The notes below the pieces were generated by a model that was not told the origin of the DNA, ran no database searches, and saw only the letters and a list, made by a program, of their open reading frames with translations. Shown here one piece after another: positions 1-64,000 of a DNA stretch of 64,000 nucleotides (positions within the stretch are counted from its first letter, which is position 1; each line of letters starts with the position of its first letter). Made by a program: the position numbers and the translations under genes. Source of the stretch: Paraburkholderia sp. HP33-1 (GTDB taxonomy: Bacteria > Pseudomonadota > Gammaproteobacteria > Burkholderiales > Burkholderiaceae). The DNA is taken from assembly GCF_021390595.1 (NCBI RefSeq), contig NZ_JAJEJR010000001.1:434001-498000 (forward strand), written 5' to 3'.

Positions 1-245
1 ATCTGCGACAGGTCGGATTGACGGCGCTCCTCCTGGGGCACCTTCAGTCACCGTCCTTGCAGCTAGTGAAGTGTCAACAACGGTTCCCGTCGTAACCATT
101 TATTGACATCGGTGTAGAGTCCTCCGCCGGAAACGGCTTCACTCACTCACATCCAAGGCTATTTGCGTTTTTAGGTAACCATAACCATTCTAACCACCCG
201 GCTCAATACCGACCCGACCAGCTTCCCGCTGATCGACACATCAAG
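1..245. other. Left-edge region with no supported gene
   Basis: No convincing gene was found. Two plus-strand frames are open from the left edge and stop near 95 and 106, so the last residues of a truncated plus-strand gene could lie here, but neither tail is recognisable. The composition is more AT-rich than the flanking genes, as expected for intergenic DNA. Confidence 0.4.
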
Positions 246-280
246 AAAGGCCCGCTCTTAAGAATGCGGGCCTTTCTGTT
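246..280. terminator. Bidirectional intrinsic terminator
   Basis: A perfect 10-bp inverted repeat (aaaggcccgc at 246-255 and gcgggccttt at 266-275) encloses a 10-nt loop, with T-rich sequence after the stem on both strands. It lies just downstream of the minus-strand membrane protein gene that ends at 323, and would also stop anything arriving from the left edge. Confidence 0.75.
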
Positions 281-322
281 TCCAGGTTTTTTCCGCCACA
301 CGCGCAGAGCATTCCCAAAAAC

Positions 323-1123
323 TCACCGCCTCAAATGCTCCAACGTATCCCGCAACGGCATACTCGAAATCACGATCGACCCGGTAAACGGCGTATCCAG
401 ATCGACGATCACATAAATCGCCGAAGCAATCGACACGGCCCCCAGTGATATCGTCACCAGCGCCAACGCATTGCGCGGCGCGATCAACCCGAAGCTCAGA
501 AAAATCACGCCTAGCCAGAACGTCAGCATTGTGAAGAACGGCCGCGAAATCGAGCTGTGCGCTTCCTCGATGAGTTTCCAGCGCGCATCGATGACGCGCC
601 GGTACTGCGTCAACGCGTCATCGAGCGCACGCTGCTGCAACGAATCCTGCGTGCGCAATCGCCGCAACTCGCGGCCCACCGCGGTCAGCATGTCGCCAAG
701 CCGCACGCTTTCGAGTTGTTGCGAATTGTCCGGCGCACCGAGCTCGCGCGGATAGTCGCCGCTCGGTGCCGGCTCCTGCGGCCACGTCGATGCGATCGCC
801 GCCGCCGTGTACTGGCGCAGCACGCGCCGCGCTTCGTCGGCCGCGCTGCCAAGCTCGCGCAGCGTCGTGTCGAACTCGATCAGCTCGGCCGCATAGGTGC
901 GCATATCGTTCGACGCGGTATCGAAGCTCGATTTCGCCGATGCCGTCAGCAAACCCAGCACCAGCGCCGCGAACGTCACCAGCATGCCAATCACCAGTTG
1001 CACGAGCTGCACGGTCTCGTGCGCCTTGTGCTCCTCCGGCAGCAGCGGCCGCACCCCGACGCCGATGCCAGTAGCGATCAACAGCAGCGCGAACACGAGT
1101 ACGGCCGAACCGATTTCCGACAT
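323..1123 (-). CDS. DUF4239-like inner membrane protein
   Basis: The 266-residue protein has four hydrophobic segments, two near the N-terminus (about residues 6-25 and 42-62) and two near the C-terminus (about 196-215 and 220-242). A long charged, helical soluble part of about 130 residues lies between them. This layout and the segment LVTFAALVLGLLTASAKSSF after the second helix resemble the DUF4239 family, whose role is unknown. The gene stands alone, divergent from the chemotaxis gene and followed by a terminator. The family call is from memory of the motif pattern; no catalytic residues are apparent. Confidence 0.7.
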   Translation of the reverse strand: MSEIGSAVLVFALLLIATGIGVGVRPLLPEEHKAHETVQLVQLVIGMLVTFAALVLGLLTASAKSSFDTASNDMRTYAAELIEFDTTLRELGSAADEARRVLRQYTAAAIASTWPQEPAPSGDYPRELGAPDNSQQLESVRLGDMLTAVGRELRRLRTQDSLQQRALDDALTQYRRVIDARWKLIEEAHSSISRPFFTMLTFWLGVIFLSFGLIAPRNALALVTISLGAVSIASAIYVIVDLDTPFTGSIVISSMPLRDTLEHLRR

Positions 1124-1194
1124 GCGAGCGCTCCGGGCAGGAAGGGGCTTCGAGGCATTACTGATTTAACGCAAGCGGCGCCCGCGATCAACCA

Positions 1195-1221
1195 TAAAGT
1201 TTCCGTGGGGCGCGCCGTTGT
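1195..1221 (+). promoter_or_regulatory. Sigma-28 (FliA)-type promoter for the chemotaxis receptor
   Basis: TAAAGTTT at 1195-1202 matches the sigma-28 -35 consensus exactly. An 11-bp spacer follows, then GCCGTTGT at 1214-1221, which keeps the GCCG core of the -10 box GCCGATAA. Transcription would start near 1228, about 110 bases before the chemotaxis receptor start codon. Flagellar sigma-28 control of receptors is common in proteobacteria. Confidence 0.65.
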
Positions 1222-1335
1222 CCCTCAATGAGGTGTTTGCTTAATTTTCAGTCAGGTTGCGGACCGGGCCAATCGGCGTGGGCGCAGCATGCGTGGCCGG
1301 CACCATCGGCCGGGCAGCCCAAGGAGACCAGTCCG

Positions 1336-2973
1336 ATGTTGAAAAATCTGTCGATTCGCACCAGCCTCACCCTGATGATCGTGTTCTTCGGCATCGTGCT
1401 GCTGCTCGGCGCGGCCGCGGGATTGTTGTCGCTGCGCTCGTCGAACGCGTCGCTGCAACAGATGTACACGGTCGACACGCCAGCTGTTGCCGACCTCGAA
1501 GGCAGCTCCGGCCAGTTGCTGCGCCTGCGGCTCGCGCTGGCGACGTACGCATCGCTCGTCGCGCTGAACGATCAGGACGGCGCGAACGCCGTGCTCAAGC
1601 GCTTCGATCAGTACCGCAAAGCCTCCGACGAGCGGCTCGCCCACTATCTGAGCCATGCGGGTACGGATGCCGCCGAACAGCGCCTGATCGCCGGCATGCA
1701 GCAGCAGCGCGACGCGTTCCTGCACGACGGCGTCGAGCCGGCGCTCGCCGCGCTGAAGTCGAGCGACACCAACGCATTCCAGCAATTGCAGGCGCACAAG
1801 CTGCCGTCACTGTACAGCGCGTACGAGAAGGCCATGCTCGCGCTCGAGCAGCTGCAGCTCGATCACGGCGAGCAGCGCTATAAGGACGCACAAGACCTGT
1901 TCTACGCCATCAGTATGGCGGTGGCGATCGGCATGGTGCTGTCGCTGATTGGCGGCTTGCTCGCCCGCTTCGTGCTCGTGCGTTCGATCGTCACGCCGGT
2001 CGATGCGACGATCGCGCAGTTCCAGCGTATCGCCAACGGCGACCTGAGCGGCCGCGTCGAGCTGCACAGCGACAACGAAATGGGCCGTCTCGCGGCCGCG
2101 CTGCGCAGGATGCAGGAGTCGCTGATCGCGACCGTGAACGCGGTTCGTCAAGGCACCGAATCGATCGATACCGGCGTCAGCGAGATCGCAGCTGGCAATG
2201 CCGACCTGTCGCAGCGCACCGAGGAGCAGGCCGCGGCGCTCGAGGAAACGGCCGCGAGCATCGAGGAACTGACCTCGACGGTCAAGCAGACGGCCGACAA
2301 CGCGAAAGAGGCGAGTTCGCTCGCACAAGGTGCCTCGACACTGGCTGCGCAGGGCGGCGAGCTGACCGGGCAGGTGGTCGGCACGATGCAGGGCATCGTC
2401 GACGATTCGCGGCGGATCGCCGATATCGTCGGCGTGATCGAGGGGATCGCGTTCCAGACCAACATCCTCGCGCTGAATGCCGCAGTCGAAGCGGCGCGCG
2501 CGGGCGAGCAGGGACGCGGCTTCGCGGTCGTCGCGAGCGAAGTGCGCTCGCTCGCGCAGCGCAGCGCAGCGGCGGCCAAGGAAATCAAGGGCTTGATCGA
2601 CGCGTCGAGCACCCGCGTGGAGCAGGGCTCCCAGCTCGTCGAACGCTCGGGCTCGACGATGAACGAGATCGTCGGCGCGATCGCGCGTGTCAGTTCGATC
2701 ATGGGCGAAATCGCGGCGGCGGCGCTCGAACAGAGCACCGGCATCGATCATGTCAATCGCGCGGTCGGTCAGATGGACGAAGTCACGCAGCAGAACGCGG
2801 CGCTCGTCGAGCAGGCGGCCGCGGCGGCGGGATCGCTGGAAGATCAGGCGCGGCGCCTGTCGGCGGCGGTGGCGGTGTTCCGGACCGGGAGCGAGTCGCG
2901 TGGCGGTGCTTCGGCGCGCCGCGCGAAGCCGGCCGGTGAGCGGCGGCTGGAAGGCGAATTTGCTGCTGCGTGA
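1336..2973 (+). CDS. Methyl-accepting chemotaxis protein (Tar/Tsr type)
   Basis: This transmembrane chemoreceptor would control CheA through CheW. The ATG at 1336 was chosen because AAGGAG at 1321-1326 lies at good spacing and the residues that follow form a normal first membrane helix; a frame open from 1228 adds 36 unlikely residues. The 545-residue protein has a membrane helix at about 11-33, a periplasmic four-helix-bundle-like region to about 188, a second helix at about 190-212, a HAMP domain, and a long signalling coiled coil. The conserved tip [18 protein letters not shown] starts near residue 373. The tail lacks the NWETF-like CheR/CheB docking pentapeptide. The ligand cannot be told from sequence. 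Confidence 0.93.
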
Positions 2974-3009
2974 TGCGAGCGGTGGCGCTGCGCCGCCGCT
3001 CACCGCCCA

Positions 3010-3816
3010 CTACGGCATCGCCGCGTAGTACCGCGCCACGGCATCGATTTCCTCGGGCGTCATCTGCCGCGCGATATGGCGCATCTGCTCGTTGATGTCG
3101 TTGTGCCGTTCGCCCGACGCGAACGCGTGCAACTGCGCGGCCAGATAGACCGACGATTGTCCGCCGAGCCACGGCGCCGCGCCCTTCCGATCGAGTTGGC
3201 CATGACACGCGGCGCACGGCGCGATATTGCGTTGCGGATCGCCCTGCATCACGAGCCTGACCGCGGTCGCATCGGGGCCTTCGCCGGCCCGGGCCTTCTC
3301 GACCGCCGCAGCGCGTGGCAGCGACGCGTAGTAAGCCGCCAGATCGTGCAGATCCTGGACGCTGCGTGCCGCGATGATCGGCTGCATGACCGCGCTCGGC
3401 CGCTGGCCGCTCTGGAAGTCGCGCATTTCCTTGTAGATCACATCGGCGTACTGCCCGGCGAGCGGAGGTGCGGTGACCTGCCCGTTGGCGAGTACACCGT
3501 GACACATCGAGCAGTGCTGCGTCGCGAGCGTTGCGCCACGGCCGATCGCATCCGCCATCGGGTGACCCTGGTCCGAAGGCGGCAACACGACGACGTCACT
3601 CGGCACCTGGCTGGTCGCCTTGCCGCTGTACCAGCTCGACGGCACGCCGGCGGCGCCGCAAATTCTCGCCCACAGGCTGAGGTCGCCGAACGCGGTGCTC
3701 GTTGACGGCAGCCACACGAAGCCGATCAGGATCGAGACGATCGCGATCGCGATCGTACCGCCGACGCTCCACACGAACCACGGATTGCGCAGGGTGAAGA
3801 GGCGTTCTTCGTTCAT
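3010..3816 (-). CDS. Membrane-anchored diheme cytochrome c, oxidase operon
   Basis: The 268-residue protein starts with a short cytoplasmic tail and one membrane helix (about 15-35), followed by two c-type cytochrome domains on the outer face. The heme attachment sites are CSMCH and CAACH. It resembles the two-domain cytochrome c4/c553 type. It is the last gene of the oxidase operon, and its ATG overlaps the stop of the subunit I gene by four bases (ATGA), which points to translational coupling. It probably carries electrons to the CuA centre of this oxidase; that is inferred from gene order. Confidence 0.9.
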   Translation of the reverse strand: MNEERLFTLRNPWFVWSVGGTIAIAIVSILIGFVWLPSTSTAFGDLSLWARICGAAGVPSSWYSGKATSQVPSDVVVLPPSDQGHPMADAIGRGATLATQHCSMCHGVLANGQVTAPPLAGQYADVIYKEMRDFQSGQRPSAVMQPIIAARSVQDLHDLAAYYASLPRAAAVEKARAGEGPDATAVRLVMQGDPQRNIAPCAACHGQLDRKGAAPWLGGQSSVYLAAQLHAFASGERHNDINEQMRHIARQMTPEEIDAVARYYAAMP

Positions 3817-5438
3817 CGCTGTGCCCCGATGACGACAGCCGGCACTGAAGTCTGCGGCAGTCTGAGCAGCTGGACGATCGGGACGCTGTAATTGACGACC
3901 GTGAGCCCGATCATCAGCGCGACCCACAGGCCGAAGCTGTTGAGCGCGACGGGCACGCGCTCGACCGGGTGCGCCGCGCTCGCGAAGCGGAACGCCGGCG
4001 GCTCTTCCACGGGGCCGAATTGCGACTTCGCGAGGATATAGACGAACAGCAGGCCGGATACCAGCAGGACCAATCCGCCGAGCGCCGACACAACGACCCA
4101 GAATCCCTGCCCCTGCATGCCCGCCATGGCGTAGTCGTAATAGGCCATGCGGCGCGGCGCGCCGAGCAGGCCGACCCAATGCCACGGTATCGTGACCACC
4201 ATCATGCCGATGAACCACATCCACAATTGCGTGCGCACCAGTTTCGCCGACACGATCGCGCGGCCGGTCAGTTGCGGCCACAGTTCGTACGCGATCGCGA
4301 AGTACATGATGACGATCGCGCCGCCGAAAATCAGGTGGAAGTGGCCGGTCACCCATTGCGTGTTGTGCACGGTCGAGTTCATCTGATAGCTCATGTTGAT
4401 GAGGCCGCCCGCGCCGCCGAAGCCGAGCATCACGAACGAGAACGCGAGCACCAGCATCATCGGATTGCTCCACGGCAGTGCGGTGAGCCAGCCGAGCGCG
4501 CCCTTGCCGCCGCGCAGCCGGCCGGCGATTTCCACCGACGCGCAGATCGTGAACACGGTCAGCAGCGTCGGCACCGACACCATGCCCGTGAACACCGCGT
4601 GCAGGAACTTGAAGCCCGCGCCGACCTGCGGATCGACGAACAGGTGATGGATGCCGATCGGCATCGCGAACACGAGGAACAGGATGAACGACACACGCGC
4701 CATCGAATCGCTGTAGAGCCGTCCGCCGATCGCGCGCGGCACTAGCGTGTAGTACGCGATGTACGCCGGAATCAGCCAGAAGTAGACGATCGCGTGCAGC
4801 GTCCACGAGAACAGCACCCGACCGAGGCCGGCGTCGATCGTGTGGGCAAAGCCGAGCGCGACGGGCAGGATCTGGAACAGGATCTCGAGCGCCGCGCCGA
4901 TCGCGGTCCATGCCCACAGGTACGCGCCCGCGACGTTCGCGAACATTGCGAGCGGAACGGGCTTGCCGGGATTGGCGCGCTTCCAGATGCGCAGGTTCAC
5001 GTGCATCAGCGCGACCCAGATCCACGAGCCGACCACCACGAGCACGACGCCGAGGTAGTAGAACGGACTGCCGATCATCGGCGGATAGAACGTGAAGAGC
5101 ACCGAGGCCTGGCCGAGCGCGACCGGCACCATCGCCATCACCGCGCCGACCACCAGCATGACGAGCGCAGCCCACGCCCATTTGAGGCCGACGAGGCGCT
5201 GCGCGAGCGCGAGCTCGACGATCGCGTAGCCGAAACCCATCGCGACCAGCGTCGGCAACACGTAGGCCATCATGGTGCCGTGCGCGGTCACCGATCGATA
5301 GTACAGCTCAGGGTCGCCGATCCACGGCAATAGGGGACTGCGCACCAGCATCTGCCACGCGCCGAGGCACAACGCGATCGCGAACGTGATGAAGGCGATC
5401 CAGAAATGCGCGAGTACGAGTCGCTTAGCGTGGAACAC
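3813..5438 (-). CDS. ba3-type heme-copper oxidase subunit I
   Basis: This is the catalytic subunit of a cytochrome c oxidase that reduces oxygen to water and pumps protons. The 541-residue protein has about 12-13 membrane helices. Metal ligands are visible: H53 and H368 for the low-spin heme, H366 for the high-spin heme, and H215, H264 and H265 for CuB. Y219 follows H215 by four residues, the arrangement that forms the His-Tyr crosslink. The segment HAIVYFWLIPAY is closest to the family B (ba3) enzymes, although Ala replaces the usual Pro after H215. The start overlaps the end of the subunit II gene by 14 bases. Confidence 0.92.
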   Translation of the reverse strand: MFHAKRLVLAHFWIAFITFAIALCLGAWQMLVRSPLLPWIGDPELYYRSVTAHGTMMAYVLPTLVAMGFGYAIVELALAQRLVGLKWAWAALVMLVVGAVMAMVPVALGQASVLFTFYPPMIGSPFYYLGVVLVVVGSWIWVALMHVNLRIWKRANPGKPVPLAMFANVAGAYLWAWTAIGAALEILFQILPVALGFAHTIDAGLGRVLFSWTLHAIVYFWLIPAYIAYYTLVPRAIGGRLYSDSMARVSFILFLVFAMPIGIHHLFVDPQVGAGFKFLHAVFTGMVSVPTLLTVFTICASVEIAGRLRGGKGALGWLTALPWSNPMMLVLAFSFVMLGFGGAGGLINMSYQMNSTVHNTQWVTGHFHLIFGGAIVIMYFAIAYELWPQLTGRAIVSAKLVRTQLWMWFIGMMVVTIPWHWVGLLGAPRRMAYYDYAMAGMQGQGFWVVVSALGGLVLLVSGLLFVYILAKSQFGPVEEPPAFRFASAAHPVERVPVALNSFGLWVALMIGLTVVNYSVPIVQLLRLPQTSVPAVVIGAQR

Positions 5439-5997
5439 AGCTCAGTCTCCGTGATTGTCGGGCCTGTTCGAAAAAGGCGGCTTTGTCGATCACCTTCACG
5501 TGTGCCCACATGGTCTGATGGCCGAAGCCGCAGAATTCGTGGCACGGCATCGCGTGATCGGCGGGATGGTCGAACTGCGTGTTCAGCGTCGCGACGTAGC
5601 CGGGCACGACCATCGTGTTGATGTTGGTGTCGATGACGAGCAGGCCGTGTATGACGTCGGCGCTGGTGGTGCGGATCGTGATCGGCGTATCGGCGGGCAC
5701 GAGCAGGCATTGCGGCGTGAACGAGTACTGTTGCGCGATGAAGCGCACGATCACCGAGCCGTCCGGCTGCACCGCGCTGCCGAGATTGTCCTCGGCGAAT
5801 TCGCCGGAAAGCTGCAGGCGCGAGGGGTCGACGGTCTCGACGCGCGACGGCGGCATCATCGCCCAATGCACGCCCGAGAACACGATCACGGCAAGCATCA
5901 GCAGGATCAGCGCGACCGCGAAGATCGCCCAGCGCCGCTCGGCGCGCAACGCGACCGCGTGGCCGCTACCGGGTTGATGAGAAGAGTCGGTCGACAT
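5425..5997 (-). CDS. ba3-type cytochrome c oxidase subunit II (CuA)
   Basis: The 190-residue protein has one membrane helix (about 23-45) and a periplasmic cupredoxin domain that takes electrons from cytochrome c. The binuclear CuA ligands are all present: H117, C152, C156, H160 and M163, in the pattern CHEFCGFGHQTM. It is short and has a single helix, as is typical of family B oxidases, whereas aa3 enzymes have two helices. It sits 2 bases after the small subunit gene and overlaps subunit I. No subunit III gene is present in the cluster. Confidence 0.92.
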   Translation of the reverse strand: MSTDSSHQPGSGHAVALRAERRWAIFAVALILLMLAVIVFSGVHWAMMPPSRVETVDPSRLQLSGEFAEDNLGSAVQPDGSVIVRFIAQQYSFTPQCLLVPADTPITIRTTSADVIHGLLVIDTNINTMVVPGYVATLNTQFDHPADHAMPCHEFCGFGHQTMWAHVKVIDKAAFFEQARQSRRLSCVPR

Positions 5998-5999
5998 GG

Positions 6000-6176
6000 T
6001 CAGTGGATGATGCCGCGCGGCAAAAACGCGAAAAAGTAGAAGGCGAACCAGATCGCCATCACGATCACCGTGGAGACGCCTGCCAGTGCGATCGCGCCGC
6101 GAGGACCGGCCGCGACGACGTGTTCGACTTCGTCGTCGGTCGGCGGGGCGGCACTGTACGGGTCCTTCGCTTTCAT
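6000..6176 (-). CDS. Small single-helix oxidase subunit (IIa-like)
   Basis: This 58-residue ORF starts at the ATG at 6176 and ends with TGA at 6000-6002, 2 bases before subunit II. AGGAGA lies about 9 bases upstream of the start. The protein has a charged N-terminal half and one hydrophobic helix (about 29-52, rich in Phe and Ala). Family B oxidases carry a short extra helix, subunit IIa, which supplies what is a second helix of subunit II in other oxidases; position and size fit that role. Homology was not tested. It is easily missed because of its length. Confidence 0.8.
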   Translation of the reverse strand: MKAKDPYSAAPPTDDEVEHVVAAGPRGAIALAGVSTVIVMAIWFAFYFFAFLPRGIIH

Positions 6177-6227
6177 GTGGTTGGTTCTCCTATGCGGTGC
6201 CTCGGTGGTGTGCCTCGAGGCGGCGCC

Positions 6228-7571
6228 TCAATGCAGTGGCGCCTTGCGCAGCTCGTTGACCTCGTGGGCCGTCACCGGCAGGCCGTGATTGCCCCACGCG
6301 GTGCGGATGAACGTGACGACGGCGGCCGCCTCGGTGTCGTTCAGCTCCTGGCCGAACGGCGGCATGCCGAACGGCTGCGGATTGCGTTCCGTTCCCGGCG
6401 GGAAGCCGCCGTTCAGCACGATGCGGATCGGGTTGACGGCCGAGTCCATTTCGATCGACTGGTTGCTCGCGAGCGGCGGGTAATGGGGCAGCTGTCCCTC
6501 GCCATTGTCGCCGTGGCAGATCGCGCATTTGTCCGCGTAGATCTGCTTGCCGAGTGCGAACACCTTGGGGTCCGGCGTCGCGCTCGGGCCGGTCTTGCGG
6601 CTTTGAACGTCGGGCAGTGACTTCAGATAGACGCCGATCGCCCGGATGTCCTCGTCCGTCAGGTATTGAAGGCTGTGATAAGTGACTTCGGCCATCGGAC
6701 CATAGACTGCGCCGCGTTTGGAGATGCCCGCCTGCAACAGATCGACGATGTCCTCGATGCTCCAGTCGCCGAGCCCGCCGTCCTTGTCCGAGGTCAGCGA
6801 CGGCGCGTACCAGTTCTCCACCGGAATCAGGCCGCCCGCGAACTGCTCGCGCGGCGACGAGCCGCCCAGCATGTTGATGCGGGTGTGGCACAACGTGCAG
6901 TGCCCGAGCCCTTCGACCAGATACGCGCCGCGATTCCATTCGACCGATTTGGTCGGATCGGGCTTGAACTCGCCTTCGCGGAAATAAAGGGTGCGCCAGC
7001 CGTACAGCAGATCGCGCTGATTGAACGGGAAGCGCAGCGTGTGCGGCCGGTTCGGCTGACGCACCGGCTCGACGGTCTTCAGGAACGCGAAGATCGCATT
7101 CGAATCCTCGCGCGTGACCTTCGTGTACTGGGCGATCGGCATGGCGGGGTAGATCAGCGAGCCGTCCGGCTTTTTGCCCGTGCGCATCATGTTGAAGAAC
7201 GCGTCCTCGCTCCAGGTGCCGATGCCGTACTGCGGGTCCGGCGTGATGTTCGGCGAGTACAGCGTGCCGAACGGCGTTTCCATCGCGAGGCCGCCGGCAA
7301 ACATCCTGCCGCGCGGCGCGGTGTGACACGCGATGCAGTCGCCCGCGCGCGCGAGGTATTCGCCGCGTTTGACGATGTCGGGGCGCGTGTCGGTGCCGGC
7401 GCCGGCTGTCGCGGTCGTGGCGCCCGTTTGAGCGACTTGGGGCGAGGCGGCATGCGCTGTCGTGGCGAGCGGTGCGTGGACCAGCAACGCAAGCGCGAGG
7501 CTGCCGGTCGCAAGGACGCTGGCCATGCTTGCCGGGCGCAGCCAACCGGGCGGGCGAAGTGTCGGCTTCAT
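6228..7571 (-). CDS. Triheme cytochrome c, dehydrogenase-subunit type
   Basis: The 447-residue exported protein has a signal peptide (about 1-42) and three c-type heme sites, CIACH, CTLCH and CAICH. The three-domain layout is that of the cytochrome subunit of membrane alcohol, gluconate and aldehyde dehydrogenases, which passes electrons to the respiratory chain. No dehydrogenase catalytic gene is nearby; the gene lies between another cytochrome and the oxidase. It may therefore serve as electron donor for this oxidase, or accept electrons from a dehydrogenase encoded elsewhere. Its ATG overlaps the previous stop by four bases (7568-7571). Confidence 0.9.
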   Translation of the reverse strand: MKPTLRPPGWLRPASMASVLATGSLALALLVHAPLATTAHAASPQVAQTGATTATAGAGTDTRPDIVKRGEYLARAGDCIACHTAPRGRMFAGGLAMETPFGTLYSPNITPDPQYGIGTWSEDAFFNMMRTGKKPDGSLIYPAMPIAQYTKVTREDSNAIFAFLKTVEPVRQPNRPHTLRFPFNQRDLLYGWRTLYFREGEFKPDPTKSVEWNRGAYLVEGLGHCTLCHTRINMLGGSSPREQFAGGLIPVENWYAPSLTSDKDGGLGDWSIEDIVDLLQAGISKRGAVYGPMAEVTYHSLQYLTDEDIRAIGVYLKSLPDVQSRKTGPSATPDPKVFALGKQIYADKCAICHGDNGEGQLPHYPPLASNQSIEMDSAVNPIRIVLNGGFPPGTERNPQPFGMPPFGQELNDTEAAAVVTFIRTAWGNHGLPVTAHEVNELRKAPLH

Positions 7572-8296
7572 TGCGGTTGGCTCCCGCAAGCGAGGGGCAG
7601 CCGCGCGGCGGATGCCGGTGCGGGCCGGGGATCGTCGGGGCGCGGCTGGCGCGCGAGCCAGTTCGATACCGCGGAGATGTCGCTGTCGTTCAGCTTGACC
7701 GCGATCGTGTGCATGCAGTCCGGCGCGAGCGCGTGGCGGGTGCCCGAGCGCCAGGTGCCCATCTGTCCGGCGATATAGCTCGCGTGCAACCCGAGCAGGC
7801 CCGGAATGCCGGGCTGCGTGCCGGTCATGCGCGCGCCGTGACAGGCGATGCACGCCGGTATGCCGCGCGCAGGGTCGCCATGCTTGACGAGCTTTTCGCC
7901 GGCGGCAAGCAGCTTCGACGATACGGCGGCGTGATCGGATTCGGGGTAAGGCGGCTGCAGGGCCGCGAAATACTCACTGATCTGATGCAGGTAGTCGTCG
8001 GGCAGGTACGCGAGCAGATAGCCCATCGGCGGATAGGTGCGGCCGCCGTCGCGAAATGCGATCAGCTGATTGAACAGGTACTCGGCCGGTTTGCCGGCGA
8101 TGCGTGGAAAGTAGTCGTTTTTGCGGCCCTCGCCCTGCACGCCATGACACGACGTGCAGGCGCGCACGCGCTGGTCCATCGCCGTAGGATTCGCGCCGGC
8201 CGCTGCATCGGTGGCCGCGAAAGCCGCGCCGCTCCACAGCGCGTGGAGCGCGCATAACGCGAACAGCACCGAAGAGCCGATAGTTTTGCGATACAC
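7568..8296 (-). CDS. Diheme cytochrome c, first gene of the oxidase operon
   Basis: The 242-residue periplasmic protein has a signal peptide that ends near residue 27 (GAAFA) and two cytochrome c domains with CTSCH and CIACH. Methionine residues such as those in PPMGYLL and DCMHTI could be distal ligands. It is the c4/c553-like two-domain type. It heads a six-gene minus-strand operon whose members overlap or nearly touch, so expression is probably driven from the long upstream region 8297-8851. Confidence 0.88.
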   Translation of the reverse strand: MYRKTIGSSVLFALCALHALWSGAAFAATDAAAGANPTAMDQRVRACTSCHGVQGEGRKNDYFPRIAGKPAEYLFNQLIAFRDGGRTYPPMGYLLAYLPDDYLHQISEYFAALQPPYPESDHAAVSSKLLAAGEKLVKHGDPARGIPACIACHGARMTGTQPGIPGLLGLHASYIAGQMGTWRSGTRHALAPDCMHTIAVKLNDSDISAVSNWLARQPRPDDPRPAPASAARLPLACGSQPQ

Positions 8297-8851
8297 ACCG
8301 GGCCTCGTTGGGGAACGTTCTTATTGCTCGATTTATTTACCCTGCGCGCGTGTGCGGATTGCCTTATGAATCCGGAAACGACGCATCACGGGACTACCTG
8401 TTCTTATCTGACTTGCTATTAACCGCTAATCGGAACGGGCTTGTTCGGGACCGCGAAGTACAGATGCGCAATGATGATGCAATTGTCAGGCCAAAACTTT
8501 GATCTGCGACAATGATCCGCGCTGGATGCGCCTGGGACGGCGGCTTTCGGGCTGCAAGGCACAACCCATGAGGCGCTGAAAAAACGCGCGATACCGAGTG
8601 GCAGCGTGCAGCAATTTATCGGACGCGTCAATAGAGAATGCAAAGCAAACCAGGCGTTCCGATAATCGTGGTCGACGCGGATGAAGGCGCGGCTGCATAG
8701 GGTTTTGTTGCAGCGCGGGCAATTGATCTCAATGGATCACGTGAATGTGATTATCTGATGTCGATCGATCAATTTTGCTATGAATTGCTTTTGCGCCTGT
8801 ATCTGCGTCTCATTCGCGCTGCTTCACATTTTGCGCAAACGCCGGTGCGTG
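8297..8851. other. AT-richer intergenic region upstream of the oxidase operon
   Basis: These 555 bases lie between the oxidase operon and the end of the LysR gene, both on the minus strand. No ORF with gene-like composition or a recognisable product was found. The region must hold the oxidase operon promoter; a TAAATA element (minus strand, about 8333-8338) could be a -10 box but has no clear -35 partner. No clear FNR site (TTGAT-N4-ATCAA) was seen. Confidence 0.5.
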
Positions 8852-9739
8852 TCATGCGAAGAGCCGCACGAGCGCCTCACGCGCATTGCTGACGAGTTCG
8901 CTTTCGCCCGGACGTCGCGGCAGCAGATGAAACTCGATGGCAGGCAGCGAGGGCAAGCCGATGTTCGCGGCACACGCCGCCACGCCGCCGCCGAGCGACG
9001 ACTCGTTCAGACAGGAAATGCCAAGCCCCGCCTTCAGCGCGAGCTGCAGGCCCGCGACGCCGGACGCCGAATGCGACACCACGTAGGCCACCTTGTGTTC
9101 GTCGAGCAGCTTGACGACGAAGCGCTGCAACTGACACGTCGACGGCAGCAGCACCAGCTGAAACGGTGCGGCGGGGCGGCTCGCGGCATCGGCGCAACTG
9201 GCCCACAACAGCTTTTCGCGGCGCACGACGATGCTCGGGGCACCGGCGCTGGCGCCGCGCGCGCGCGTCTGGCCTGTCACGAGGCGCGCCGACAGACCGA
9301 TATCGAACGACGCGTGATCGTCCGCGCCGCAGTCGATCACCGCGCTCGGCAGCACGGTCACGTGCAGCTTCAGCCGCGGATGCTGTTCCGAAAACGTCTT
9401 CAGGATGCGGGCGATGTCATGCGGCCGGTAGTAGTCGGTGATCGCGATGCGCAGTTCGCCGTCGAGCGAGCGGCCTTGCAGATCGTCGAACGCCGCTTCG
9501 CTCATCGCGATGATGCGGCGCGCGTGTCCGAGCAGACGCTCGCCCGCGGGCGTCGGACTGACGCCCTGCCGGCCGCGCACGAAGAGCGGCTGGCCGGTGC
9601 GTTCCTCGAGCTTCTTCAACTGCTCACTCACCGACGATTGCGACAGGAACACGCGCTCGGCGCCCGCCGAAACGCTGCCCGATTCGGCGACGGCGACGAA
9701 GGTCCGCAACTGCGCAAGATCGAAACCACGTTGGCTCAT
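8852..9739 (-). CDS. LysR-family transcriptional regulator
   Basis: The 295-residue protein has the usual LysR layout: an N-terminal winged helix-turn-helix (about 5-65, with LAQLRTFVAVAESGSVSAGA and LSQSSVSEQLKKLE) and a substrate-binding domain after residue 90. The start at 9739 was chosen because the helix-turn-helix begins at once; a longer frame to 9925 adds an unlikely Arg-rich tail. It is divergent from the MFS gene, with 95 bases between them that contain repeated motifs, so it probably controls that transporter. The effector is unknown. Confidence 0.9.
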   Translation of the reverse strand: MSQRGFDLAQLRTFVAVAESGSVSAGAERVFLSQSSVSEQLKKLEERTGQPLFVRGRQGVSPTPAGERLLGHARRIIAMSEAAFDDLQGRSLDGELRIAITDYYRPHDIARILKTFSEQHPRLKLHVTVLPSAVIDCGADDHASFDIGLSARLVTGQTRARGASAGAPSIVVRREKLLWASCADAASRPAAPFQLVLLPSTCQLQRFVVKLLDEHKVAYVVSHSASGVAGLQLALKAGLGISCLNESSLGGGVAACAANIGLPSLPAIEFHLLPRRPGESELVSNAREALVRLFA

Positions 9740-9747
9740 GATTCGGG

Positions 9748-9792
9748 TTTTCCGATGGCGGTGATCTGAAATTCCGGCTTTTCCGATGGAAT
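9748..9792. promoter_or_regulatory. Repeated operator-like motif between lysR and the MFS gene
   Basis: TTTTCCGATGG occurs at 9748-9758 and again at 9779-9789, 31 bp apart (about three helical turns); each copy is preceded by an ATTC-G-G element. The second copy is also an imperfect palindrome with ATTCC at 9771-9775 and GGAAT at 9788-9792. LysR regulators often bind such phased sites between divergent genes. Confidence 0.5.
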
Positions 9793-9834
9793 GCCCAGCC
9801 GTAGCATACCCCCGAATGACTTGCGGAGGGTGTG

Positions 9835-11145
9835 ATGGAGAACGGATCCATGGCAGTGGCGCGCGGCGCCGGCGAACGCGGCGCGAAGCATCGCTGGAAG
9901 GTGCTGGGCGTAGGCTTTGCCGCAAACGCGAGTTTTTCGGCGGCTTTTTCCGGGATCCCGACGACCGCGGTGTTCCTGCGCTCGGACTACCACCTCGGCA
10001 ACCACGAGCTCGGCCTCGTGCTCGGCATGCTTGGGCTCGGCATCGCCGTCAGCGAGTTGCCGTGGGGGCTGCTGACCGACCGCTGGGGCGACCGTCGCGT
10101 GTTGCTGCTCGGGCTGCTGTCGACCGCGGCCGCGCTTGCCGGTCTTGCGCTGTTCGTGTCGCCGGGCGGCGCGCATGTGCCAGGCACCGCGCCGCTCGCG
10201 CTCGGGCTGCTGCTGGTCGGACTGCTGGGCGGTAGCGTCAACGGATCGAGCGGCCGCGCGGTGATGGCGTGGTTTCGCGATGGTGAGCGCGGTCTCGCGA
10301 TGAGCATCCGTCAAACCGCCGTGCCCGCGGGTGGCGGACTCGGCGCACTGGCGCTGCCAGTGCTCGCCTCGCGCTTTGGTTTTGCGAGTGCTTATGGGGG
10401 ACTCGCGTTGGCGTGCGCGATCACCGCGTGGTTCGCGTGGGTGTGGCTGCACGAGCCCGCGCACGCCGACGACGCGTTTGCGGCCGGCGCGCAGAGCGCA
10501 AACACCCCCAACGTCAGCGCGCCGCCAGCGATTTCGCCATTGCGAGACATCGCGATCTGGCGCGTCGCGCTCGGCGCGGGCGCGCTGTGCGTGCCGCAGA
10601 TTGCCGTCATCACGTTCGGCACGGTGTTCCTGCACGACTTCGGCCGTGCCGGCGTGTTCGCGATCAGCGCGACGATGGCCGCTGTGCAGAGCGGCGCCGC
10701 GATCGCGCGGGTCTGGAGCGGCGCGTGGACCGACCGGCGCGGGAATCGTCGCGCGTATATGCGGACATGCAGTCTGTTGACCGCCGTGCTGTTCGTGCTG
10801 CTCGCGCTCGCGACCGGGCTCGTCGGCCTGCATCGCGCCGGGAGCGTCGTGCTGTTCGCGCTGATGATCGTGCTCGGCGGCGTCTGTGCGTCGGCGTGGC
10901 ACGGCGTCGCGTTCACCGAACTCGCGACGCTCGCCGGTACGCGCCGCGCGGGCACCGCGCTCGCGATGGGCAACACCTGCGTGTTCCTCACACTGTTCCT
11001 GACGCCGCTCGCGATTCCGACGCTGCTGTCGATCGGAGCATGGCCGCTGGTGTGGGCGGTCGCGAGCGCGTGCGCGTTGCTCGCGTTGCCGGTGTTTCCG
11101 CGCGTGGCGTCGACACGTGCGATGCGCGCTTGTGATGCGACATGA
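9835..11145 (+). CDS. MFS transporter, 12-helix type
   Basis: The 436-residue protein has about 12 membrane helices and the MFS loop motif GLLTDRWGDRR (about residues 80-90) between helices 2 and 3. It carries a small solute across the inner membrane; the substrate is not evident. GGAGG at 9825-9829 precedes the ATG at 9835; a GTG at 9832 and an ATG at 9850 are other possible starts. Its divergent partner is a LysR regulator, a common arrangement for inducible uptake or efflux genes. Confidence 0.85.
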   Translation: MENGSMAVARGAGERGAKHRWKVLGVGFAANASFSAAFSGIPTTAVFLRSDYHLGNHELGLVLGMLGLGIAVSELPWGLLTDRWGDRRVLLLGLLSTAAALAGLALFVSPGGAHVPGTAPLALGLLLVGLLGGSVNGSSGRAVMAWFRDGERGLAMSIRQTAVPAGGGLGALALPVLASRFGFASAYGGLALACAITAWFAWVWLHEPAHADDAFAAGAQSANTPNVSAPPAISPLRDIAIWRVALGAGALCVPQIAVITFGTVFLHDFGRAGVFAISATMAAVQSGAAIARVWSGAWTDRRGNRRAYMRTCSLLTAVLFVLLALATGLVGLHRAGSVVLFALMIVLGGVCASAWHGVAFTELATLAGTRRAGTALAMGNTCVFLTLFLTPLAIPTLLSIGAWPLVWAVASACALLALPVFPRVASTRAMRACDAT

Positions 11146-11347
11146 ATGGCAGTGCGCAAATTGCTTTGTAGAACTGCAAATTATCCCAATGCTTCAGCCG
11201 GATTCGGAAGGCTCCGATTGTCGTGATTGTGTGAGGGTGATGAGATGGCTTCTCCGGCGCGGCGCCTGAGTGCCGCGACGCAGGTCGATGCACGCACGGT
11301 AATTCCTGCGCACATACCCACCACTCATATAACGAGCGAAACCAATC

Positions 11348-12001
11348 GTGGCGAATCTACGAATCATTCTGGCGGACGATCATCCGTTCGTCCTGCTTGG
11401 CCTGAAATCGACACTGGAGAGGTACGAAGGACTGTCCGTCGTCGGTCAGGCGAGCGCGCCCACCGCGTTGATCGCCATGCTGCAACACACGCGGTGCGAC
11501 GTGCTCGCCGTCGATCTTTCCATGCCGGAGCCCGCCGGAGGGATCGGCGACGGACTCGCCTTGATCCGACACATCCGCCGCACGTGGCCTTCATTGCGCG
11601 TCGTCGTCGTGACCGCGCAGACGAACGCCGCGATGTTGCGCGTCATCGCCTCCGATGGCGCCGTCAGCGTGATCGGGAAAACCGACTCGCTCGACGAATT
11701 GCCGCGGGCCATCAGCGACAGCGCGCGCTACCTGGGCCGCTCGGTGGCCGAAACGCTTGCGTGTTCGCAGCAGGACAACGGTGTGCTCGTGTCGGCACTG
11801 CTGTTGTCGAAGCGGCAGACCGACATCCTGCGCAGGCTGGTGAACGGCGAGTCCATCGCGCAGATCGCGACGGCGCTCGGCTGCCATCGCCGCACGGTGA
11901 GCCGGCAAAAACGCGAAGCGATGGCGCGGCTTGGCGTCGCCGACGATCCCGCGCTTTTCTCCTGTGTGCGCGCCTGCGGCACGCTCCTGCTGGAACCCTA
12001 A
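11348..12001 (+). CDS. NarL/RcsB-type response regulator 1
   Basis: The 217-residue protein has an N-terminal receiver domain (about 3-125) and a C-terminal LuxR-type helix-turn-helix (about 150-210). The acidic pair is in ADDHP, the phosphoacceptor Asp is in AVDLSMP, and the Thr and Lys positions are kept (VVTAQ, GKT). It starts with GTG at 11348 behind a weak ribosome site. It is the first of three tandem paralogues upstream of a phosphorelay kinase. Its recognition helix (HRRTVSRQKREAM) differs most from the other two, suggesting different DNA targets. Confidence 0.88.
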   Translation: MANLRIILADDHPFVLLGLKSTLERYEGLSVVGQASAPTALIAMLQHTRCDVLAVDLSMPEPAGGIGDGLALIRHIRRTWPSLRVVVVTAQTNAAMLRVIASDGAVSVIGKTDSLDELPRAISDSARYLGRSVAETLACSQQDNGVLVSALLLSKRQTDILRRLVNGESIAQIATALGCHRRTVSRQKREAMARLGVADDPALFSCVRACGTLLLEP

Positions 12002-12136
12002 GCATCCGGTAAACGCTATTCGGTCGATTTCAGAGCGTTCTTATGTTGGTCGCAAAAGAAATGCTCGACCATTCAGTGAGCGCCGGTCATACACAACAAG
12101 GTGTCGGGAAATGAAAGTATCGTGGAGCGCCAGACG

Positions 12137-12826
12137 ATGAACCTCATGGCTGCATCAGGCACGCCTGTTCGAACGATCATCGCGGACGATCATCCGTTGG
12201 TTCTGCTGGCTATAGAAAATCTGATTGGCAATTATCCCAACCTGAAGGTGGTTGGCCGCGCGGCAGATGTCGCCGAACTGTTTATCGAAGCCGACCGCAG
12301 TCCCTGCGATCTCGTGCTGATGGACCTATACATGCCGGGAGGGCACAACGACAACGGGTTCGAAGCCGTGAGGCAGTTCAAGGCACGCTATCCCAACGTC
12401 GCGCTCGTCATTTTGACAATGGAAACGGAGGCCACGACGCTGCGCAAGGTGATGTCGCTCGGCGTGAATGGACTGCTGAGCAAGCGCGACCGCATCGATC
12501 TGATTCATGTGGCGGTGGTCATGGCGCTGGCGCGCGAGTGTTATGTCGGTCCGGCGGTGCGCGCCATGCTCACCGACGTCACGCTGGCGCAACGGCGCGA
12601 CTACGTGCGCGCCACATTGTCTCGCCGCGAGTTCGAGGTATTTACGCAGTACGCGTCGGGACTCGGGGTCACGGAAATCGCTATTCGGCTGGGGCGTAGC
12701 GTGAAGACGATCAGCGCGCAAAAGTGCATGGCCATGCGCAAGCTGTCGCTGAATAGCGAAGCCGAATTGTTTCGTTTCGCCGTCGAATATGGAGTAGTGC
12801 CCGAAGGGCATGGTAGCGACCGCTAA
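12137..12826 (+). CDS. NarL/RcsB-type response regulator 2
   Basis: The 229-residue protein has a receiver domain with the acidic pair in ADDHP, the phosphoacceptor in LMDLYMP and the Lys in SKRD, and a C-terminal helix-turn-helix with KTISAQKCMAMRKL. The latter closely follows the RcsB pattern. The ATG at 12137 was chosen because GGAG lies 9 bases upstream; a GTG at 12101 would add 12 residues. It is separated from regulator 1 by 135 bases that could hold a second promoter. It may act as homodimer or as a partner of the neighbouring regulators. Confidence 0.88.
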   Translation: MNLMAASGTPVRTIIADDHPLVLLAIENLIGNYPNLKVVGRAADVAELFIEADRSPCDLVLMDLYMPGGHNDNGFEAVRQFKARYPNVALVILTMETEATTLRKVMSLGVNGLLSKRDRIDLIHVAVVMALARECYVGPAVRAMLTDVTLAQRRDYVRATLSRREFEVFTQYASGLGVTEIAIRLGRSVKTISAQKCMAMRKLSLNSEAELFRFAVEYGVVPEGHGSDR

Positions 12827-12932
12827 CCGGGCGGCAACCTGCTGCGCAGGCGCGCAGCGAATGTATCGGCATAACCGGGGACACATTTCGTGCGGTATGC
12901 CGATCGACAATATAAGAAAGCCACGCAAAAGA

Positions 12933-13577
12933 ATGACCAACAAGATATACGTCGTCGTGGCGGACGATCACGACTGCGTTCGTGAGGGCGTCCGATCTCT
13001 GCTGCGCGACAAGCCGAATATCGAAATCGTCGGCGAAGCGGCCGACACCGATAGTCTCGCGAAGCTGCTCGATGCCTGCGCATGCGACGTCGTCGTGTCG
13101 GACATCGGCATGCCGGGACTCGACGGAGACAGCAGCGCGGTGCCGCTATTGCGTCGCCTGTTGCGGCGCAAGTCGCACCCGCACGTGGTCGTGCTGACTA
13201 TGATCGAGCGTGCACACGTCTTGACGGGCTTGCGCAATATCGGTGTGACAGGAATCGTCGACAAGCGCGACGCCGCGAGCGCACTGATCGACGCAATCGA
13301 GGCCGTTGCCGCCGGGCGCACTCATCTATCGGAGCAGGTGATGGCGGTACTCGCGGCTGCCGATCCTGCGCCGCCCGGTCGCGGCGGTGCGATGAGCGCG
13401 CGCGAGTGGGAGGTGTTTCAGCTCTATGCGCGAGGCCTCGCGGTGCACGAAATCGCCACGCGTCTGCGACGTAGCGACAAAACCATCAGCACGCAAAAGC
13501 GCAGCGCGATGCGCAAGCTCGGACTGGAAACGGAAGCCGATCTGATCGACTACGCCGCTCAGATCGGGCTCGTATGA
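12933..13577 (+). CDS. NarL/RcsB-type response regulator 3
   Basis: The 214-residue protein has a receiver domain (acidic pair in ADDHD, phosphoacceptor in VSDIGMP, Lys in DKRD) and a helix-turn-helix with KTISTQKRSAMRKL, very near the RcsB sequence. The ATG at 12933 places the receiver fold directly after the start; an ATG at 12897 is possible. It is followed after 41 bases by the aquaporin gene and then the kinase, so it is the regulator most likely to be co-made with the kinase. Confidence 0.88.
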   Translation: MTNKIYVVVADDHDCVREGVRSLLRDKPNIEIVGEAADTDSLAKLLDACACDVVVSDIGMPGLDGDSSAVPLLRRLLRRKSHPHVVVLTMIERAHVLTGLRNIGVTGIVDKRDAASALIDAIEAVAAGRTHLSEQVMAVLAAADPAPPGRGGAMSAREWEVFQLYARGLAVHEIATRLRRSDKTISTQKRSAMRKLGLETEADLIDYAAQIGLV

Positions 13578-13618
13578 GGCGCTGTGATACTCAAAAATTC
13601 TTGACGGATGGGATAGAA

Positions 13619-14365
13619 ATGGTGGCGTTGGGCAAGCGATTGTGGAGCGAGGGCGTGGGTACGGCATGGCTCGTGTTCGTCGGCTGCGCCAGCACGGTGC
13701 TGGATACCGCGAGCGTGCTGCAGGCTAGCGGTGCGCTGCAAATGTCGTTGGCGTTCGGTCTTGCGCTCGCTACCGCCAGCTATGCCTTCGGCAAGATTTC
13801 CGGCGCCCATTTCAATCCTGCCGTCACCATCGGCTTCACGGTCGCTCAGCGTTTTCCGGTGCGCGATCTGTTGCCCTATATCGCCGCGCAGATCGCGGGC
13901 GCAATCGTCGCAGCGGCGTTTCTTGCCTATCTCGCCTGCGGCCGGCCGGGTTTCGAACTTGCCGCGAGCGAATTCGCGGCGAACGGCTTCGGCGCGCATT
14001 CGCCCGCCGACTATCCGTTGCATTCGGCGCTCGTCATGGAGTTCGTGCTGTCGTTCGTTTTCGTCGCGGCCTGCCTGCTGGTCGTCGTTCGAAAAGAGCT
14101 GGCTACGGTTGCGCCGTTCATCACCGGCGCATGTCTGATGCTCGTCTATCTGGTGTCGATTCCGGTCACCAATGGATCGGTCAATCCCGCCCGCTCGACA
14201 GCGCAGGCGCTATTCGTCGGCAATTGGGCGCTGGACCAGCTGTGGCTGTTCTGGGCCGCGCCGTTGGCGGGTGCGATCGCGGCTGGCGTGCTGTTTTCGT
14301 TTCTGGACGGCCATGCTGATGCGTCCACAGGGTCGCTGGCGGACGGGCAGGGTGACGTTTCGTGA
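13619..14365 (+). CDS. Aquaporin-family channel (AqpZ-like) with altered filter
   Basis: The 248-residue protein has six membrane helices and both NPA boxes (HFNPAVT and VNPARST), so it is a MIP-family channel for water or small neutral solutes. By eye it aligns along its length with E. coli AqpZ. The four filter positions (F43, H174, T183, R189 in AqpZ) read Phe, Tyr, Gly and Arg here, so two of four differ. The ATG at 13619 fits AqpZ-type N-termini; an ATG at 13574 overlaps the regulator stop (ATGA). Its stop overlaps the kinase GTG by four bases, which ties it to the signalling operon. Confidence 0.9.
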   Translation: MVALGKRLWSEGVGTAWLVFVGCASTVLDTASVLQASGALQMSLAFGLALATASYAFGKISGAHFNPAVTIGFTVAQRFPVRDLLPYIAAQIAGAIVAAAFLAYLACGRPGFELAASEFAANGFGAHSPADYPLHSALVMEFVLSFVFVAACLLVVVRKELATVAPFITGACLMLVYLVSIPVTNGSVNPARSTAQALFVGNWALDQLWLFWAAPLAGAIAAGVLFSFLDGHADASTGSLADGQGDVS

Positions 14366-17300
14366 GCGCGGGGCGTCACTCGCTGCGCCACTCGACGATG
14401 CATTGGCTCGCGTTATGTCTGCTGGCCGCCACGCATGCGATCTGCATGGCCGCACCCGGCGGCGTGGAGTCGGAGGCGTCCGCAATCGTCTCTGTCTCCG
14501 CGGCCTCCGCAGTGCATGTGCGCTCTTTAGCCCCGTCGCCCACTGCATTTCCCGCCAGATTGACCGTCGGCATACTCGAAGGCGGCTGGCCGCCATTCGA
14601 CATCCAGCAGGACGGCCGGCCCGCCGGCATCAGCGGCGACCTGTTGCGCGTGCTCGTGGGGCCGAACGTCGTCATCGAGACGAAGACCTTTCCCGATATG
14701 GCCAAACTCATCGACGCCGCATGCTCCGGCCAGGTCGACCTGCTGATGAGCGTAGCGCGTACGCCGGAGCGCGAACGCTGCCTCGGTTTCACGGCGCCGT
14801 ACTTCCGCGCGTTCGCGTCGGCTGTCGTGCGTCGCGACGATACCCATTACGCGAACTCTGCCAACCTCGGCGGCGCGCGTATCGCGATTGAGCGAGGTTT
14901 TGCGCGTGAGCGTCTGTTGCGCGATGGCTTTCCGCACGCGAGGATCGTCTTGTTTGCGAGCACGCAAGAGGCGCTGACGGCGGTCCTGCATGGCGATGCC
15001 GACGTGTACTTCGGCTTCACGCCGGTCGTGCGATATGAACTGGCCACGGAGGCTTATCGCGGCCTGCGCGTGGCCTTCGAGCCAGTCGGCAAGGCGCTCG
15101 ACCTGCGCTTTGCCGTCTCGCCTCGACAGATTGCGTTGCGTGATCAACTGAACCGCGCGTTCGCTTCGCTGAACCCCGCCGAGGCCGCCGAGATACGCGC
15201 GCGCTGGCTGTCCGGCAACTTCAACACGGTGCCCGTACCAGACACCTCTGGCTTCACGCTAACGCCGGAAGAAAAGAACTGGCTGCGTTCACTGCCGCCG
15301 TTGCAGATCGGTTTTGACAAGGACTGGGCGCCGTTCAGCTATGTTGACGACGCCGGTCGCCCCGTCGGTCTGACCGCCGATTACCTCGCGTACCTGAGCA
15401 GTACGCTCGGCGTCGTGCTCAACCGCGCGCGCATGGCTGACTGGCCCACCACCGTCGAAGCGTTTCAGCGCGGCGACCTCGCGGTGCTGGCCACCGCGTC
15501 GAGCCGCGGTTCGCTTCTCGAAGGCGCCGAGCATACCCGCGTGTACGAGCGCGATCCGCTGGTGATCGTCGGGCGCAACGGCGTGCCGCCCGCATGTTCG
15601 TTCGACGACTTCGCGTCGTGCAGCATCGTGATGTCGCCGCATGTAGCCGGTTCGGTGCCGCTCGCGTTCGAAGCGGTGCCGGTCGATCACATCGTCGTCG
15701 CGGCGAGCCTCGACGATGCGCTGCGCGAGGTCGCGAGCGGCGAGGCCGACGTGGCGGTCGGCAACGCGGCCGCGATCAACGCGCAGCTGCGGCGGCACTA
15801 CGCCGCCGCCCTCAGGGTGCTCGGCACGCTCGGCGAATCCGACTCGTTGTATTTTGCCGTGCGCGAGGATCTGAGCCCGCTCGTCAAGCTGATCGATCGC
15901 GCGTTGCAGGCGATGCCTGCGGCCGAAAAGCAGCGCATCCGCCGCAAGTGGGTGAGGCCCGCCGCACCGCACGACGCGATCTGGAGCGTGACCGCGGTGC
16001 GGCTGCTGCCGGTCCTGATCGCCATCGGCGTCGTGCTGCTGGTCACGTTGCGCTCGTACGTGCTGCTGCAGCGCGAAGTCCGGCTGCGCAAGCAGACCGA
16101 GCGCGAGCTTGCACTGCAACTCAACTTCCAGGAAACGATGATGCAGACGGTGCCGTATCCGCTCACCGCGAAAGGCCTGGACGGACGGTACATCGCGATC
16201 AACGAAGCCTATGAGAAAGCGTGCGGGCTCGACCGGGAGGCCGTGCTCGGGCGCACGACGGCCGAGGTCGGCACATGGGGCGACGCGAACAGCCGCATGC
16301 TCGACGACATGACGCGCGAGATTCTGCGCGGCGGCGGCAGCGCGAATGTCGAGTTGCAGTTCGAGGACAGCGCCGGCGAGTCGCGGCATGGGCTTTTCTG
16401 GACGAGAGTCTGCAAAGGCACCGACGGACAGCCGGCGTACGTGCTCGGCACGATGGTCGACATCACCGATATCCGGCGTGCCGAAATGCGCGCGCGCGAA
16501 ACCGAACGGCGCCTGTTCGACGTCACGCGCTCGTTGCCGGCCGTTGTGTTCCAGTTGCGGCGCTCGCCGGCCGGCGCGTATTCGTTCCCGTACATCGGCG
16601 GCGACACGCGGCATCTGCTCGGCGAGGGTGGTGGCGACGCAAACGCATCGCCAGGGCTTGCGCGGGTCGATTTCCAGCGCGTGTCGGAGCTGGATCGGCC
16701 GCTCGTGCTCGGCGAGCTCGAGCGTTCCGCGAGCCGTGCCACTCCCGTGCATATGGAGTTCCGCCTCGAAAGCGCCGGCCAGCTGAAATGGGTGCGGGCC
16801 GAGTTGGTGCCGCGGCGCGAAGCCGACGGCAGCGTCGTGTGGAGCGGCTATTGGGTCGATGCGAGCGTCGAGCGCGCGCGTTCGGAGGAGCTCGCGCGGG
16901 CACGCGATGTGGCCGAGGCGGCCTCGCGCGCGAAGGACAACTTCTTCGCGATGATGAGCCACGAAATCCGCACGCCGATGAATGGCGTGCTGGGTCTCGT
17001 CGAAGTGCTCGAGCGCACGCAGCTCAGTACCGACCAGAGCGAAATGCTCGGCATGATCCACGAGTCGGCGGGCGCGCTGCTGCAGATTCTCGATGACCTG
17101 CTCGACTATTCGAAGATCGAGGCGGGGCGGCTCACGCTCGAAGCCGAGCCGATCGATCTGCGTGAGCTCGTCGATAACGCGGTCGGCTTGCTGGCGGGGG
17201 GCGCCCACGAAAAAGGTCTGAAAGTGCGCGTAGACATTGCGGCCCGCGTCGCTGCGACGCTGCGCAGCGACAGCGTGCGTCTGCGGCAGATTCTGTTCAA

Positions 17301-18891
17301 CCTGCTCGGCAATGCGATCAAGTTCACGCCGAAGGGCGAGGTGGGCGTGAGCGTATCGGTCGTCGAAGATCGCGCGGATTCGCAGACCTTGGAACTGACC
17401 GTGCAGGACACCGGCATCGGCATCGCACCGGACCTGCAGGCGGGTTTGTTCGAGCCGTTCGTGCAGGCGGAATCGTCCACCACGCGGCGCTTCGGCGGCA
17501 CGGGCCTCGGGCTGACGATCTGCCGCAAGCTGATCGAACTGATGAACGGCACGCTCACGCTGCGCAGCGAACTCGGCCACGGCACGAGCATGATCGTGCG
17601 GCTGACGATGCCGGTCGTCGCGCGGCGCTATCCGGTCAATGGTCTGCGCGGCAAACTCGGCGTGGTGATCACGCGTGATCCTTGCATCGGCCGCGCCCTG
17701 GCGCAGTTCGGCGAGGCGCTTGGGCTCGAACTGCGCCGCCTCGCGCCCGACGCGGCGACGCTGGGCGACAGTGCCACACTGAGCCGCGCGGATCTGCTGT
17801 TCGTCGGCGACGACGTCACGTTGCCCGCGCGTATCGGCGCCAATACGCGCGTCATCACGCTGACCGAAAAATCGCAGCCGACGGGTTACCGCATCGTCGA
17901 CGACAAGGTGCGCGTGAGCATCAACCCGATTTCCTGGCGCGGTCTCGGCGCCGCGTGCGCGGCAGCGATGACGGGGCTGCCGTCGATGGCCCCGATGGGC
18001 TCGCGCGCGGCAGGCGTGCCGTCCGCGATCGAAGGCGTCGCGCCGCCGCCGGATCGTGAACGCGCGATCGCGAGCGGGCGGCTGATTCTTGTCGCGGAAG
18101 ATCATCCAGTCAATCAGGAGCTGATCCGCCAGCAACTCGCACTGCTGGGTTTCGCGTGCGACGTCGCGAACGACGGCGTCGAGGCGCTCGCGGCGCTGGA
18201 GCGCACGAACTATGGTTGCCTGATCACGGACTGTCACATGCCGAACCTGTCCGGCTACGAACTGACCCGCCGTATCCGCGAAGCGGAGGCACGGCGCGGC
18301 GGCGCGCAACGTCTGCCGATACTCGGCATCACGGCCAATACCGCGCCCGACGATCTGGGTCTCTGCCGCGAAGCCGGCATGGACGACAGTCTGATCAAGC
18401 CGACCCGGCTCGCGACGCTGCGCGACAACCTGGGCCGCTGGTTTGGCACCGACAGCGTGCGGCAGGCCGCGCCGCCGGAAACGCCCGGTCGCACGTCGTC
18501 AGCGCCGGCCGGCGAGCGGCCGGCCATGCAGAGCGTGAGCGCCGAGCCGTTCGTGCCGGTCGAACTCGCGCACATGACGCAATTGTGGGGGAGCGAGGCG
18601 ACGGTCAAGGCGTTGCTCGGCTCATTCGTCTCGTCGATGCGCGACGACATCAAAGCGCTTGCGGCGTTACTCGAACGCGCGGACGAGGGGCGGGTGCGCG
18701 AGTGGCTGCATCGGGTGACGGGGGCGGCGAGCGTGCTGCAGTATCCGCCGCTCGTGCAAGCGCTCGAAGCCTATTGCTGCGACATCAGCGCGAAATCGCC
18801 CGAGCAGTTGCGTGACGAGGGGCATGCGCTGATCCGCGAATGCGAGGCGATGCTCGACGGCATCGAACAGCAGGCCGCGTTGCTCGCCTAG
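14362..18891 (+). CDS. BvgS/EvgS-like hybrid sensor kinase (phosphorelay)
   Basis: This 1509-residue inner membrane kinase has a signal sequence (about 12-31), two tandem periplasmic solute-binding domains of the SBP_bac_3 type (about 66-290 and 312-535), and a membrane helix (about 546-567). Two PAS domains (about 590-710 and 713-842) follow, then a HisKA domain with H867 in MMSHEIRTPMNG, and an ATPase domain with LLGNAIKF and DTGIGI. A degenerate receiver (about 1098-1200), a full receiver with D1290 and a C-terminal Hpt domain with H1450 complete it. The start is a GTG inside the aquaporin stop (GTGA). It probably phosphorylates one or more of the three upstream regulators; the ligand is unknown. 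Confidence 0.93.
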   Translation: MSAGRHSLRHSTMHWLALCLLAATHAICMAAPGGVESEASAIVSVSAASAVHVRSLAPSPTAFPARLTVGILEGGWPPFDIQQDGRPAGISGDLLRVLVGPNVVIETKTFPDMAKLIDAACSGQVDLLMSVARTPERERCLGFTAPYFRAFASAVVRRDDTHYANSANLGGARIAIERGFARERLLRDGFPHARIVLFASTQEALTAVLHGDADVYFGFTPVVRYELATEAYRGLRVAFEPVGKALDLRFAVSPRQIALRDQLNRAFASLNPAEAAEIRARWLSGNFNTVPVPDTSGFTLTPEEKNWLRSLPPLQIGFDKDWAPFSYVDDAGRPVGLTADYLAYLSSTLGVVLNRARMADWPTTVEAFQRGDLAVLATASSRGSLLEGAEHTRVYERDPLVIVGRNGVPPACSFDDFASCSIVMSPHVAGSVPLAFEAVPVDHIVVAASLDDALREVASGEADVAVGNAAAINAQLRRHYAAALRVLGTLGESDSLYFAVREDLSPLVKLIDRALQAMPAAEKQRIRRKWVRPAAPHDAIWSVTAVRLLPVLIAIGVVLLVTLRSYVLLQREVRLRKQTERELALQLNFQETMMQTVPYPLTAKGLDGRYIAINEAYEKACGLDREAVLGRTTAEVGTWGDANSRMLDDMTREILRGGGSANVELQFEDSAGESRHGLFWTRVCKGTDGQPAYVLGTMVDITDIRRAEMRARETERRLFDVTRSLPAVVFQLRRSPAGAYSFPYIGGDTRHLLGEGGGDANASPGLARVDFQRVSELDRPLVLGELERSASRATPVHMEFRLESAGQLKWVRAELVPRREADGSVVWSGYWVDASVERARSEELARARDVAEAASRAKDNFFAMMSHEIRTPMNGVLGLVEVLERTQLSTDQSEMLGMIHESAGALLQILDDLLDYSKIEAGRLTLEAEPIDLRELVDNAVGLLAGGAHEKGLKVRVDIAARVAATLRSDSVRLRQILFNLLGNAIKFTPKGEVGVSVSVVEDRADSQTLELTVQDTGIGIAPDLQAGLFEPFVQAESSTTRRFGGTGLGLTICRKLIELMNGTLTLRSELGHGTSMIVRLTMPVVARRYPVNGLRGKLGVVITRDPCIGRALAQFGEALGLELRRLAPDAATLGDSATLSRADLLFVGDDVTLPARIGANTRVITLTEKSQPTGYRIVDDKVRVSINPISWRGLGAACAAAMTGLPSMAPMGSRAAGVPSAIEGVAPPPDRERAIASGRLILVAEDHPVNQELIRQQLALLGFACDVANDGVEALAALERTNYGCLITDCHMPNLSGYELTRRIREAEARRGGAQRLPILGITANTAPDDLGLCREAGMDDSLIKPTRLATLRDNLGRWFGTDSVRQAAPPETPGRTSSAPAGERPAMQSVSAEPFVPVELAHMTQLWGSEATVKALLGSFVSSMRDDIKALAALLERADEGRVREWLHRVTGAASVLQYPPLVQALEAYCCDISAKSPEQLRDEGHALIRECEAMLDGIEQQAALLA

Positions 18892-18956
18892 TGTGCGGCG
18901 CGCAGTGGCCCCGCGCAAACACACAAGCAATTCAAAAGGTCGGGGAAAAATCGGGA

Positions 18957-18984
18957 CGAAAAAAAACGCGGCCGAAGCCGCGTT
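18957..18984 (-). terminator. Minus-strand intrinsic terminator with UUCG tetraloop
   Basis: An 8-bp stem (aacgcggc at 18965-18972 and gccgcgtt at 18977-18984) reads on the minus strand as a C(UUCG)G-capped hairpin followed by a run of T. The plus strand has no T-run after the stem. No minus-strand protein gene ends here, so the terminator is orphaned unless a small RNA lies upstream of it. Confidence 0.7.
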
Positions 18985-19040
18985 AAAGATTTGGAGACGT
19001 CCTTCGATGAAGGAGTCACTTCTCGCGAACGGAATGATAC
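18957..19040 (-). ncRNA. Candidate small RNA upstream of orphan terminator
   Basis: The minus strand here carries a TATCAT element (about 19035-19040) that could be a -10 box. It is followed by a hairpin made of TCCTTC and GAAGGA (about 19005-19019) and then the strong terminator at 18957-18984. The resulting RNA would be about 70 nt with two stem-loops and an anti-Shine-Dalgarno-like CTCCTTC. No good -35 box was found. This is a structure-based guess. Confidence 0.3.
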
Positions 19041-19341
19041 CAGGAATGGCGTCATTTATTCATTGCAATTCGCGCAATTAACTTTTCGGCTAAATCGATT
19101 AAAGCGGTTTAGCAATACGCTTTCTGTCTTTATTTCAGGCTCATTCGACGAAAACGTATACGCATTGCGCACTTTGCGCCAATGAGCATTGCGTTTGATT
19201 CACAGTCCGGTTCGAATTAGACCGGCATCAAACAAGCTGCCAGTCCAGCCTCACCGGCTCCGAACGATTTGCACTAGTATGTGGAAGCTCCGCGCGGCCG
19301 ACAGTGGCGCCGCCGCGGCGCGTCAATGTCCGGAGAAGACC

Positions 19342-19776
19342 ATGATTTCGCTGCGAAAATTGAATCTGGCCGTGGTGTTGTGGGCCCTCGCATCGGGCGC
19401 TGCATTCGCGGATACGGTGGCGTTGAAGGCGAATCTCCAGCCGTCGAGCGAAGTACCGCCGCGCGTGAGTCACGGGCACGGCATACTGGATGCCACCTTC
19501 GACACGTCCACCCAATCGCTGCAGTGGACCATCACTTATGAGGGCTTGAGCGGCCCGTGCACCGCCGCGCATTTCCACGGTCCCGCGCCGGTCGGACAGA
19601 ACGCGAAGGTCCAGGTGCCGATCGACAGGAATGCGCTCGCGAGCCCGATCAAAGGCACGGCGAAGCTGACCGAGCAGCAGGTCACGGATCTGCTGGCAGG
19701 GCAGTGGTACTTCAACGTTTATACCGCGCAGAATCCGACCGGCGAGATTCGTGGGCAGGTGCTGCCGGCGAACTAA
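19342..19776 (+). CDS. Exported CHRD-domain protein
   Basis: The 144-residue protein begins with a signal peptide ending at about residue 23 (GAAFA). The rest is a single CHRD domain, recognised by the segments LQPSSEVPP, AAHFHGPA and YFNVYTAQNPTGEIRGQV. CHRD domains are found in chordin and in many secreted bacterial proteins; their role in bacteria is unclear. The ATG at 19342 follows GGAGAAG at 19332-19338. A frame open from 19189 would add 51 residues without a signal peptide and is unlikely. The gene appears to be monocistronic. Confidence 0.85.
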   Translation: MISLRKLNLAVVLWALASGAAFADTVALKANLQPSSEVPPRVSHGHGILDATFDTSTQSLQWTITYEGLSGPCTAAHFHGPAPVGQNAKVQVPIDRNALASPIKGTAKLTEQQVTDLLAGQWYFNVYTAQNPTGEIRGQVLPAN

Positions 19777-19906
19777 GGGCGGCGTTCGCATGCGCCTCGC
19801 GCGCGTGCCGCGGCGCAGACACACCATCACCCGACTAGAACGCGCTACCCACTGGCGCCCCCAACGCACGTACCATGACGGGACTTCAACGAAGGAGCAT
19901 GTCCCG

Positions 19907-20872
19907 ATGAGCTGGCAAAACGCGCTCGCGTGCTGGTATTTGCGCAGGCGATTTCGGCCTGAAACCCTCAAGCCGGTTATCAATGTCGAACGGGCGCGCG
20001 CGCTGACCTCGAAGCGCGTGTGGTCGCCCCGCGTGCCACGCGGTTGGCATCTGCGCGAAACGTATGGCGCGAGCGACGCACCGCTGGTCGGCGAATGGCT
20101 GGAGCGTGCGGACGGCGGCACGGCCGGCGGCGCGGAGCCTACGGTGCTGTATTGCCACGGCGGCGGCTACTACTTCTGCTCGCCGCGTACGCATCGGTCG
20201 CTGACGTTCGCCCTCGCGACGCGCGCCGACGCGCGGCTCTTCTCCCTCGACTACCGCCTCGCCCCCGAGCATCGCTTCCCGGCCGCGCTTGACGACGCCA
20301 CCGCGGCCTATCGTCAGTTGCTCGCCATGGGCATCGCACCCAGTTCGATCGTGATCGCCGGCGACTCGGCCGGCGGCGGTCTCGCGCTCGCTACGCTGGT
20401 CGCGCTGCGCGACGCCGGCGCGCCGATGCCCGCGGGCGGCCTGCTGTTCTCGCCGTGGACCGATCTCGCGACGACCGGCGCAAGCCTGCGTACCAACGAC
20501 AGCGTCGATCCGATGTTTTGCGGCGCCTCGATCGGGCGTGCGGCCAAGGTCTATCTCGGCGACGCGCCGGCCATCCATCCGTACGCATCGCCGGTCTATG
20601 CGGACCTGCACGGTCTGCCGCCGCTGTTCGTGCAGGCGGGCAGCACCGAGGTGCTGCTCGACGACGCGCGCCGCGTCGCCGACAACGCGCACGCGGCGGG
20701 TGTCGATTGCGAATGCGAGGTGTGGAAGGACGTGCCGCACGTGTGGCCGATGTTCGCGCCGTTCATGCCGGAGGCGAACCGCGCGCTCGACCGCGCGGCC
20801 GCGTTCGTGCGACGCGCGACGAGCCGTGCCGCGAATCAGGCTCAGGCGTCGAGCGTGACGTCGAGCGTCTGA
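19907..20872 (+). CDS. Alpha/beta hydrolase, hormone-sensitive-lipase family
   Basis: The 321-residue enzyme has the family's oxyanion-hole motif HGGGYY, the nucleophile elbow GDSAGG, an Asp in VLLDDAR and a His in VPHVWP, so the catalytic triad is complete. It would hydrolyse short- to medium-chain esters; the natural substrate is unknown. No signal peptide is apparent, so it is probably cytoplasmic. GAAGGAG at 19891-19897 sets the start at 19907. Its last 31 bases overlap the end of the convergent EcsC-family gene. Confidence 0.88.
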   Translation: MSWQNALACWYLRRRFRPETLKPVINVERARALTSKRVWSPRVPRGWHLRETYGASDAPLVGEWLERADGGTAGGAEPTVLYCHGGGYYFCSPRTHRSLTFALATRADARLFSLDYRLAPEHRFPAALDDATAAYRQLLAMGIAPSSIVIAGDSAGGGLALATLVALRDAGAPMPAGGLLFSPWTDLATTGASLRTNDSVDPMFCGASIGRAAKVYLGDAPAIHPYASPVYADLHGLPPLFVQAGSTEVLLDDARRVADNAHAAGVDCECEVWKDVPHVWPMFAPFMPEANRALDRAAAFVRRATSRAANQAQASSVTSSV

Positions 20873-21681
20873 TAGACGGCTTCGATCGTTTGCTGGCCGT
20901 ATTGCCGCTCGAGCCGGCGCACGGTGAAGTGCCCGTGCGCCACTTGCTGGAAGTGATCGATAAATACCGTGTTGACCATGGCGCCGAGCACCGCGCCGAT
21001 CGCCGGAATCGATTTGGCCGCGATCTGCTCGCTGACCTGCACCGAAAAGCGCGCGGCGATCGCGTTGAGCAGCCGCAGCAGCGCCGCCGAGCCGTGCGTC
21101 GTAAAGCCCTTGCTGGCGACTTCGGACGACGCCTTCGACACCGCCTGCGCGAGCGCGCCGCGCATGAAGAAGTAGCCGAAGTCGGCGGCGTCGTCCTCGC
21201 TCGACGTGCCGCCCATGCCGAGCACGGTCAGACATTGCAGCTGCGTTTCGACTGAGTTCAGGTCCTCGCCCTCGCTGCGCGCGATGTCGCAGATCGAGCG
21301 GAACATCAGCGTGGTCGTCACCGGCAGCTCGACCGGCAGCGCGAGGAGGCCGAACGCGCCGCCGGCCGCGCCAGTCGTCGCGACCGCGAACTTGTGCAGC
21401 AGGTTGCTCGGCTTGTCGGGTGCGAGCGGCTTGGTGTCGTCGCGGCGGCCGAGCGTGCGCAGCGCGATCGACAGGCATTTGCGCAACGCGGCCTGCGTCG
21501 CATCGGCCACCTTTTCGTTGGCGAACGTGGGAATGCGTGACAGCAGCTTCTCGATCGGCGCGCCGACGACGCTCGCGAGCTTCATCGTGAGCGCGGGGCT
21601 TTCGAGCTGGTGTTTCGCGCGCCGCAGCGCGTTCAGGTCCTGCTCCGATAAGGATGGGGCTGCGAGCGTGCTTGGCTGCAT
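20842..21681 (-). CDS. EcsC-family protein
   Basis: The 279-residue protein resembles the EcsC family, with a Gly/Ala-rich hydrophobic centre (VATTGAAGGAFGLLALPVEL) and the conserved stretch around TTLMFRSICDIARSEGEDL. EcsC was first described beside the ABC transporter EcsAB of Bacillus; its biochemical role is unknown. The ATG at 21681 follows GGGAGG closely; an ATG at 21696 would place that ribosome site inside the coding region. The gene converges on and overlaps the hydrolase gene. Confidence 0.8.
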   Translation of the reverse strand: MQPSTLAAPSLSEQDLNALRRAKHQLESPALTMKLASVVGAPIEKLLSRIPTFANEKVADATQAALRKCLSIALRTLGRRDDTKPLAPDKPSNLLHKFAVATTGAAGGAFGLLALPVELPVTTTLMFRSICDIARSEGEDLNSVETQLQCLTVLGMGGTSSEDDAADFGYFFMRGALAQAVSKASSEVASKGFTTHGSAALLRLLNAIAARFSVQVSEQIAAKSIPAIGAVLGAMVNTVFIDHFQQVAHGHFTVRRLERQYGQQTIEAVYQTLDVTLDA

Positions 21682-21827
21682 GGGCCTCCCTGGCATGTGG
21701 TGTCGTGTCGTGGTTAGTTCAGGTCAGTTTACCTACGCGCTGCAAGACGCGTTCCGTCCCGGTTAGAGCGTTGCGCCGTGGTATGATTCCGAATCCTTTG
21801 ACAAGTCAACTTTTGCTCCCGTCAAAA

Positions 21828-23423
21828 ATGGCTGTCCACACCGCCGCCCACCATTCGAGTGGGCAAGTCTTACCGTTCCGCGAATCCCTGCTGGCCATGC
21901 TCGGCATCTCGTTCGTCACGATGCTGGTCGCGCTCGACCAGACCGTGGTCGGTACCGCGCTGCCCACCATCGTGTCCGAACTCCGCGGCTTCGAGCTGTA
22001 CGCGTGGGTCGCCACGTCGTATCTGCTCAGCTCGGTGATCACCGTGCCGATCTTCGGGCGGCTCGGCGACTACTACGGGCGCAAGCCGTTCGTGATCGCG
22101 TCGATCGTCGTGTTTACCGGCGCATCGGTGCTGTGCGGCGCGGCCAACAGCATGCTATTTCTGGTGCTCGCGCGCGGGCTGCAGGGCATCGGCGGCGGCA
22201 TGCTGGTCGGTACCGCGTTCGCCTGCATTCCCGATCTGTTCCCCGATTCCGTCGTGCGGCTGCGCTGGCAGGTCCTGATGAGCTCGGCGTTCGGCATCGC
22301 GAATGCTGTCGGCCCGTCGCTCGGCGGTTTTCTGACGCAGTACTACGGCTGGCGCTCGGTGTTCTACGTGAATCTGCCGGTTGGGCTGCTGTCGCTGTTT
22401 TTCGTCTGGCGTTTCCTGCCGCATCTGCGGCACGTCGAGCATACCGTCAAAATGCGGCTCGACTGGCCCGGCGCGCTGCTGATCGCGATTGCGCTCGGCT
22501 CGCTGCAGCTGTTCGTCGAATTGCTGCCGAAGCATGGCCTCACGCTAAGCGCGCTTGCGTTGCTCGGATTGAGCGTCGCGTCGGCGATCTCGCTGTGGAA
22601 ATGGGAAAAGCGCTGCCCGACCGCGATCCTGCCGGTCGACATGTTCCGCAACCGCAGTCTCGCCGCGCTGTTCACGCTGGCCGTGCTCGGCGGCTTCACG
22701 ATGTTCTCGCTGCTGTTCTATGCGCCGCTGCTGTTCCAGGGCGGCTTCGGCATGTCGCCGAAAGAGGCGGGCATCGTGATCACGCCGCTCGTCGTGTTCA
22801 TCACGATTGGCAGCATCACGAACGGGCGCGTCGTGTCGCGGGTGAAGAATCCGAACCTGATGCTGTACATCGGCTTTGCGATGGTTGCGCTGTCGTGCCT
22901 TGGCATCGTCGTGGCGACCCGGTCGATGCAGCAATGGGTGCTGATGTCGTTTATGATCGCCGGCGGCCTCGGGCTCGGCTTCGTGATGCCGAACCTGACG
23001 ATCTTCGCGCAGCAGACCGCGGGCCGCGAGCACCTCGGTATTGCGACCGCGCTGTTGCAGTCGCTGCGGATGATCGGCGGCATGATCGGCACGGCGCTGA
23101 CCGGCACGCTCGTGACCCATATGTACAAGAGCGGCGTGCGCAATGTGCTGGAAGGCGCGGGCGCATCGCACTGGTTCGCCGATCTCGGCGATCCGCAGAT
23201 CCTGATCAACCGCGACGCGCAGACCACGCTCGTCAACCAGTTGACGCACGCGGGCCATAACGGCGCGATGCTGCTCGAAAGTGCGCGCGAGGCGCTGGTC
23301 GGGGCGATCCATCTGGGTCTCGCGATAGCCGCGGCAATCGCCGTCGTGTCGGTGTGGCAATGCCGCCGCGTGCCGCCGATCAAGCTGCGGCGCAAGCTCG
23401 AGCCCGTGACTCACGCGGACTGA
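21828..23423 (+). CDS. DHA2-type MFS multidrug exporter (14 helices)
   Basis: The 531-residue protein has about 14 membrane helices. It carries the drug/H+ antiporter-2 signatures: LDQTVVGTALPTI in helix 1, GRLGDYYGRK in the 2-3 loop and the helix 5 antiporter-like segment NAVGPSLGG. It is a probable proton-driven efflux pump of the EmrB/QacA type. No EmrA-like membrane fusion gene is nearby. The start at 21828 is tentative; 21783 is a second in-frame ATG. A MarR regulator follows after 30 bases and probably controls it. Confidence 0.88.
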   Translation: MAVHTAAHHSSGQVLPFRESLLAMLGISFVTMLVALDQTVVGTALPTIVSELRGFELYAWVATSYLLSSVITVPIFGRLGDYYGRKPFVIASIVVFTGASVLCGAANSMLFLVLARGLQGIGGGMLVGTAFACIPDLFPDSVVRLRWQVLMSSAFGIANAVGPSLGGFLTQYYGWRSVFYVNLPVGLLSLFFVWRFLPHLRHVEHTVKMRLDWPGALLIAIALGSLQLFVELLPKHGLTLSALALLGLSVASAISLWKWEKRCPTAILPVDMFRNRSLAALFTLAVLGGFTMFSLLFYAPLLFQGGFGMSPKEAGIVITPLVVFITIGSITNGRVVSRVKNPNLMLYIGFAMVALSCLGIVVATRSMQQWVLMSFMIAGGLGLGFVMPNLTIFAQQTAGREHLGIATALLQSLRMIGGMIGTALTGTLVTHMYKSGVRNVLEGAGASHWFADLGDPQILINRDAQTTLVNQLTHAGHNGAMLLESAREALVGAIHLGLAIAAAIAVVSVWQCRRVPPIKLRRKLEPVTHAD

Positions 23424-23453
23424 TTTTTGGACTTGGTGTTGGACAGACAGATT

Positions 23454-23948
23454 ATGGAAGAACAGGATCGCGTCGCCGTCGTGCAGCAATTCGGCCGCAC
23501 TTATCGGTCGTTCATGTCGGCATTCGAGGCCCAGGTGGGGCATCCGTTGCCACGTTGGCGTATTCTGCTCGCGCTGCGCGAGCGGGCCGGCGAGTCGTCG
23601 CAGAAGCGGCTCGTCGAGCTGCTGCGCGTCGATCCGGGCGCGCTCACGCGGCAGCTGAAGACACTCGAAGGCATGGGCTGGATCGCACGAAGCATGGATA
23701 CGCGCGATAACCGCGTGACCAATGTGCGCCTGACCGAAGCGGGCTACGCCGCGACCGAGGCGAGCCTGCCGCGTCGCAATGCGTTTTTGCACGACACGAT
23801 GGCGGCATTGCCGGACGAGGTGCTTGGGGCGTTGTCGAGCGCGCTGAAAATGCTGGAGACGCGCATCGGCGAAGTGACGGCCAATGCGAGCGCAGCGGCC
23901 GTGGCCGCCGCGGCGGCGCAGGAGACCGCGGGCGACGAGGCGGCGTAA
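23454..23948 (+). CDS. MarR-family transcriptional regulator
   Basis: The 164-residue protein has the winged helix-turn-helix of MarR regulators (QKRLVELLRVDPGALTRQLK, then the wing with MDTRDNRVTNVRLTEAG) flanked by dimerisation helices. The C-terminus is an Ala-rich tail. It lies 30 bases after the MFS exporter gene in the same direction, so the two may form an operon in which the regulator represses the pump, though MarR genes more often lie upstream. The ATG at 23454 is preferred over an upstream TTG. Confidence 0.88.
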   Translation: MEEQDRVAVVQQFGRTYRSFMSAFEAQVGHPLPRWRILLALRERAGESSQKRLVELLRVDPGALTRQLKTLEGMGWIARSMDTRDNRVTNVRLTEAGYAATEASLPRRNAFLHDTMAALPDEVLGALSSALKMLETRIGEVTANASAAAVAAAAAQETAGDEAA

Positions 23949-23979
23949 CACGCGTAATTTTTGCTGCGTGCGTGGCGAT

Positions 23980-24018
23980 AAAAATGGCTGTGCGCCCAAG
24001 GGCACACAGCCATTTTTT
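23980..24018. terminator. Bidirectional terminator between convergent genes
   Basis: The arms aaaaatggctgtg (23980-23992) and cacagccattttt (24005-24017) pair perfectly, with extra pairing around a short loop. A-rich and T-rich flanks give a U-tract on both strands. It separates the MarR gene (plus) from the PLP enzyme gene (minus). Confidence 0.88.
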
Positions 24019-24061
24019 GTGGTGGAAACGCCCCTGCCTCAGTCAGCGCAGCGCGATCCAA

Positions 24062-25339
24062 TCAGAAGAACGTCTCGATCACTTCTTTCACGCGATACTG
24101 CGGATCGACAACCAGTACCTGCTTCCACTTGTCGAACGTCAGGCACGGATGCGAGATGTCGAACGCGATCATGTCGCCGACTTTCAGATCGGCGCCGGCG
24201 GGAATCCGCAGATACGCGTGCTGGTCCATCAGGCCGAAGATTTCCCAGCCCTCGCTCGCGGCGATATCGCGCGGTGCTTCGTTGCCCGGACGATAGTGGC
24301 GCGACGGTTCCGGCATGCCCGAGTCGAACGCGGAGTCGCGTTTGCCGAGGCCGATGATCGCGCGATCCGGCTCTGGAATGGACTGCACGTACGCCCACAA
24401 TTGCAGCGCCGGCAACAGCCCTTCGCCCATTTTCTTCGCGACGGGATTGCGCGCGAAGATGTCGGTCTGCGCCTTGCGATAGATGCCGACGTCGTGCGTC
24501 AGATAGCAGCCCGGGCGCAGCACGACTTCGACCTTGCCCGATTGCGTCGCTTGCGCGAACTCTTCGGCGACCACGTCGTACCACGCCGAGCCCGCGCCCG
24601 ATAGCACCGCCGGCGAGCGCGCGAAACGCCCCTGCTCGACGAGTTCGCGCGTCACCGCGACCGCGCCTTGCAGGAACGCGCGCACCTCGGGTTCTTCCTT
24701 CAGCACGCCTTCGTACAGCTCGACGCCCGCGAGCTTCAACACGTCCGGATAGCGCGCGATCGCGTCCAGCACCGCATTGCGCTGCGCTTCATCGCGCACG
24801 CCGGTGCGACCGCCCGGCACGCCGAGTTCGAGCAGCACCTGCAGCGGCTTCTTCACCGACGTGAAGAATTCGCCGAGCTGCTCGACGCCTTCGGCCGAAT
24901 CGACGAGGCAGAAGAACTCGAACTCCGGATCGGTGAGCAACTCGGCGATCATCATCATGTTGTGGCGGCCGACCAGCTGGTTCGCCATCAGGATGCGGGA
25001 CACGCCGCCGTGGTACGCGGCGCGCACCTGGTGGGCCGTGGCGAGCGTGATGCCCCACGCGCCGGTTTCGAGCTGACGGCGAAACAGTTGCGGCGCCATC
25101 GTGGTCTTACCGTGCGGCGCGAGCTTGACGCCATATTCGGCGACGAACGCCTGCATCCACTTCAGGTTGTGCTCGACGCGATCCTCGTACAGCACGGCGG
25201 CCGGCAGGCTGACGTCTTCTGCGAGCAGGTTCCACTCGAGGCGCGCGGCGTCCTTCAGCTGGACGCTGGTGCCCGGAACCATGCCCAAGCCCTTGCTATA
25301 AGGATCAATCGTCGCGCCCTGATAGTTTGTAACTTTCAT
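24062..25339 (-). CDS. D-serine dehydratase/D-threonine aldolase-like PLP enzyme
   Basis: The 425-residue enzyme has the fold-type III (alanine-racemase-like) N-terminal barrel with the PLP lysine in APHGKTTM. The C-terminal domain has the metal-site motif HPC (in ISHPCLTF), as in eukaryote-type D-serine dehydratases and D-threonine aldolases. It would break down a D-amino acid to a keto acid plus ammonia, or to glycine plus an aldehyde. The start near 25339 follows GGAG at short spacing; frames upstream to 25390 are possible. It is divergent from an RpiR regulator, a D-aminoacylase and RidA, which supports D-amino-acid catabolism. Confidence 0.83.
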   Translation of the reverse strand: MKVTNYQGATIDPYSKGLGMVPGTSVQLKDAARLEWNLLAEDVSLPAAVLYEDRVEHNLKWMQAFVAEYGVKLAPHGKTTMAPQLFRRQLETGAWGITLATAHQVRAAYHGGVSRILMANQLVGRHNMMMIAELLTDPEFEFFCLVDSAEGVEQLGEFFTSVKKPLQVLLELGVPGGRTGVRDEAQRNAVLDAIARYPDVLKLAGVELYEGVLKEEPEVRAFLQGAVAVTRELVEQGRFARSPAVLSGAGSAWYDVVAEEFAQATQSGKVEVVLRPGCYLTHDVGIYRKAQTDIFARNPVAKKMGEGLLPALQLWAYVQSIPEPDRAIIGLGKRDSAFDSGMPEPSRHYRPGNEAPRDIAASEGWEIFGLMDQHAYLRIPAGADLKVGDMIAFDISHPCLTFDKWKQVLVVDPQYRVKEVIETFF

Positions 25340-25388
25340 GTCTCCGTGCTCCATCGTCCGGTTAAATTGCATCAGATTTGACTTTACC

Positions 25389-25431
25389 ATGTTACCGAAA
25401 GTACGATGTCTGGAGAAATGTTATTTAGTAC
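25389..25431. promoter_or_regulatory. Paired operator-like repeats in the D-amino-acid divergent region
   Basis: ATGTTACCGAAAGTAC (25389-25404) and ATGTTATTTAGTAC (25418-25431) share ATGTTA and AGTAC and start 29 bp apart, near three helical turns. They lie in the divergent region between the PLP enzyme and the RpiR regulator gene, where an operator would be expected. Confidence 0.4.
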
Positions 25432-25470
25432 CACGGGTTTCGAAGGCTGCCGGAAAGGCGCGCGAAAGCC

Positions 25471-26385
25471 GTGTCGCCAACCCCACCGTCCGCCATGAAC
25501 AGTAGCGCCGAACCGCTCGCATTCGACATCGTTGCGCGCATCGCCGAATGCGCGCCGGAGTTGCGTTCCGCTGAACGCAAGGTCGCCGCGCTGATCCTCG
25601 ACGATCTGACCAGCGCGTCGCGCGCGAGCATCGGCGCGCTCGCGCAGCAGGCCGAGGTGAGCATCGCGACCGTCACGCGCTTCGCCAAGGCGGTCGGCTG
25701 CCGCGACGTGCGCGAACTGAAGCTGCGGCTCGCGCAGGCGGCCGCGGTCGGTCAGCGTTTTCTCGAGCGCGAGGTAGCAAGCGGCGCACCCGAGCCGATC
25801 GCCACGCGCGTTTTCGACGAGCTGCAAACCGCGCTCGCGCGCAACCACCAGTTGCTGCGTCAGGCGCCGCTCGCCGAAGCGGCGGCCGCACTGCGCGCCG
25901 CGCGGATGATCTACGTGTTCGGCATGGGCGGCGGCTCGACCGCGCTCGCCGACGAGATGCGTTTCCGGCTCGTGCGCCTCGGCCGCCCGGTCGCGACGTA
26001 TCAGGATGGGCTGTTGCAACGGATGGTCGCGAGCACGGTGTCGCGCGAGTGCGTAGTCATCGCGCTGTCCACCACCGGCCGCGTGCCCGAGATGGTCGAG
26101 AACTGCAGGATCGCACGCAGCTACGGCGCGACCGTGATCGCGCTGACCGCGCCCGCGTCACCTTTGGCGAAGCTCGCCGACTGGCTGATCCCGATCGTCG
26201 CGTTCGAAACCGATTTCATTTACAAGCCGTCGTCATCCCGTTACGCGATGATGATGGCGCTCGATGTGCTCGTCACCGAACTCGCTGTCAGTCAGGGCGA
26301 CGAGAGCCGCGAATTGCTGCGCCGTATGAAGCACGTGCTCGACACGCACCGCGGCGGCGGCGATCGACAACCGTTAGGAGATTGA
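25471..26385 (+). CDS. RpiR/MurR-family transcriptional regulator
   Basis: The 304-residue protein has an N-terminal HTH_6 domain (about 25-95, with SIGALAQQAEVSIATVTRFA) and a C-terminal SIS domain (about 135-270, with VFGMGGGS and ALSTTGR) that binds sugar phosphates in related regulators. Here the neighbours are D-amino-acid genes, so the effector may differ. The start may be the GTG at 25471 or the ATG at 25495; neither has a strong ribosome site. It heads a three-gene operon with the deacylase 3 bases downstream. Confidence 0.87.
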   Translation: MSPTPPSAMNSSAEPLAFDIVARIAECAPELRSAERKVAALILDDLTSASRASIGALAQQAEVSIATVTRFAKAVGCRDVRELKLRLAQAAAVGQRFLEREVASGAPEPIATRVFDELQTALARNHQLLRQAPLAEAAAALRAARMIYVFGMGGGSTALADEMRFRLVRLGRPVATYQDGLLQRMVASTVSRECVVIALSTTGRVPEMVENCRIARSYGATVIALTAPASPLAKLADWLIPIVAFETDFIYKPSSSRYAMMMALDVLVTELAVSQGDESRELLRRMKHVLDTHRGGGDRQPLGD

Positions 26386-26388
26386 TCC

Positions 26389-27870
26389 ATGCATTCGCAT
26401 CCAGAAGCCGCCGATACGCTGATCGTCGGCGCGCAACTATACGATGGCACGGGTGCACCGCCCGTCGAGCGCGACGTGGCGATCCGCGACGGGCGCATCG
26501 CCGCGATCGGCAATCTGTCGAACTGGCTTGCCGAAGAGGTGATCGAGGCCGAGGGGCGCGCGCTCGCTCCGGGCTTCATCGACGTACACACGCATGACGA
26601 CACCCACGTGATCCGCTCGCCGCAGATGCTGCCGAAGATCACCCAGGGCGTGACGACGGTGATCGTCGGCAATTGCGGGATCAGCGCGTCGCCGGTATCG
26701 CTGAAGGGCGATCCGCCCGATCCGATGAACCTGCTCGGCGAGCGCGACGCGTTCCAGTACCCGACCTTCGCCGACTACGTGAACGCGGTGAATGCCGCGC
26801 GCCCGGCGGTGAACGTCGGCGCGCTGATCGGCCACACGGCGTTGCGCAACAACCAGATGGACCGGCTCGATCGCGCGGCGACTCCACAGGAAATCGAAGG
26901 CATGCGCGCGCAACTCGAGGAAGCGCTAGCGCACGGCGCACTGGGTCTGAGCTCGGGGCTCGCGTACGGTTCGGCGTTCGCCGCGCCGACCGAGGAAGTG
27001 ATGGCGCTCGCCGAGCCGCTCGCCGCTGTGGGCGCGCTGTACACGACCCACATGCGCACCGAGTTCGACGCGATTCTCGACGCGATGGACGAGGCCTACC
27101 GCGTCGGCCGTCATGCGCGCGTGCCGGTCGTGATCTCGCATCTGAAGTGCGCGGGGCCGTCGAACTGGGGGCGCAGCGTCGAGGTGCTGAAGTCGCTCGA
27201 AGGCGCGCGCGGCGCTCAGCCGGTCGGCTGCGACTGCTATCCGTACAACCGCAGCTCGTCGACGCTCGATCTGAAGCAGGTGACGGGCGACATCGACATC
27301 ACGATTACGTGGTCGGAGCCGCATCCGGAGATGGCGGGCAAGCTGATCAAGGAAGTCGCGGCCGCGTGGGGCGTCTCGCAGCAGGAAGCGGGCAAGCGCC
27401 TGCAACCGGCGGGCGCGGTCTATCACAACATGTCCGAAGACGACGTGCGACGCATCCTGTCGCATCCGGCGACGATGGTCGGCTCGGACGGCCTGCCGAA
27501 CGATCCGCTGCCGCATCCGCGTCTTTGGGGCGCGTTTCCGCGCGTGCTCGGCCACTACGTGCGCGATGCCGCCCTGCTGCCGCTCGAAGAGGCGGTGCGC
27601 AAGATGACGAGCCTGTCCGCGCGCCGTTTCGGTCTCGCGCAGCGCGGCGAAGTGCATATCGGCTATCACGCCGACCTCGTGCTGTTCGATCCGGCGAAAG
27701 TGCACGATGCGGCAACGTTCGACAAGCCGCAGCAGCCGGCCGCCGGCATCGACGCGGTGTGGGTCAACGGCGTGCTGTCGTATCGCGACGGCGCGGTGAC
27801 GGGCGAGCGCGCTGGCCGGTTCGTCACGCGCGGCGCGCCGTCGAAGGGCGATGCGCAGGGCGCGTTCTGA
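26389..27870 (+). CDS. N-acyl-D-amino-acid deacylase (D-aminoacylase)
   Basis: The 493-residue amidohydrolase would release free D-amino acids from N-acyl forms, with zinc. The ligands known from the Alcaligenes D-aminoacylase are visible at nearly the same numbers: H67 and H69 in DVHTHDD, C96 in GNCGIS, H221 in TTHMRTE, H251 in ISHLKC and D367 in GSDGLP. AGGAG upstream of the ATG is strong. It sits between the RpiR regulator and RidA and faces the D-amino-acid PLP enzyme, so the pathway is likely deacylation followed by breakdown. Confidence 0.9.
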   Translation: MHSHPEAADTLIVGAQLYDGTGAPPVERDVAIRDGRIAAIGNLSNWLAEEVIEAEGRALAPGFIDVHTHDDTHVIRSPQMLPKITQGVTTVIVGNCGISASPVSLKGDPPDPMNLLGERDAFQYPTFADYVNAVNAARPAVNVGALIGHTALRNNQMDRLDRAATPQEIEGMRAQLEEALAHGALGLSSGLAYGSAFAAPTEEVMALAEPLAAVGALYTTHMRTEFDAILDAMDEAYRVGRHARVPVVISHLKCAGPSNWGRSVEVLKSLEGARGAQPVGCDCYPYNRSSSTLDLKQVTGDIDITITWSEPHPEMAGKLIKEVAAAWGVSQQEAGKRLQPAGAVYHNMSEDDVRRILSHPATMVGSDGLPNDPLPHPRLWGAFPRVLGHYVRDAALLPLEEAVRKMTSLSARRFGLAQRGEVHIGYHADLVLFDPAKVHDAATFDKPQQPAAGIDAVWVNGVLSYRDGAVTGERAGRFVTRGAPSKGDAQGAF

Positions 27871-27940
27871 TTTTTATCGATTGATGGCGGCACGCGCGGC
27901 GAGAGCGCCGCGCGTGCCCGACTTTTTAAGGAGTGTGACG

Positions 27941-28327
27941 ATGAAGCGATATGGCGTGGAAGGCGGAAAGGGAACGGGCGGTCAGGTGATGCCGTTTGCG
28001 CGTGCGGTCGAGGCGGACGGCTGGCTGTTCGTGTCTGGCCAGACGCCGATGGAAAACGGCGAAGTGATCAACGGCGGCATCGTCGAGCAATCGCACAAGG
28101 CGATCCAGAACGTGTTCGCGATCCTGAAGGAAGCGGGCTATGGCGCCGAGCACGTCGTGCGTTGCGGCGTGTGGCTCGACGATCCGCGCGACTTCGCATC
28201 GTTCAACAAGGTATTTCGCGAGTACTTTGGCGAGAATCCGCCGGCGCGCGCGTGCGTCGTGTCGTCGATGGTGATCGACTGCAAGGTCGAGGTGGATTGC
28301 GTCGCTTATAAGAAGCCGGCGGCCTGA
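27941..28327 (+). CDS. RidA/YjgF-family enamine/imine deaminase
   Basis: The 128-residue protein is a full-length RidA-family member with the conserved GWLFVSGQTP region and the C-terminal block RACVVSSMVID...VEVDCVA, where the Arg and a Glu form the active site. RidA hydrolyses the reactive 2-aminoacrylate and related imines that PLP dehydratases release. That fits the divergent D-serine-dehydratase-like enzyme. AAGGAG at 27928-27933 sets the start at 27941. It is the last gene of the RpiR operon. Confidence 0.9.
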   Translation: MKRYGVEGGKGTGGQVMPFARAVEADGWLFVSGQTPMENGEVINGGIVEQSHKAIQNVFAILKEAGYGAEHVVRCGVWLDDPRDFASFNKVFREYFGENPPARACVVSSMVIDCKVEVDCVAYKKPAA

Positions 28328-28350
28328 TTGCTTTGACGGCTTTTATGTGG

Positions 28351-28389
28351 CGAGGGCGCCGCAGCCTGTGATGGCTTGCGGCGCCCTCG
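28351..28389. terminator. Strong hairpin between convergent ridA-like gene and queF
   Basis: Positions 28351-28363 pair perfectly with 28377-28389 (core gagggcgccgca with tgcggcgccctc), and a further gcc/ggc pair extends the stem past one bulge. The T-runs after the stem are short on both strands. It lies between convergent genes and probably ends both transcripts. Confidence 0.55.
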
Positions 28390-28424
28390 TCGCGTTTACC
28401 GCTGTGTTTTCTCGTGCGTGCGCG

Positions 28425-29249
28425 TTACTGCCGCGCAAGTCGCATGTTGTCCGGCATCGGCAGGTTGTAGTTGGTGCGGAACGGATTGATGTCGAGCCCG
28501 CCGCGGCGCGTATAACGCGCGTACACCGCGAGCTTCAGCGGCTTGCACATCTTCATGACGTCGACGAAGATCCGCTCGACGCATTGCTCGTGAAAGCCGG
28601 TGTGATTGCGGTACGAGATGATGTAGCGCAACAGGCCTGCGTGATCGATCTGCGGGCCGGTGTAGTGGATCTGCACGCTGCCCCAGTCCGGCTGACCGGT
28701 CACCGGGCAGTTCGACTTCAGCAGATTCGAGAACAGCGTTTCCTCGACCGGCGCTTCGTCGTGCGCGGCGCTCAAGAGTGACGCGTCCGGCTGATAGATG
28801 CTCGCCTCGAGATCGAGCCGGTCCAGCGACAGGCCGTCGAACTCTTCCATTTTCAGCTTGCCGAAATCGTGCGGTGTGCTCAGGTGCACCGATACCGTCG
28901 CGCCGCACGATGCGGACACGTCGCGCTTGATCGTGTCGCGCACGCTTTCGGTGGACTCGAAAGCGGTCTGCGCGAACGAGCCGAGATAGAGCTTGAACGA
29001 CTTCGATTCGACGATGTTCGGCGAGTCGGCCGGCACGAAGAACGTCGCGACCGCGATCTGCGGCTTGCCGCGCGTGTTGAGCCACGACAGTTCGTAGGCG
29101 TTCCAGATGTCGGTGCCGAAAAACGGCAGTCGCGCGGTAATGCCGATCGCCTCGCGCGCATTGCTGCGCGCAATCGGAAACAGCAATGTCGGATCGTATT
29201 GTTCGGAGTAAGTCGAGGACTTACCGAGCGGAGATTGTTCGGGTGTCAT
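28425..29249 (-). CDS. queF: NADPH-dependent 7-cyano-7-deazaguanine reductase QueF
   Basis: QueF reduces preQ0 to preQ1 in queuosine biosynthesis. At 274 residues this is the long, two-domain form found in E. coli. The catalytic Cys is in [17 protein letters not shown] and the NADPH-site motif ESKSFKLYL is present in the N-terminal half. The ATG at 29249 overlaps the stop of the upstream nucleotidase gene (ATGA), so the two are probably translated together. No other queuosine genes occur in the window. Confidence 0.95.
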
Positions 29250-30148
29250 GATGCGTTCACGATGCCACTCAGCACGTGCCCGGTCGCCGTTACGACACGG
29301 GCCGATTCGCAGTGGCCGATCTGGTCGTCGAAGAAAAAGTCGGGCTCGAACTCGCGCAAAAATGCGCTCTTGTCGAGGCCGCCGAGGAACATCGCTTCGT
29401 CGATTTCGATGTTCCATGCCATCAGGGTGCGGATCGCGCGCTCGTGCGCGGGCGCCGAGCGCGCGGTGACCAAGGCCGTGCGAATGCGCATCGGCGCGGC
29501 CGCGTCCGCGAGTTTCTGCAGCCGGTGCAGTGCTTCGAGCAGCGGCTTCAGCGGACCGTCCGCGAGCGGCAAGTGCTTGTTGTCGATCTCGTGACCGACG
29601 AACGCGCGCAAGCCGTCCTTCTGGAAGATGCGTTCCGCTTCGTCGGAAAACAGGACCGCGTCGCCGTCGAACGCGATGCGGATTTCGTCCGGGTACTTGC
29701 TCGCCATTTTCGCCGATTCCGGCAATACGCGTGCGGCCGGGAAACCGGCGGCGAGTGCGTCGCGCACGTCCTGCTGATTCGCCGACAAAAACAGCGACGC
29801 GTTCAGCGGTTTCAGATAACTGAACGGTGCGCGGCCGCGCGTGAATACACCGCGCTCGATCGCGAGCCCGTGTTCGCGGCACGAATGAAACGCGCGCAGG
29901 CCGCTGATCGGATCGCTGCGCGACAGGATCACCACTTCGACGCGATGACCGCCGGCGTTCAGCGCGAGCAGCTTGCGGATCAGCGCAAACGCGACGCCCG
30001 GTTTCGCGGGCACGTTCAGGCGTTCGCGCTGCAACGCTTCATAGGCCTTCAGATCGCCGGCCTCGTAGACGCTGTTCTCCTCCTCGAAGTCGAACAGCGC
30101 GCGCGACGAGATTGCGACCACCAGTTTGTCGGCAAGCGAAAGCGCCAT
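29246..30148 (-). CDS. 5'-nucleotidase (cytosolic NT5C1-like)
   Basis: The 300-residue protein resembles the 5'-nucleotidase family PF06189, which includes mammalian cytosolic 5'-nucleotidase I. The acidic motif [12 protein letters not shown] and the FDDQIGHC segment near the C-terminus fit HAD-type phosphatase chemistry. It would dephosphorylate a nucleoside monophosphate; the substrate cannot be read from sequence. It lies between ilvA and queF on the same strand. The start at 30148 gives a normal family length; a longer frame upstream overlaps ilvA. Confidence 0.82.
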
Positions 30149-30170
30149 CGTTGCGTTCTGTCCGGAGAGA

Positions 30171-31694
30171 TCAGGCGAGGAAGAGGCGGTAGACCGGGTT
30201 TTTCGTTTCTTCCCAGCATGGGTAGCCGAGCGTTTCGATAAAGCGCTCGAAGGCATTGTGGTCGCTCTCGGGCACCTGAATCCCAACCAGAATCGAGCTG
30301 TAGTCCGCGCCCTGATTGCGATAGTGGAACAGGCTGATGTTCCAGTTCGGCGCCATCGACGACAGGAACTTCATCAGCGCACCCGGACGCTCCGGAAACT
30401 CGAAGCGAAACAGACGTTCATCGCGCGCGAGCGGCGAGCGGCCCCCGACCATGTAGCGGATATGCTGCTTCGACAGCTCGTCGAAGGTCAGGTCGACGGT
30501 GGCGAAGCCGTGCGCTTCGAATGCGCCGGCGATCTGCGCCGATTCGCTGCGATTGCGGATCTGCACGCCGACGAAGATATGCGCCGAGTTCGCGTCGGCA
30601 ATCCGGTAGTTGAATTCGGTGACGCTGCGCGTGCCGACCAGTTCGCAGAAGCGCTTGAAGCTGCCGCGCTCTTCGGGAATCGTCACCGCGAATACGGCCT
30701 CACGCGCTTCACCCACTTCGGCGCGTTCAGCGACGAAGCGCATGCGGTCGAAGTTCATGTTCGCGCCCGACGTGATCGCGATCAGCGTCTGATTCTCGAT
30801 GCCTTCCCGCTCGGCGTACTGCTTGGCGCCGGCCACCGCGAGCGAGCCTGCGGGTTCGAGCACGCTGCGCGTGTCCTGGAACACGTCCTTGATCGCGGCG
30901 CACAGGGCATCGGTATTCACGAGCAGCACTTCGTCGAGATATTCGCTGCACAGGCGGAAGGTTTCTTCGCCCACGAGTTTCACCGCGGTGCCGTCGGAGA
31001 ACAGGCCCACTTCGTTCAGCGTCACACGCTCGCCTGCCTTCAGCGATGCCGCCATCGCACACGAGTCATCGGTCTGCACGCCGATCACCTTGATCTCGGG
31101 GCGCACCGATTTCACGTACGCAGCGACACCGGCTGCGAGACCCCCGCCGCCGATCGGCACGAAGATCGCGTGAATCGGGCCCTGGTGCTGGCTGAGGATT
31201 TCCATTGCCACCGTGCCCTGGCCGGCGATCACGTAGGGGTCATCAAACGGATGCACGAAGGTCAGGCCGCGTTCTTCCTGCAGCTTGACCGCGTGGCCAT
31301 AGGCATCGCTGTACGACTCACCGAACTGCACGACCTCGACAGTCGGGCCGCCGTGCGTGCGGATCGCGTCGACCTTGAGTTGCGGCGTCGTCACCGGCAC
31401 GACGATGATCGCCTTCACGCCCATGCGTGCCGCCGACAACGCCACACCCTGCGCATGATTGCCCGCCGACGCGGTGATCACGCCGCGTCCGAGCGCCTCG
31501 GCCGGAATATGCGCCATCTTGTTGTACGCGCCGCGCAGCTTGAACGAGAACACCGGCTGGTTGTCCTCGCGCTTCAGATAGACCGGATTGCGCAGCCGCG
31601 CCGACAGGTTCGGCGCGCGTTCGAGTTCGGTCTCCCGCGCCACGTCGTAGACGCGCGCGGTCAGGGTCTTTTTCAGGTAGTCGTGGGAAGCCAT
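30171..31694 (-). CDS. ilvA: Threonine ammonia-lyase, biosynthetic
   Basis: IlvA converts threonine to 2-oxobutanoate, the first step of isoleucine synthesis. The 507-residue protein has the PLP domain (PLP lysine in FSFKLRGAYN, Gly loop PIGGGGLAAG) and two C-terminal ACT-like domains (about 330-505) that mediate feedback by isoleucine and valine. This is the long biosynthetic form. It heads a minus-strand run with the nucleotidase and queF. The ATG at 31694 gives the usual N-terminus; an upstream frame to 31856 is unlikely. Confidence 0.95.
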   Translation of the reverse strand: MASHDYLKKTLTARVYDVARETELERAPNLSARLRNPVYLKREDNQPVFSFKLRGAYNKMAHIPAEALGRGVITASAGNHAQGVALSAARMGVKAIIVVPVTTPQLKVDAIRTHGGPTVEVVQFGESYSDAYGHAVKLQEERGLTFVHPFDDPYVIAGQGTVAMEILSQHQGPIHAIFVPIGGGGLAAGVAAYVKSVRPEIKVIGVQTDDSCAMAASLKAGERVTLNEVGLFSDGTAVKLVGEETFRLCSEYLDEVLLVNTDALCAAIKDVFQDTRSVLEPAGSLAVAGAKQYAEREGIENQTLIAITSGANMNFDRMRFVAERAEVGEAREAVFAVTIPEERGSFKRFCELVGTRSVTEFNYRIADANSAHIFVGVQIRNRSESAQIAGAFEAHGFATVDLTFDELSKQHIRYMVGGRSPLARDERLFRFEFPERPGALMKFLSSMAPNWNISLFHYRNQGADYSSILVGIQVPESDHNAFERFIETLGYPCWEETKNPVYRLFLA

Positions 31695-32240
31695 GCGGGT
31701 AGCGCGGTGCGCTGTGTAAGACGGGAAAGCATCAATGATAGCGCCAACGGTGCCCGCTCTGGCCGCTGCGCGTATTCCGCGGGAAGGTGCCATGCCTTTG
31801 CCCCGGCCGCTTTGGAATCGCGTGATCGAGTTTCGCCGAACCGTCCGGTCGGTCAATCGACGGGATGCGAAACGCCCCCGGAATCGTGTTCAAAACCGGC
31901 GAACTCTCGCTGCCGCCCCGATTCCCGCCGTCAACGCGCGGCGGAATGATGCGGTAGAATTTCGTTTTGGAATATAAGGATCGGAAGATGCACTGGCAGC
32001 CTCGGATCGCCCATTTGATGCCCGTCCCGCGCGAATCCTGCCCCGCGGCGGAGCGGCATGTCCGCCACGCGCGATCGTGTAGCTGTCTCTGAGTGCCGCG
32101 AAGCGACCGCCGTGAGTTGACCGCCGGTCGTGCTCGCTCCCCTGGAAGCCCTAGAAGATTTCAAGCATTGCGCCCCACGCGCATTGTCCGCCGACGCCTC
32201 GTGACGAGCGCGCCAGGCTGACCTACCGAGTCGTCCAAAC
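31695..32240. other. Divergent intergenic region between ilvA and the FAD oxidoreductase
   Basis: These 546 bases must hold the promoters of ilvA (minus) and of the oxidoreductase (plus). TAGAAT at 31955-31960 could be a plus-strand -10 box, with no clear -35. AAGGATCGGAAG then precedes a short ORF at 31988-32092. No other gene-like ORF was found. Confidence 0.5.
31988..32092 (+). CDS. Possible 34-residue leader ORF
   Basis: This short ORF (ATG at 31988, TGA at 32090-32092) follows an AAGGA element and lies about 150 bases before the FAD/Fe-S oxidoreductase start. It encodes 34 residues, is rich in His and Arg, and ends in Ser-Cys-Ser-Cys-Leu. The position and the Cys-rich end raise the idea of a regulatory leader peptide, but chance is a real alternative; no homologue was recognised. 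Confidence 0.25.
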   Translation: MHWQPRIAHLMPVPRESCPAAERHVRHARSCSCL

Positions 32241-35200
32241 ATGAACGCACCTCAAGTTTTCGATCCGCACGGCGCCGCCGCTGCGGTGGCCGCCGATCCC
32301 GAAGCGCGTCTGCGCGAAATTCCCTATAACTACACGTCGTTCTCGGACCGCGAAATCGTCATCCGCCTGCTCGGCAATGCCGCGTGGGATGCGCTCGCCG
32401 AGCTGCGTGCCGAACGCCGCACCGGCCGCTCGGCGCGCATGCTGTATGAAGTGCTCGGCGATATCTGGGTCGTGCGCCGCAATCCGTATCTGCAGGACGA
32501 CCTGCTCGACAACCCGAAGCGCCGCGCGCTCCTGATCGAAGCGCTCAATCACCGTCTCGCGGAAATCGAGAAGCGCCGCCGCGCCGATTTGCGCGAACAC
32601 GGCGACGAAGCCGGCGTCGATCGCGCCGCGCGCGTCGAAAAGCTCGTGCAGGCCGCGCGTCGCGCGATCGACGAATTCGCCAGCGAATTCCAGCAGACCT
32701 ACGACCTGCGCCGCCGCGCCACGCGCGTGCTCGGCAAGGTCACACAGAAGGACAACATCAAGTTCGACGGCCTGTCGCGCGTCGCGCACGTGACCGACGC
32801 GACCGACTGGCGCGTCGAATACCCGTTTGTCGTGCTGACGCCGGACTCGGAAGCCGAGATCGCTGGCATGGTCAAGGCCTGCTTCGAACTCGGCCTGACC
32901 GTGATTCCGCGCGGGGGCGGTACCGGCTACACGGGCGGCGCGGTGCCGCTCACACCGTTCTCGGCCGTCATCAACACCGAAAAGCTCGAACAGCTCGGTC
33001 CGGTCGAGATGACCGACCTGCCGGGTGTCGATCGCAAGGTCGCGACGATTTTCTCGGGCGCGGGCGTCGTCACGCGCCGCGTGACCGAGGCGGCCGAGCA
33101 GGCCGGCTTCGTGTTCGCGGTCGACCCGACCTCGCTCGACGCGTCCTGCGTCGGCGGCAACGTCGCGATGAACGCGGGCGGCAAGAAGGCGGTGCTGTGG
33201 GGCACGGCGCTCGACAACCTCGCGTGGTGGCGCATGGTCGACCCGGAAGGGAACTGGCTCGAAGTCACGCGTCTCGAGCACAACATGGGCAAAATCCACG
33301 ACATCGAAGTCGCGCGGTTCGAGCTGAAGTGGTTCGACGGCAACTACGCGCCGGGCGAAAAGCTGTTGCGCACCGAAGCGCTGGACATCAAAGGCCGTGT
33401 GTTCCGTAAGGAAGGCCTCGGCAAGGACGTCACCGACAAATTCCTCGCCGGCCTGCCGGGCGTGCAGAAGGAAGGCTGCGACGGGCTCATCACGTCCGCG
33501 CGCTGGGTGCTGCACAAGATGCCCGCGCATACGCGCACCGTGTGTCTCGAGTTCTTCGGCCAGGCGCGCGAGGCGATTCCGAGCATCGTCGAAATCAAGG
33601 ACTATCTGTTCGAGACCTCGCGCCAGGGCGGCGCGATTCTGGCCGGCCTCGAGCATCTGGACGAGCGCTATCTGCGCGCGGTCGGCTATGCGACCAAGAG
33701 CAAGCGCAACGCGTTTCCGAAGATGGTGCTGATCGGCGACATCGTCGGCAATGATGCGGACGCGGTCGCGCAGGCCACGTCGGAAGTCGTGCGCATGGCC
33801 AACGGCAAGAGCGGCGAGGGATTCGTCGCCGTGAGCGCCGAGGCCCGCAAGCGCTTCTGGCTCGACCGCAGCCGCACCGCCGCGATCGCGAAGCACACCA
33901 ACGCGTTCAAGATCAACGAAGACGTCGTGATTCCGCTCGACCGCATGGGCGAGTACACGGACGGCATCGAGCGCATCAACATCGAGCTGTCGCTGAAGAA
34001 CAAGCTGCAACTGGTCGACGCGCTCGAAGCGTTCTTCAAGGGCGGCAAGCTGCCGCTCGGCAAGAGTGACGACGCGAACGAGATCCCGAGCGCCGAACTG
34101 CTCGAAGACCGCGTACAGCAGGCGCTCGATCTGCTCGCGCGCGTGCGCACGCGCTGGGAGTTCGTGCGCGACAAGCTCGACCTGTCGCTGCGCGAGGCGC
34201 AGCACTATCTGGTCGGCCTCGGCTACGAATCGCTCGCCGAGAGGTTCGCCGATCGCGTCGACGCACAACCCGACGCGACGGTGTTCCACCTTGCGCAGGA
34301 CCGCACGATTCGCGTGTCGTGGAAGCAGGAAATCCGCGCCGAATTGCGGCAGATTTTCAACGGCGGCGAGTTCAAGCCGATCCTCGACGAAGCCCAGGCG
34401 ATCCACAAGAAGGTGCTGCGCGGCCGCGTGTTCGTCGCCCTGCACATGCACGCGGGCGACGGCAACGTCCACACGAACCTGCCGGTCAACTCCGACAACT
34501 ACGAGATGCTGCAGGACGCGCACGTTGCGGTCGCGCGCATCATGAAGCTCGCGCGTTCGCTCGACGGCGTGATCTCCGGCGAGCACGGCATCGGCATCAC
34601 GAAGCTCGAATTCCTGACCGACGACGAGATCGGTGAATTCCGCAAGTACAAGCAGCGCGTCGATCCGCATGGCCGCTTCAACGCCGGCAAGCTGCTCGAA
34701 GGCGCGGACCTGCGCAACGCGTACACGCCGAGCTTCGGCCTGATGGGCTACGAATCGCTGATCATGCAGCAGTCCGATATCGGCGCGATCTCCGAATCGA
34801 TCAAGGACTGCCTGCGCTGCGGCAAGTGCAAGCCCGTCTGCGCGACGCACGTGCCGCGTGCAAACCTGCTGTACAGCCCGCGCAACAAGATTCTCGCCAC
34901 GTCGCTGCTGGTCGAGGCGTTCCTGTACGAAGAGCAGACGCGCCGCGGCGTGTCGATCAAGCACTGGGACGAATTCAACGACGTCGCCGATCACTGCACG
35001 GTCTGCCACAAGTGCGTGACGCCGTGCCCGGTGAAGATCGACTTCGGTGACGTGACGATGAACATGCGCAACCTGCTGCGCAAGATGGGCAAGAAGAAGT
35101 TCAACGCGGGCAACGCGGCGGGCATGTTCTTCCTGAATGCGACCAACCCGCAGACCATCAATCTCGCGCGCACCGCGATGATGGGTGTCGGCTACAAGGC

Positions 35201-36311
35201 GCAGCGTCTCGGCAACGAGGTGCTGAAGAAGTTCGCGAAGAAGCAGACCGCGCATCCGCCTGCCACGGTCGGCAAGCCGGTGATCACCGAGCAGGTGATC
35301 CACTTCATGAACAAGAAGATGCCGGGCAACCTGCCGAAAAAGACCGCGCGCGCGTTGCTCGATATCGAGGACAACAAGATCGTCCCGATCATCCGCAATC
35401 CGAAGACGACCACCGCCGATACCGAAGCGGTGTTCTACTTCCCGGGCTGCGGCTCCGAGCGACTGTTCTCGCAGGTCGGTCTCGCGACCCAGGCGATGCT
35501 GTGGGAGGCGGGCGTGCAGACCGTGCTGCCGCCGGGCTACCTGTGCTGCGGCTATCCGCAGCGCGGCTCGGGCCAGTACGACAAGGCCGAGCAGATCGTC
35601 ACCGACAACCGCGTGCTGTTCCACCGCGTGGCAAACACGCTGAACTACCTCGACATCAAAACGGTCGTGGTGTCCTGTGGCACGTGCTACGACCAGCTCG
35701 CCGGGTATGAATTCGAGAAGATTTTCCCGGGCTGCCGGATCGTCGACATTCACGAGTATCTGCTCGAGAAGGGCATCAAGCTCGACGGCGTGAACGGCGT
35801 GCGCTACATGTACCACGACCCGTGCCATTCGCCGATCAAGACGATGGATCCGGTCAAGCTCGTCAATCAGCTGATGGGCTCGGAGAAGGACGGCTACAAG
35901 ATCGAGAAGAACGATCGCTGCTGCGGCGAATCGGGCACGCTCGCGGTCACGCGTCCCGACATTTCCACGCAGGTGCGCTTCCGCAAGGAAGAGGAAATCC
36001 GCAAGGGCGCGGCGAAGCTGCGAGGCATCCCGCCGGGCGGCGCTCCGCTCGTCGCCGAAGCGGGCGCGAACGCGATCAACCCGGCCAATGCATCGGCCGG
36101 CGCCGCGGCGGCGCCGAACGGCGCAACCGACGTGAAGATCCTCACGAGCTGCCCGTCGTGCCTGCAAGGGCTGTCGCGCTACAACGAAGACGCGGGTACC
36201 GAGGCGGACTACATCGTGGTCGAGATGGCACGCCATGTGCTCGGCGAAAACTGGATGGCGGACTACGTTCAACGGGCGAACAATGGCGGAATCGAGCGCG
36301 TGCTGGTTTAA
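32241..36311 (+). CDS. Fused FAD-linked oxidase/Fe-S oxidoreductase (DUF3683)
   Basis: The 1356-residue protein joins four parts: an N-terminal DUF3683-like region (about 1-185), a GlcD/Dld-type FAD-binding domain (about 195-360, [15 protein letters not shown]), and its oxidase C-terminal domain (about 550-810, with [10 protein letters not shown] and EHGIGITK). The last third has two 4Fe-4S motifs ([11 protein letters not shown] and [12 protein letters not shown]) and CCG-type cysteine domains ([26 protein letters not shown]). The fusion combines the roles of D-lactate or glycolate oxidase subunits, passing electrons from FAD through Fe-S centres. The substrate is a 2-hydroxy acid by family analogy. 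Confidence 0.92.
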
Positions 36312-36344
36312 TGGCACGACAAACGATTTTTGCCGAGGACGACG

Positions 36345-36773
36345 ATGGACTGCGTTTTTTGCCGTGAAGACGGCGGCGATGTGCTGTGGCAGGACGACTC
36401 GTTGCGCGTCGTCCTCACCGACGAACACGATTACCCGGGATTTTGCCGGGTCATCTGGAACGCACACGTCGCCGAGTTTTCAGATCTTTCGGACGGTGAG
36501 CGCGATCACGTGATGAAGGCCGTGTACGCGGTCGAGCGCGCGCTGCGGCGCGTGATGCAGCCCGCCAAGGTCAATCTCGCGAGCCTCGGCAACCAGGTGC
36601 CGCACGTGCACTGGCACGTGATTCCGCGTTTCTCGAACGACGCGCATTTCCCCCTGCCAATCTGGGCGCCGCGCCAGCGCACGGTGTCTGAAGCGATGCT
36701 GTCGTCGCGTCGCGCGCACGCCACGCTGCTGCGCGAAGCGGTGCGGCAGGAAATCGAACAGGCGCTGGGCTGA
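36345..36773 (+). CDS. HIT-family nucleotide-binding protein
   Basis: The 142-residue protein has the histidine triad PHVHWHVIPR near residue 90 and an N-terminal CxxC-like pair (DCVFC). HIT proteins hydrolyse or transfer nucleotides from dinucleotides and AMP conjugates. The ATG at 36345 follows GAGG at suitable spacing. It lies 33 bases after the large oxidoreductase gene and may be co-transcribed with it. The natural substrate is not evident. Confidence 0.9.
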   Translation: MDCVFCREDGGDVLWQDDSLRVVLTDEHDYPGFCRVIWNAHVAEFSDLSDGERDHVMKAVYAVERALRRVMQPAKVNLASLGNQVPHVHWHVIPRFSNDAHFPLPIWAPRQRTVSEAMLSSRRAHATLLREAVRQEIEQALG

Positions 36774-36868
36774 GCGTCGCTGAATCCGTCGCCCGTGTCG
36801 CCGGACCCGAGCCGGCGCACCGGGCGGCTGACCGTCGTTACCACCCGCCGTTATCTGATGAGGCCAAC

Positions 36869-37282
36869 ATGAGCGGATTGACTCCCGAGACTCCAGTGCC
36901 GACCGGCGTGGTCGTGCATTCGAAGTCGCGCGTGCTCGAACTGCAGTACGCGAACGGCGAAGCGTATCGCCTGCCGTTCGAGTTGCTGCGCGTGTATTCG
37001 CCGTCGGCGGAAGTGGCGGGCCACGGGCCCGGCCAGGAAACGCTGCAGACCGGCAAGCGCGAGGTCACGATCACGATGATCGAAGGCGTCGGCAACTACG
37101 CGCTGCAGCCGACCTTCTCCGATGGACACTCCACCGGCATCTACTCGTGGGACCTGCTGTACGACATGGCTGTGCGTCAGGATGAACTCTGGCGCGCGTA
37201 TCTCGCCAGACTGGCAGCGGCCGGCCTCGACCGCGATACACCGATGGTGCCTGCCGCTGCTGCGCACGGGCACTGTCACTGA
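36869..37282 (+). CDS. DUF971-family protein
   Basis: The 137-residue protein matches the DUF971 pattern (LELQYANGEAYRLPFELLRVY and the GIYSWDLLYDMA block), related to the N-terminal domain of gamma-butyrobetaine hydroxylase. The C-terminus ends in a His-rich HGHCH. Its role is unknown; in betaproteobacteria it commonly precedes ubiE, as here, 66 bases upstream. A link with iron or Fe-S handling has been proposed for the fold, but nothing here proves it. Confidence 0.85.
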   Translation: MSGLTPETPVPTGVVVHSKSRVLELQYANGEAYRLPFELLRVYSPSAEVAGHGPGQETLQTGKREVTITMIEGVGNYALQPTFSDGHSTGIYSWDLLYDMAVRQDELWRAYLARLAAAGLDRDTPMVPAAAAHGHCH

Positions 37283-37348
37283 TACGATTCGCCCCCGAAC
37301 GCCGCTCGAGCGGCGCAACATTCAAGAACACGCGAAAGGACGAGCGCG

Positions 37349-38080
37349 ATGAGCAAAACCCACTTCGGCTTTCAATCGGTCGACGAACAGGACAAGGCGC
37401 AGAAAGTGGCGGGGGTGTTCCACTCGGTGGCCGCGAACTACGACCTGATGAACGACCTGATGTCGGGCGGATTGCACCGGGCGTGGAAGATCTTCACGAT
37501 CGCCCAGGCGAACGTGCGGCCGGGCTACAAGGTGCTCGACATCGCGGGCGGCACGGGCGACCTGTCGAAGGCGTTCGCGAAACAGGCGGGCGAGACGGGC
37601 GAGGTCTGGCATACCGACATCAATGAATCGATGCTGCGGGTGGGCCGCGACCGGCTGCTCGACAAGGGCATCATCACGCCGACGCTGCTCTGCGATGCCG
37701 AGAAAATTCCGTTTCCGGACAACTACTTCGACGTCGTGACAGTCGCGTTCGGCCTGCGCAACATGACCCACAAGGACATCGCGCTCGCCGAGATGCGGCG
37801 CGTGCTGAAGCCGGCCGGGCGCCTGCTCGTGCTGGAGTTCTCGAAGGTCTGGGATCCGCTGAAGAAGGTCTACGATGTGTATTCGTTCAAGGTGCTGCCG
37901 TGGCTCGGCGAGCGCTTCGCCAAGGACGCGGAGAGCTATCAGTACCTGGCGGAATCGATCCGCATGCATCCGGACCAGGAAACTTTGAAAACAATGATGG
38001 AACAAGCTGGTCTCGATGGCGTCAAATATTACAATTTGTCAGCTGGCGTGGTAGCTTTACATGTGGGGACCAAGTACTAG
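37349..38080 (+). CDS. ubiE: Ubiquinone/menaquinone methyltransferase UbiE
   Basis: UbiE is the SAM-dependent C-methyltransferase of ubiquinone synthesis. The 243-residue protein has the SAM motif [16 protein letters not shown], the family signatures [21 protein letters not shown] near the N-terminus (residues about 26-46) and [14 protein letters not shown] in the middle. Length is typical. AAAGGA precedes the ATG at 37349. It leads a quinone cluster that includes ubiJ and ubiB, separated from them by a Tim44-like gene. Confidence 0.96.
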
Positions 38081-38117
38081 GGTTCCTAACCCATCGATTT
38101 TTAAAGGAAAGCGTGAA

Positions 38118-39116
38118 ATGTCCGATTCGAATTTGTTATCTACTCGTAAAGTTAAGGTGTCGCTGGCGAGAAGAGTCGGACTGATCGCGATGGTCGGTCT
38201 GTTGATGGCCGGCACCCTTGCCTCCCTCGACGCCGAAGCACGCCGCCTGGGCGGCGGCCGCAGTTTCGGCCGTCAATCGAACAGCGTGCAGCAGAGCCAG
38301 ACACCGTCGCCGTCACAGCCAGCGCAGAACAACCAGGCGACTCAGCAGCGCGCGCAACCTACACCCGCCACCACGCCCACGCCGCCCGCCGCGCCGAACC
38401 GCAATCGCTGGCTCGGGCCGATCGCCGGTCTCGCGGCCGGTCTCGGCATTGCCGCGTTGCTTTCGCATTTCGGGCTTGGCGAAGCATTCGCCGGCATGCT
38501 CGCCAACGTGATCGTGATCGCGTTGATCGCGATGGTCGTGATCTGGCTGATCCGCCGCTTCACCGGTCGCAAGCGCGCGAGCTCGCAGCCGGCGTATGCG
38601 GGCACGGCGCCGTCGCTGAACACGAACGCCACCGACTATATACAGGAGCCGCGTTACACTGCGCCGCCCACTGGCGCGTATCTCGAGCCGCTAGGCAATC
38701 CGTTGACCACGCCGTCGCTCGGCGCGGCGCCGTCGGTGCCGACCGGCTTCGATTCGGAAGCGTTCCTGCGCAACGCGAAGGTGTACTTCGTGCGTCTGCA
38801 GGCTGCGTGGGACGTCGGCAATATCGAGGACATCCGCGAATTCACGACGCCGGAAATGTTCGCCGAAGTGCGCGTCGATCTCGCGTCGCGCGGCACGCAG
38901 CCGAACCAGACCGACGTCGTGCAGCTGAACGCCGAGTTGCTCGGCGTCGAGGAGCGCGCGAACGAACACTTCGCGAGCGTGCGCTTCTCCGGTCTGATTC
39001 GCGAGCAACCGGGCGCGGCGGCCGAGCCGTTCGTCGAAGTGTGGAACCTGTCGAAGTCGAACCGCGCCGGCGAAGGCTGGCTGCTTGCCGGCATCCAGCA
39101 GGTGGAGCAGCATTGA
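38118..39116 (+). CDS. Tim44-like domain membrane protein
   Basis: The 332-residue protein has a signal-like N-terminal helix (about 20-38), a long Gln/Pro/Thr-rich linker, two closely spaced hydrophobic helices (about 97-115 and 117-137), and a C-terminal Tim44-like domain (about 205-330, FLRNAKVYFVRLQAAWDVG). Bacterial Tim44-domain proteins are of uncertain function. AAAGGAAA upstream of the ATG at 38118 is a good ribosome site. It lies 37 bases after ubiE and is often seen in this location in Burkholderiaceae. Confidence 0.85.
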   Translation: MSDSNLLSTRKVKVSLARRVGLIAMVGLLMAGTLASLDAEARRLGGGRSFGRQSNSVQQSQTPSPSQPAQNNQATQQRAQPTPATTPTPPAAPNRNRWLGPIAGLAAGLGIAALLSHFGLGEAFAGMLANVIVIALIAMVVIWLIRRFTGRKRASSQPAYAGTAPSLNTNATDYIQEPRYTAPPTGAYLEPLGNPLTTPSLGAAPSVPTGFDSEAFLRNAKVYFVRLQAAWDVGNIEDIREFTTPEMFAEVRVDLASRGTQPNQTDVVQLNAELLGVEERANEHFASVRFSGLIREQPGAAAEPFVEVWNLSKSNRAGEGWLLAGIQQVEQH

Positions 39117-39233
39117 CATGCCGAAGACTCAGGTCGGGTTTGGCTCGAATAGTGCGGGCCGCGGCAGAGCGATTCCTGACTTTGCGCATGGCTTAGGCCG
39201 TTCGGCATAGAAGGCCGCGAAGCGAACGGACGT

Positions 39234-39239
39234 TACAAT
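39234..39239 (+). promoter_or_regulatory. Possible -10 element upstream of ubiJ
   Basis: TACAAT at 39234-39239 matches a sigma-70 -10 box in five of six bases. No -35 partner is seen at the expected distance. If used, transcription would start right at the hairpin at 39243-39273. Confidence 0.3.
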
Positions 39240-39242
39240 GGG

Positions 39243-39279
39243 AACCCGCGCAAGCACCTCGCTCGCGCGGGTTTTTTCT
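39243..39279 (+). terminator. Intrinsic terminator immediately upstream of ubiJ
   Basis: The arms aacccgcgc (39243-39251) and gcgcgggtt (39265-39273) pair perfectly around a 13-nt loop, with a T-run from 39272. It ends the ubiE transcript but lies only 11 bases before the ubiJ start codon, so it could also act as an attenuator for ubiJ-ubiB. Confidence 0.8.
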
Positions 39280-39290
39280 TGCCACTTTCG

Positions 39291-39935
39291 ATGACCCTCG
39301 CCGCCAAGCCCTTCGCTGCTGCTGTCAATCATCTGCTCGCCCGCGAATCGTGGGCTCGTGAGCGCCTCGCCCCGTACGCGGGCAAGACCGCTCGCCTATC
39401 ATGTCCGCCGGTTGTGCTCGCGCTGCTCGTGCAGCCCGATGGTTACCTCGGCACGCTCGACGAAGCCGATGCGCATCAGTTCGACGTGACGATCTCGGTG
39501 CCGTCCGACGCACTGCCGGCCTTCCTGCAAGGTGGCCAGGCCGCGGTGATGAAGCACGTGAAGATCGAGGGTGACGCTGAGTTCGCGACCGTGATCGCGA
39601 AGCTCGCCGAGCATCTGCGCTGGGAGCCGGAGGAAGATCTCGCCAGGCTTATCGGCGATGGACCCGCGTGGCGCGTCACGTCGCTCGTGCGCTCGGTCGG
39701 CGAGCATGTGCAGCGCACCGGTCGTAACCTGCTCGACACCGCCGCCGAGTATCTGCTCGACGAGAATCCGCAACTGGTGCGCCGCACCGCGCTCGCGGAC
39801 TTCAACGTCGAGCTGGCGCGCGCGCGCGATTCGCTCGCGCGCGTCGAGAAACGCGTCGAGCGTCTCGAACAGAAGGTCGAAGCCCGCGGCGCGCATGCGC
39901 CGGGCGGCGCCGCCACGTCGCGCGGCACGCGCTAG
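39291..39935 (+). CDS. ubiJ: Ubiquinone biosynthesis accessory factor UbiJ
   Basis: The 214-residue protein has an N-terminal SCP2-like lipid-binding domain (about 10-110) and a C-terminal helical region ending in a coiled coil (about 165-205), the layout of UbiJ. UbiJ supports the soluble Ubi complex that makes ubiquinone. Its position directly upstream of ubiB, 15 bases away, supports the call. The ATG at 39291 has no clear ribosome site because a terminator lies just before it. Confidence 0.88.
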   Translation: MTLAAKPFAAAVNHLLARESWARERLAPYAGKTARLSCPPVVLALLVQPDGYLGTLDEADAHQFDVTISVPSDALPAFLQGGQAAVMKHVKIEGDAEFATVIAKLAEHLRWEPEEDLARLIGDGPAWRVTSLVRSVGEHVQRTGRNLLDTAAEYLLDENPQLVRRTALADFNVELARARDSLARVEKRVERLEQKVEARGAHAPGGAATSRGTR

Positions 39936-39950
39936 TCAACGGGCCCAGTC

Positions 39951-41528
39951 ATGCGTTTTCTGCGTTTTCTCAAGATATTTTTTACGGTCATCCGCTTCGG
40001 CCTCGATGAAATGATGCTGAGCCGCATCAACGACCGGCGCGTGCGTCTGCTGCTGCGTATCACGACGCTCGGCCGCAAGTTCGAGGCGCCGCCGGGCGTG
40101 CGCTTGCGGCTCGCGCTCGAAAGCCTCGGGCCGATCTTCGTCAAGTTCGGCCAGGTGCTGTCCACGCGCCGCGATCTGCTGCCGGTCGACATTGCCAATG
40201 AACTCGCGAAGCTGCAGGACCAGGTACCGCCGTTCGATTCGGCGGTCGCGATCGCGCTCGTCGAGAAGTCGCTCGGCGCACCGGTCGACGTGCTGTTCGA
40301 CGAGTTCGAACGGGTGCCGGTCGCGAGCGCATCGATCGCGCAGGTGCACTTCGCGAAGGTGAAGGCCGGCCAGCATGCAGGCAAGTCGGTCGCGGTCAAG
40401 GTGCTGCGCCCGAACATGTTGCCGGTGATCGATTCCGACCTCGCGCTGTTGCGCGACATCGCCGTGTGGGCTGAACGTCTGTGGGCCGACGGCAAGCGCC
40501 TGAAGCCGCGCGAGGTGGTCGCCGAATTCGACAAGTACCTGCACGACGAACTCGACCTGATGCGCGAAGCCGCTAACGGCAGCCAGTTGCGGCGCAACTT
40601 CCACGGGCTCGATCTGCTGCTCGTGCCCGAGATGTACTGGGAGTTCTGCACGCCCACGGTGCTGGTGATGGAGCGCATGGTCGGTGTGCCGATCAGCCAG
40701 GTCGATACGTTGCGCGTGGCGGGCGTCGACATTCCGAAGCTCGCGCGCGAGGGTGTCGAGATTTTCTTCACACAGGTGTTCCGCGACGGCTTTTTCCACG
40801 CCGACATGCACCCCGGCAATATCCAGGTGAGCCTCGATCCCGCGCACTTCGGCCGGTATATCGCGCTCGACTTCGGCATCATCGGCGCGCTGTCGGACTT
40901 CGACAAAAACTACCTCGCGCAGAATTTCCTCGCGTTCTTCAAGCGCGACTACCATCGCGTCGCGACGCTGCATCTGGAGTCGGGCTGGGTCCCGCCGACC
41001 ACGCGAGTCGAGGAGCTCGAAAGCGCGATCCGCGCGGTCTGTGAACCGTACTTCGATCGCGCGCTGAAGGACATTTCCCTCGGCCAGGTGCTGATGCGGC
41101 TGTTCTCGACGTCGCGGCGCTTCAACGTCGAGATCCAGCCGCAGCTCGTACTGCTGCAAAAGACGATGCTGAACGTGGAAGGCCTCGGCCGTTCGCTCGA
41201 TCCCGAACTGGACCTGTGGAAGACCGCGAAGCCCTACCTCGAGCGCTGGATGAACGAGCAGATCGGCTTGCGCGGCTGGTACGAGCGTCTGAAGATCGAG
41301 GCGCCGCAGTGGAGCAAGACGCTGCCGCAGTTGCCGCGCCTCGTCCATAACATGCTGGCCGAGCGTCATCATCGTGTCGGCGGCGCGAACGACGACGTGA
41401 TCCGCCAGATCCTGCTCGAGCAGAAGCGTACTAACCGTCTGTTGCAAGGCCTGCTGTTGTTCGGTGTGGCGGTCGGCGTCGGCGCGATGCTAGCGCGGGC
41501 GTTTCTGGCGCTGGCTTATGGGGGATAA
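39951..41528 (+). CDS. ubiB: Ubiquinone biosynthesis regulatory kinase-like protein UbiB
   Basis: The 525-residue protein is a full-length UbiB/ABC1 atypical kinase with the KxGQ motif ([16 protein letters not shown]), the Ala-rich loop ASASIAQVH, the catalytic-loop segment [10 protein letters not shown] and the metal Asp in LDFGIIGAL. Two C-terminal membrane helices (about 490-525) anchor it to the inner membrane. It is needed for ubiquinone production, probably through ATPase activity that handles lipid intermediates. It is part of the ubiE-ubiJ-ubiB arrangement. Confidence 0.96.
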
Positions 41529-41534
41529 ATTCCA

Positions 41535-42158
41535 ATGAGCGATCCGACCCAACCCCCCGTACCCGATTTCGCGAACCGCGATCCCAACTCGCCCGAGTTC
41601 TGGGACGAGCGCTTCGAGCGCCACTTCACACCATGGGATCAGGCGGGCGTGCCGTCCGCGTTTCGCGCGTTCGCCGAACGCCACCGTGACGCCGCCGTGC
41701 TGATTCCTGGCTGCGGCAGCGCGTACGAAGCGGTCTGGCTCGCACGCCAGGGCAACCCGGTACGCGCGATCGACTTTTCGCCGGCCGCCGTCGCTGCGGC
41801 GCACGCGCAGCTCGGCGCGCAGCACGCAGCGCTCGTCGAGCAGGCGGATTTCTTCACCTACGCTCCGCCGTTCGCACCGGCGTGGATCTATGAGCGCGCG
41901 TTCTTCTGCGCGCTGCCGCCGGCGCGCCGCGCCGACTACGCGCAGCGCATGGCCGGGCTGCTGCCGGCCGGCGCGTTGCTCGCAGGATTCTTTTTTATTG
42001 GCTCTACGCCGAAGGGACCGCCGTTCGGCATCGAGCGCGGCGAACTCGACGCGCTGCTCGCGCCGCACTTCGAGCTGATCGAAGACGAAGCGGTGACCGA
42101 CTCGATCGCCGTATTCGCCGGACATGAGCGCTGGCTCACCTGGCGGCGTCGCGGGTAA
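41535..42158 (+). CDS. TPMT-family SAM-dependent methyltransferase
   Basis: The 207-residue protein resembles the thiopurine S-methyltransferase family, with the N-terminal FWDERFERHFTPWDQAGVP, the SAM motif VLIPGCGSAYEA and the acidic strand AIDFSPAAV. The substrate is unknown; relatives act on thiols, halides or selenium compounds. It starts 6 bases after ubiB, so it is probably co-transcribed, but no link with quinone synthesis is evident from sequence. Confidence 0.87.
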   Translation: MSDPTQPPVPDFANRDPNSPEFWDERFERHFTPWDQAGVPSAFRAFAERHRDAAVLIPGCGSAYEAVWLARQGNPVRAIDFSPAAVAAAHAQLGAQHAALVEQADFFTYAPPFAPAWIYERAFFCALPPARRADYAQRMAGLLPAGALLAGFFFIGSTPKGPPFGIERGELDALLAPHFELIEDEAVTDSIAVFAGHERWLTWRRRG

Positions 42159-42329
42159 CGACCCGAGCCGCTCTTGAGAGGTCCACCGGTTGCCCCCATC
42201 TGGCTCGGTGGCGGGCGCGTCGTGCGTGCGCTTCCCGAAATCCGGGGAACGGACATCGTTTGCGGCTATAATTCAAGGCTTTGCAAGCGTTTACAAGATT
42301 TCAGTAGGGATTTGGAGTAGGAAAGGATC

Positions 42330-42680
42330 ATGCCGATCTACGCTTATCGATGCGGGTCATGCGGTTTCGGGAAGGACGTGCTCCAGAAGATGAGCGACCC
42401 CCAGTTGACGCAGTGTCCCGAGTGCGGAAAAGACACCTTTAGCAAACAACTCACCGCCGCCGGCTTCCAGTTGAAAGGCTCCGGCTGGTACGTGACCGAT
42501 TTCCGCGGCGGCAACGGCGGCGCGAGCGCGCCGGCCACGTCGGAAGCGAAGTCCGAGTCGGCTGCAGCTGCTGAACCGGCTGCGCAGGCTGCCTCGGCTA
42601 CGTCGGCTGCCCCGGCCGCGCCCGCGGCCCCTGCCGCAGCGCCCGCCGCCGCGAGCCCGAGCGGTTCCGGCAGCGCCTAG
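42330..42680 (+). CDS. FmdB-type zinc ribbon protein
   Basis: The 116-residue protein begins with the FmdB/CxxC zinc-ribbon pattern (MPIYAYRCGSCGFGKDVLQK, then CPECGKDTF), giving two Cys pairs for zinc. The second half is a low-complexity Ala/Pro/Ser tail. FmdB family members are named after a putative regulator of formamidase; the function is unclear. It precedes the DUF502 gene and aspS, an arrangement common in this family of bacteria. Confidence 0.9.
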   Translation: MPIYAYRCGSCGFGKDVLQKMSDPQLTQCPECGKDTFSKQLTAAGFQLKGSGWYVTDFRGGNGGASAPATSEAKSESAAAAEPAAQAASATSAAPAAPAAPAAAPAAASPSGSGSA

Positions 42681-42755
42681 TGGGACTGCCGCCCCGCGCG
42701 GGCGGCGTATCTACCGCGCATGGGCTATGGCCCGCGCAGCTTTCTGGCGGTACAC

Positions 42756-43412
42756 ATGACGACAAAGAAAACCACGCTCAAATCGGTGTTTCTGACCGGC
42801 CTGCTGGTGCTGGTGCCTCTGGCCATCACACTGTGGGTGCTCGGCCTGATCATCGGCACGATGGACCAGACGCTGCTGCTGCTGCCCACCTCGTGGCAGC
42901 CGGAACGCGCGATTGGCTACAAAATGCCCGGCCTCGGCGCGGTGCTCACGCTCGCGTTCATCTTCGTCGTGGGGCTGTTGACGCAGAACTTCATTGGGCA
43001 GAAGCTCGTGAAGTGGTGGGAACTGCTGGTCGCGCACATTCCCGTGGTCGGCCCGCTCTACACCAGTGTCAAGCAGGTGTCCGACACGCTGCTGTCGAGC
43101 AGCGGCAATGCATTCCGCAAGGCGCTGCTGATCGAGTACCCGCGCCGTGGTTCATATACGATCGCGTTTCTGACCGGCATTCCGGGCGGCGACGTGGTCA
43201 ACCATCTGAAAGAAGACTACGTCAGCGTCTACGTGCCGACCACGCCGAACCCGACGTCAGGCTTCTTCCTGATGGTGCCGAAAAGCGAAGTGATCGAGCT
43301 CGACATGACGGTCGACGCTGCGCTCAAGTACATCGTCTCGATGGGCGTCGTGGCGCCGTCCGCGCCGCCGCCGGCGCCCGTGCGCCGCACCACCGTCGAG
43401 CCTCCGCTGTAA
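42756..43412 (+). CDS. DUF502-family membrane protein
   Basis: The 218-residue protein has two membrane helices (about 12-34 and 58-80) followed by a conserved soluble part with IPVVGPLYTSVKQV and the PTTPNPTSGFFLMVP block typical of DUF502. No catalytic motif is seen and the role is unknown. The ATG at 42756 was preferred over 42720 because the first helix then starts close to the N-terminus. It is encoded between the FmdB-type gene and aspS on the same strand. Confidence 0.87.
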   Translation: MTTKKTTLKSVFLTGLLVLVPLAITLWVLGLIIGTMDQTLLLLPTSWQPERAIGYKMPGLGAVLTLAFIFVVGLLTQNFIGQKLVKWWELLVAHIPVVGPLYTSVKQVSDTLLSSSGNAFRKALLIEYPRRGSYTIAFLTGIPGGDVVNHLKEDYVSVYVPTTPNPTSGFFLMVPKSEVIELDMTVDAALKYIVSMGVVAPSAPPPAPVRRTTVEPPL

Positions 43413-43487
43413 TGCCGGCGCGCTACGCTTCATGCAGGATCGTCTGCGGCGCGCCGTTCAACCAATGCAAAACGAAAGACAAACATC

Positions 43488-45287
43488 ATGTCGATGAGAT
43501 CTGAATACTGCGGTCTGGTGACCGAAGAACTGCTGGGCCAATCTGTCTCGCTGTGCGGCTGGGTAAGCCGCCGCCGCGACCATGGCGGCGTCATCTTCAT
43601 CGACCTGCGTGATCGCGAAGGGCTCGTTCAGGTCGTCTGCGATCCGGATCGTGCGGACATGTTCAAGGTCGCCGAAGGCGTGCGCAACGAGTTCTGCGTG
43701 CAGGTCAAGGGCGTCGTGCGCGGTCGCCCGGAAGGCACGACCAACGCCTCGCTGAAGAGCGGCAAGATCGAAGTGCTGTGCCACGAGCTGATCGTGCTGA
43801 ACGCGTCGGTCACGCCGCCGTTCCAGCTCGATGACGACAACCTGTCGGAAACCACGCGCCTCACGCATCGCGTGCTCGACCTGCGCCGTCCGCAGATGCA
43901 GCACAACCTGCGCCTGCGCTACCGCGTGGCGATCGAAGTGCGCAAGTACCTCGACGAGCAGGGCTTCATCGACATCGAAACGCCGATGCTCACGAAGAGC
44001 ACGCCGGAAGGCGCGCGCGACTACCTCGTGCCGTCGCGCACGAACCCGGGCCAGTTCTTCGCGCTCCCGCAGTCGCCGCAGTTGTTCAAGCAGCTGCTGA
44101 TGGTCGCGAACTTCGACCGTTACTACCAGATCACCAAGTGCTTCCGCGACGAAGACCTGCGCGCCGACCGTCAGCCGGAATTCACGCAGATCGACTGCGA
44201 AACCTCGTTCCTGTCGGAACAGGAAATCCGCGATCTGTTCGAGGCGATGATCCGTCACGTGTTCAAAACGACGATCGGCGTCGAGCTCGCTGAGAAATTC
44301 CCGGTCATGGAATACGCGGAAGCGATGCGTCGCTTCGGTTCGGACAAGCCGGACCTGCGCGTGAAGCTCGAATTCACCGAGCTCACCGACGCGATGCGCG
44401 ACGTCGACTTCAAGGTGTTCAGCACACCGGCCAACACGAAAGACGGCCGCGTTGCGGCGCTGCGCGTGCCGAAGGGTGGCGAGCTGTCGCGTGGCGACAT
44501 CGACAGCTACACGGAATTCGTGCGCATCTATGGCGCAAAGGGTCTCGCGTGGATCAAGGTCAACGAGGCGGCGAAGGGCCGTGACGGTCTGCAAAGCCCG
44601 ATCGTCAAGAACCTGCACGACGAAGCGCTGAAGGCGATCATCGAGCGCACCGGCGCGCAAGACGGCGACATCATCTTCTTCGCGGCGGATCGCGCGAAGG
44701 TCGTCAACGACAGCCTCGGCGCGCTGCGTCTGAAAATCGGTCATTCGGAATTCGGCAAGGCCAACGGTCTCGTCGAGACGGGCTGGAAGCCGCTGTGGGT
44801 TGTCGACTTCCCGATGTTCGAATACGACGAGGAAGACAACCGCTACGTCGCCGCGCATCACCCGTTCACGAGCCCGAAGGACGAGCACCTCGAGTACCTC
44901 GAAACGGACCCGGCGCGCTGCCTCGCGAAGGCCTACGACATGGTGCTGAACGGCTGGGAAATCGGCGGCGGCTCGGTGCGTATCTATCGTGAGGAAGTGC
45001 AGAGCAAGGTGTTCCGCGCGCTGAAGATCAACGCGGAAGAAGCGCAGGCCAAGTTCGGCTTCCTGCTCGACGCGCTGCAATACGGCGCGCCGCCGCACGG
45101 CGGTATCGCGTTCGGTCTGGACCGCATCGTCACGATGATGGCCGGCGCCGACTCGATCCGCGACGTGATCGCGTTCCCGAAGACGCAACGCGCGCAAGAT
45201 CTCCTCACGCAGGCGCCGAGCGAAGTCGACGAGCGTCAGCTGCGCGAGCTGCACATCCGTCTGCGTACGCCGGAACCGAAGGTGTAA
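43488..45287 (+). CDS. aspS: Aspartyl-tRNA synthetase
   Basis: AspS charges tRNA-Asp with aspartate. The 599-residue protein has the bacterial layout: an N-terminal anticodon-binding OB fold (about 1-105), the class II catalytic core with [15 protein letters not shown] and a bacterial insertion (GAD) domain (about 290-410), and the motif 3 segment [13 protein letters not shown] near the end. In organisms without AsnRS it may also charge tRNA-Asn, but that cannot be decided here. A terminator follows at 45378-45415. Confidence 0.97.
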
Positions 45288-45377
45288 CGCCGCGGCCGCT
45301 TCGCGCGGCCGGCAAGCGGTCTTGCAGGTGCCGGCCATCGAGCCGGCGGCCGCAAAAAAATCTACACAAGCGCAACG

Positions 45378-45415
45378 AAAAGGCGCTGAGGTGATCTCCA
45401 CCTCAGCGCCTTTTT
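45378..45415 (+). terminator. Intrinsic terminator after aspS
   Basis: The arms aggcgctgaggtg (45381-45393) and cacctcagcgcct (45399-45411) pair perfectly around a 5-nt loop. The flanking A-run and T-run add pairs and give a U-tract. It ends the aspS transcript. Confidence 0.9.
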
Positions 45416-45509
45416 GTCTTTTTGCGTTACAGTGAAGCCACCGCTTTCCAGACTCTTTCGACCGTCATCCGACATGTACCGCGCGTATCGCCGCGCCCAG
45501 TTTTGAGCC

Positions 45510-46025
45510 ATGCCGAAACCGCCGAAAATTCCGCAGTCCGTCCTCGTCATCATTCATACGCCCGCGCTCGACGTGCTGCTCATCGAGCGCGCCGATCATG
45601 CGGGGTTCTGGCAGTCGGTGACGGGTTCGAAGGACCAGCTCGACGAACCGCTCGCCGACACGGCGGTGCGCGAAGTCGGCGAGGAAACCGGCATCACGAT
45701 CGGCGGCGCGCAGGTGCCGCGTAGCGCATTGTTCGACTGGCAGTACTCGATCGACTACGAGATCTACCCGGAATTTCGCTACCGCTACGAAGCGGGCGTG
45801 CTCTACAACACCGAGCACTGGTTCAGCCTGCAGGTCTCCGAGCGCATCGACGTGACGCTCGCGCCGCGCGAACACACCGCTTATATATGGCTACCGTATG
45901 AAGAGGCGGCATCGCGCTGCTTTTCGGCGTCGAATGCCGATGCGATCCTGCAGTTGCCGCGCCGGCTCGCCGCACGCCCGGTCGACACGCAAGCCGGCCC
46001 GCAGGCCGGGGAGCGTGGCCAGTGA
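45510..46025 (+). CDS. nudB: Dihydroneopterin triphosphate diphosphatase NudB
   Basis: NudB removes pyrophosphate from dihydroneopterin triphosphate in folate synthesis. The 171-residue protein carries the Nudix box, spread over GSKDQLDEPLADTAVREVGE and the EETGI that follows. Its location after aspS matches other Betaproteobacteria. The C-terminal 20 residues form a loose, Ala/Gln/Gly-rich tail. Its stop overlaps the start of clsB by four bases (GTGA). Confidence 0.9.
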   Translation: MPKPPKIPQSVLVIIHTPALDVLLIERADHAGFWQSVTGSKDQLDEPLADTAVREVGEETGITIGGAQVPRSALFDWQYSIDYEIYPEFRYRYEAGVLYNTEHWFSLQVSERIDVTLAPREHTAYIWLPYEEAASRCFSASNADAILQLPRRLAARPVDTQAGPQAGERGQ

Positions 46026-47281
46026 GTGCAGGCGGCTCAGGCCGTTTCGCCCGACTGCGGCAAGCGTTGCTCGGCCGCCGCTACTGGCAGCGCTACCGCT
46101 TCACCAGTCACAACGAGGTCGAGCTGCTGCGCTCCGGCGACGATTTATTCGACGCGCTGATCGGGCGTATCGACGCAGCCGAGCACGATGTCGCGCTCGA
46201 AACCTACATCTTCTCCGACGACGAAGCCGGCCAGGCGGTCAGCGAGGCGTTGCTGCGCGCGGCCGCGCGCGGTGTCAGGGTGCGCGTGATCACCGACGGC
46301 ATCGGCACCGCGCGCCTGAAGATGTTCGAGCAATGGCCGGCTGGCGGCATCGAGCATCGGATCTACAACCCGCATCTGTTCGGCCGCTTCGGCTTTTCGC
46401 GCACGCACCGCAAGCTCGCCGTGATCGACGATCAGATCGCATATTGCGGTGGCATCAATATCGTCGACGATTACGAGAACAACGGCGAGAAGCTGCCGTA
46501 CCGCCGCTGGGACTTCGCGGTCGAGTTGCGCGGGCCGGTGGTCGCGGACGTTCGCTATGCGATTGATGTGCAGTGGCGACGGATTCGTGTCGGCCATCGG
46601 CCGCTCGAATCGATGAAGCCCGACCTGTCGCCGGACGACGCCAACTCGCTCGGCAGTCTGCGGCGGCGCCGGCGGCGCCGCAACGAGGCGCTGTGGGCGG
46701 GCGGCGAGCCGTGCGTCGCGTTCGTCGCGCGCGACAACCTGATCAACCGCCGCGCGATCGAAAAGGCCTACCTGGCCGCGATCGGCCAGGCGCGCCACGA
46801 AATCCTGCTTGCCAATCCGTACTTCATGCCGGGGCGCAAGCTGCGGCGCGCGCTGGTGTTCGCGGCGCGGCGCGGGGTGGTCGTGAAGCTGATCATCGGG
46901 CGCAAGGAGTTCAGGGCGCTCGATTACGCGGTGCCGTTCCTGTACAACGCACTGCTGCGCGCGGGCGTGCAGATCGCCGAATACGAGAAGACGCTGCTGC
47001 ACGGCAAGGTCGCGGTGGTCGATTCGAACTGGGGCACGGTCGGCTCATCGAATCTCGATGCGCTCAGCCTGATGCTCAACAACGAAGCGAACGTGGTGCT
47101 CGTGAACGATCCCGCGATTGCCAGACTGCGCGACGCGATTCTCGGCGCGTTCGCCGACGCGCGTCCGATCGATGAAGCGCACTACGAATCGCGACCGGCA
47201 CGGGTGCGCGCGCTGAGCTGGATCGCGTACACGAGCTACCGCGTCGCGATGAAGCTGCTGACGGTGGGCGGCTACGACTAG
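46022..47281 (+). CDS. clsB: Cardiolipin synthase B (phospholipase D family)
   Basis: The 419-residue protein has two HKD motifs: HRKLAVIDDQ near residue 138 and HGKVAVVDSNWG near residue 326, as in phospholipase D-type cardiolipin synthases. It would join two phospholipids to make cardiolipin. It lacks the two N-terminal membrane helices of ClsA, which supports the ClsB assignment. The GTG start at 46022 overlaps the nudB stop, so they are translationally coupled. Confidence 0.88.
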   Translation: MSAGGSGRFARLRQALLGRRYWQRYRFTSHNEVELLRSGDDLFDALIGRIDAAEHDVALETYIFSDDEAGQAVSEALLRAAARGVRVRVITDGIGTARLKMFEQWPAGGIEHRIYNPHLFGRFGFSRTHRKLAVIDDQIAYCGGINIVDDYENNGEKLPYRRWDFAVELRGPVVADVRYAIDVQWRRIRVGHRPLESMKPDLSPDDANSLGSLRRRRRRRNEALWAGGEPCVAFVARDNLINRRAIEKAYLAAIGQARHEILLANPYFMPGRKLRRALVFAARRGVVVKLIIGRKEFRALDYAVPFLYNALLRAGVQIAEYEKTLLHGKVAVVDSNWGTVGSSNLDALSLMLNNEANVVLVNDPAIARLRDAILGAFADARPIDEAHYESRPARVRALSWIAYTSYRVAMKLLTVGGYD

Positions 47282-47395
47282 CACCGGGCAAAGAAATAGA
47301 ACACAGGTGCGCCGCTCGGCAACCATCGATTCAAGGCAAACGCCTCTAAAAATCTGATTGATCTGATTGTCGAAACCCGCGAAATTGGAAACCCG

Positions 47396-47413
47396 TTAGA
47401 AACCGGTTTCTAA
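47396..47413. promoter_or_regulatory. 18-bp palindromic operator upstream of tetR
   Basis: TTAGAAACCGGTTTCTAA is a perfect palindrome with a GAAAC-N2-GTTTC core, the form bound by PsrA-type fatty-acid regulators of the TetR family. Two further GAAAC half sites lie at 47372-47376 and 47388-47392. It overlaps a possible -10 box (TCTAAT at 47409-47414) whose -35 would be TTGGAA at 47385-47390. It is probably the site of the TetR regulator encoded at 47504. Confidence 0.7.
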
Positions 47414-47421
47414 TAAAGTCC

Positions 47422-47450
47422 TTGTTTCGCGGACGGCAACACTCAATAAT
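47422..47450 (+). promoter_or_regulatory. Sigma-70-like promoter upstream of tetR
   Basis: TTGTTT at 47422-47427, a 17-bp spacer and AATAAT at 47445-47450 resemble a sigma-70 promoter. It lies between the palindrome and the tetR start codon, about 50 bases upstream of it. Confidence 0.45.
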
Positions 47451-47503
47451 AGTACGGCCGTTCGATTTTCATTTCGGTCACATTAGAACGGTAAAAAACA
47501 GCT

Positions 47504-48103
47504 ATGCGAAAAGGCGAACAAACCCGAGCCGCGATTCTTGACGCAGCACTCGATCTGGCAGGCCGAGACGGACTGGAAGGTCTGACCATTGGCCTGCTGG
47601 CCGAGCGCATGCAGATGAGCAAGAGTGGTGTGTTCGCGCATTTCGGGTCGCGCGAGGACCTGCAGCTCGAGGTCGTGCGCGAGTATCACCGCCGTTTCGA
47701 GGACGAGGTGTTCTTCCCGAGCTTGCGCGAGCCGCGCGGTCTGCCGCGCTTGCGCGCGATGATTTCCCGCTGGATCGAGAAGCGCATCCAGGAAGTCACG
47801 ACCGGATGTATCTACATCAGCGGCGCCGTGGAATACGACGATCGCGCGGACAGCCAGGTGCGCGAGCAGCTGGTGTCGAGCGTGACGATGTGGCGTGCGG
47901 CGCTCACGCGCGCGATTTCGCAAGCGATGGAAGAAGGGCATCTGCGAGCCGATACCGATCCGCAGCTGATGCTGTTCGAACTGTATAGCGTCACGCTCGG
48001 CCTGCATCACGACGCGCGCTTCCTGCATCTGCCGGATGCGGTGAGTCTCACGTGGGCCGCACTGGAAAAACTGATTAATTCGTATCAAAGCGAAAGCCGT
48101 TAG
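47504..48103 (+). CDS. TetR-family regulator of beta-oxidation genes
   Basis: The 199-residue protein has the N-terminal TetR helix-turn-helix (about 8-52, LTIGLLAERMQMSKSGVFAHF) and a helical ligand domain. It probably represses the fatty-acid degradation genes that follow, and itself, through the palindrome at 47396-47413; acyl-CoA or free fatty acid would be the inducer by analogy with FadR and PsrA. The function is inferred from gene order. It is 98 bases upstream of the acyl-CoA dehydrogenase gene. Confidence 0.88.
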   Translation: MRKGEQTRAAILDAALDLAGRDGLEGLTIGLLAERMQMSKSGVFAHFGSREDLQLEVVREYHRRFEDEVFFPSLREPRGLPRLRAMISRWIEKRIQEVTTGCIYISGAVEYDDRADSQVREQLVSSVTMWRAALTRAISQAMEEGHLRADTDPQLMLFELYSVTLGLHHDARFLHLPDAVSLTWAALEKLINSYQSESR

Positions 48104-48201
48104 CAGCGTCGCCGGAACTTGCCGGAAACGCGCCGCGCAGAAGGTCCGTCCACGGACCCGGCCAACGGCCTGGCTTTTTGTCAAATTAGGGAGAGAGAGT
48201 C

Positions 48202-49989
48202 ATGGGACAGTACGCCGCGCCGCTGCGCGACATGCAATTCGTGTTGCACGAACTGCTCAACGTCGAGGCTGAACTTCGGGAAATGCCGAAGCACGCCGAT
48301 CTCGACGCCGACACGATCAACGCGGTGCTCGAAGAAGCCGGCAAGTTCTGCTCCGAAGTGCTGTTCCCGCTCAACCAAAGCGGCGACCAGGAAGGCTGCA
48401 CGTATGCCGGCGACGGCGTCGTGACCACGCCGAAGGGCTTCAAGGAAGCCTATCAGCAATATGTCGAAGCCGGCTGGCCGGCGCTTGGCTGCGACCCGGA
48501 ATACGGCGGCCAGGGGCTGCCCGCGTTCGTCAACAACGCACTCTACGAAATGCTGAACTCGGCGAATCAGGCGTGGACGATGTATCCGGGCCTGTCGCAC
48601 GGCGCGTACGAATGCCTGCACGCGCACGGCACGCCGGAGCTGCAGCAGCGCTATCTGCCGAAACTCGTCGCGGGTATCTGGACCGGCACGATGTGCCTGA
48701 CCGAGCCGCATTGCGGCACCGACCTCGGCATTCTGCGCACCAAGGCCGAACCGAACGGCGACGGCTCGTACTCGATCAGCGGCACGAAGATCTTCATCTC
48801 GAGCGGCGAGCACGATATGGCGGAGAACATCATTCACCTGGTGCTCGCGCGTCTGCCGGATGCGCCGAAGGGCACCAAGGGCATTTCGCTGTTCATCGTG
48901 CCGAAGTTCGTCCCGAACGAAGCGGGCGAGCCCGGCGAGCGCAACGGCGTCAAGTGCGGCTCGATCGAGCACAAGATGGGCATTCACGGCAACGCGACCT
49001 GCGTGATCAATCTCGACAACGCGAAGGGCTGGATGGTCGGCGAGCCGAACAAAGGCCTGAACGCGATGTTCGTGATGATGAACGCCGCGCGTCTCGGCGT
49101 CGGCATGCAGAGCCTCGGCCTCACCGAAGTCGCGTATCAGAACTCGCTCACGTACGCGAAAGAGCGTCTGCAGATGCGTTCGCTGACCGGCCCGAAGGCG
49201 CCGGAGAAGGCGGCCGATCCGATCATCGTGCATCCGGACGTGCGTCGCATGCTGCTCACCCAAAAGGCCTACGCCGAAGCCGGCCGCGCGTTCTCCTACT
49301 GGTCGGCGCTCCAGATCGACAAGGAGCTGTCGCACGCGGACGAAGCCGAGCGCAAGGAAGCCGCCGACCTCGTCGCGCTGCTCACGCCGATCCTGAAGGC
49401 GTTCCTGTCGGACAACGCGTTCGAGGGCACCAATCACGCGATGCAGATCTACGGCGGCCACGGCTTCATCGCCGAATGGGGCATGGAGCAGTACGTGCGC
49501 GACGCACGCATCAACATGATTTACGAAGGCACCAATGGCATCCAGTCGCTCGACCTGCTCGGCCGTAAAGTGCTCGGCGACATGGGCGCGAAGATGAAGA
49601 AGTTCGGCAAGCTCGTCGCCGGGTTCATCGAAGCTGAAGGCATCAAGCCGGAAATGCAGGAGTTCGTGAACCCGCTGGCCGACATCGGCGAAAAGGTGCA
49701 GAAGCTGACGATGGAAATCGGCATGAAGGCGATGCAGAACCCGGACGAAGTCGGCGCCGCGGCCGTGCCGTATCTGCGTACGGTCGGCCATCTGGTGTTC
49801 TCGTACTTCTGGGCGCGCATGGCGCGCATCGCGCTGGACAAAGAGGCATCGGGCGATCCGTTCTACAAGGCGAAGCTTGCGACCGCGCGTTTCTACTTCG
49901 CCAAGCTGCTGCCCGAAACGGCCATGACGATCCGCCAGGCGCGCGCGGGTTCGAAGCCGATGATGGACGTCGAAGAAGCGTTGTTCTGA
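48202..49989 (+). CDS. Acyl-CoA dehydrogenase (FadE/DmdC-like)
   Basis: The 595-residue flavoenzyme carries out the first step of beta-oxidation. It has the N-terminal helical domain, the middle barrel (MCLTEPHCGTDLG and SGTKIFISSGEHD), and a C-terminal helical part with an extra domain of the AcylCoA_DH_C type, longer than the classic 380-residue enzymes. The likely catalytic Glu is E442 in [19 protein letters not shown] upstream gives a strong ribosome site. A hairpin at 48143-48158 lies in the leader. The preferred chain length is unknown. Confidence 0.92.
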   Translation: MGQYAAPLRDMQFVLHELLNVEAELREMPKHADLDADTINAVLEEAGKFCSEVLFPLNQSGDQEGCTYAGDGVVTTPKGFKEAYQQYVEAGWPALGCDPEYGGQGLPAFVNNALYEMLNSANQAWTMYPGLSHGAYECLHAHGTPELQQRYLPKLVAGIWTGTMCLTEPHCGTDLGILRTKAEPNGDGSYSISGTKIFISSGEHDMAENIIHLVLARLPDAPKGTKGISLFIVPKFVPNEAGEPGERNGVKCGSIEHKMGIHGNATCVINLDNAKGWMVGEPNKGLNAMFVMMNAARLGVGMQSLGLTEVAYQNSLTYAKERLQMRSLTGPKAPEKAADPIIVHPDVRRMLLTQKAYAEAGRAFSYWSALQIDKELSHADEAERKEAADLVALLTPILKAFLSDNAFEGTNHAMQIYGGHGFIAEWGMEQYVRDARINMIYEGTNGIQSLDLLGRKVLGDMGAKMKKFGKLVAGFIEAEGIKPEMQEFVNPLADIGEKVQKLTMEIGMKAMQNPDEVGAAAVPYLRTVGHLVFSYFWARMARIALDKEASGDPFYKAKLATARFYFAKLLPETAMTIRQARAGSKPMMDVEEALF

Positions 49990-50112
49990 CGCTCACCCCG
50001 CGAGCGAGGCGCCCGTGGGTAGCGAAACCGCGCTGCCTCGCTCAACGCCAAACACATCGCGCGAAGCATGTCTGACGCTTCGCGCCACCGCACAACTCTC
50101 CGGAGAAACGAC

Positions 50113-52548
50113 GTGAGCAATCTGATCATTCGCAAGGTAGCCGTGCTCGGCGCCGGCGTGATGGGCGCGCAGATCGCCGCGCACCTGATCAACGCCAAGG
50201 TGCCCGTGCTGCTGTTCGACCTGCCCGCCAAGGAAGGCCCGAAAAACGGGATCGCGCTGAAGGCGATCGAGAACCTGAAGAAGCTGTCGCCGGCGCCGTT
50301 CGGCGTGAAGGAAGACGCGCAATACATCCAGCCCGCTAATTACGACGACGACATCGCGAAGCTCGCCGAATGCGACGTCGTGATCGAAGCGATCGCCGAG
50401 CGGATGGACTGGAAGCATGACCTCTACAAGAAGGTCGCGCCGCACATCGGCCCGAACGCGATCTTCGCGACCAACACGTCGGGTCTGTCGATCACCGCAC
50501 TGTCCGAAGGTTTCGCCGATGACCTGAAGGCGCGCTTCTGCGGCGTGCACTTCTTCAATCCGCCGCGCTACATGCATCTGGTCGAACTGATCCCGACCGC
50601 GACGACGCGCCCCGAAATTCTCGACCAGCTCGAAACGTTCCTGACCAGCGTGGTCGGCAAGGGCGTCGTGCGCGCGAAAGACACGCCGAACTTCATCGCG
50701 AACCGCGTCGGTATTTTCTCGATCCTCGCGGTCATCACCGAAGCCGCGAAGTTCGGCCTGCGTTTCGACGAAGTGGACGACCTGACCGGCGCGCGTCTCG
50801 GCCGCGCGAAGTCGGCGACGTTCCGCACCGCCGACGTGGTCGGTCTCGACACGATGGCGCACGTGATCAAGACGATGCAGGACACGCTGCCGGACGATCC
50901 GTTCTTCCCGGTCTACGAAACGCCGGCCGTGCTCGCCGAACTGGTGAAGAAGGGCGCACTCGGCCAGAAGACGGGCGGCGGCTTCTACCGGAAGGAAGGC
51001 AAGGCGATCAAGGTGCTCGACCCGAACTCGGGCGCGTATGTCGACGGCGGCGCGAAGGCGGACGAAATCATTGGCCGCATTCTCAAGCGCCCGGCCGCCG
51101 AGCGTCTGAAGCTGCTGCGCGAAACGCAACATCCGCAGGCCCAGTTCCTGTGGTCGATCTTCCGCGACGTCTATCACTACATCGCCGTGCATCTGGAGTC
51201 GATTGCCGATAACGCGCGCGACGTCGATCTCGCGATCCGCTGGGGCTTCGGCTGGAACGAAGGCCCGTTCGAAGGCTGGCAGATGGCTGGCTGGAAGCAG
51301 GTCGCCGAGTGGGTGCAGGAAGACATCGCGGCGGGCAAGGCGCTCGCCAACGTGCCGCTGCCGCAGTGGGTGCTCGAAGGCGCGGTCGCCGAGAAGGGCG
51401 GCGTGCACACGGCTGAAGGTTCGTGGTCGCCGGCCACGAAGTCCTTCGTGCCGCGCTCGTCGCTCGACGTGTACCGCAAGCAGGTGTTCCGCGCGCCGCT
51501 CGTCGGCGAAACCGGTGCCGATCCGAAGACCTATGGCAAGACGCTGTTCGAGACCGATGCGGTGCGCGCGTGGGTCGACGATCGCGCGGGCGAGAACGAT
51601 GTGTTGATCGTGTCGTTCAAGAGCAAGATGAACACGATCGGACCGGCGGTGATCGACGGTCTGACGCAGGCGATCGAACTGGCCGAAAAGGACTACAAGG
51701 GCCTCGTGGTGTGGCAGCCGACGTCGCTGAAGCTCGGCACGCCGGGCGGTCCGTTCTCGGCGGGCGCGAACCTCGAGGAGGCGATGCCCGCCTTCATGAT
51801 GGGCGGCGCGAAGGGCATCGAGCCGTTCGTGAAGAAATTCCAGCAGGGCATGCTGCGCGTGAAGTACGCGAATGTGCCGGTGATCTCGGCGATCTCGGGC
51901 ATCGCGCTCGGCGGTGGCTGCGAACTCGCGCTGCATAGCGCGAAGCGCGTCGCGCACATCGAAAGCTATCTGGGTCTCGTCGAAGTCGGCGTGGGTCTCG
52001 TGCCGGCGGGCGGCGGCCTGAAGGAAGCGGCACTGCGCGCGGCCGAAGCGGCCACCCAGGTCGGCGCGACGAACGATCTGCTGAAGTTCGTGCAGAAGTC
52101 GTTCGAGAACGCGGCGATGGCGAAGGTGTCGGCCTCCGCGCTCGACGCCCGCGCGATGGGCTACCTGAAGCCGTCCGACACGATCGTCTTCAACGTGTTC
52201 GAACTGCTCGACGTCGCGAAGAAGGAAGCGCGCGCGCTCGCCGCTGCGGGCTATCGTGCGCCGCTGCGCGCGACGCAGGTGCCGGTCGCGGGCCGCTCGG
52301 CGATCTCGACGATCAAGGCGTCGCTCGTCAACATGCGCGACGGCCGCTTCATCAGCGAGCATGATTTCCTGATCGCGAGCCGCATCGCCGAAGCGGTGTG
52401 TGGCGGCGACGTGGAAGCGGGCAGCCTCGTCGACGAAGAATGGCTGCTGCAACTCGAGCGTCGTGCGTTCGTCGAACTGCTCGGCACGCAGAAGACGCAG
52501 GAACGGATCATGGGCATGCTGCAGACCGGCAAGCCGGTGCGCAACTAA
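50113..52548 (+). CDS. FadN-type 3-hydroxyacyl-CoA dehydrogenase/enoyl-CoA hydratase
   Basis: The 811-residue bifunctional enzyme has the NAD-binding dehydrogenase domain first (VAVLGAGVMGAQIAAHL near residue 10) and the crotonase-like hydratase domain last (VISAISGIALGGGCELALHS near 595). This order is that of FadN of Bacillus, the reverse of FadB and FadJ. It would run the middle two steps of beta-oxidation. The GTG start at 50113 follows GGAG at 7 bases; a longer frame lacks a ribosome site. It sits 123 bases after the acyl-CoA dehydrogenase. Confidence 0.92.
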   Translation: MSNLIIRKVAVLGAGVMGAQIAAHLINAKVPVLLFDLPAKEGPKNGIALKAIENLKKLSPAPFGVKEDAQYIQPANYDDDIAKLAECDVVIEAIAERMDWKHDLYKKVAPHIGPNAIFATNTSGLSITALSEGFADDLKARFCGVHFFNPPRYMHLVELIPTATTRPEILDQLETFLTSVVGKGVVRAKDTPNFIANRVGIFSILAVITEAAKFGLRFDEVDDLTGARLGRAKSATFRTADVVGLDTMAHVIKTMQDTLPDDPFFPVYETPAVLAELVKKGALGQKTGGGFYRKEGKAIKVLDPNSGAYVDGGAKADEIIGRILKRPAAERLKLLRETQHPQAQFLWSIFRDVYHYIAVHLESIADNARDVDLAIRWGFGWNEGPFEGWQMAGWKQVAEWVQEDIAAGKALANVPLPQWVLEGAVAEKGGVHTAEGSWSPATKSFVPRSSLDVYRKQVFRAPLVGETGADPKTYGKTLFETDAVRAWVDDRAGENDVLIVSFKSKMNTIGPAVIDGLTQAIELAEKDYKGLVVWQPTSLKLGTPGGPFSAGANLEEAMPAFMMGGAKGIEPFVKKFQQGMLRVKYANVPVISAISGIALGGGCELALHSAKRVAHIESYLGLVEVGVGLVPAGGGLKEAALRAAEAATQVGATNDLLKFVQKSFENAAMAKVSASALDARAMGYLKPSDTIVFNVFELLDVAKKEARALAAAGYRAPLRATQVPVAGRSAISTIKASLVNMRDGRFISEHDFLIASRIAEAVCGGDVEAGSLVDEEWLLQLERRAFVELLGTQKTQERIMGMLQTGKPVRN

Positions 52549-52563
52549 GCGGGGGAGATTGAA

Positions 52564-53763
52564 ATGGCAAAGCAATTGCAGGACGCATATATCGTCGCCG
52601 CGAGCCGTACGCCGATCGGCAAGGCGCCGCGCGGCGTGTTCAGGAACACGCGCCCGGATGAGCTGCTGGTTCACGCGATCAAGTCGGCCGTCGCTCAGGT
52701 GCCCGGCCTCGACACCAGCGTGATCGAAGACGCGATCGTCGGTTGCGCGATTCCGGAAGCGGAGCAGGGCCTGAACGTCGCGCGGATCGGCGCGCTGCTC
52801 GCCGGTCTGCCGAACACGGTCGGCGGCGTCACGGTGAACCGCTTCTGCGCGTCGGGGCTGACCGCGCTCGCGATGGCCGCGGACCGCATCCGCGTCGGCG
52901 AGGCGGATGCGATGATCGCGGGCGGCTGCGAATCGATGAGCATGGTGCCGATGATGGGCAACAAGCCGTCGCTGTCGCCGCATATCTTCGATCGCAACGA
53001 AGACGTCGGCATCGCGTACGGCATGGGCCTGACCGCGGAGAAGGTCGCCGAGCGCTGGAAGATCAGCCGCGAAGCGCAGGACGCGTTCTCGGTCGAATCG
53101 CACCGTCGCGCGATCGCCGCGCAGCAGGCCGGCGAATTCAACGACGAAATCGCCGCGTACACGGTGACCGACCGCGTGCCCGATCTCGCCACCGGCGAAA
53201 TCAGCGTGAAGACGCGCGAGGTGTCGCTCGACGAAGGTCCGCGCGCGGAGACGTCGATGGAAGGGCTCGCGAAGCTGCGCGCGGTGTTCGCGAACAAAGG
53301 CTCGGTCACGGCCGGCAACAGCTCGCAGACCTCGGACGGCGCTGGCGCGCTGATCGTCGTATCGGAAAAGATCCTCAAGCAGTTCAACCTGACGCCGCTC
53401 GCGCGCTTCGTCAGCTTCGCGGTGCGCGGCGTGCCGCCGGAAATCATGGGCATCGGCCCGAAGGAAGCGATTCCGGCCGCGCTGAAGGCCGCGGGTCTCA
53501 CGCAGGATGACCTCGACTGGATCGAGCTGAACGAGGCGTTCGCCGCGCAGTCACTCGCGGTGATTCAGGACCTCGGTCTCGATACGTCGAAGATCAACCC
53601 GCTCGGCGGCGCAATCGCGCTGGGCCATCCGCTCGGCGCGACGGGCGCGATCCGTGCGGCGACGGTGGTGCACGGCTTGCGTCGCCGCAACTATAAGTAC
53701 GGCATGGTGACGATGTGCGTCGGTACCGGCATGGGCGCAGCAGGCATTATCGAGCGCCTGTGA
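52564..53763 (+). CDS. fadA: Acetyl-CoA acyltransferase (thiolase, FadA-type)
   Basis: The thiolase cleaves 3-ketoacyl-CoA to release acetyl-CoA. The 399-residue protein has the nucleophile C95 in NRFCASGLTA, the general-base His in GHPLGATGA and the second Cys in MCVGTGMGAAG. GGGGGAGATT precedes the ATG. It starts 15 bases after the FadN-type gene, so they are co-transcribed, and a strong terminator follows. Together with the upstream genes it forms a fadE-fadN-fadA operon like fadNAE of Bacillus. Confidence 0.93.
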   Translation: MAKQLQDAYIVAASRTPIGKAPRGVFRNTRPDELLVHAIKSAVAQVPGLDTSVIEDAIVGCAIPEAEQGLNVARIGALLAGLPNTVGGVTVNRFCASGLTALAMAADRIRVGEADAMIAGGCESMSMVPMMGNKPSLSPHIFDRNEDVGIAYGMGLTAEKVAERWKISREAQDAFSVESHRRAIAAQQAGEFNDEIAAYTVTDRVPDLATGEISVKTREVSLDEGPRAETSMEGLAKLRAVFANKGSVTAGNSSQTSDGAGALIVVSEKILKQFNLTPLARFVSFAVRGVPPEIMGIGPKEAIPAALKAAGLTQDDLDWIELNEAFAAQSLAVIQDLGLDTSKINPLGGAIALGHPLGATGAIRAATVVHGLRRRNYKYGMVTMCVGTGMGAAGIIERL

Positions 53764-53811
53764 GCCTTTGATCGAACGGGGGATCCTTCAGTGATCCACT
53801 AAGGATCGCGC

Positions 53812-53848
53812 AACGGTTCGCAGGCCGCCCGGCTCGCGAACCGTTTTT
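53812..53848 (+). terminator. Intrinsic terminator after the thiolase gene
   Basis: The arms aacggttcgc (53812-53821) and gcgaaccgtt (53836-53845) pair perfectly around a 14-nt loop and are followed by T residues. It separates the fad operon from the enoyl-CoA hydratase gene that starts 33 bases later. Confidence 0.85.
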
Positions 53849-53880
53849 GCATTCAGCAGCAGCGAAAGGAGATGAACGGG

Positions 53881-54651
53881 ATGACAACGGATATTCTGGT
53901 CGAGCGCGCCGACGCGGTGCTGACCATCACCTTCAACCGGCCCGGCAGGAAAAACGCGATCACGCCCGCGATGTATCAGGCCATGACCAACGCACTAGTC
54001 GACGCACAGGGCGACACGTCGGTGCGCGCGATCCTGATTCGCGGCAGCGCGGGTATTTTCAGTGCGGGCAACGATCTCGAAGACTTCATGAAGTCACCGC
54101 CGGTCGGCGAAGCCCCGCCGGTGATCCAGTTCCTGCGCACGATCTGCGCGGCGGAAAAACCGATCGTGGCGGCCGTGGCAGGGCCGGCGATTGGCGTCGG
54201 CACGACCATGCTGCTGCATTGCGATCTGGTCTACGCGGCCGATACCGCGAGCTTTTCGCTACCGTTCACGCAACTCGGGCTGTGTCCGGAGGCGGCGTCG
54301 AGCCTGCTGCTGCAGCGCGTGGCCGGCTATCAGGCGGCGGCCGAAAAGCTGCTGCTCGGCGAGGCGTTCGACGCGGCGGAAGCGCATCGTATGGGCTTCG
54401 TGAATCGCGTGCTTCCGGCGGGCGAAGTCGACGCGTTTGCGGCGTCGCAGGCTGCGAAGCTGGCGGCGTTGCCGGCATCGTCGTTGCGCGTGGCGAAGAG
54501 CCTGATGAAGCGTGCAAGCCAGCAGGAACTACAGACTCAGATCACCGAGGAAGCGGTGCACTTCGGCAAGATGCTGCTCGCGCCCGAAGCGCGCGAGGCG
54601 TTCAAGGCGTTCTTCGAGAAGCGCAAGCCGGATTTTCGGCAGTTCGACTAA
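53881..54651 (+). CDS. Enoyl-CoA hydratase/isomerase family protein
   Basis: The 256-residue crotonase-fold protein has the oxyanion-hole segments SAGNDLEDF and AVAGPAIGVGTTML. The AGND rather than AGAD pattern and a Glu in LGLCPEAASS suggest an isomerase or a PaaG-like hydratase; the substrate is not certain. AAGGAG at 53866-53871 sets the ATG at 53881 as the start. It follows the fad operon but beyond a terminator, so it may be expressed from read-through or its own promoter. Confidence 0.87.
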   Translation: MTTDILVERADAVLTITFNRPGRKNAITPAMYQAMTNALVDAQGDTSVRAILIRGSAGIFSAGNDLEDFMKSPPVGEAPPVIQFLRTICAAEKPIVAAVAGPAIGVGTTMLLHCDLVYAADTASFSLPFTQLGLCPEAASSLLLQRVAGYQAAAEKLLLGEAFDAAEAHRMGFVNRVLPAGEVDAFAASQAAKLAALPASSLRVAKSLMKRASQQELQTQITEEAVHFGKMLLAPEAREAFKAFFEKRKPDFRQFD

Positions 54652-54718
54652 GGGGCGTGCGGCGCAGGCGGGATTCGGGTGCGTCGAGCGTGAATCGTCG
54701 CTGCGCCGTTTCAGCCGC

Positions 54719-55603
54719 TCAGGGCTGCGCTCGCCACGTGTCGTAGTCGACGTAGCCGTCTTCGCGGCAGAAACTCACGAGCCGCACGCCCGCCTCGCGC
54801 GCGATCGCAATCGCGAGCGACGACGGCGCCGAGATCGTCGCGACCATCGGCACGTCGACGCGCGCGGCCTTGCGCACCAGCTCGTAGCTGGCGCGGCTCG
54901 ACAGAAACACGAAACCGTCGCGCGTATCGACGCGCTCGAGCACGAGCTGGCCGATCAGTTTGTCTAGCGCGTTGTGGCGGCCGACGTCCTCGAACGCGTA
55001 GCGGATCGCGCCTTGCGCATCGCACCACGTGGCCGCGTGCAAGCCGCCTGTCAAACGCGTGAGTGCCTGGTGCTCGGGCAGCGCGTGCGCGGCGCGCGCG
55101 ATCGCATCGGGCGCGAGCCGCTGCAGAAAGCCGGTGTCGGGCACACGCTGCGGTTTCAGATCTAGCAGATCGATGCTTTCGATGCCGCACACGCCGCAAC
55201 CGGTGCGCCCGGCGAGCGCGCGGCGCTTTTCCTTCAAACCGGCGAACGCCTGCTGTACGACCTGCAACTGCACCTCGGCATGCGGCAGATCGCCGTGATC
55301 GTGGAATTCAACCTCGATGTCCTGTATATCGCTGCCGCGCTCGACGATCCCCTCCGAAATCGCGAAGCCGACCGCGAACGCTTCGAGATCGCGCGGCGTG
55401 CACATCATCACCGCGTGCGAAATGCCGTTGAACACGAGTGCGACCGGCCATTCCTGGCCGACGTGATCGGTGAGGGTTTCGACGGACGTGCCGCGATGAC
55501 GGTGCACTTCGAGTTGCACCGCGCCGGGTTGTTCGTCGGTGTCGAGGGCGAGGGGCCGGCCGATCGCCTGGGCGCTTTCCCGCCCGTTTTCCTGTCTGTT
55601 CAA
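54719..55603 (-). CDS. fdhD: Formate dehydrogenase accessory protein FdhD
   Basis: FdhD passes sulfur from IscS to the molybdenum cofactor so that formate dehydrogenases become active. The 294-residue protein has the catalytic CGVC motif (C136 and C139) and the conserved FEDVGRHNALDK segment. The start is an uncommon TTG at 55603, supported by AGGAG about 9 bases upstream; no ATG fits. No formate dehydrogenase gene is in the window. The next gene, divergent, encodes a nitrate-reductase-associated protein. Confidence 0.93.
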   Translation of the reverse strand: MNRQENGRESAQAIGRPLALDTDEQPGAVQLEVHRHRGTSVETLTDHVGQEWPVALVFNGISHAVMMCTPRDLEAFAVGFAISEGIVERGSDIQDIEVEFHDHGDLPHAEVQLQVVQQAFAGLKEKRRALAGRTGCGVCGIESIDLLDLKPQRVPDTGFLQRLAPDAIARAAHALPEHQALTRLTGGLHAATWCDAQGAIRYAFEDVGRHNALDKLIGQLVLERVDTRDGFVFLSSRASYELVRKAARVDVPMVATISAPSSLAIAIAREAGVRLVSFCREDGYVDYDTWRAQP

Positions 55604-55761
55604 GCTGCTTTACTCCTATGCCTTGCTGCGCGTTCAAGTGTCCGCCTGGCTCGCCGGGTGCGTCTCGGCGGCCGCCGCGCGGACCGCTGTCGCGCGAATA
55701 AGGTTCTAAAATACCTCAAGCGACGCCCGCACGCTGTTCGACACCGATAAGGAGCACTGTC

Positions 55762-56238
55762 ATGGGACTCAACGAAGCACCGCTTCTGTTCGACTTCGAA
55801 GTCGCGTCTTCGGAGAATTTCACATATATCCCGATGTCGGTGCGCTTCAATCTCGACCGTTTCGGTCTGCGCATCACGCTCGCGCAGTGGCAGCAGCTGC
55901 CGCTCGAAGACCGCAAGCTGCTCGCGCGGTTCCCGGTCGACGAAGACACGCAGATCGAACCGAATTTCGATCACGCGCTGTTCGAGATGCTGCGCACCCA
56001 CGCGAACATCGAACCGGAGTGGTTCACGCCGGAGGAGTCGCCGGCCTGGCGACGCACCGACAGCGTGCCCGAAGGCGTCGCGCAGCAGGCGGGGCTGGCC
56101 GGTCTTGCCTCGCCGAGCGTCGCGTGCTGGGCCGAGCTCGATCCATTCAAGCGCTACGTGCTCGCGAAGCTGTCGCGCAAGCCCGAGGCGAACCACGATT
56201 TCCTCCCGGCGATGAAGGAGTTTGGTGCGGCCGGCTAG
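55762..56238 (+). CDS. Nitrate reductase associated protein family
   Basis: The 158-residue soluble protein matches the small family named nitrate reductase associated protein, with the N-terminal segment LFDFEVASSENFTYIPMSVR and the tail WAELDPFKRYVLAKLSRK. The family is found near assimilatory nitrate reductase or molybdoenzyme genes; its function is unknown. Here its divergent neighbour is fdhD, which also serves molybdoenzymes. AAGGAG lies upstream of the ATG. Confidence 0.8.
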   Translation: MGLNEAPLLFDFEVASSENFTYIPMSVRFNLDRFGLRITLAQWQQLPLEDRKLLARFPVDEDTQIEPNFDHALFEMLRTHANIEPEWFTPEESPAWRRTDSVPEGVAQQAGLAGLASPSVACWAELDPFKRYVLAKLSRKPEANHDFLPAMKEFGAAG

Positions 56239-56252
56239 GCGCGGCCTTTTTT
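56229..56252 (+). terminator. Weak terminator-like hairpin at a gene end
   Basis: A 5-bp stem (ggccg at 56229-56233 and cggcc at 56242-56246) is followed by six T residues. It overlaps the stop codon of the preceding gene. The stem is short, so the call is tentative. Confidence 0.35.
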
Positions 56253-56406
56253 CCAATCCTCATATTTTTTTCACGTCAACCCTCAACCCCTTCCGGACGC
56301 TGCCGATATCCAAAGGATGGCGCGTAAAAGACTTGCATCGATGCGGCCCGACGCATCGACAGCAAGCACGCGCTCCCGCCCTCGGAACGATTGACGTTCG
56401 GAACCC

Positions 56407-59400
56407 ATGATTCCTTTCTTATCGAAGCGGCTGCTGATCAATCTTGCAGTCGTGGCCATCGCGGTCGGTGCAAACGTGTTCGTCGCGTACACGCAGATTC
56501 GCGGGCACCGCGATGCCGATGAGCGCCTGCAGCGCTCGACCAGCGTGCGCCAGAACCTCGATGCATATCACGCCGCGCTCGATAACGTGGCCGCCGCGCT
56601 GCACCGCCTGAAGGCATCGGGCAAACCGGTGCCACCGGACGCGGCCGATTCGATGACGAAGGCGCTCGCGAACCGCGAGCACGCGCTGAGCGACGCGCTC
56701 GCGAGCGAGTCGCGCATGTCGGGCGCGCTCGCCAGCCTGAGCGTGGCGCGGCAGGGGCTGCAGCAGGATATCGAGGACACGCTGCGCAATAGCGGGAGCG
56801 ACGTGCCCGGAGCGGCACCCCTCGACACCGCGCCTTCCGGCTCGCATCTTGCCCCCGCGCTCGAGCGCGTCGATGCCGCGCTCGCCGCGTTGCGCGGCGA
56901 GGAAAACCTCTCGCTGCAGACCTCGCTAGCGGCATCGGCGAGCAACAGCGAGCGCGCGATGTTCATGCTGCTCGTGACGATGCTCGGCGGCAGCACGCTG
57001 TTGCTCCTCACGTTCGGCGTGCGCGAGAACAGCGCGCGCGAAAAGCTGCGCAGCGCCCGCGCAATGGTGCGCAACGACGAGCGCTTTCGCAGCCTGTTCG
57101 ACGATCACTCGGTACCGATGTACATATTCGATCGCGACACGCTGCGCTTTCTCGCCGTCAACGCGGCCGCGATCCAGCAATACGGCTATACGGAAAGCGA
57201 GTTTCTGGGCATGACGATCCGCGCGATTCGCCCGAACTCCGAGATCGCGCGCCTCGAGAAGCATCTGCAGCGCGTCGCCGAGCTGCGCCAGAGCCACACG
57301 ATGGCGGGCATCTGGCGGCATCGGCGCAAGGACGGCTCGATCATCAGCGTCAACGTGTCGTACCACACGCTGAATTTCATGGGCCGCGACGCGTCCTTCG
57401 TGCTGGCGGAAGACGTGACCGACCAGATCAACGCCGAAGCCGAAGCGCAGCGTTCGAACCAGATGCTCGAAGCGGTGATCGACAACATTCCGCAGCGGAT
57501 TTTCTGGAAGGATCTGAATTCGCGTTATCTTGGCTGCAACATGGCGTTCGCGCGCGACGCGGGGCTCGCTTATCCCGAGCAGGTGGTCGGCAAGAGCGAC
57601 GCCGATCTGCCGTGGCGCGCGTTCGCCGATCTGCTGAACGAGCACGATCACGAAGTCGCGAGCACCGGTGTGCCGAAGATGAACTTCGAGGTCGACTTCG
57701 TGATCGACGGCGCCCATCACACGAGGGTCACGAGCAAGCTGCCGTTCACCGACGGCGACGGCCAGGTGATCGGCGTGCTCGGCTCGTACACCGACATCAC
57801 CGAGCGCAAGCGTGCCGATCTCGCACTGCGTCTGCAAAGCCGTGCGCTCGACGCGAGCGTCAACGCGATCCTGATTACCGCGCCGTCGCCGTCGGGCAAT
57901 CTGATCGAATACGTGAATCCGGCGTTCATGCGCATCACCGGCTACGATCCCGCCGAAGTGATCGGCCAGGACTGCCGCGTGCTGCAACGCGACGACCGTG
58001 ACCAGGAGGGCGTCGCGTTGATCCGCGAGGCGCTCGCGGCGAACCGCGAGGTCAGCGCGGTGGTGCGCAACTATCGCAAGGACGGCGCGCTGTTCTGGAA
58101 TCAGCTGTTCATCGCGCCGGTGCCGAACGCGGACGGCGTGATCACCCATCATATCGGCGTGATCAACGACGTGACCGAGCTGATCCGCTATCAGGAGCAG
58201 CTCGAATATCAGGCCAACTATGACGGCCTCACGCGGCTGCCGAACCGCAATCTGCTGCGCGACAGGCTCGAACATGCTCTCGTCGTCGCGCAGCGGCATC
58301 AGGCGGGCGTCGCAGTCGTGTTCCTCGATCTCGACGGCTTCAAGAACGTCAACGACAGCCTTGGCCACAGCGTAGGCGACCGGCTGCTCGGCGTGGTCGC
58401 CGAACGGCTCGCGCGCTGCTCGCGCACCACCGACACGGTCGCGCGCCACGGCGGCGACGAGTTCGTGATCGTGATGACCGACGTCGTCGACGAACAATCA
58501 CTGATCGCATGGATGGAGCGCGTGCGCGCGTCGATCGCCGAGCCGGTGTGGCTCGACGGCACCGAGCTGTACGTGGGCTGCAGCATGGGCGCGAGCGTGT
58601 TCCCGCAGGACGGCGACGACGCCGAGACGCTGATGAAAAAGGCCGACGTCGCGATGTATCGCGCAAAGGACATGGGCCGCAACACGTTCCAGTTCTATCA
58701 GCCGGAGATGAATGCGAGCGCGGGCGCGCGCCTGAATTTCGAACGACGCCTGCGCCGCGCGCTGCGCGACAACGAGTTCCTGCTGCACTATCAGCCGCAG
58801 GTCGATATCGGCAGCGGACAGATCGTCGGTATCGAAGCACTGGTGCGCTGGCACGATCCCGAGGTCGGGCTCGTGCCGCCGTCGTCGTTCATTCCGCTCG
58901 CCGAGGAAAGCGGGTTGATCGGGCCGCTGTCGGAGTGGGTGCTGCGCGAGGCGTGTCGCCAGAACAAGGCGTGGCAGGACCAGGGGCTGCCGCCGGCACG
59001 CGTGTCGGTGAACCTGTCGGCGCGCGTGTTTCAGCAGCGCGACATTGCGAAGCTCGTGATGCAGGTGCTCGCCGAGACCGGGCTCGAGCCGAAGTACCTC
59101 GAACTCGAGCTGACCGAAAGCACGATCATGCGCAACGCGGAAGAAGCGGTGTCGATGCTCCACGAACTGCACGCGCTCGGCATCGGTCTCGCGATCGACG
59201 ACTTCGGCACCGGCTATTCGAGCCTCAGCTATCTGAAGCGCTTCCCGGTGGACCGGTTGAAGATCGACCGCTCGTTCGTGTCGGATATCGGCGTGTCGGG
59301 CGACGACGAGACGATCACGTCGGCGATCATCGCGCTCGCGCATTCGCTGAAACTGCAGGTGATCGCCGAGGGCGTGGAAACGTCCGCGCAACTCGATTTC

Positions 59401-59523
59401 CTGAGGGAACGGGCGTGCGATGAGATGCAGGGTTTTTACTTCGCCAAGCCGCTATCGACCGAAGCGATTTCGGAGTTGCTGCACGGCGGGGCGGTGCGGG
59501 AGCTGGAGCCGGAGCCGGCGTGA
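56407..59523 (+). CDS. Membrane PAS-GGDEF-EAL cyclic di-GMP protein
   Basis: The 1038-residue protein has two membrane helices (about 10-31 and 178-200) around a periplasmic helical domain. Three PAS domains (about 225-350, 350-470 and 475-600) follow, then a GGDEF domain with an intact GGDEF at 682-686, and an EAL domain with E810-A-L in IEALVRW. The inhibition-site motif RTTD (673-676) is kept five residues before [22 protein letters not shown] and KIDRSFV in EAL are also intact, so it could both make and break cyclic di-GMP. It would tie an outside or redox signal to motility or biofilm. Confidence 0.93.
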
Positions 59524-59576
59524 ACGGGGCGTGACGCGCAACGGCCCGTCTTGCCCCGTGTCGAGTCAAACGCCGG

Positions 59577-60188
59577 TCATTCCGCCGGCGTGTCCTTGAA
59601 GACCGGCAGGCTTTCCGCGAACGCGGAAAACTTTTCGAGCTGCGGATGATCGGCCTTGCTGACCGTCTCCGGCAACATCATGTGGGTGAACTGCCACGCG
59701 ACGGCGACCGCTACGTCCGCCGCGGTGAATTGTTCCTGAGTATCGGGCAGCGGCCCTTCGCCCAACTCGCGTTCGAGTTCGGCGTAAGCGGCGAACAGTT
59801 GCGTGCGCACGCGCTCGACCCACGGTTCATGCTGCTTGTCCTGCGGCCGCAGATCGCGCTCGTAGACGATCTGCACGCTCTTTTCGCACGCGGCGAGCGC
59901 GAGACCGGTCAGACGCGCGGCGCGCAATGCCGCGTCGGCCTGGGTCGGGAACAGCGGGGTGGGACCGGCGAGCGTCGCGAGATACTGCAGGATCACCGTC
60001 GAGTCCATCAGGATCGCGCCGTTGTCGGCGACGAGCGTCGGCGCCTTGACGACCGGGTTGATCTTCGCGAACTGGTCGTAAGTGCGGAATACCGAAATCG
60101 ACTCGTGTTCGAAGTCGAGCTTCAGCAGCTTCATGCAGATGGCGACGCGCCGCACGTAGGGCGAGTCGAGCATTCCGATCAGTTTCAT
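59577..60188 (-). CDS. Glutathione S-transferase family protein
   Basis: The 203-residue protein has the thioredoxin-like N-terminal domain with SPYVRRVAICMKLL and the glutathione-binding VKAPTLVADNGAILMDSTVI, and an all-helical C-terminal domain. The Ser in DSPYVRR is the likely catalytic residue. It probably joins glutathione to electrophiles; the substrate is unknown. The ATG at 60188 gives the family's usual N-terminus. It stands between the cyclic di-GMP gene (convergent) and the thioesterase gene. Confidence 0.9.
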   Translation of the reverse strand: MKLIGMLDSPYVRRVAICMKLLKLDFEHESISVFRTYDQFAKINPVVKAPTLVADNGAILMDSTVILQYLATLAGPTPLFPTQADAALRAARLTGLALAACEKSVQIVYERDLRPQDKQHEPWVERVRTQLFAAYAELERELGEGPLPDTQEQFTAADVAVAVAWQFTHMMLPETVSKADHPQLEKFSAFAESLPVFKDTPAE

Positions 60189-60310
60189 CTCGTGTCCGTT
60201 AGAAGATCGACAATGGGCCGCCACGGCCTCGTGCGCTATTCGGCTGAAACGGCTAGCTGGCGGCGCGGCGCGTGACGCGTGGAATCGCTAGCTTAAGGAT
60301 CTTCGGCGGC

Positions 60311-60706
60311 TCAGTCCAGCACGGGCAGCGCGCGCGGACGACGATCGCTGTCGGTGGCGACGTAGGTGAGGATCGCTTCCGTGACCTTGACAACTTCCTG
60401 CACGACGCTCATCCGCTGCGCGTAGACCTCGACCGATACCGTTATCGAGGTATTGCCGGTCTTCACGATATCCGCGTAAAAGCTCAGCAGATCGCCGACG
60501 AACACCGGCTGCTTGAACAGGAACGAATTGACCGCGATCGTTGCGACGCGACCGTTCGCGCGACGGCTTGCCGGAATCGAGCCGGCGATGTCGACCTGCG
60601 CCATGATCCAGCCGCCAAACACGTCGCCGTGGATGTTCGCGTCCGAGGGCTGTGGCATCACGCGCAGCGCGCAAGGCTTGGACGGAAGTTGAGGAAGATC
60701 GGTCAT
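60311..60706 (-). CDS. Acyl-CoA thioesterase (YciA-like hotdog)
   Basis: The 131-residue protein has a single hotdog domain with the YciA-type segment ANIHGDVFGGWIMAQVD, which includes the catalytic Asp. It would hydrolyse acyl-CoA to free acid and CoA. The ATG at 60706 follows AAGGATG; a frame to 60811 adds an unlikely tail. It is 122 bases upstream of the GST gene on the same strand and is divergent from the ABC exporter. Confidence 0.9.
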   Translation of the reverse strand: MTDLPQLPSKPCALRVMPQPSDANIHGDVFGGWIMAQVDIAGSIPASRRANGRVATIAVNSFLFKQPVFVGDLLSFYADIVKTGNTSITVSVEVYAQRMSVVQEVVKVTEAILTYVATDSDRRPRALPVLD

Positions 60707-60902
60707 CGGGACATCCTTGAGAAACGCATTCACGCGTATTGACGTATTGGCTGAACCGGCTCGGCCGTGGGCCACGAAAAGCAGTGCCAGCCGGCTTCTG
60801 CGACAATACACAGATCAGGAATTGTACGGGAAAGCGCCCAGTGAGGCGCGCCATCCGCGCGCCGCTGCGAACTCCGGCAGTTCCGCTTTCTTCCCACGAT
60901 CC

Positions 60903-62801
60903 ATGCGCCGCTCGCTTCCGTCCGAACCCTCGCCGATTTCCACCCAACCCCGCAACGACTGGCAGACGATCCTGTCGCTGCTGCCTTATCTCGCGACCTA
61001 CAAATGGCGGGTCGGCTTCGCGCTCAGCTGCCTGATCGGCGCGAAAGTCGCGAACCTCGGCGTGCCGATCGTGATGAAGCACATCGTCGACGGTCTCGCG
61101 TCGGTCCGGCATCTGACCGCGCTCGGCCGTGCGCAGGACGCGCCCGGCATCGTGCTGCTCGGTGGCGTCGGCCTGCTGGTGGTCGCGTATGCGGTGGTGC
61201 GGCTGTCCACTTCGTTTTTCACCGAGCTGCGTGAGATCCTGTTTTCGAAAGTCACCGAAAGCGCGGTGCGCCAGCTCGCGCTGAAGGTGTTTCGCCATCT
61301 GCACGGGCTGTCGCTGCGCTTTCATCTCGAGCGGCAGACGGGCGGCATGTCGCGCGATATCGAACGCGGCACGCGCGGCATCACCCAGCTGATTTCCTAT
61401 TCGCTGTACAGCATCCTGCCGACGCTCGTCGAAGTCGGGCTCGTGCTCGGCTTTTTCGTCGTCAAATACGAGGCCTATTACGCGATCGTCACGTTCGTCG
61501 CGCTCGCGGTGTACATCGCGTTCACGGTGAAGGTCACCGAGTGGCGCACGCACTTTCGCCGCACGATGAACGAGCTCGATTCGAAGGCGAATTCGCGCGC
61601 GATCGACTCGCTGCTCAACTACGAGACCGTCAAGTACTTCGGCAACGAAGAGTGGGAAGCAAGCCGTTACGACGAAAACCTGAAGCGCTATCGCGCGGCG
61701 GCGATCAAGTCGCAGCGCTCGCTGTCGGCGCTGAACTTCGGGCAGCAGGCGATCATCGGCACGGGGCTCGTGTTCATCCTGTGGCGCGCGACGCAGGGCG
61801 TGATGGCCGGGCGCCTGACGCTCGGCGATCTGGTGCTGATCAACACGTTCATGCTGCAGCTGTATATTCCGCTGAATTTTCTCGGGGTGGTCTATCGCGA
61901 GCTGAAGCAGAGCCTGACCGACATGGACCGCATGTTCTCGCTGCTCGGCGCACCGCAGGAAGTGCCCGACGCGCCCAACGCGGTGGACTTGAGGGTGAGC
62001 GGCGCGCAGGTGCGCTTCGACAACGTGAGCTTCGCATACGAGCCTTCGCGCGCGATTCTGCACGACGTGAGCTTCACGATTCCAGCCGGCACGACGACCG
62101 CGGTGGTCGGCCACAGCGGCTCGGGCAAGTCGACGCTCGCGCGGCTGCTGTTCCGTTTCTACGATCTCGACCGCGAGACGGGCGGCGCGATCCGGATCGA
62201 CGGGCAGGATATTCGCGACGTCACGCAGGATTCGCTGCGCGCGTCGATCGGCATCGTGCCGCAGGACACGGTGCTGTTCAACGACTCGATCTACTACAAC
62301 ATCGCGTACGGGCGGCCATCGGCGACGCGCGACGAGGTGATCGCGGCGGCGCGCGCCGCGCATATCCACGACTTCATCGACAGTTTGCCGAAGGGCTACG
62401 ACACGCCGGTCGGCGAGCGCGGGCTCAAACTCTCAGGCGGCGAAAAGCAGCGCGTCGCGATCGCGCGGACCATTCTCAAGAATCCGCCGATCCTGCTGTT
62501 CGACGAAGCGACATCCGCGCTTGATTCGCGCTCCGAGCGTGCGATCCAGCATGAACTCGACCAGATCGCGCGCGAACGCACGACGCTGATCATTGCGCAC
62601 CGGCTGTCGACGGTCGTGCACGCGCAGCAGATCATCGTGATGGACAAGGGGCGCATCGTCGAGCGCGGAACGCATGCCGAGTTGTTGCGCGCGAACGGCC
62701 TGTTCGCGCAGATGTGGGCATTGCAACAGCGCGCCGCGCAGACCACGGACGCGGCGGAGAGGGTGGAAGCGGTCGGCGCAGGCGAGAGCGCGGCGAAGTG
62801 A
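60903..62801 (+). CDS. Atm1-type ABC exporter, fused permease-ATPase
   Basis: The 632-residue half-transporter has an N-terminal membrane domain of six helices (about 30-330) and a C-terminal ATPase with Walker A GHSGSGKST, signature LSGGEKQRVAIAR, Walker B ILLFDEATSALD and the switch His in IAHRLST. The membrane domain resembles the Atm1/ABCB7/HMT1 group, which exports glutathione-based or sulfur compounds linked to Fe-S maturation and metal tolerance. The ATG at 60903 was chosen by the family's N-terminal length; no strong ribosome site is visible. Its stop lies 3 bases from the convergent murU stop. Confidence 0.9.
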   Translation: MRRSLPSEPSPISTQPRNDWQTILSLLPYLATYKWRVGFALSCLIGAKVANLGVPIVMKHIVDGLASVRHLTALGRAQDAPGIVLLGGVGLLVVAYAVVRLSTSFFTELREILFSKVTESAVRQLALKVFRHLHGLSLRFHLERQTGGMSRDIERGTRGITQLISYSLYSILPTLVEVGLVLGFFVVKYEAYYAIVTFVALAVYIAFTVKVTEWRTHFRRTMNELDSKANSRAIDSLLNYETVKYFGNEEWEASRYDENLKRYRAAAIKSQRSLSALNFGQQAIIGTGLVFILWRATQGVMAGRLTLGDLVLINTFMLQLYIPLNFLGVVYRELKQSLTDMDRMFSLLGAPQEVPDAPNAVDLRVSGAQVRFDNVSFAYEPSRAILHDVSFTIPAGTTTAVVGHSGSGKSTLARLLFRFYDLDRETGGAIRIDGQDIRDVTQDSLRASIGIVPQDTVLFNDSIYYNIAYGRPSATRDEVIAAARAAHIHDFIDSLPKGYDTPVGERGLKLSGGEKQRVAIARTILKNPPILLFDEATSALDSRSERAIQHELDQIARERTTLIIAHRLSTVVHAQQIIVMDKGRIVERGTHAELLRANGLFAQMWALQQRAAQTTDAAERVEAVGAGESAAK

Positions 62802-62804
62802 AGC

Positions 62805-63518
62805 TCAGCGCGCGCGCAACAGGCTATCGAGCGCGTCCAGTTGCGCCTGCGTGCCGACGTTCTCCCACAAGCCTTCATACAGCTCGCCGCTCGCCAGCCC
62901 ACGCGCGATCGTCTCGCGGTAATACGGGCTCAGCGCGCGCCGCGTGCCGCGCGGCAGATCACGGAACATGCGCGTGTCGTAGAGCCCGAAACTGCCGAAC
63001 GTGAGGCGCGGCTGCGAATCGAGCGACAGCACGCCGTCCACGAGACCGAAGTCGCCGTTCGGGTGAAACACCGGGTTCGGTACCATCACCAGATGCATGC
63101 CGGGATCGGGCAGCGCCTTCAGCTTACCGGCGCGTGCGTGCAGCGCGGCGTAATCGTATTCGGTGTACACGTCACCGGCCACCGCGACGAAGATGTGATC
63201 CGCGCCGTCATCGGTCAGCAAAGGCAGCGCCTGGGCGATGCCGCCCGCGGTCTCCAGCGCTTCGTGCTCAGGCGAGTAGCGCAACTCGACCTGCCAGCGC
63301 GAACCGTCGCCGAGCGCGGCTTCGAGCTGCGCGCCGAGCCACGCATGATTGATCACGATGCTGCGGATGCCGGCCCGCGCGAGCCGTTCGATCTGCCACA
63401 CGATCAGCGGCTTGCCGCCTACTTCGAGCAAAGGCTTCGGGCATGCGTCCGTCAACGGACGCATGCGCTCGCCGCGGCCCGCGGCGAAAATCATCGCTTT
63501 CTTCACGGACATCGTCAT
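62805..63518 (-). CDS. murU: N-acetylmuramate-1-phosphate uridylyltransferase MurU
   Basis: MurU makes UDP-MurNAc from MurNAc 1-phosphate in cell-wall recycling, which bypasses de novo synthesis. The 237-residue protein has the nucleotidyltransferase motif MIFAAGRGERMRPLTDACPK and the GD metal site in VAVAGDVYT. The pairing with an AmgK-like kinase 3 bases upstream on the same strand supports the specific name; a general sugar-phosphate transferase would be the fallback. Confidence 0.88.
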   Translation of the reverse strand: MTMSVKKAMIFAAGRGERMRPLTDACPKPLLEVGGKPLIVWQIERLARAGIRSIVINHAWLGAQLEAALGDGSRWQVELRYSPEHEALETAGGIAQALPLLTDDGADHIFVAVAGDVYTEYDYAALHARAGKLKALPDPGMHLVMVPNPVFHPNGDFGLVDGVLSLDSQPRLTFGSFGLYDTRMFRDLPRGTRRALSPYYRETIARGLASGELYEGLWENVGTQAQLDALDSLLRAR

Positions 63519-63521
63519 CGG

Positions 63522-64000
63522 TCAGAAGGTGTAGCCGATTTCCTGCGCGCGGCCTTCGAGGTCGTCGAGCAGTTTCGCAAACCCGCGCAGCGGCGCGTAA
63601 CGCTCCGCCACCTTGCGCGCATAGCCGATGAAGCGCGGCAGGTCGTTCATGTAATGCGCCTTGCCGTCGCGATAGTTGATGCGGCAGAAGAGGCCAAGCA
63701 CCTTGATGTGGCGCTGCAGGCCCATCCATTCGAGCTGGCGGTAGAACTCGCCGAAATCGCCATCCACCGGCAGGCCGGCTTTTTTCGCTCGCTCCCAGTA
63801 GTACACGAAGCAGTCGAGTTCGAACTCCTCGTCCCAACTGAGGAACGCGTCGCGCAGCAGCGACACGACGTCGTACGTGATCGGGCCGTACACCGCGTCC
63901 TGGAAGTCGAGCACGCCAGGGTTCGGCTCCGCGATCATCAGATTGCGCGGCATGAAATCGCGCAGCATGAAGCTCTGCGGCTGTGCGCGCGCGCTCGCGA
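63522..64000 (-). CDS. amgK: AmgK-like amino-sugar kinase (5' end outside window)
   Basis: Only the last 159 or so residues are inside the window; the gene runs off the right edge. The visible part contains LRDFMPRNLMI, the aminoglycoside-phosphotransferase-like catalytic loop, and LDFQDA, the metal-binding Asp motif. AmgK phosphorylates MurNAc and GlcNAc at C1, the step before MurU. The operon with murU supports the name. The start and N-lobe cannot be judged. Confidence 0.85.
   Translation of the reverse strand, partial: ASARAQPQSFMLRDFMPRNLMIAEPNPGVLDFQDAVYGPITYDVVSLLRDAFLSWDEEFELDCFVYYWERAKKAGLPVDGDFGEFYRQLEWMGLQRHIKVLGLFCRINYRDGKAHYMNDLPRFIGYARKVAERYAPLRGFAKLLDDLEGRAQEIGYTF

Follow-up and report, generated by a model that had tools for sequence, protein, structure and literature searches.

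A predicted BvgS/EvgS-like phosphorelay with RcsB-like regulators and an unusual aquaporin, conserved in Paraburkholderia and related genera

The BvgAS system of Bordetella and the EvgAS system of E. coli share one kinase plan, in which tandem periplasmic solute-binding domains are followed by HisKA, HATPase, receiver and Hpt domains forming an H-D-H relay. Each of them uses one regulator of the BvgA/EvgA type. In the Rcs phosphorelay, the kinases are the RcsC/RcsD pair. Here, we describe a locus whose kinase has the BvgS/EvgS plan, but which usually contains three regulators of the RcsB type, in which an aquaporin gene is coupled to the kinase, and in which one or both sensor domains have repeatedly been lost. 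RcsB is the nearest relative of all three regulators, both in NCBIfam (124, 110 and 127 bits, below the equivalog cut-off of 235) and among solved structures; the locus differs from the Rcs phosphorelay in having one hybrid kinase protein. The channel is similar to AqpZ in sequence and passes the NCBIfam cut-off for AqpZ (263.9 vs 256), but its filter is never the F-H-T-R of that protein. BvgS-like kinases that likewise measure about 1500 aa and contain both solute-binding domains were also found in genus g24 of the same family (L095-L097); unlike the present locus, the three loci inspected have a single regulator and no aquaporin. A literature search by title and abstract found no description of this locus. 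The block appears to represent a phosphorelay that is old and conserved and whose channel is unusual.

The window, that is, the whole stretch of 64,000 nt that was analysed, comes from a genome of 7.35 Mb in four contigs. It was compared with the best 80 of 115 relatives from a scan of a named genome collection (Paraburkholderia, Trinickia and Caballeronia), located partly through the motif at the inner end of the kinase transmembrane helix. The window and these best 80 of 115 are called the 81 loci below, and counts over slightly fewer loci refer to the same set. Five genes, RR1, RR2, RR3, aquaporin and kinase, lie on the plus strand throughout, with the following features:

11202..11218, plus strand: box before RR1, RcsB-type, 2 mismatches to TTTMRGANNNNTCTKAT
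11348..12001, plus strand: RR1, RcsB-like response regulator with receiver and LuxR-type HTH; one clade in the tree
12028..12044, plus strand: box before RR2, RcsB-type, 0 mismatches to TTTMRGANNNNTCTKAT
12137..12826, plus strand: RR2, RcsB-like response regulator; likely start ATG 12137
12933..13577, plus strand: RR3, RcsB-like response regulator; likely start ATG 12933, listed ORF from 12810
13603..13604, no strand: deletion junction; about 214 bp, including the conserved aquaporin box, absent relative to the closest loci
13619..14365, plus strand: aquaporin, AqpZ-like, 248 aa, filter F-Y-G-R, not F-H-T-R; likely start ATG 13619
14362..18891, plus strand: kinase, BvgS/EvgS-like hybrid kinase of 1509 residues, GTG start
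14542..15231, plus strand: kinase solute-binding domain 1, residues 61-290; BvgS 4q0c, E=3e-52 (family profile)
15247..15966, plus strand: kinase solute-binding domain 2, residues 296-535; BvgS 4q0c, E=9e-47 (family profile)
16000..16059, plus strand: kinase transmembrane helix, residues 547-566, by eye; RLLP..I.....L..TLR
16960..16962, plus strand: kinase phospho-acceptor His867, in 81/81 rows
18229..18231, plus strand: kinase receiver Asp1290, in 81/81 rows
18709..18711, plus strand: kinase Hpt His1450, in 81/81 rows

The coordinates and the Pfam domains (Response_reg and GerE in each regulator, MIP in the channel) confirm the preliminary description as to three receiver-HTH regulators, a MIP channel and a 1509-residue kinase on the plus strand. 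The same holds for the overlap it reported, in which the aquaporin stop (TGA 14363-14365) lies over the kinase GTG at 14362. The aquaporin start at ATG 13619 fits the length of its homologues, which is 247-248 aa in 103 of the 120 listed; the nearest among the matches listed, from Paraburkholderia sp. MMS20-SJTN17 / P. translucens, is 96% identical. RR3 probably starts at 12933 and not at 12810; therefore, it does not overlap the channel gene, and the RR3-aquaporin gap is 41 nt.

In the case of the kinase, Pfam detected SBP_bac_3 (two stretches), PAS_4, HisKA, HATPase_c and Response_reg, with the Hpt domain marginally below the cut-off (24.0 vs 24.6 bits). The resulting layout is a signal peptide (by eye), two solute-binding domains, one transmembrane helix, PAS, HisKA, HATPase, receiver and Hpt. 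Among solved structures, both sensor domains match BvgS 4q0c and EvgS 9ilw best, and both domains score above 90 bits in 72 of the 81 locus kinases. The EvgS equivalog score of the kinase is 273 bits and does not reach the cut-off of 1995. In divergent kinase pairs, the identity of the transmembrane helix is 0.76, vs 0.44 for the sensor domains. A contact between helix and aquaporin was considered as a reason for this high conservation and rejected, since five aquaporin-less kinases of genus g10 keep the same helix.

Every part (RR1, RR2, RR3, aquaporin and both sensor domains) is present in 53 of the 81 loci, across Paraburkholderia, Trinickia and Caballeronia. With fragments counted as absent, RR3 alone is absent in 10 loci, RR1 in 6 and RR2 in 1, and one more locus lacks RR2 and RR3 together. 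Sensor domain 1 is absent in 5 loci and domain 2 in 3 that have all else. Of the remaining two, the P. heleia locus (L171) has neither RR2 nor domain 1 and retains a fragment of the aquaporin, and in L125 the contig end falls inside the aquaporin gene. The RR1-RR2-RR3-aquaporin-kinase order is thus a conserved block, more than chance would give. The preliminary description had considered that the order might occur in this genome only; it is widely conserved, and this objection therefore fails. In 200 sampled genomes of the family, aquaporin and kinase sensor repeatedly adjoin, and among 24 such loci inspected, including the window, one (P. heleia G055) has an aquaporin fragment only.

The spacing of the genes was determined with start codons chosen by script. 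The median gaps are 139 nt for RR1-RR2, 109 nt for RR2-RR3, about 241 nt for RR3-aquaporin and 10 nt for aquaporin-kinase; the last is zero or overlapping in 28 of 79 loci. A box with the consensus TTTMRGANNNNTCTKAT was built from two of the gaps in 15 loci, and the count upstream of RR1 is therefore an independent test. With at most 2 mismatches, the box was found before RR1 in 64/74 loci, in 52/71 RR1-RR2 gaps and before the aquaporin, about 192 nt upstream, in 75/79 loci. It was present in 0/64 RR2-RR3 gaps and in 2/81 stretches after the kinase. In shuffled sequences, which preserve base composition only, the rates were 13/370 before RR1, 4/355 for RR1-RR2, 6/340 for RR3-aquaporin and 12/405 after the kinase. 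In loci without RR3, ten of ten RR2-aquaporin gaps carry the box with one mismatch. The box resembles the half-sites TTAGGAA/TCTAAGA of flhDC, which, according to an excerpt of PMC5829831, are contacted by K180 and S184 of RcsB.

The spacing and the boxes suggest three promoter units, namely RR1, RR2-RR3 and aquaporin-kinase. Aquaporin and kinase look like a tight pair and the regulators look separate, which speaks against the single co-transcribed five-gene cluster proposed at first. The tight run in the window has a local cause. The RR3-aquaporin gap is 41 nt there, compared with 255 nt in L109 and 251 nt in L110, which are the closest loci, and a deletion of about 214 bp was seen in the window genome alone among the loci measured. 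Because of this difference, the aquaporin box is gone from the window genome, and the close succession of five genes is local. An assembly fault may lie behind the missing DNA.

The phospho-accepting Asp of the receiver is intact in RR1 (74/74), RR2 (77/77) and RR3 (69/69) of the 81 loci. In a tree with 19 rows for each regulator, RR1, RR2 and RR3 form separate clades with SH-aLRT values of 98, 99 and 100; therefore, the triple is old. The preliminary description proposed that the three regulators divide one signal among three regulons. This proposal is tentative, and we hold it at less than even confidence. It is in agreement with the retention of each clade in three genera with intact phospho-sites and with the differences between the recognition helices, in which the position of RcsB K180 is K in RR2 and RR3 and R in RR1, and that of S184 is A, T or R among the three (the positions of Q185 and K186 are unchanged in all of them). 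It is weakened by the fact that one class of box is common to all promoters of the locus. Moreover, RR1 is absent or present as a fragment in 6 of 80 loci (the 81 loci minus the one cut by the contig end), RR2 in 3 and RR3 in 11, while the rest persists; redundancy or partner regulators of the RcsB-RcsA kind would also fit this pattern.

Possible targets outside the locus were searched for among genes with ESPR, an autotransporter signal. In eight Paraburkholderia genomes, that of the window included, exact TTHRGANNNNTCYKAT was found less than 450 nt before 11 of 42 ESPR starts, compared with 0/168 control windows shifted by 2-8 kb. Seven of these genomes have the kinase and account for 10/38 starts; the kinase-less G214 gave 1/4. 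The five Paraburkholderia genomes with no kinase match gave 0/26 (one more box lies at 464 nt), and eight genomes of genus g12 that have no such locus gave 5/56 ESPR genes, at 54-128 nt. The Fisher test of 10/38 vs 6/86, in which shared ancestry is ignored, gave p = 0.007. Four box-preceded genes encode ESPR/YadA proteins. In the window genome (L205), a gene with a YadA head/stalk has the box 245 nt upstream, and the three ESPR genes scanned there have no box. The link between box and adhesins is also seen in the g12 genomes without the locus and in the kinase-less G214; therefore, other regulators may bind the box. The genome-wide number of boxes exceeds that of a reversed-pattern control both with and without the locus, so genome counts alone cannot tie the box to these regulators. 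Control of adhesins is plausible in the relatives, judging from the positions of the boxes, and weak in the window genome.

Both NPA motifs are present in the window aquaporin; among the 79 readable copies of the 81 loci, NPA was found at the first site in 75 and at the second in 77. The filter was read at positions 43/174/183/189 (E. coli AqpZ numbering), where AqpZ has F-H-T-R according to the part of PMC6912568 that deals with it. The 79 copies have FYGR (62), FSAR (6), FYAR (5), FCGR (3), FSGR (2) and SYGR (1), and neither His174 nor Thr183 is retained in any of them. In AqpZ from outside the locus, the filter is F-H-T-R in 15/15 distinct copies (9 + 9 loci, with three genes shared, those of G160, G132 and G197). 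The best 120 aquaporin homologues, out of thousands in the protein database, have FYGR (108) or FYAR (12). An excerpt of PMC6912568 gives position 174 as mostly His or Ile in bacterial relatives of AqpZ, with Gly/Ala allowed at 183. Since Gly/Ala lies within this range, the telling change is that of His174 to Tyr, Ser or Cys. The GlpF filter, W-G-F-R in the same excerpt, is not matched by the locus aquaporins either. These data indicate that the locus channel, with its altered filter, is probably not an ordinary AqpZ. In the sections of Kitchen et al. 2019 (PMC6937295) that concern the filter, the presence or absence of its histidine is described as the main feature that sets water channels apart from aquaglyceroporins, and AqpZ mutants with a GlpF-like filter failed to become glycerol channels. 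Filter changes are thus, on the account given in those sections, poor predictors of substrate, and our claim is therefore limited to a changed filter, with no named substrate. A plain osmotic or water role, as first suggested for the channel, is a poorer fit with the water-type histidine lost. The dN/dS of the aquaporin against the two closest loci is 0.12 and 0.06, the lowest among the five genes; it is 0.12-0.23 in five other pairs and 0.06-0.23 over all 7 species pairs. By this measure, the aquaporin is under purifying selection.

To follow the loss of the channel, orthologous kinases were searched for in the 200 genomes with a juxtamembrane-PAS query at more than 300 bits. They were found in 39 genomes. 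Of these, 23 have the aquaporin together with one or both sensor domains (in G091, which is among the 23, the kinase frame is broken), another is P. heleia (G055), and the remaining 15 belong to genus g10, probably Caballeronia. All 15 g10 genomes lack the aquaporin, and none of their kinases has a complete solute-binding domain (15/15). These kinases have 776-1176 aa, 14 of them at least 978, and the one of 776 aa (G179) is on a long branch. With tblastn at E up to 0.01, no aquaporin and no solute-binding domain 1 was detected in the 15 loci, and a remnant of domain 2 (88-117 residues) was detected in five. The five short kinases inspected have an apparent N-terminal signal peptide (by eye) and the same transmembrane helix as the full-length kinases. 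The complete regulator triple was called in 8 of the 15 loci; in the others, the simple gene caller left gaps or the contig ended. An exact box occurs at least once in 14 of the 15. The 15 loci group in a single clade (SH-aLRT 100), whose sister group is the nine aquaporin-bearing Caballeronia rows. In two pairs of short kinases, the dN/dS is 0.17 and 0.11; neither form of the locus, full or short, looks neutral.

Three of the five Paraburkholderia genomes with no kinase match were also inspected, G075 and G171 being left out. G183 has RR1, RR3 and a 603-aa kinase frame that lacks sensor domains, G195 has RR1 and an Hpt piece, and G112 has an RR1-like frame and kinase pieces. The aquaporin was not found in these three genomes, whose loci are decaying as a whole. 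Apart from L125, whose aquaporin gene is cut by the contig end, no locus examined has both sensor domains and lacks the aquaporin; sensor domain 1 or 2 has been lost with the aquaporin kept in several lineages. It appears, from few events, that the channel follows the sensor, as loss of the aquaporin is confined to loci with damaged or missing periplasmic domains. The idea that the channel goes with the sensor thus stands for the loci examined. The loss tree, built from 41 of the 81 loci together with the 15 short loci and 3 outgroup rows, contains two aquaporin losses only, and an independent-pairs test has 2 informative pairs, too few for significance. A single contiguous deletion of aquaporin and sensor domains is unlikely in the g10 clade, because the apparent signal peptide lies between the two lost parts. 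In P. heleia, a single deletion may have removed aquaporin and sensor domain.

The best-supported reading, to which we give about an even chance, is a phosphorelay of the BvgS/EvgS kind in which RcsB-like regulators form the output and the channel, with its altered filter, belongs to the input side. The sequences themselves show the layout of genes and domains, its conservation, the filter change, the boxes and the pattern of aquaporin loss in the loci examined. A solute-dependent signal at the two tandem periplasmic domains would set the activity of the hybrid kinase, and phosphate would pass, judging from the intact sites, from H867 to D1290, to H1450 and to up to three regulators. These would bind the boxes before RR1, RR2-RR3 and aquaporin-kinase, which would be autoregulation, and may also act elsewhere in the genome, for instance on some genes for trimeric autotransporter adhesins. 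The aquaporin would be made together with the kinase and serve its input side. With the water-type His and Thr lost, what it most likely conducts is a small, neutral solute linked to the cue, and it may set the periplasmic or cytoplasmic level of that solute. The phosphorelay would be a lineage-specific system. It is possible, and we propose with reserve, that the kinase depends on the aquaporin and that the channel functions as an element of the sensor, with flux or equilibration of a small solute through the altered channel tuning the BvgS-like phosphorelay.

It is also conceivable, although rather unlikely, that the aquaporin is an output: the system would regulate it as a target, and its position in the kinase operon would let signalling alter membrane permeability. 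The box in front of the aquaporin in nearly all loci is what would be expected of a target gene, the more so as it is similar to the RcsB half-sites in the excerpt of PMC5829831. An exact-match scan, however, showed that 6 of the 15 g10 loci without the aquaporin (L208-L212, L298) still have the box upstream of the kinase; therefore, it serves the kinase too. In addition, the aquaporin-less loci keep regulators and boxes, and their channel was lost along with the sensor domains. That the aquaporin is a passenger of a conserved neighbourhood, unconnected to signalling, is improbable: the CHRD and hydrolase genes downstream are likewise kept in most loci inspected, but the upstream MFS/LysR pair and the downstream LysR gene vary while the aquaporin-kinase pair is constant, the coupling to the kinase is tight, the filter is changed in 79/79 copies, and the dN/dS in the window pairs is 0.06 and 0.12.

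If the channel is indeed a working part of the sensor, an aquaporin would be built into a bacterial two-component system. For the soil- and plant-associated relatives of Burkholderia, the locus suggests that a membrane channel may take part in environmental sensing.

In the window, at positions 13577-13619, about 214 bp located 5' of the aquaporin gene is absent in comparison with the closest relatives of the window genome, and the missing segment includes the conserved RcsB-type box. The locus aquaporin itself varies in four of the loci read (L142, L144, L150, and L151), where the first NPA motif is replaced by NPV or NPI.

The regions L098 and L099 (inferred P. hayleyella and P. bonniea) each encode a second BvgS-like kinase, about 1500 aa long, in which both sensor domains are present. 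Within the 19.5 kb around this kinase, no regulator or aquaporin of the locus type was found.

The box was also observed before other genes. In 4/4 relatives with box regions read (L227, L240, L247, and L317), the gene behind it encodes a 386-463-aa protein; no Pfam match was obtained for the two of these proteins that were scanned. In four Paraburkholderia genomes, a DUF4096-like (IS4/5 transposase) gene lies directly 3' of the same exact box (no mismatches); the gene was assigned with Pfam for L222 and by similarity for L237, L261, and L315. At the level of the DNA site alone, a similar exact match recurs in genomes of genus g12. Exact boxes also precede genes of OmpR-type response regulators at L230, L233, and L234, which belong to two genomes.
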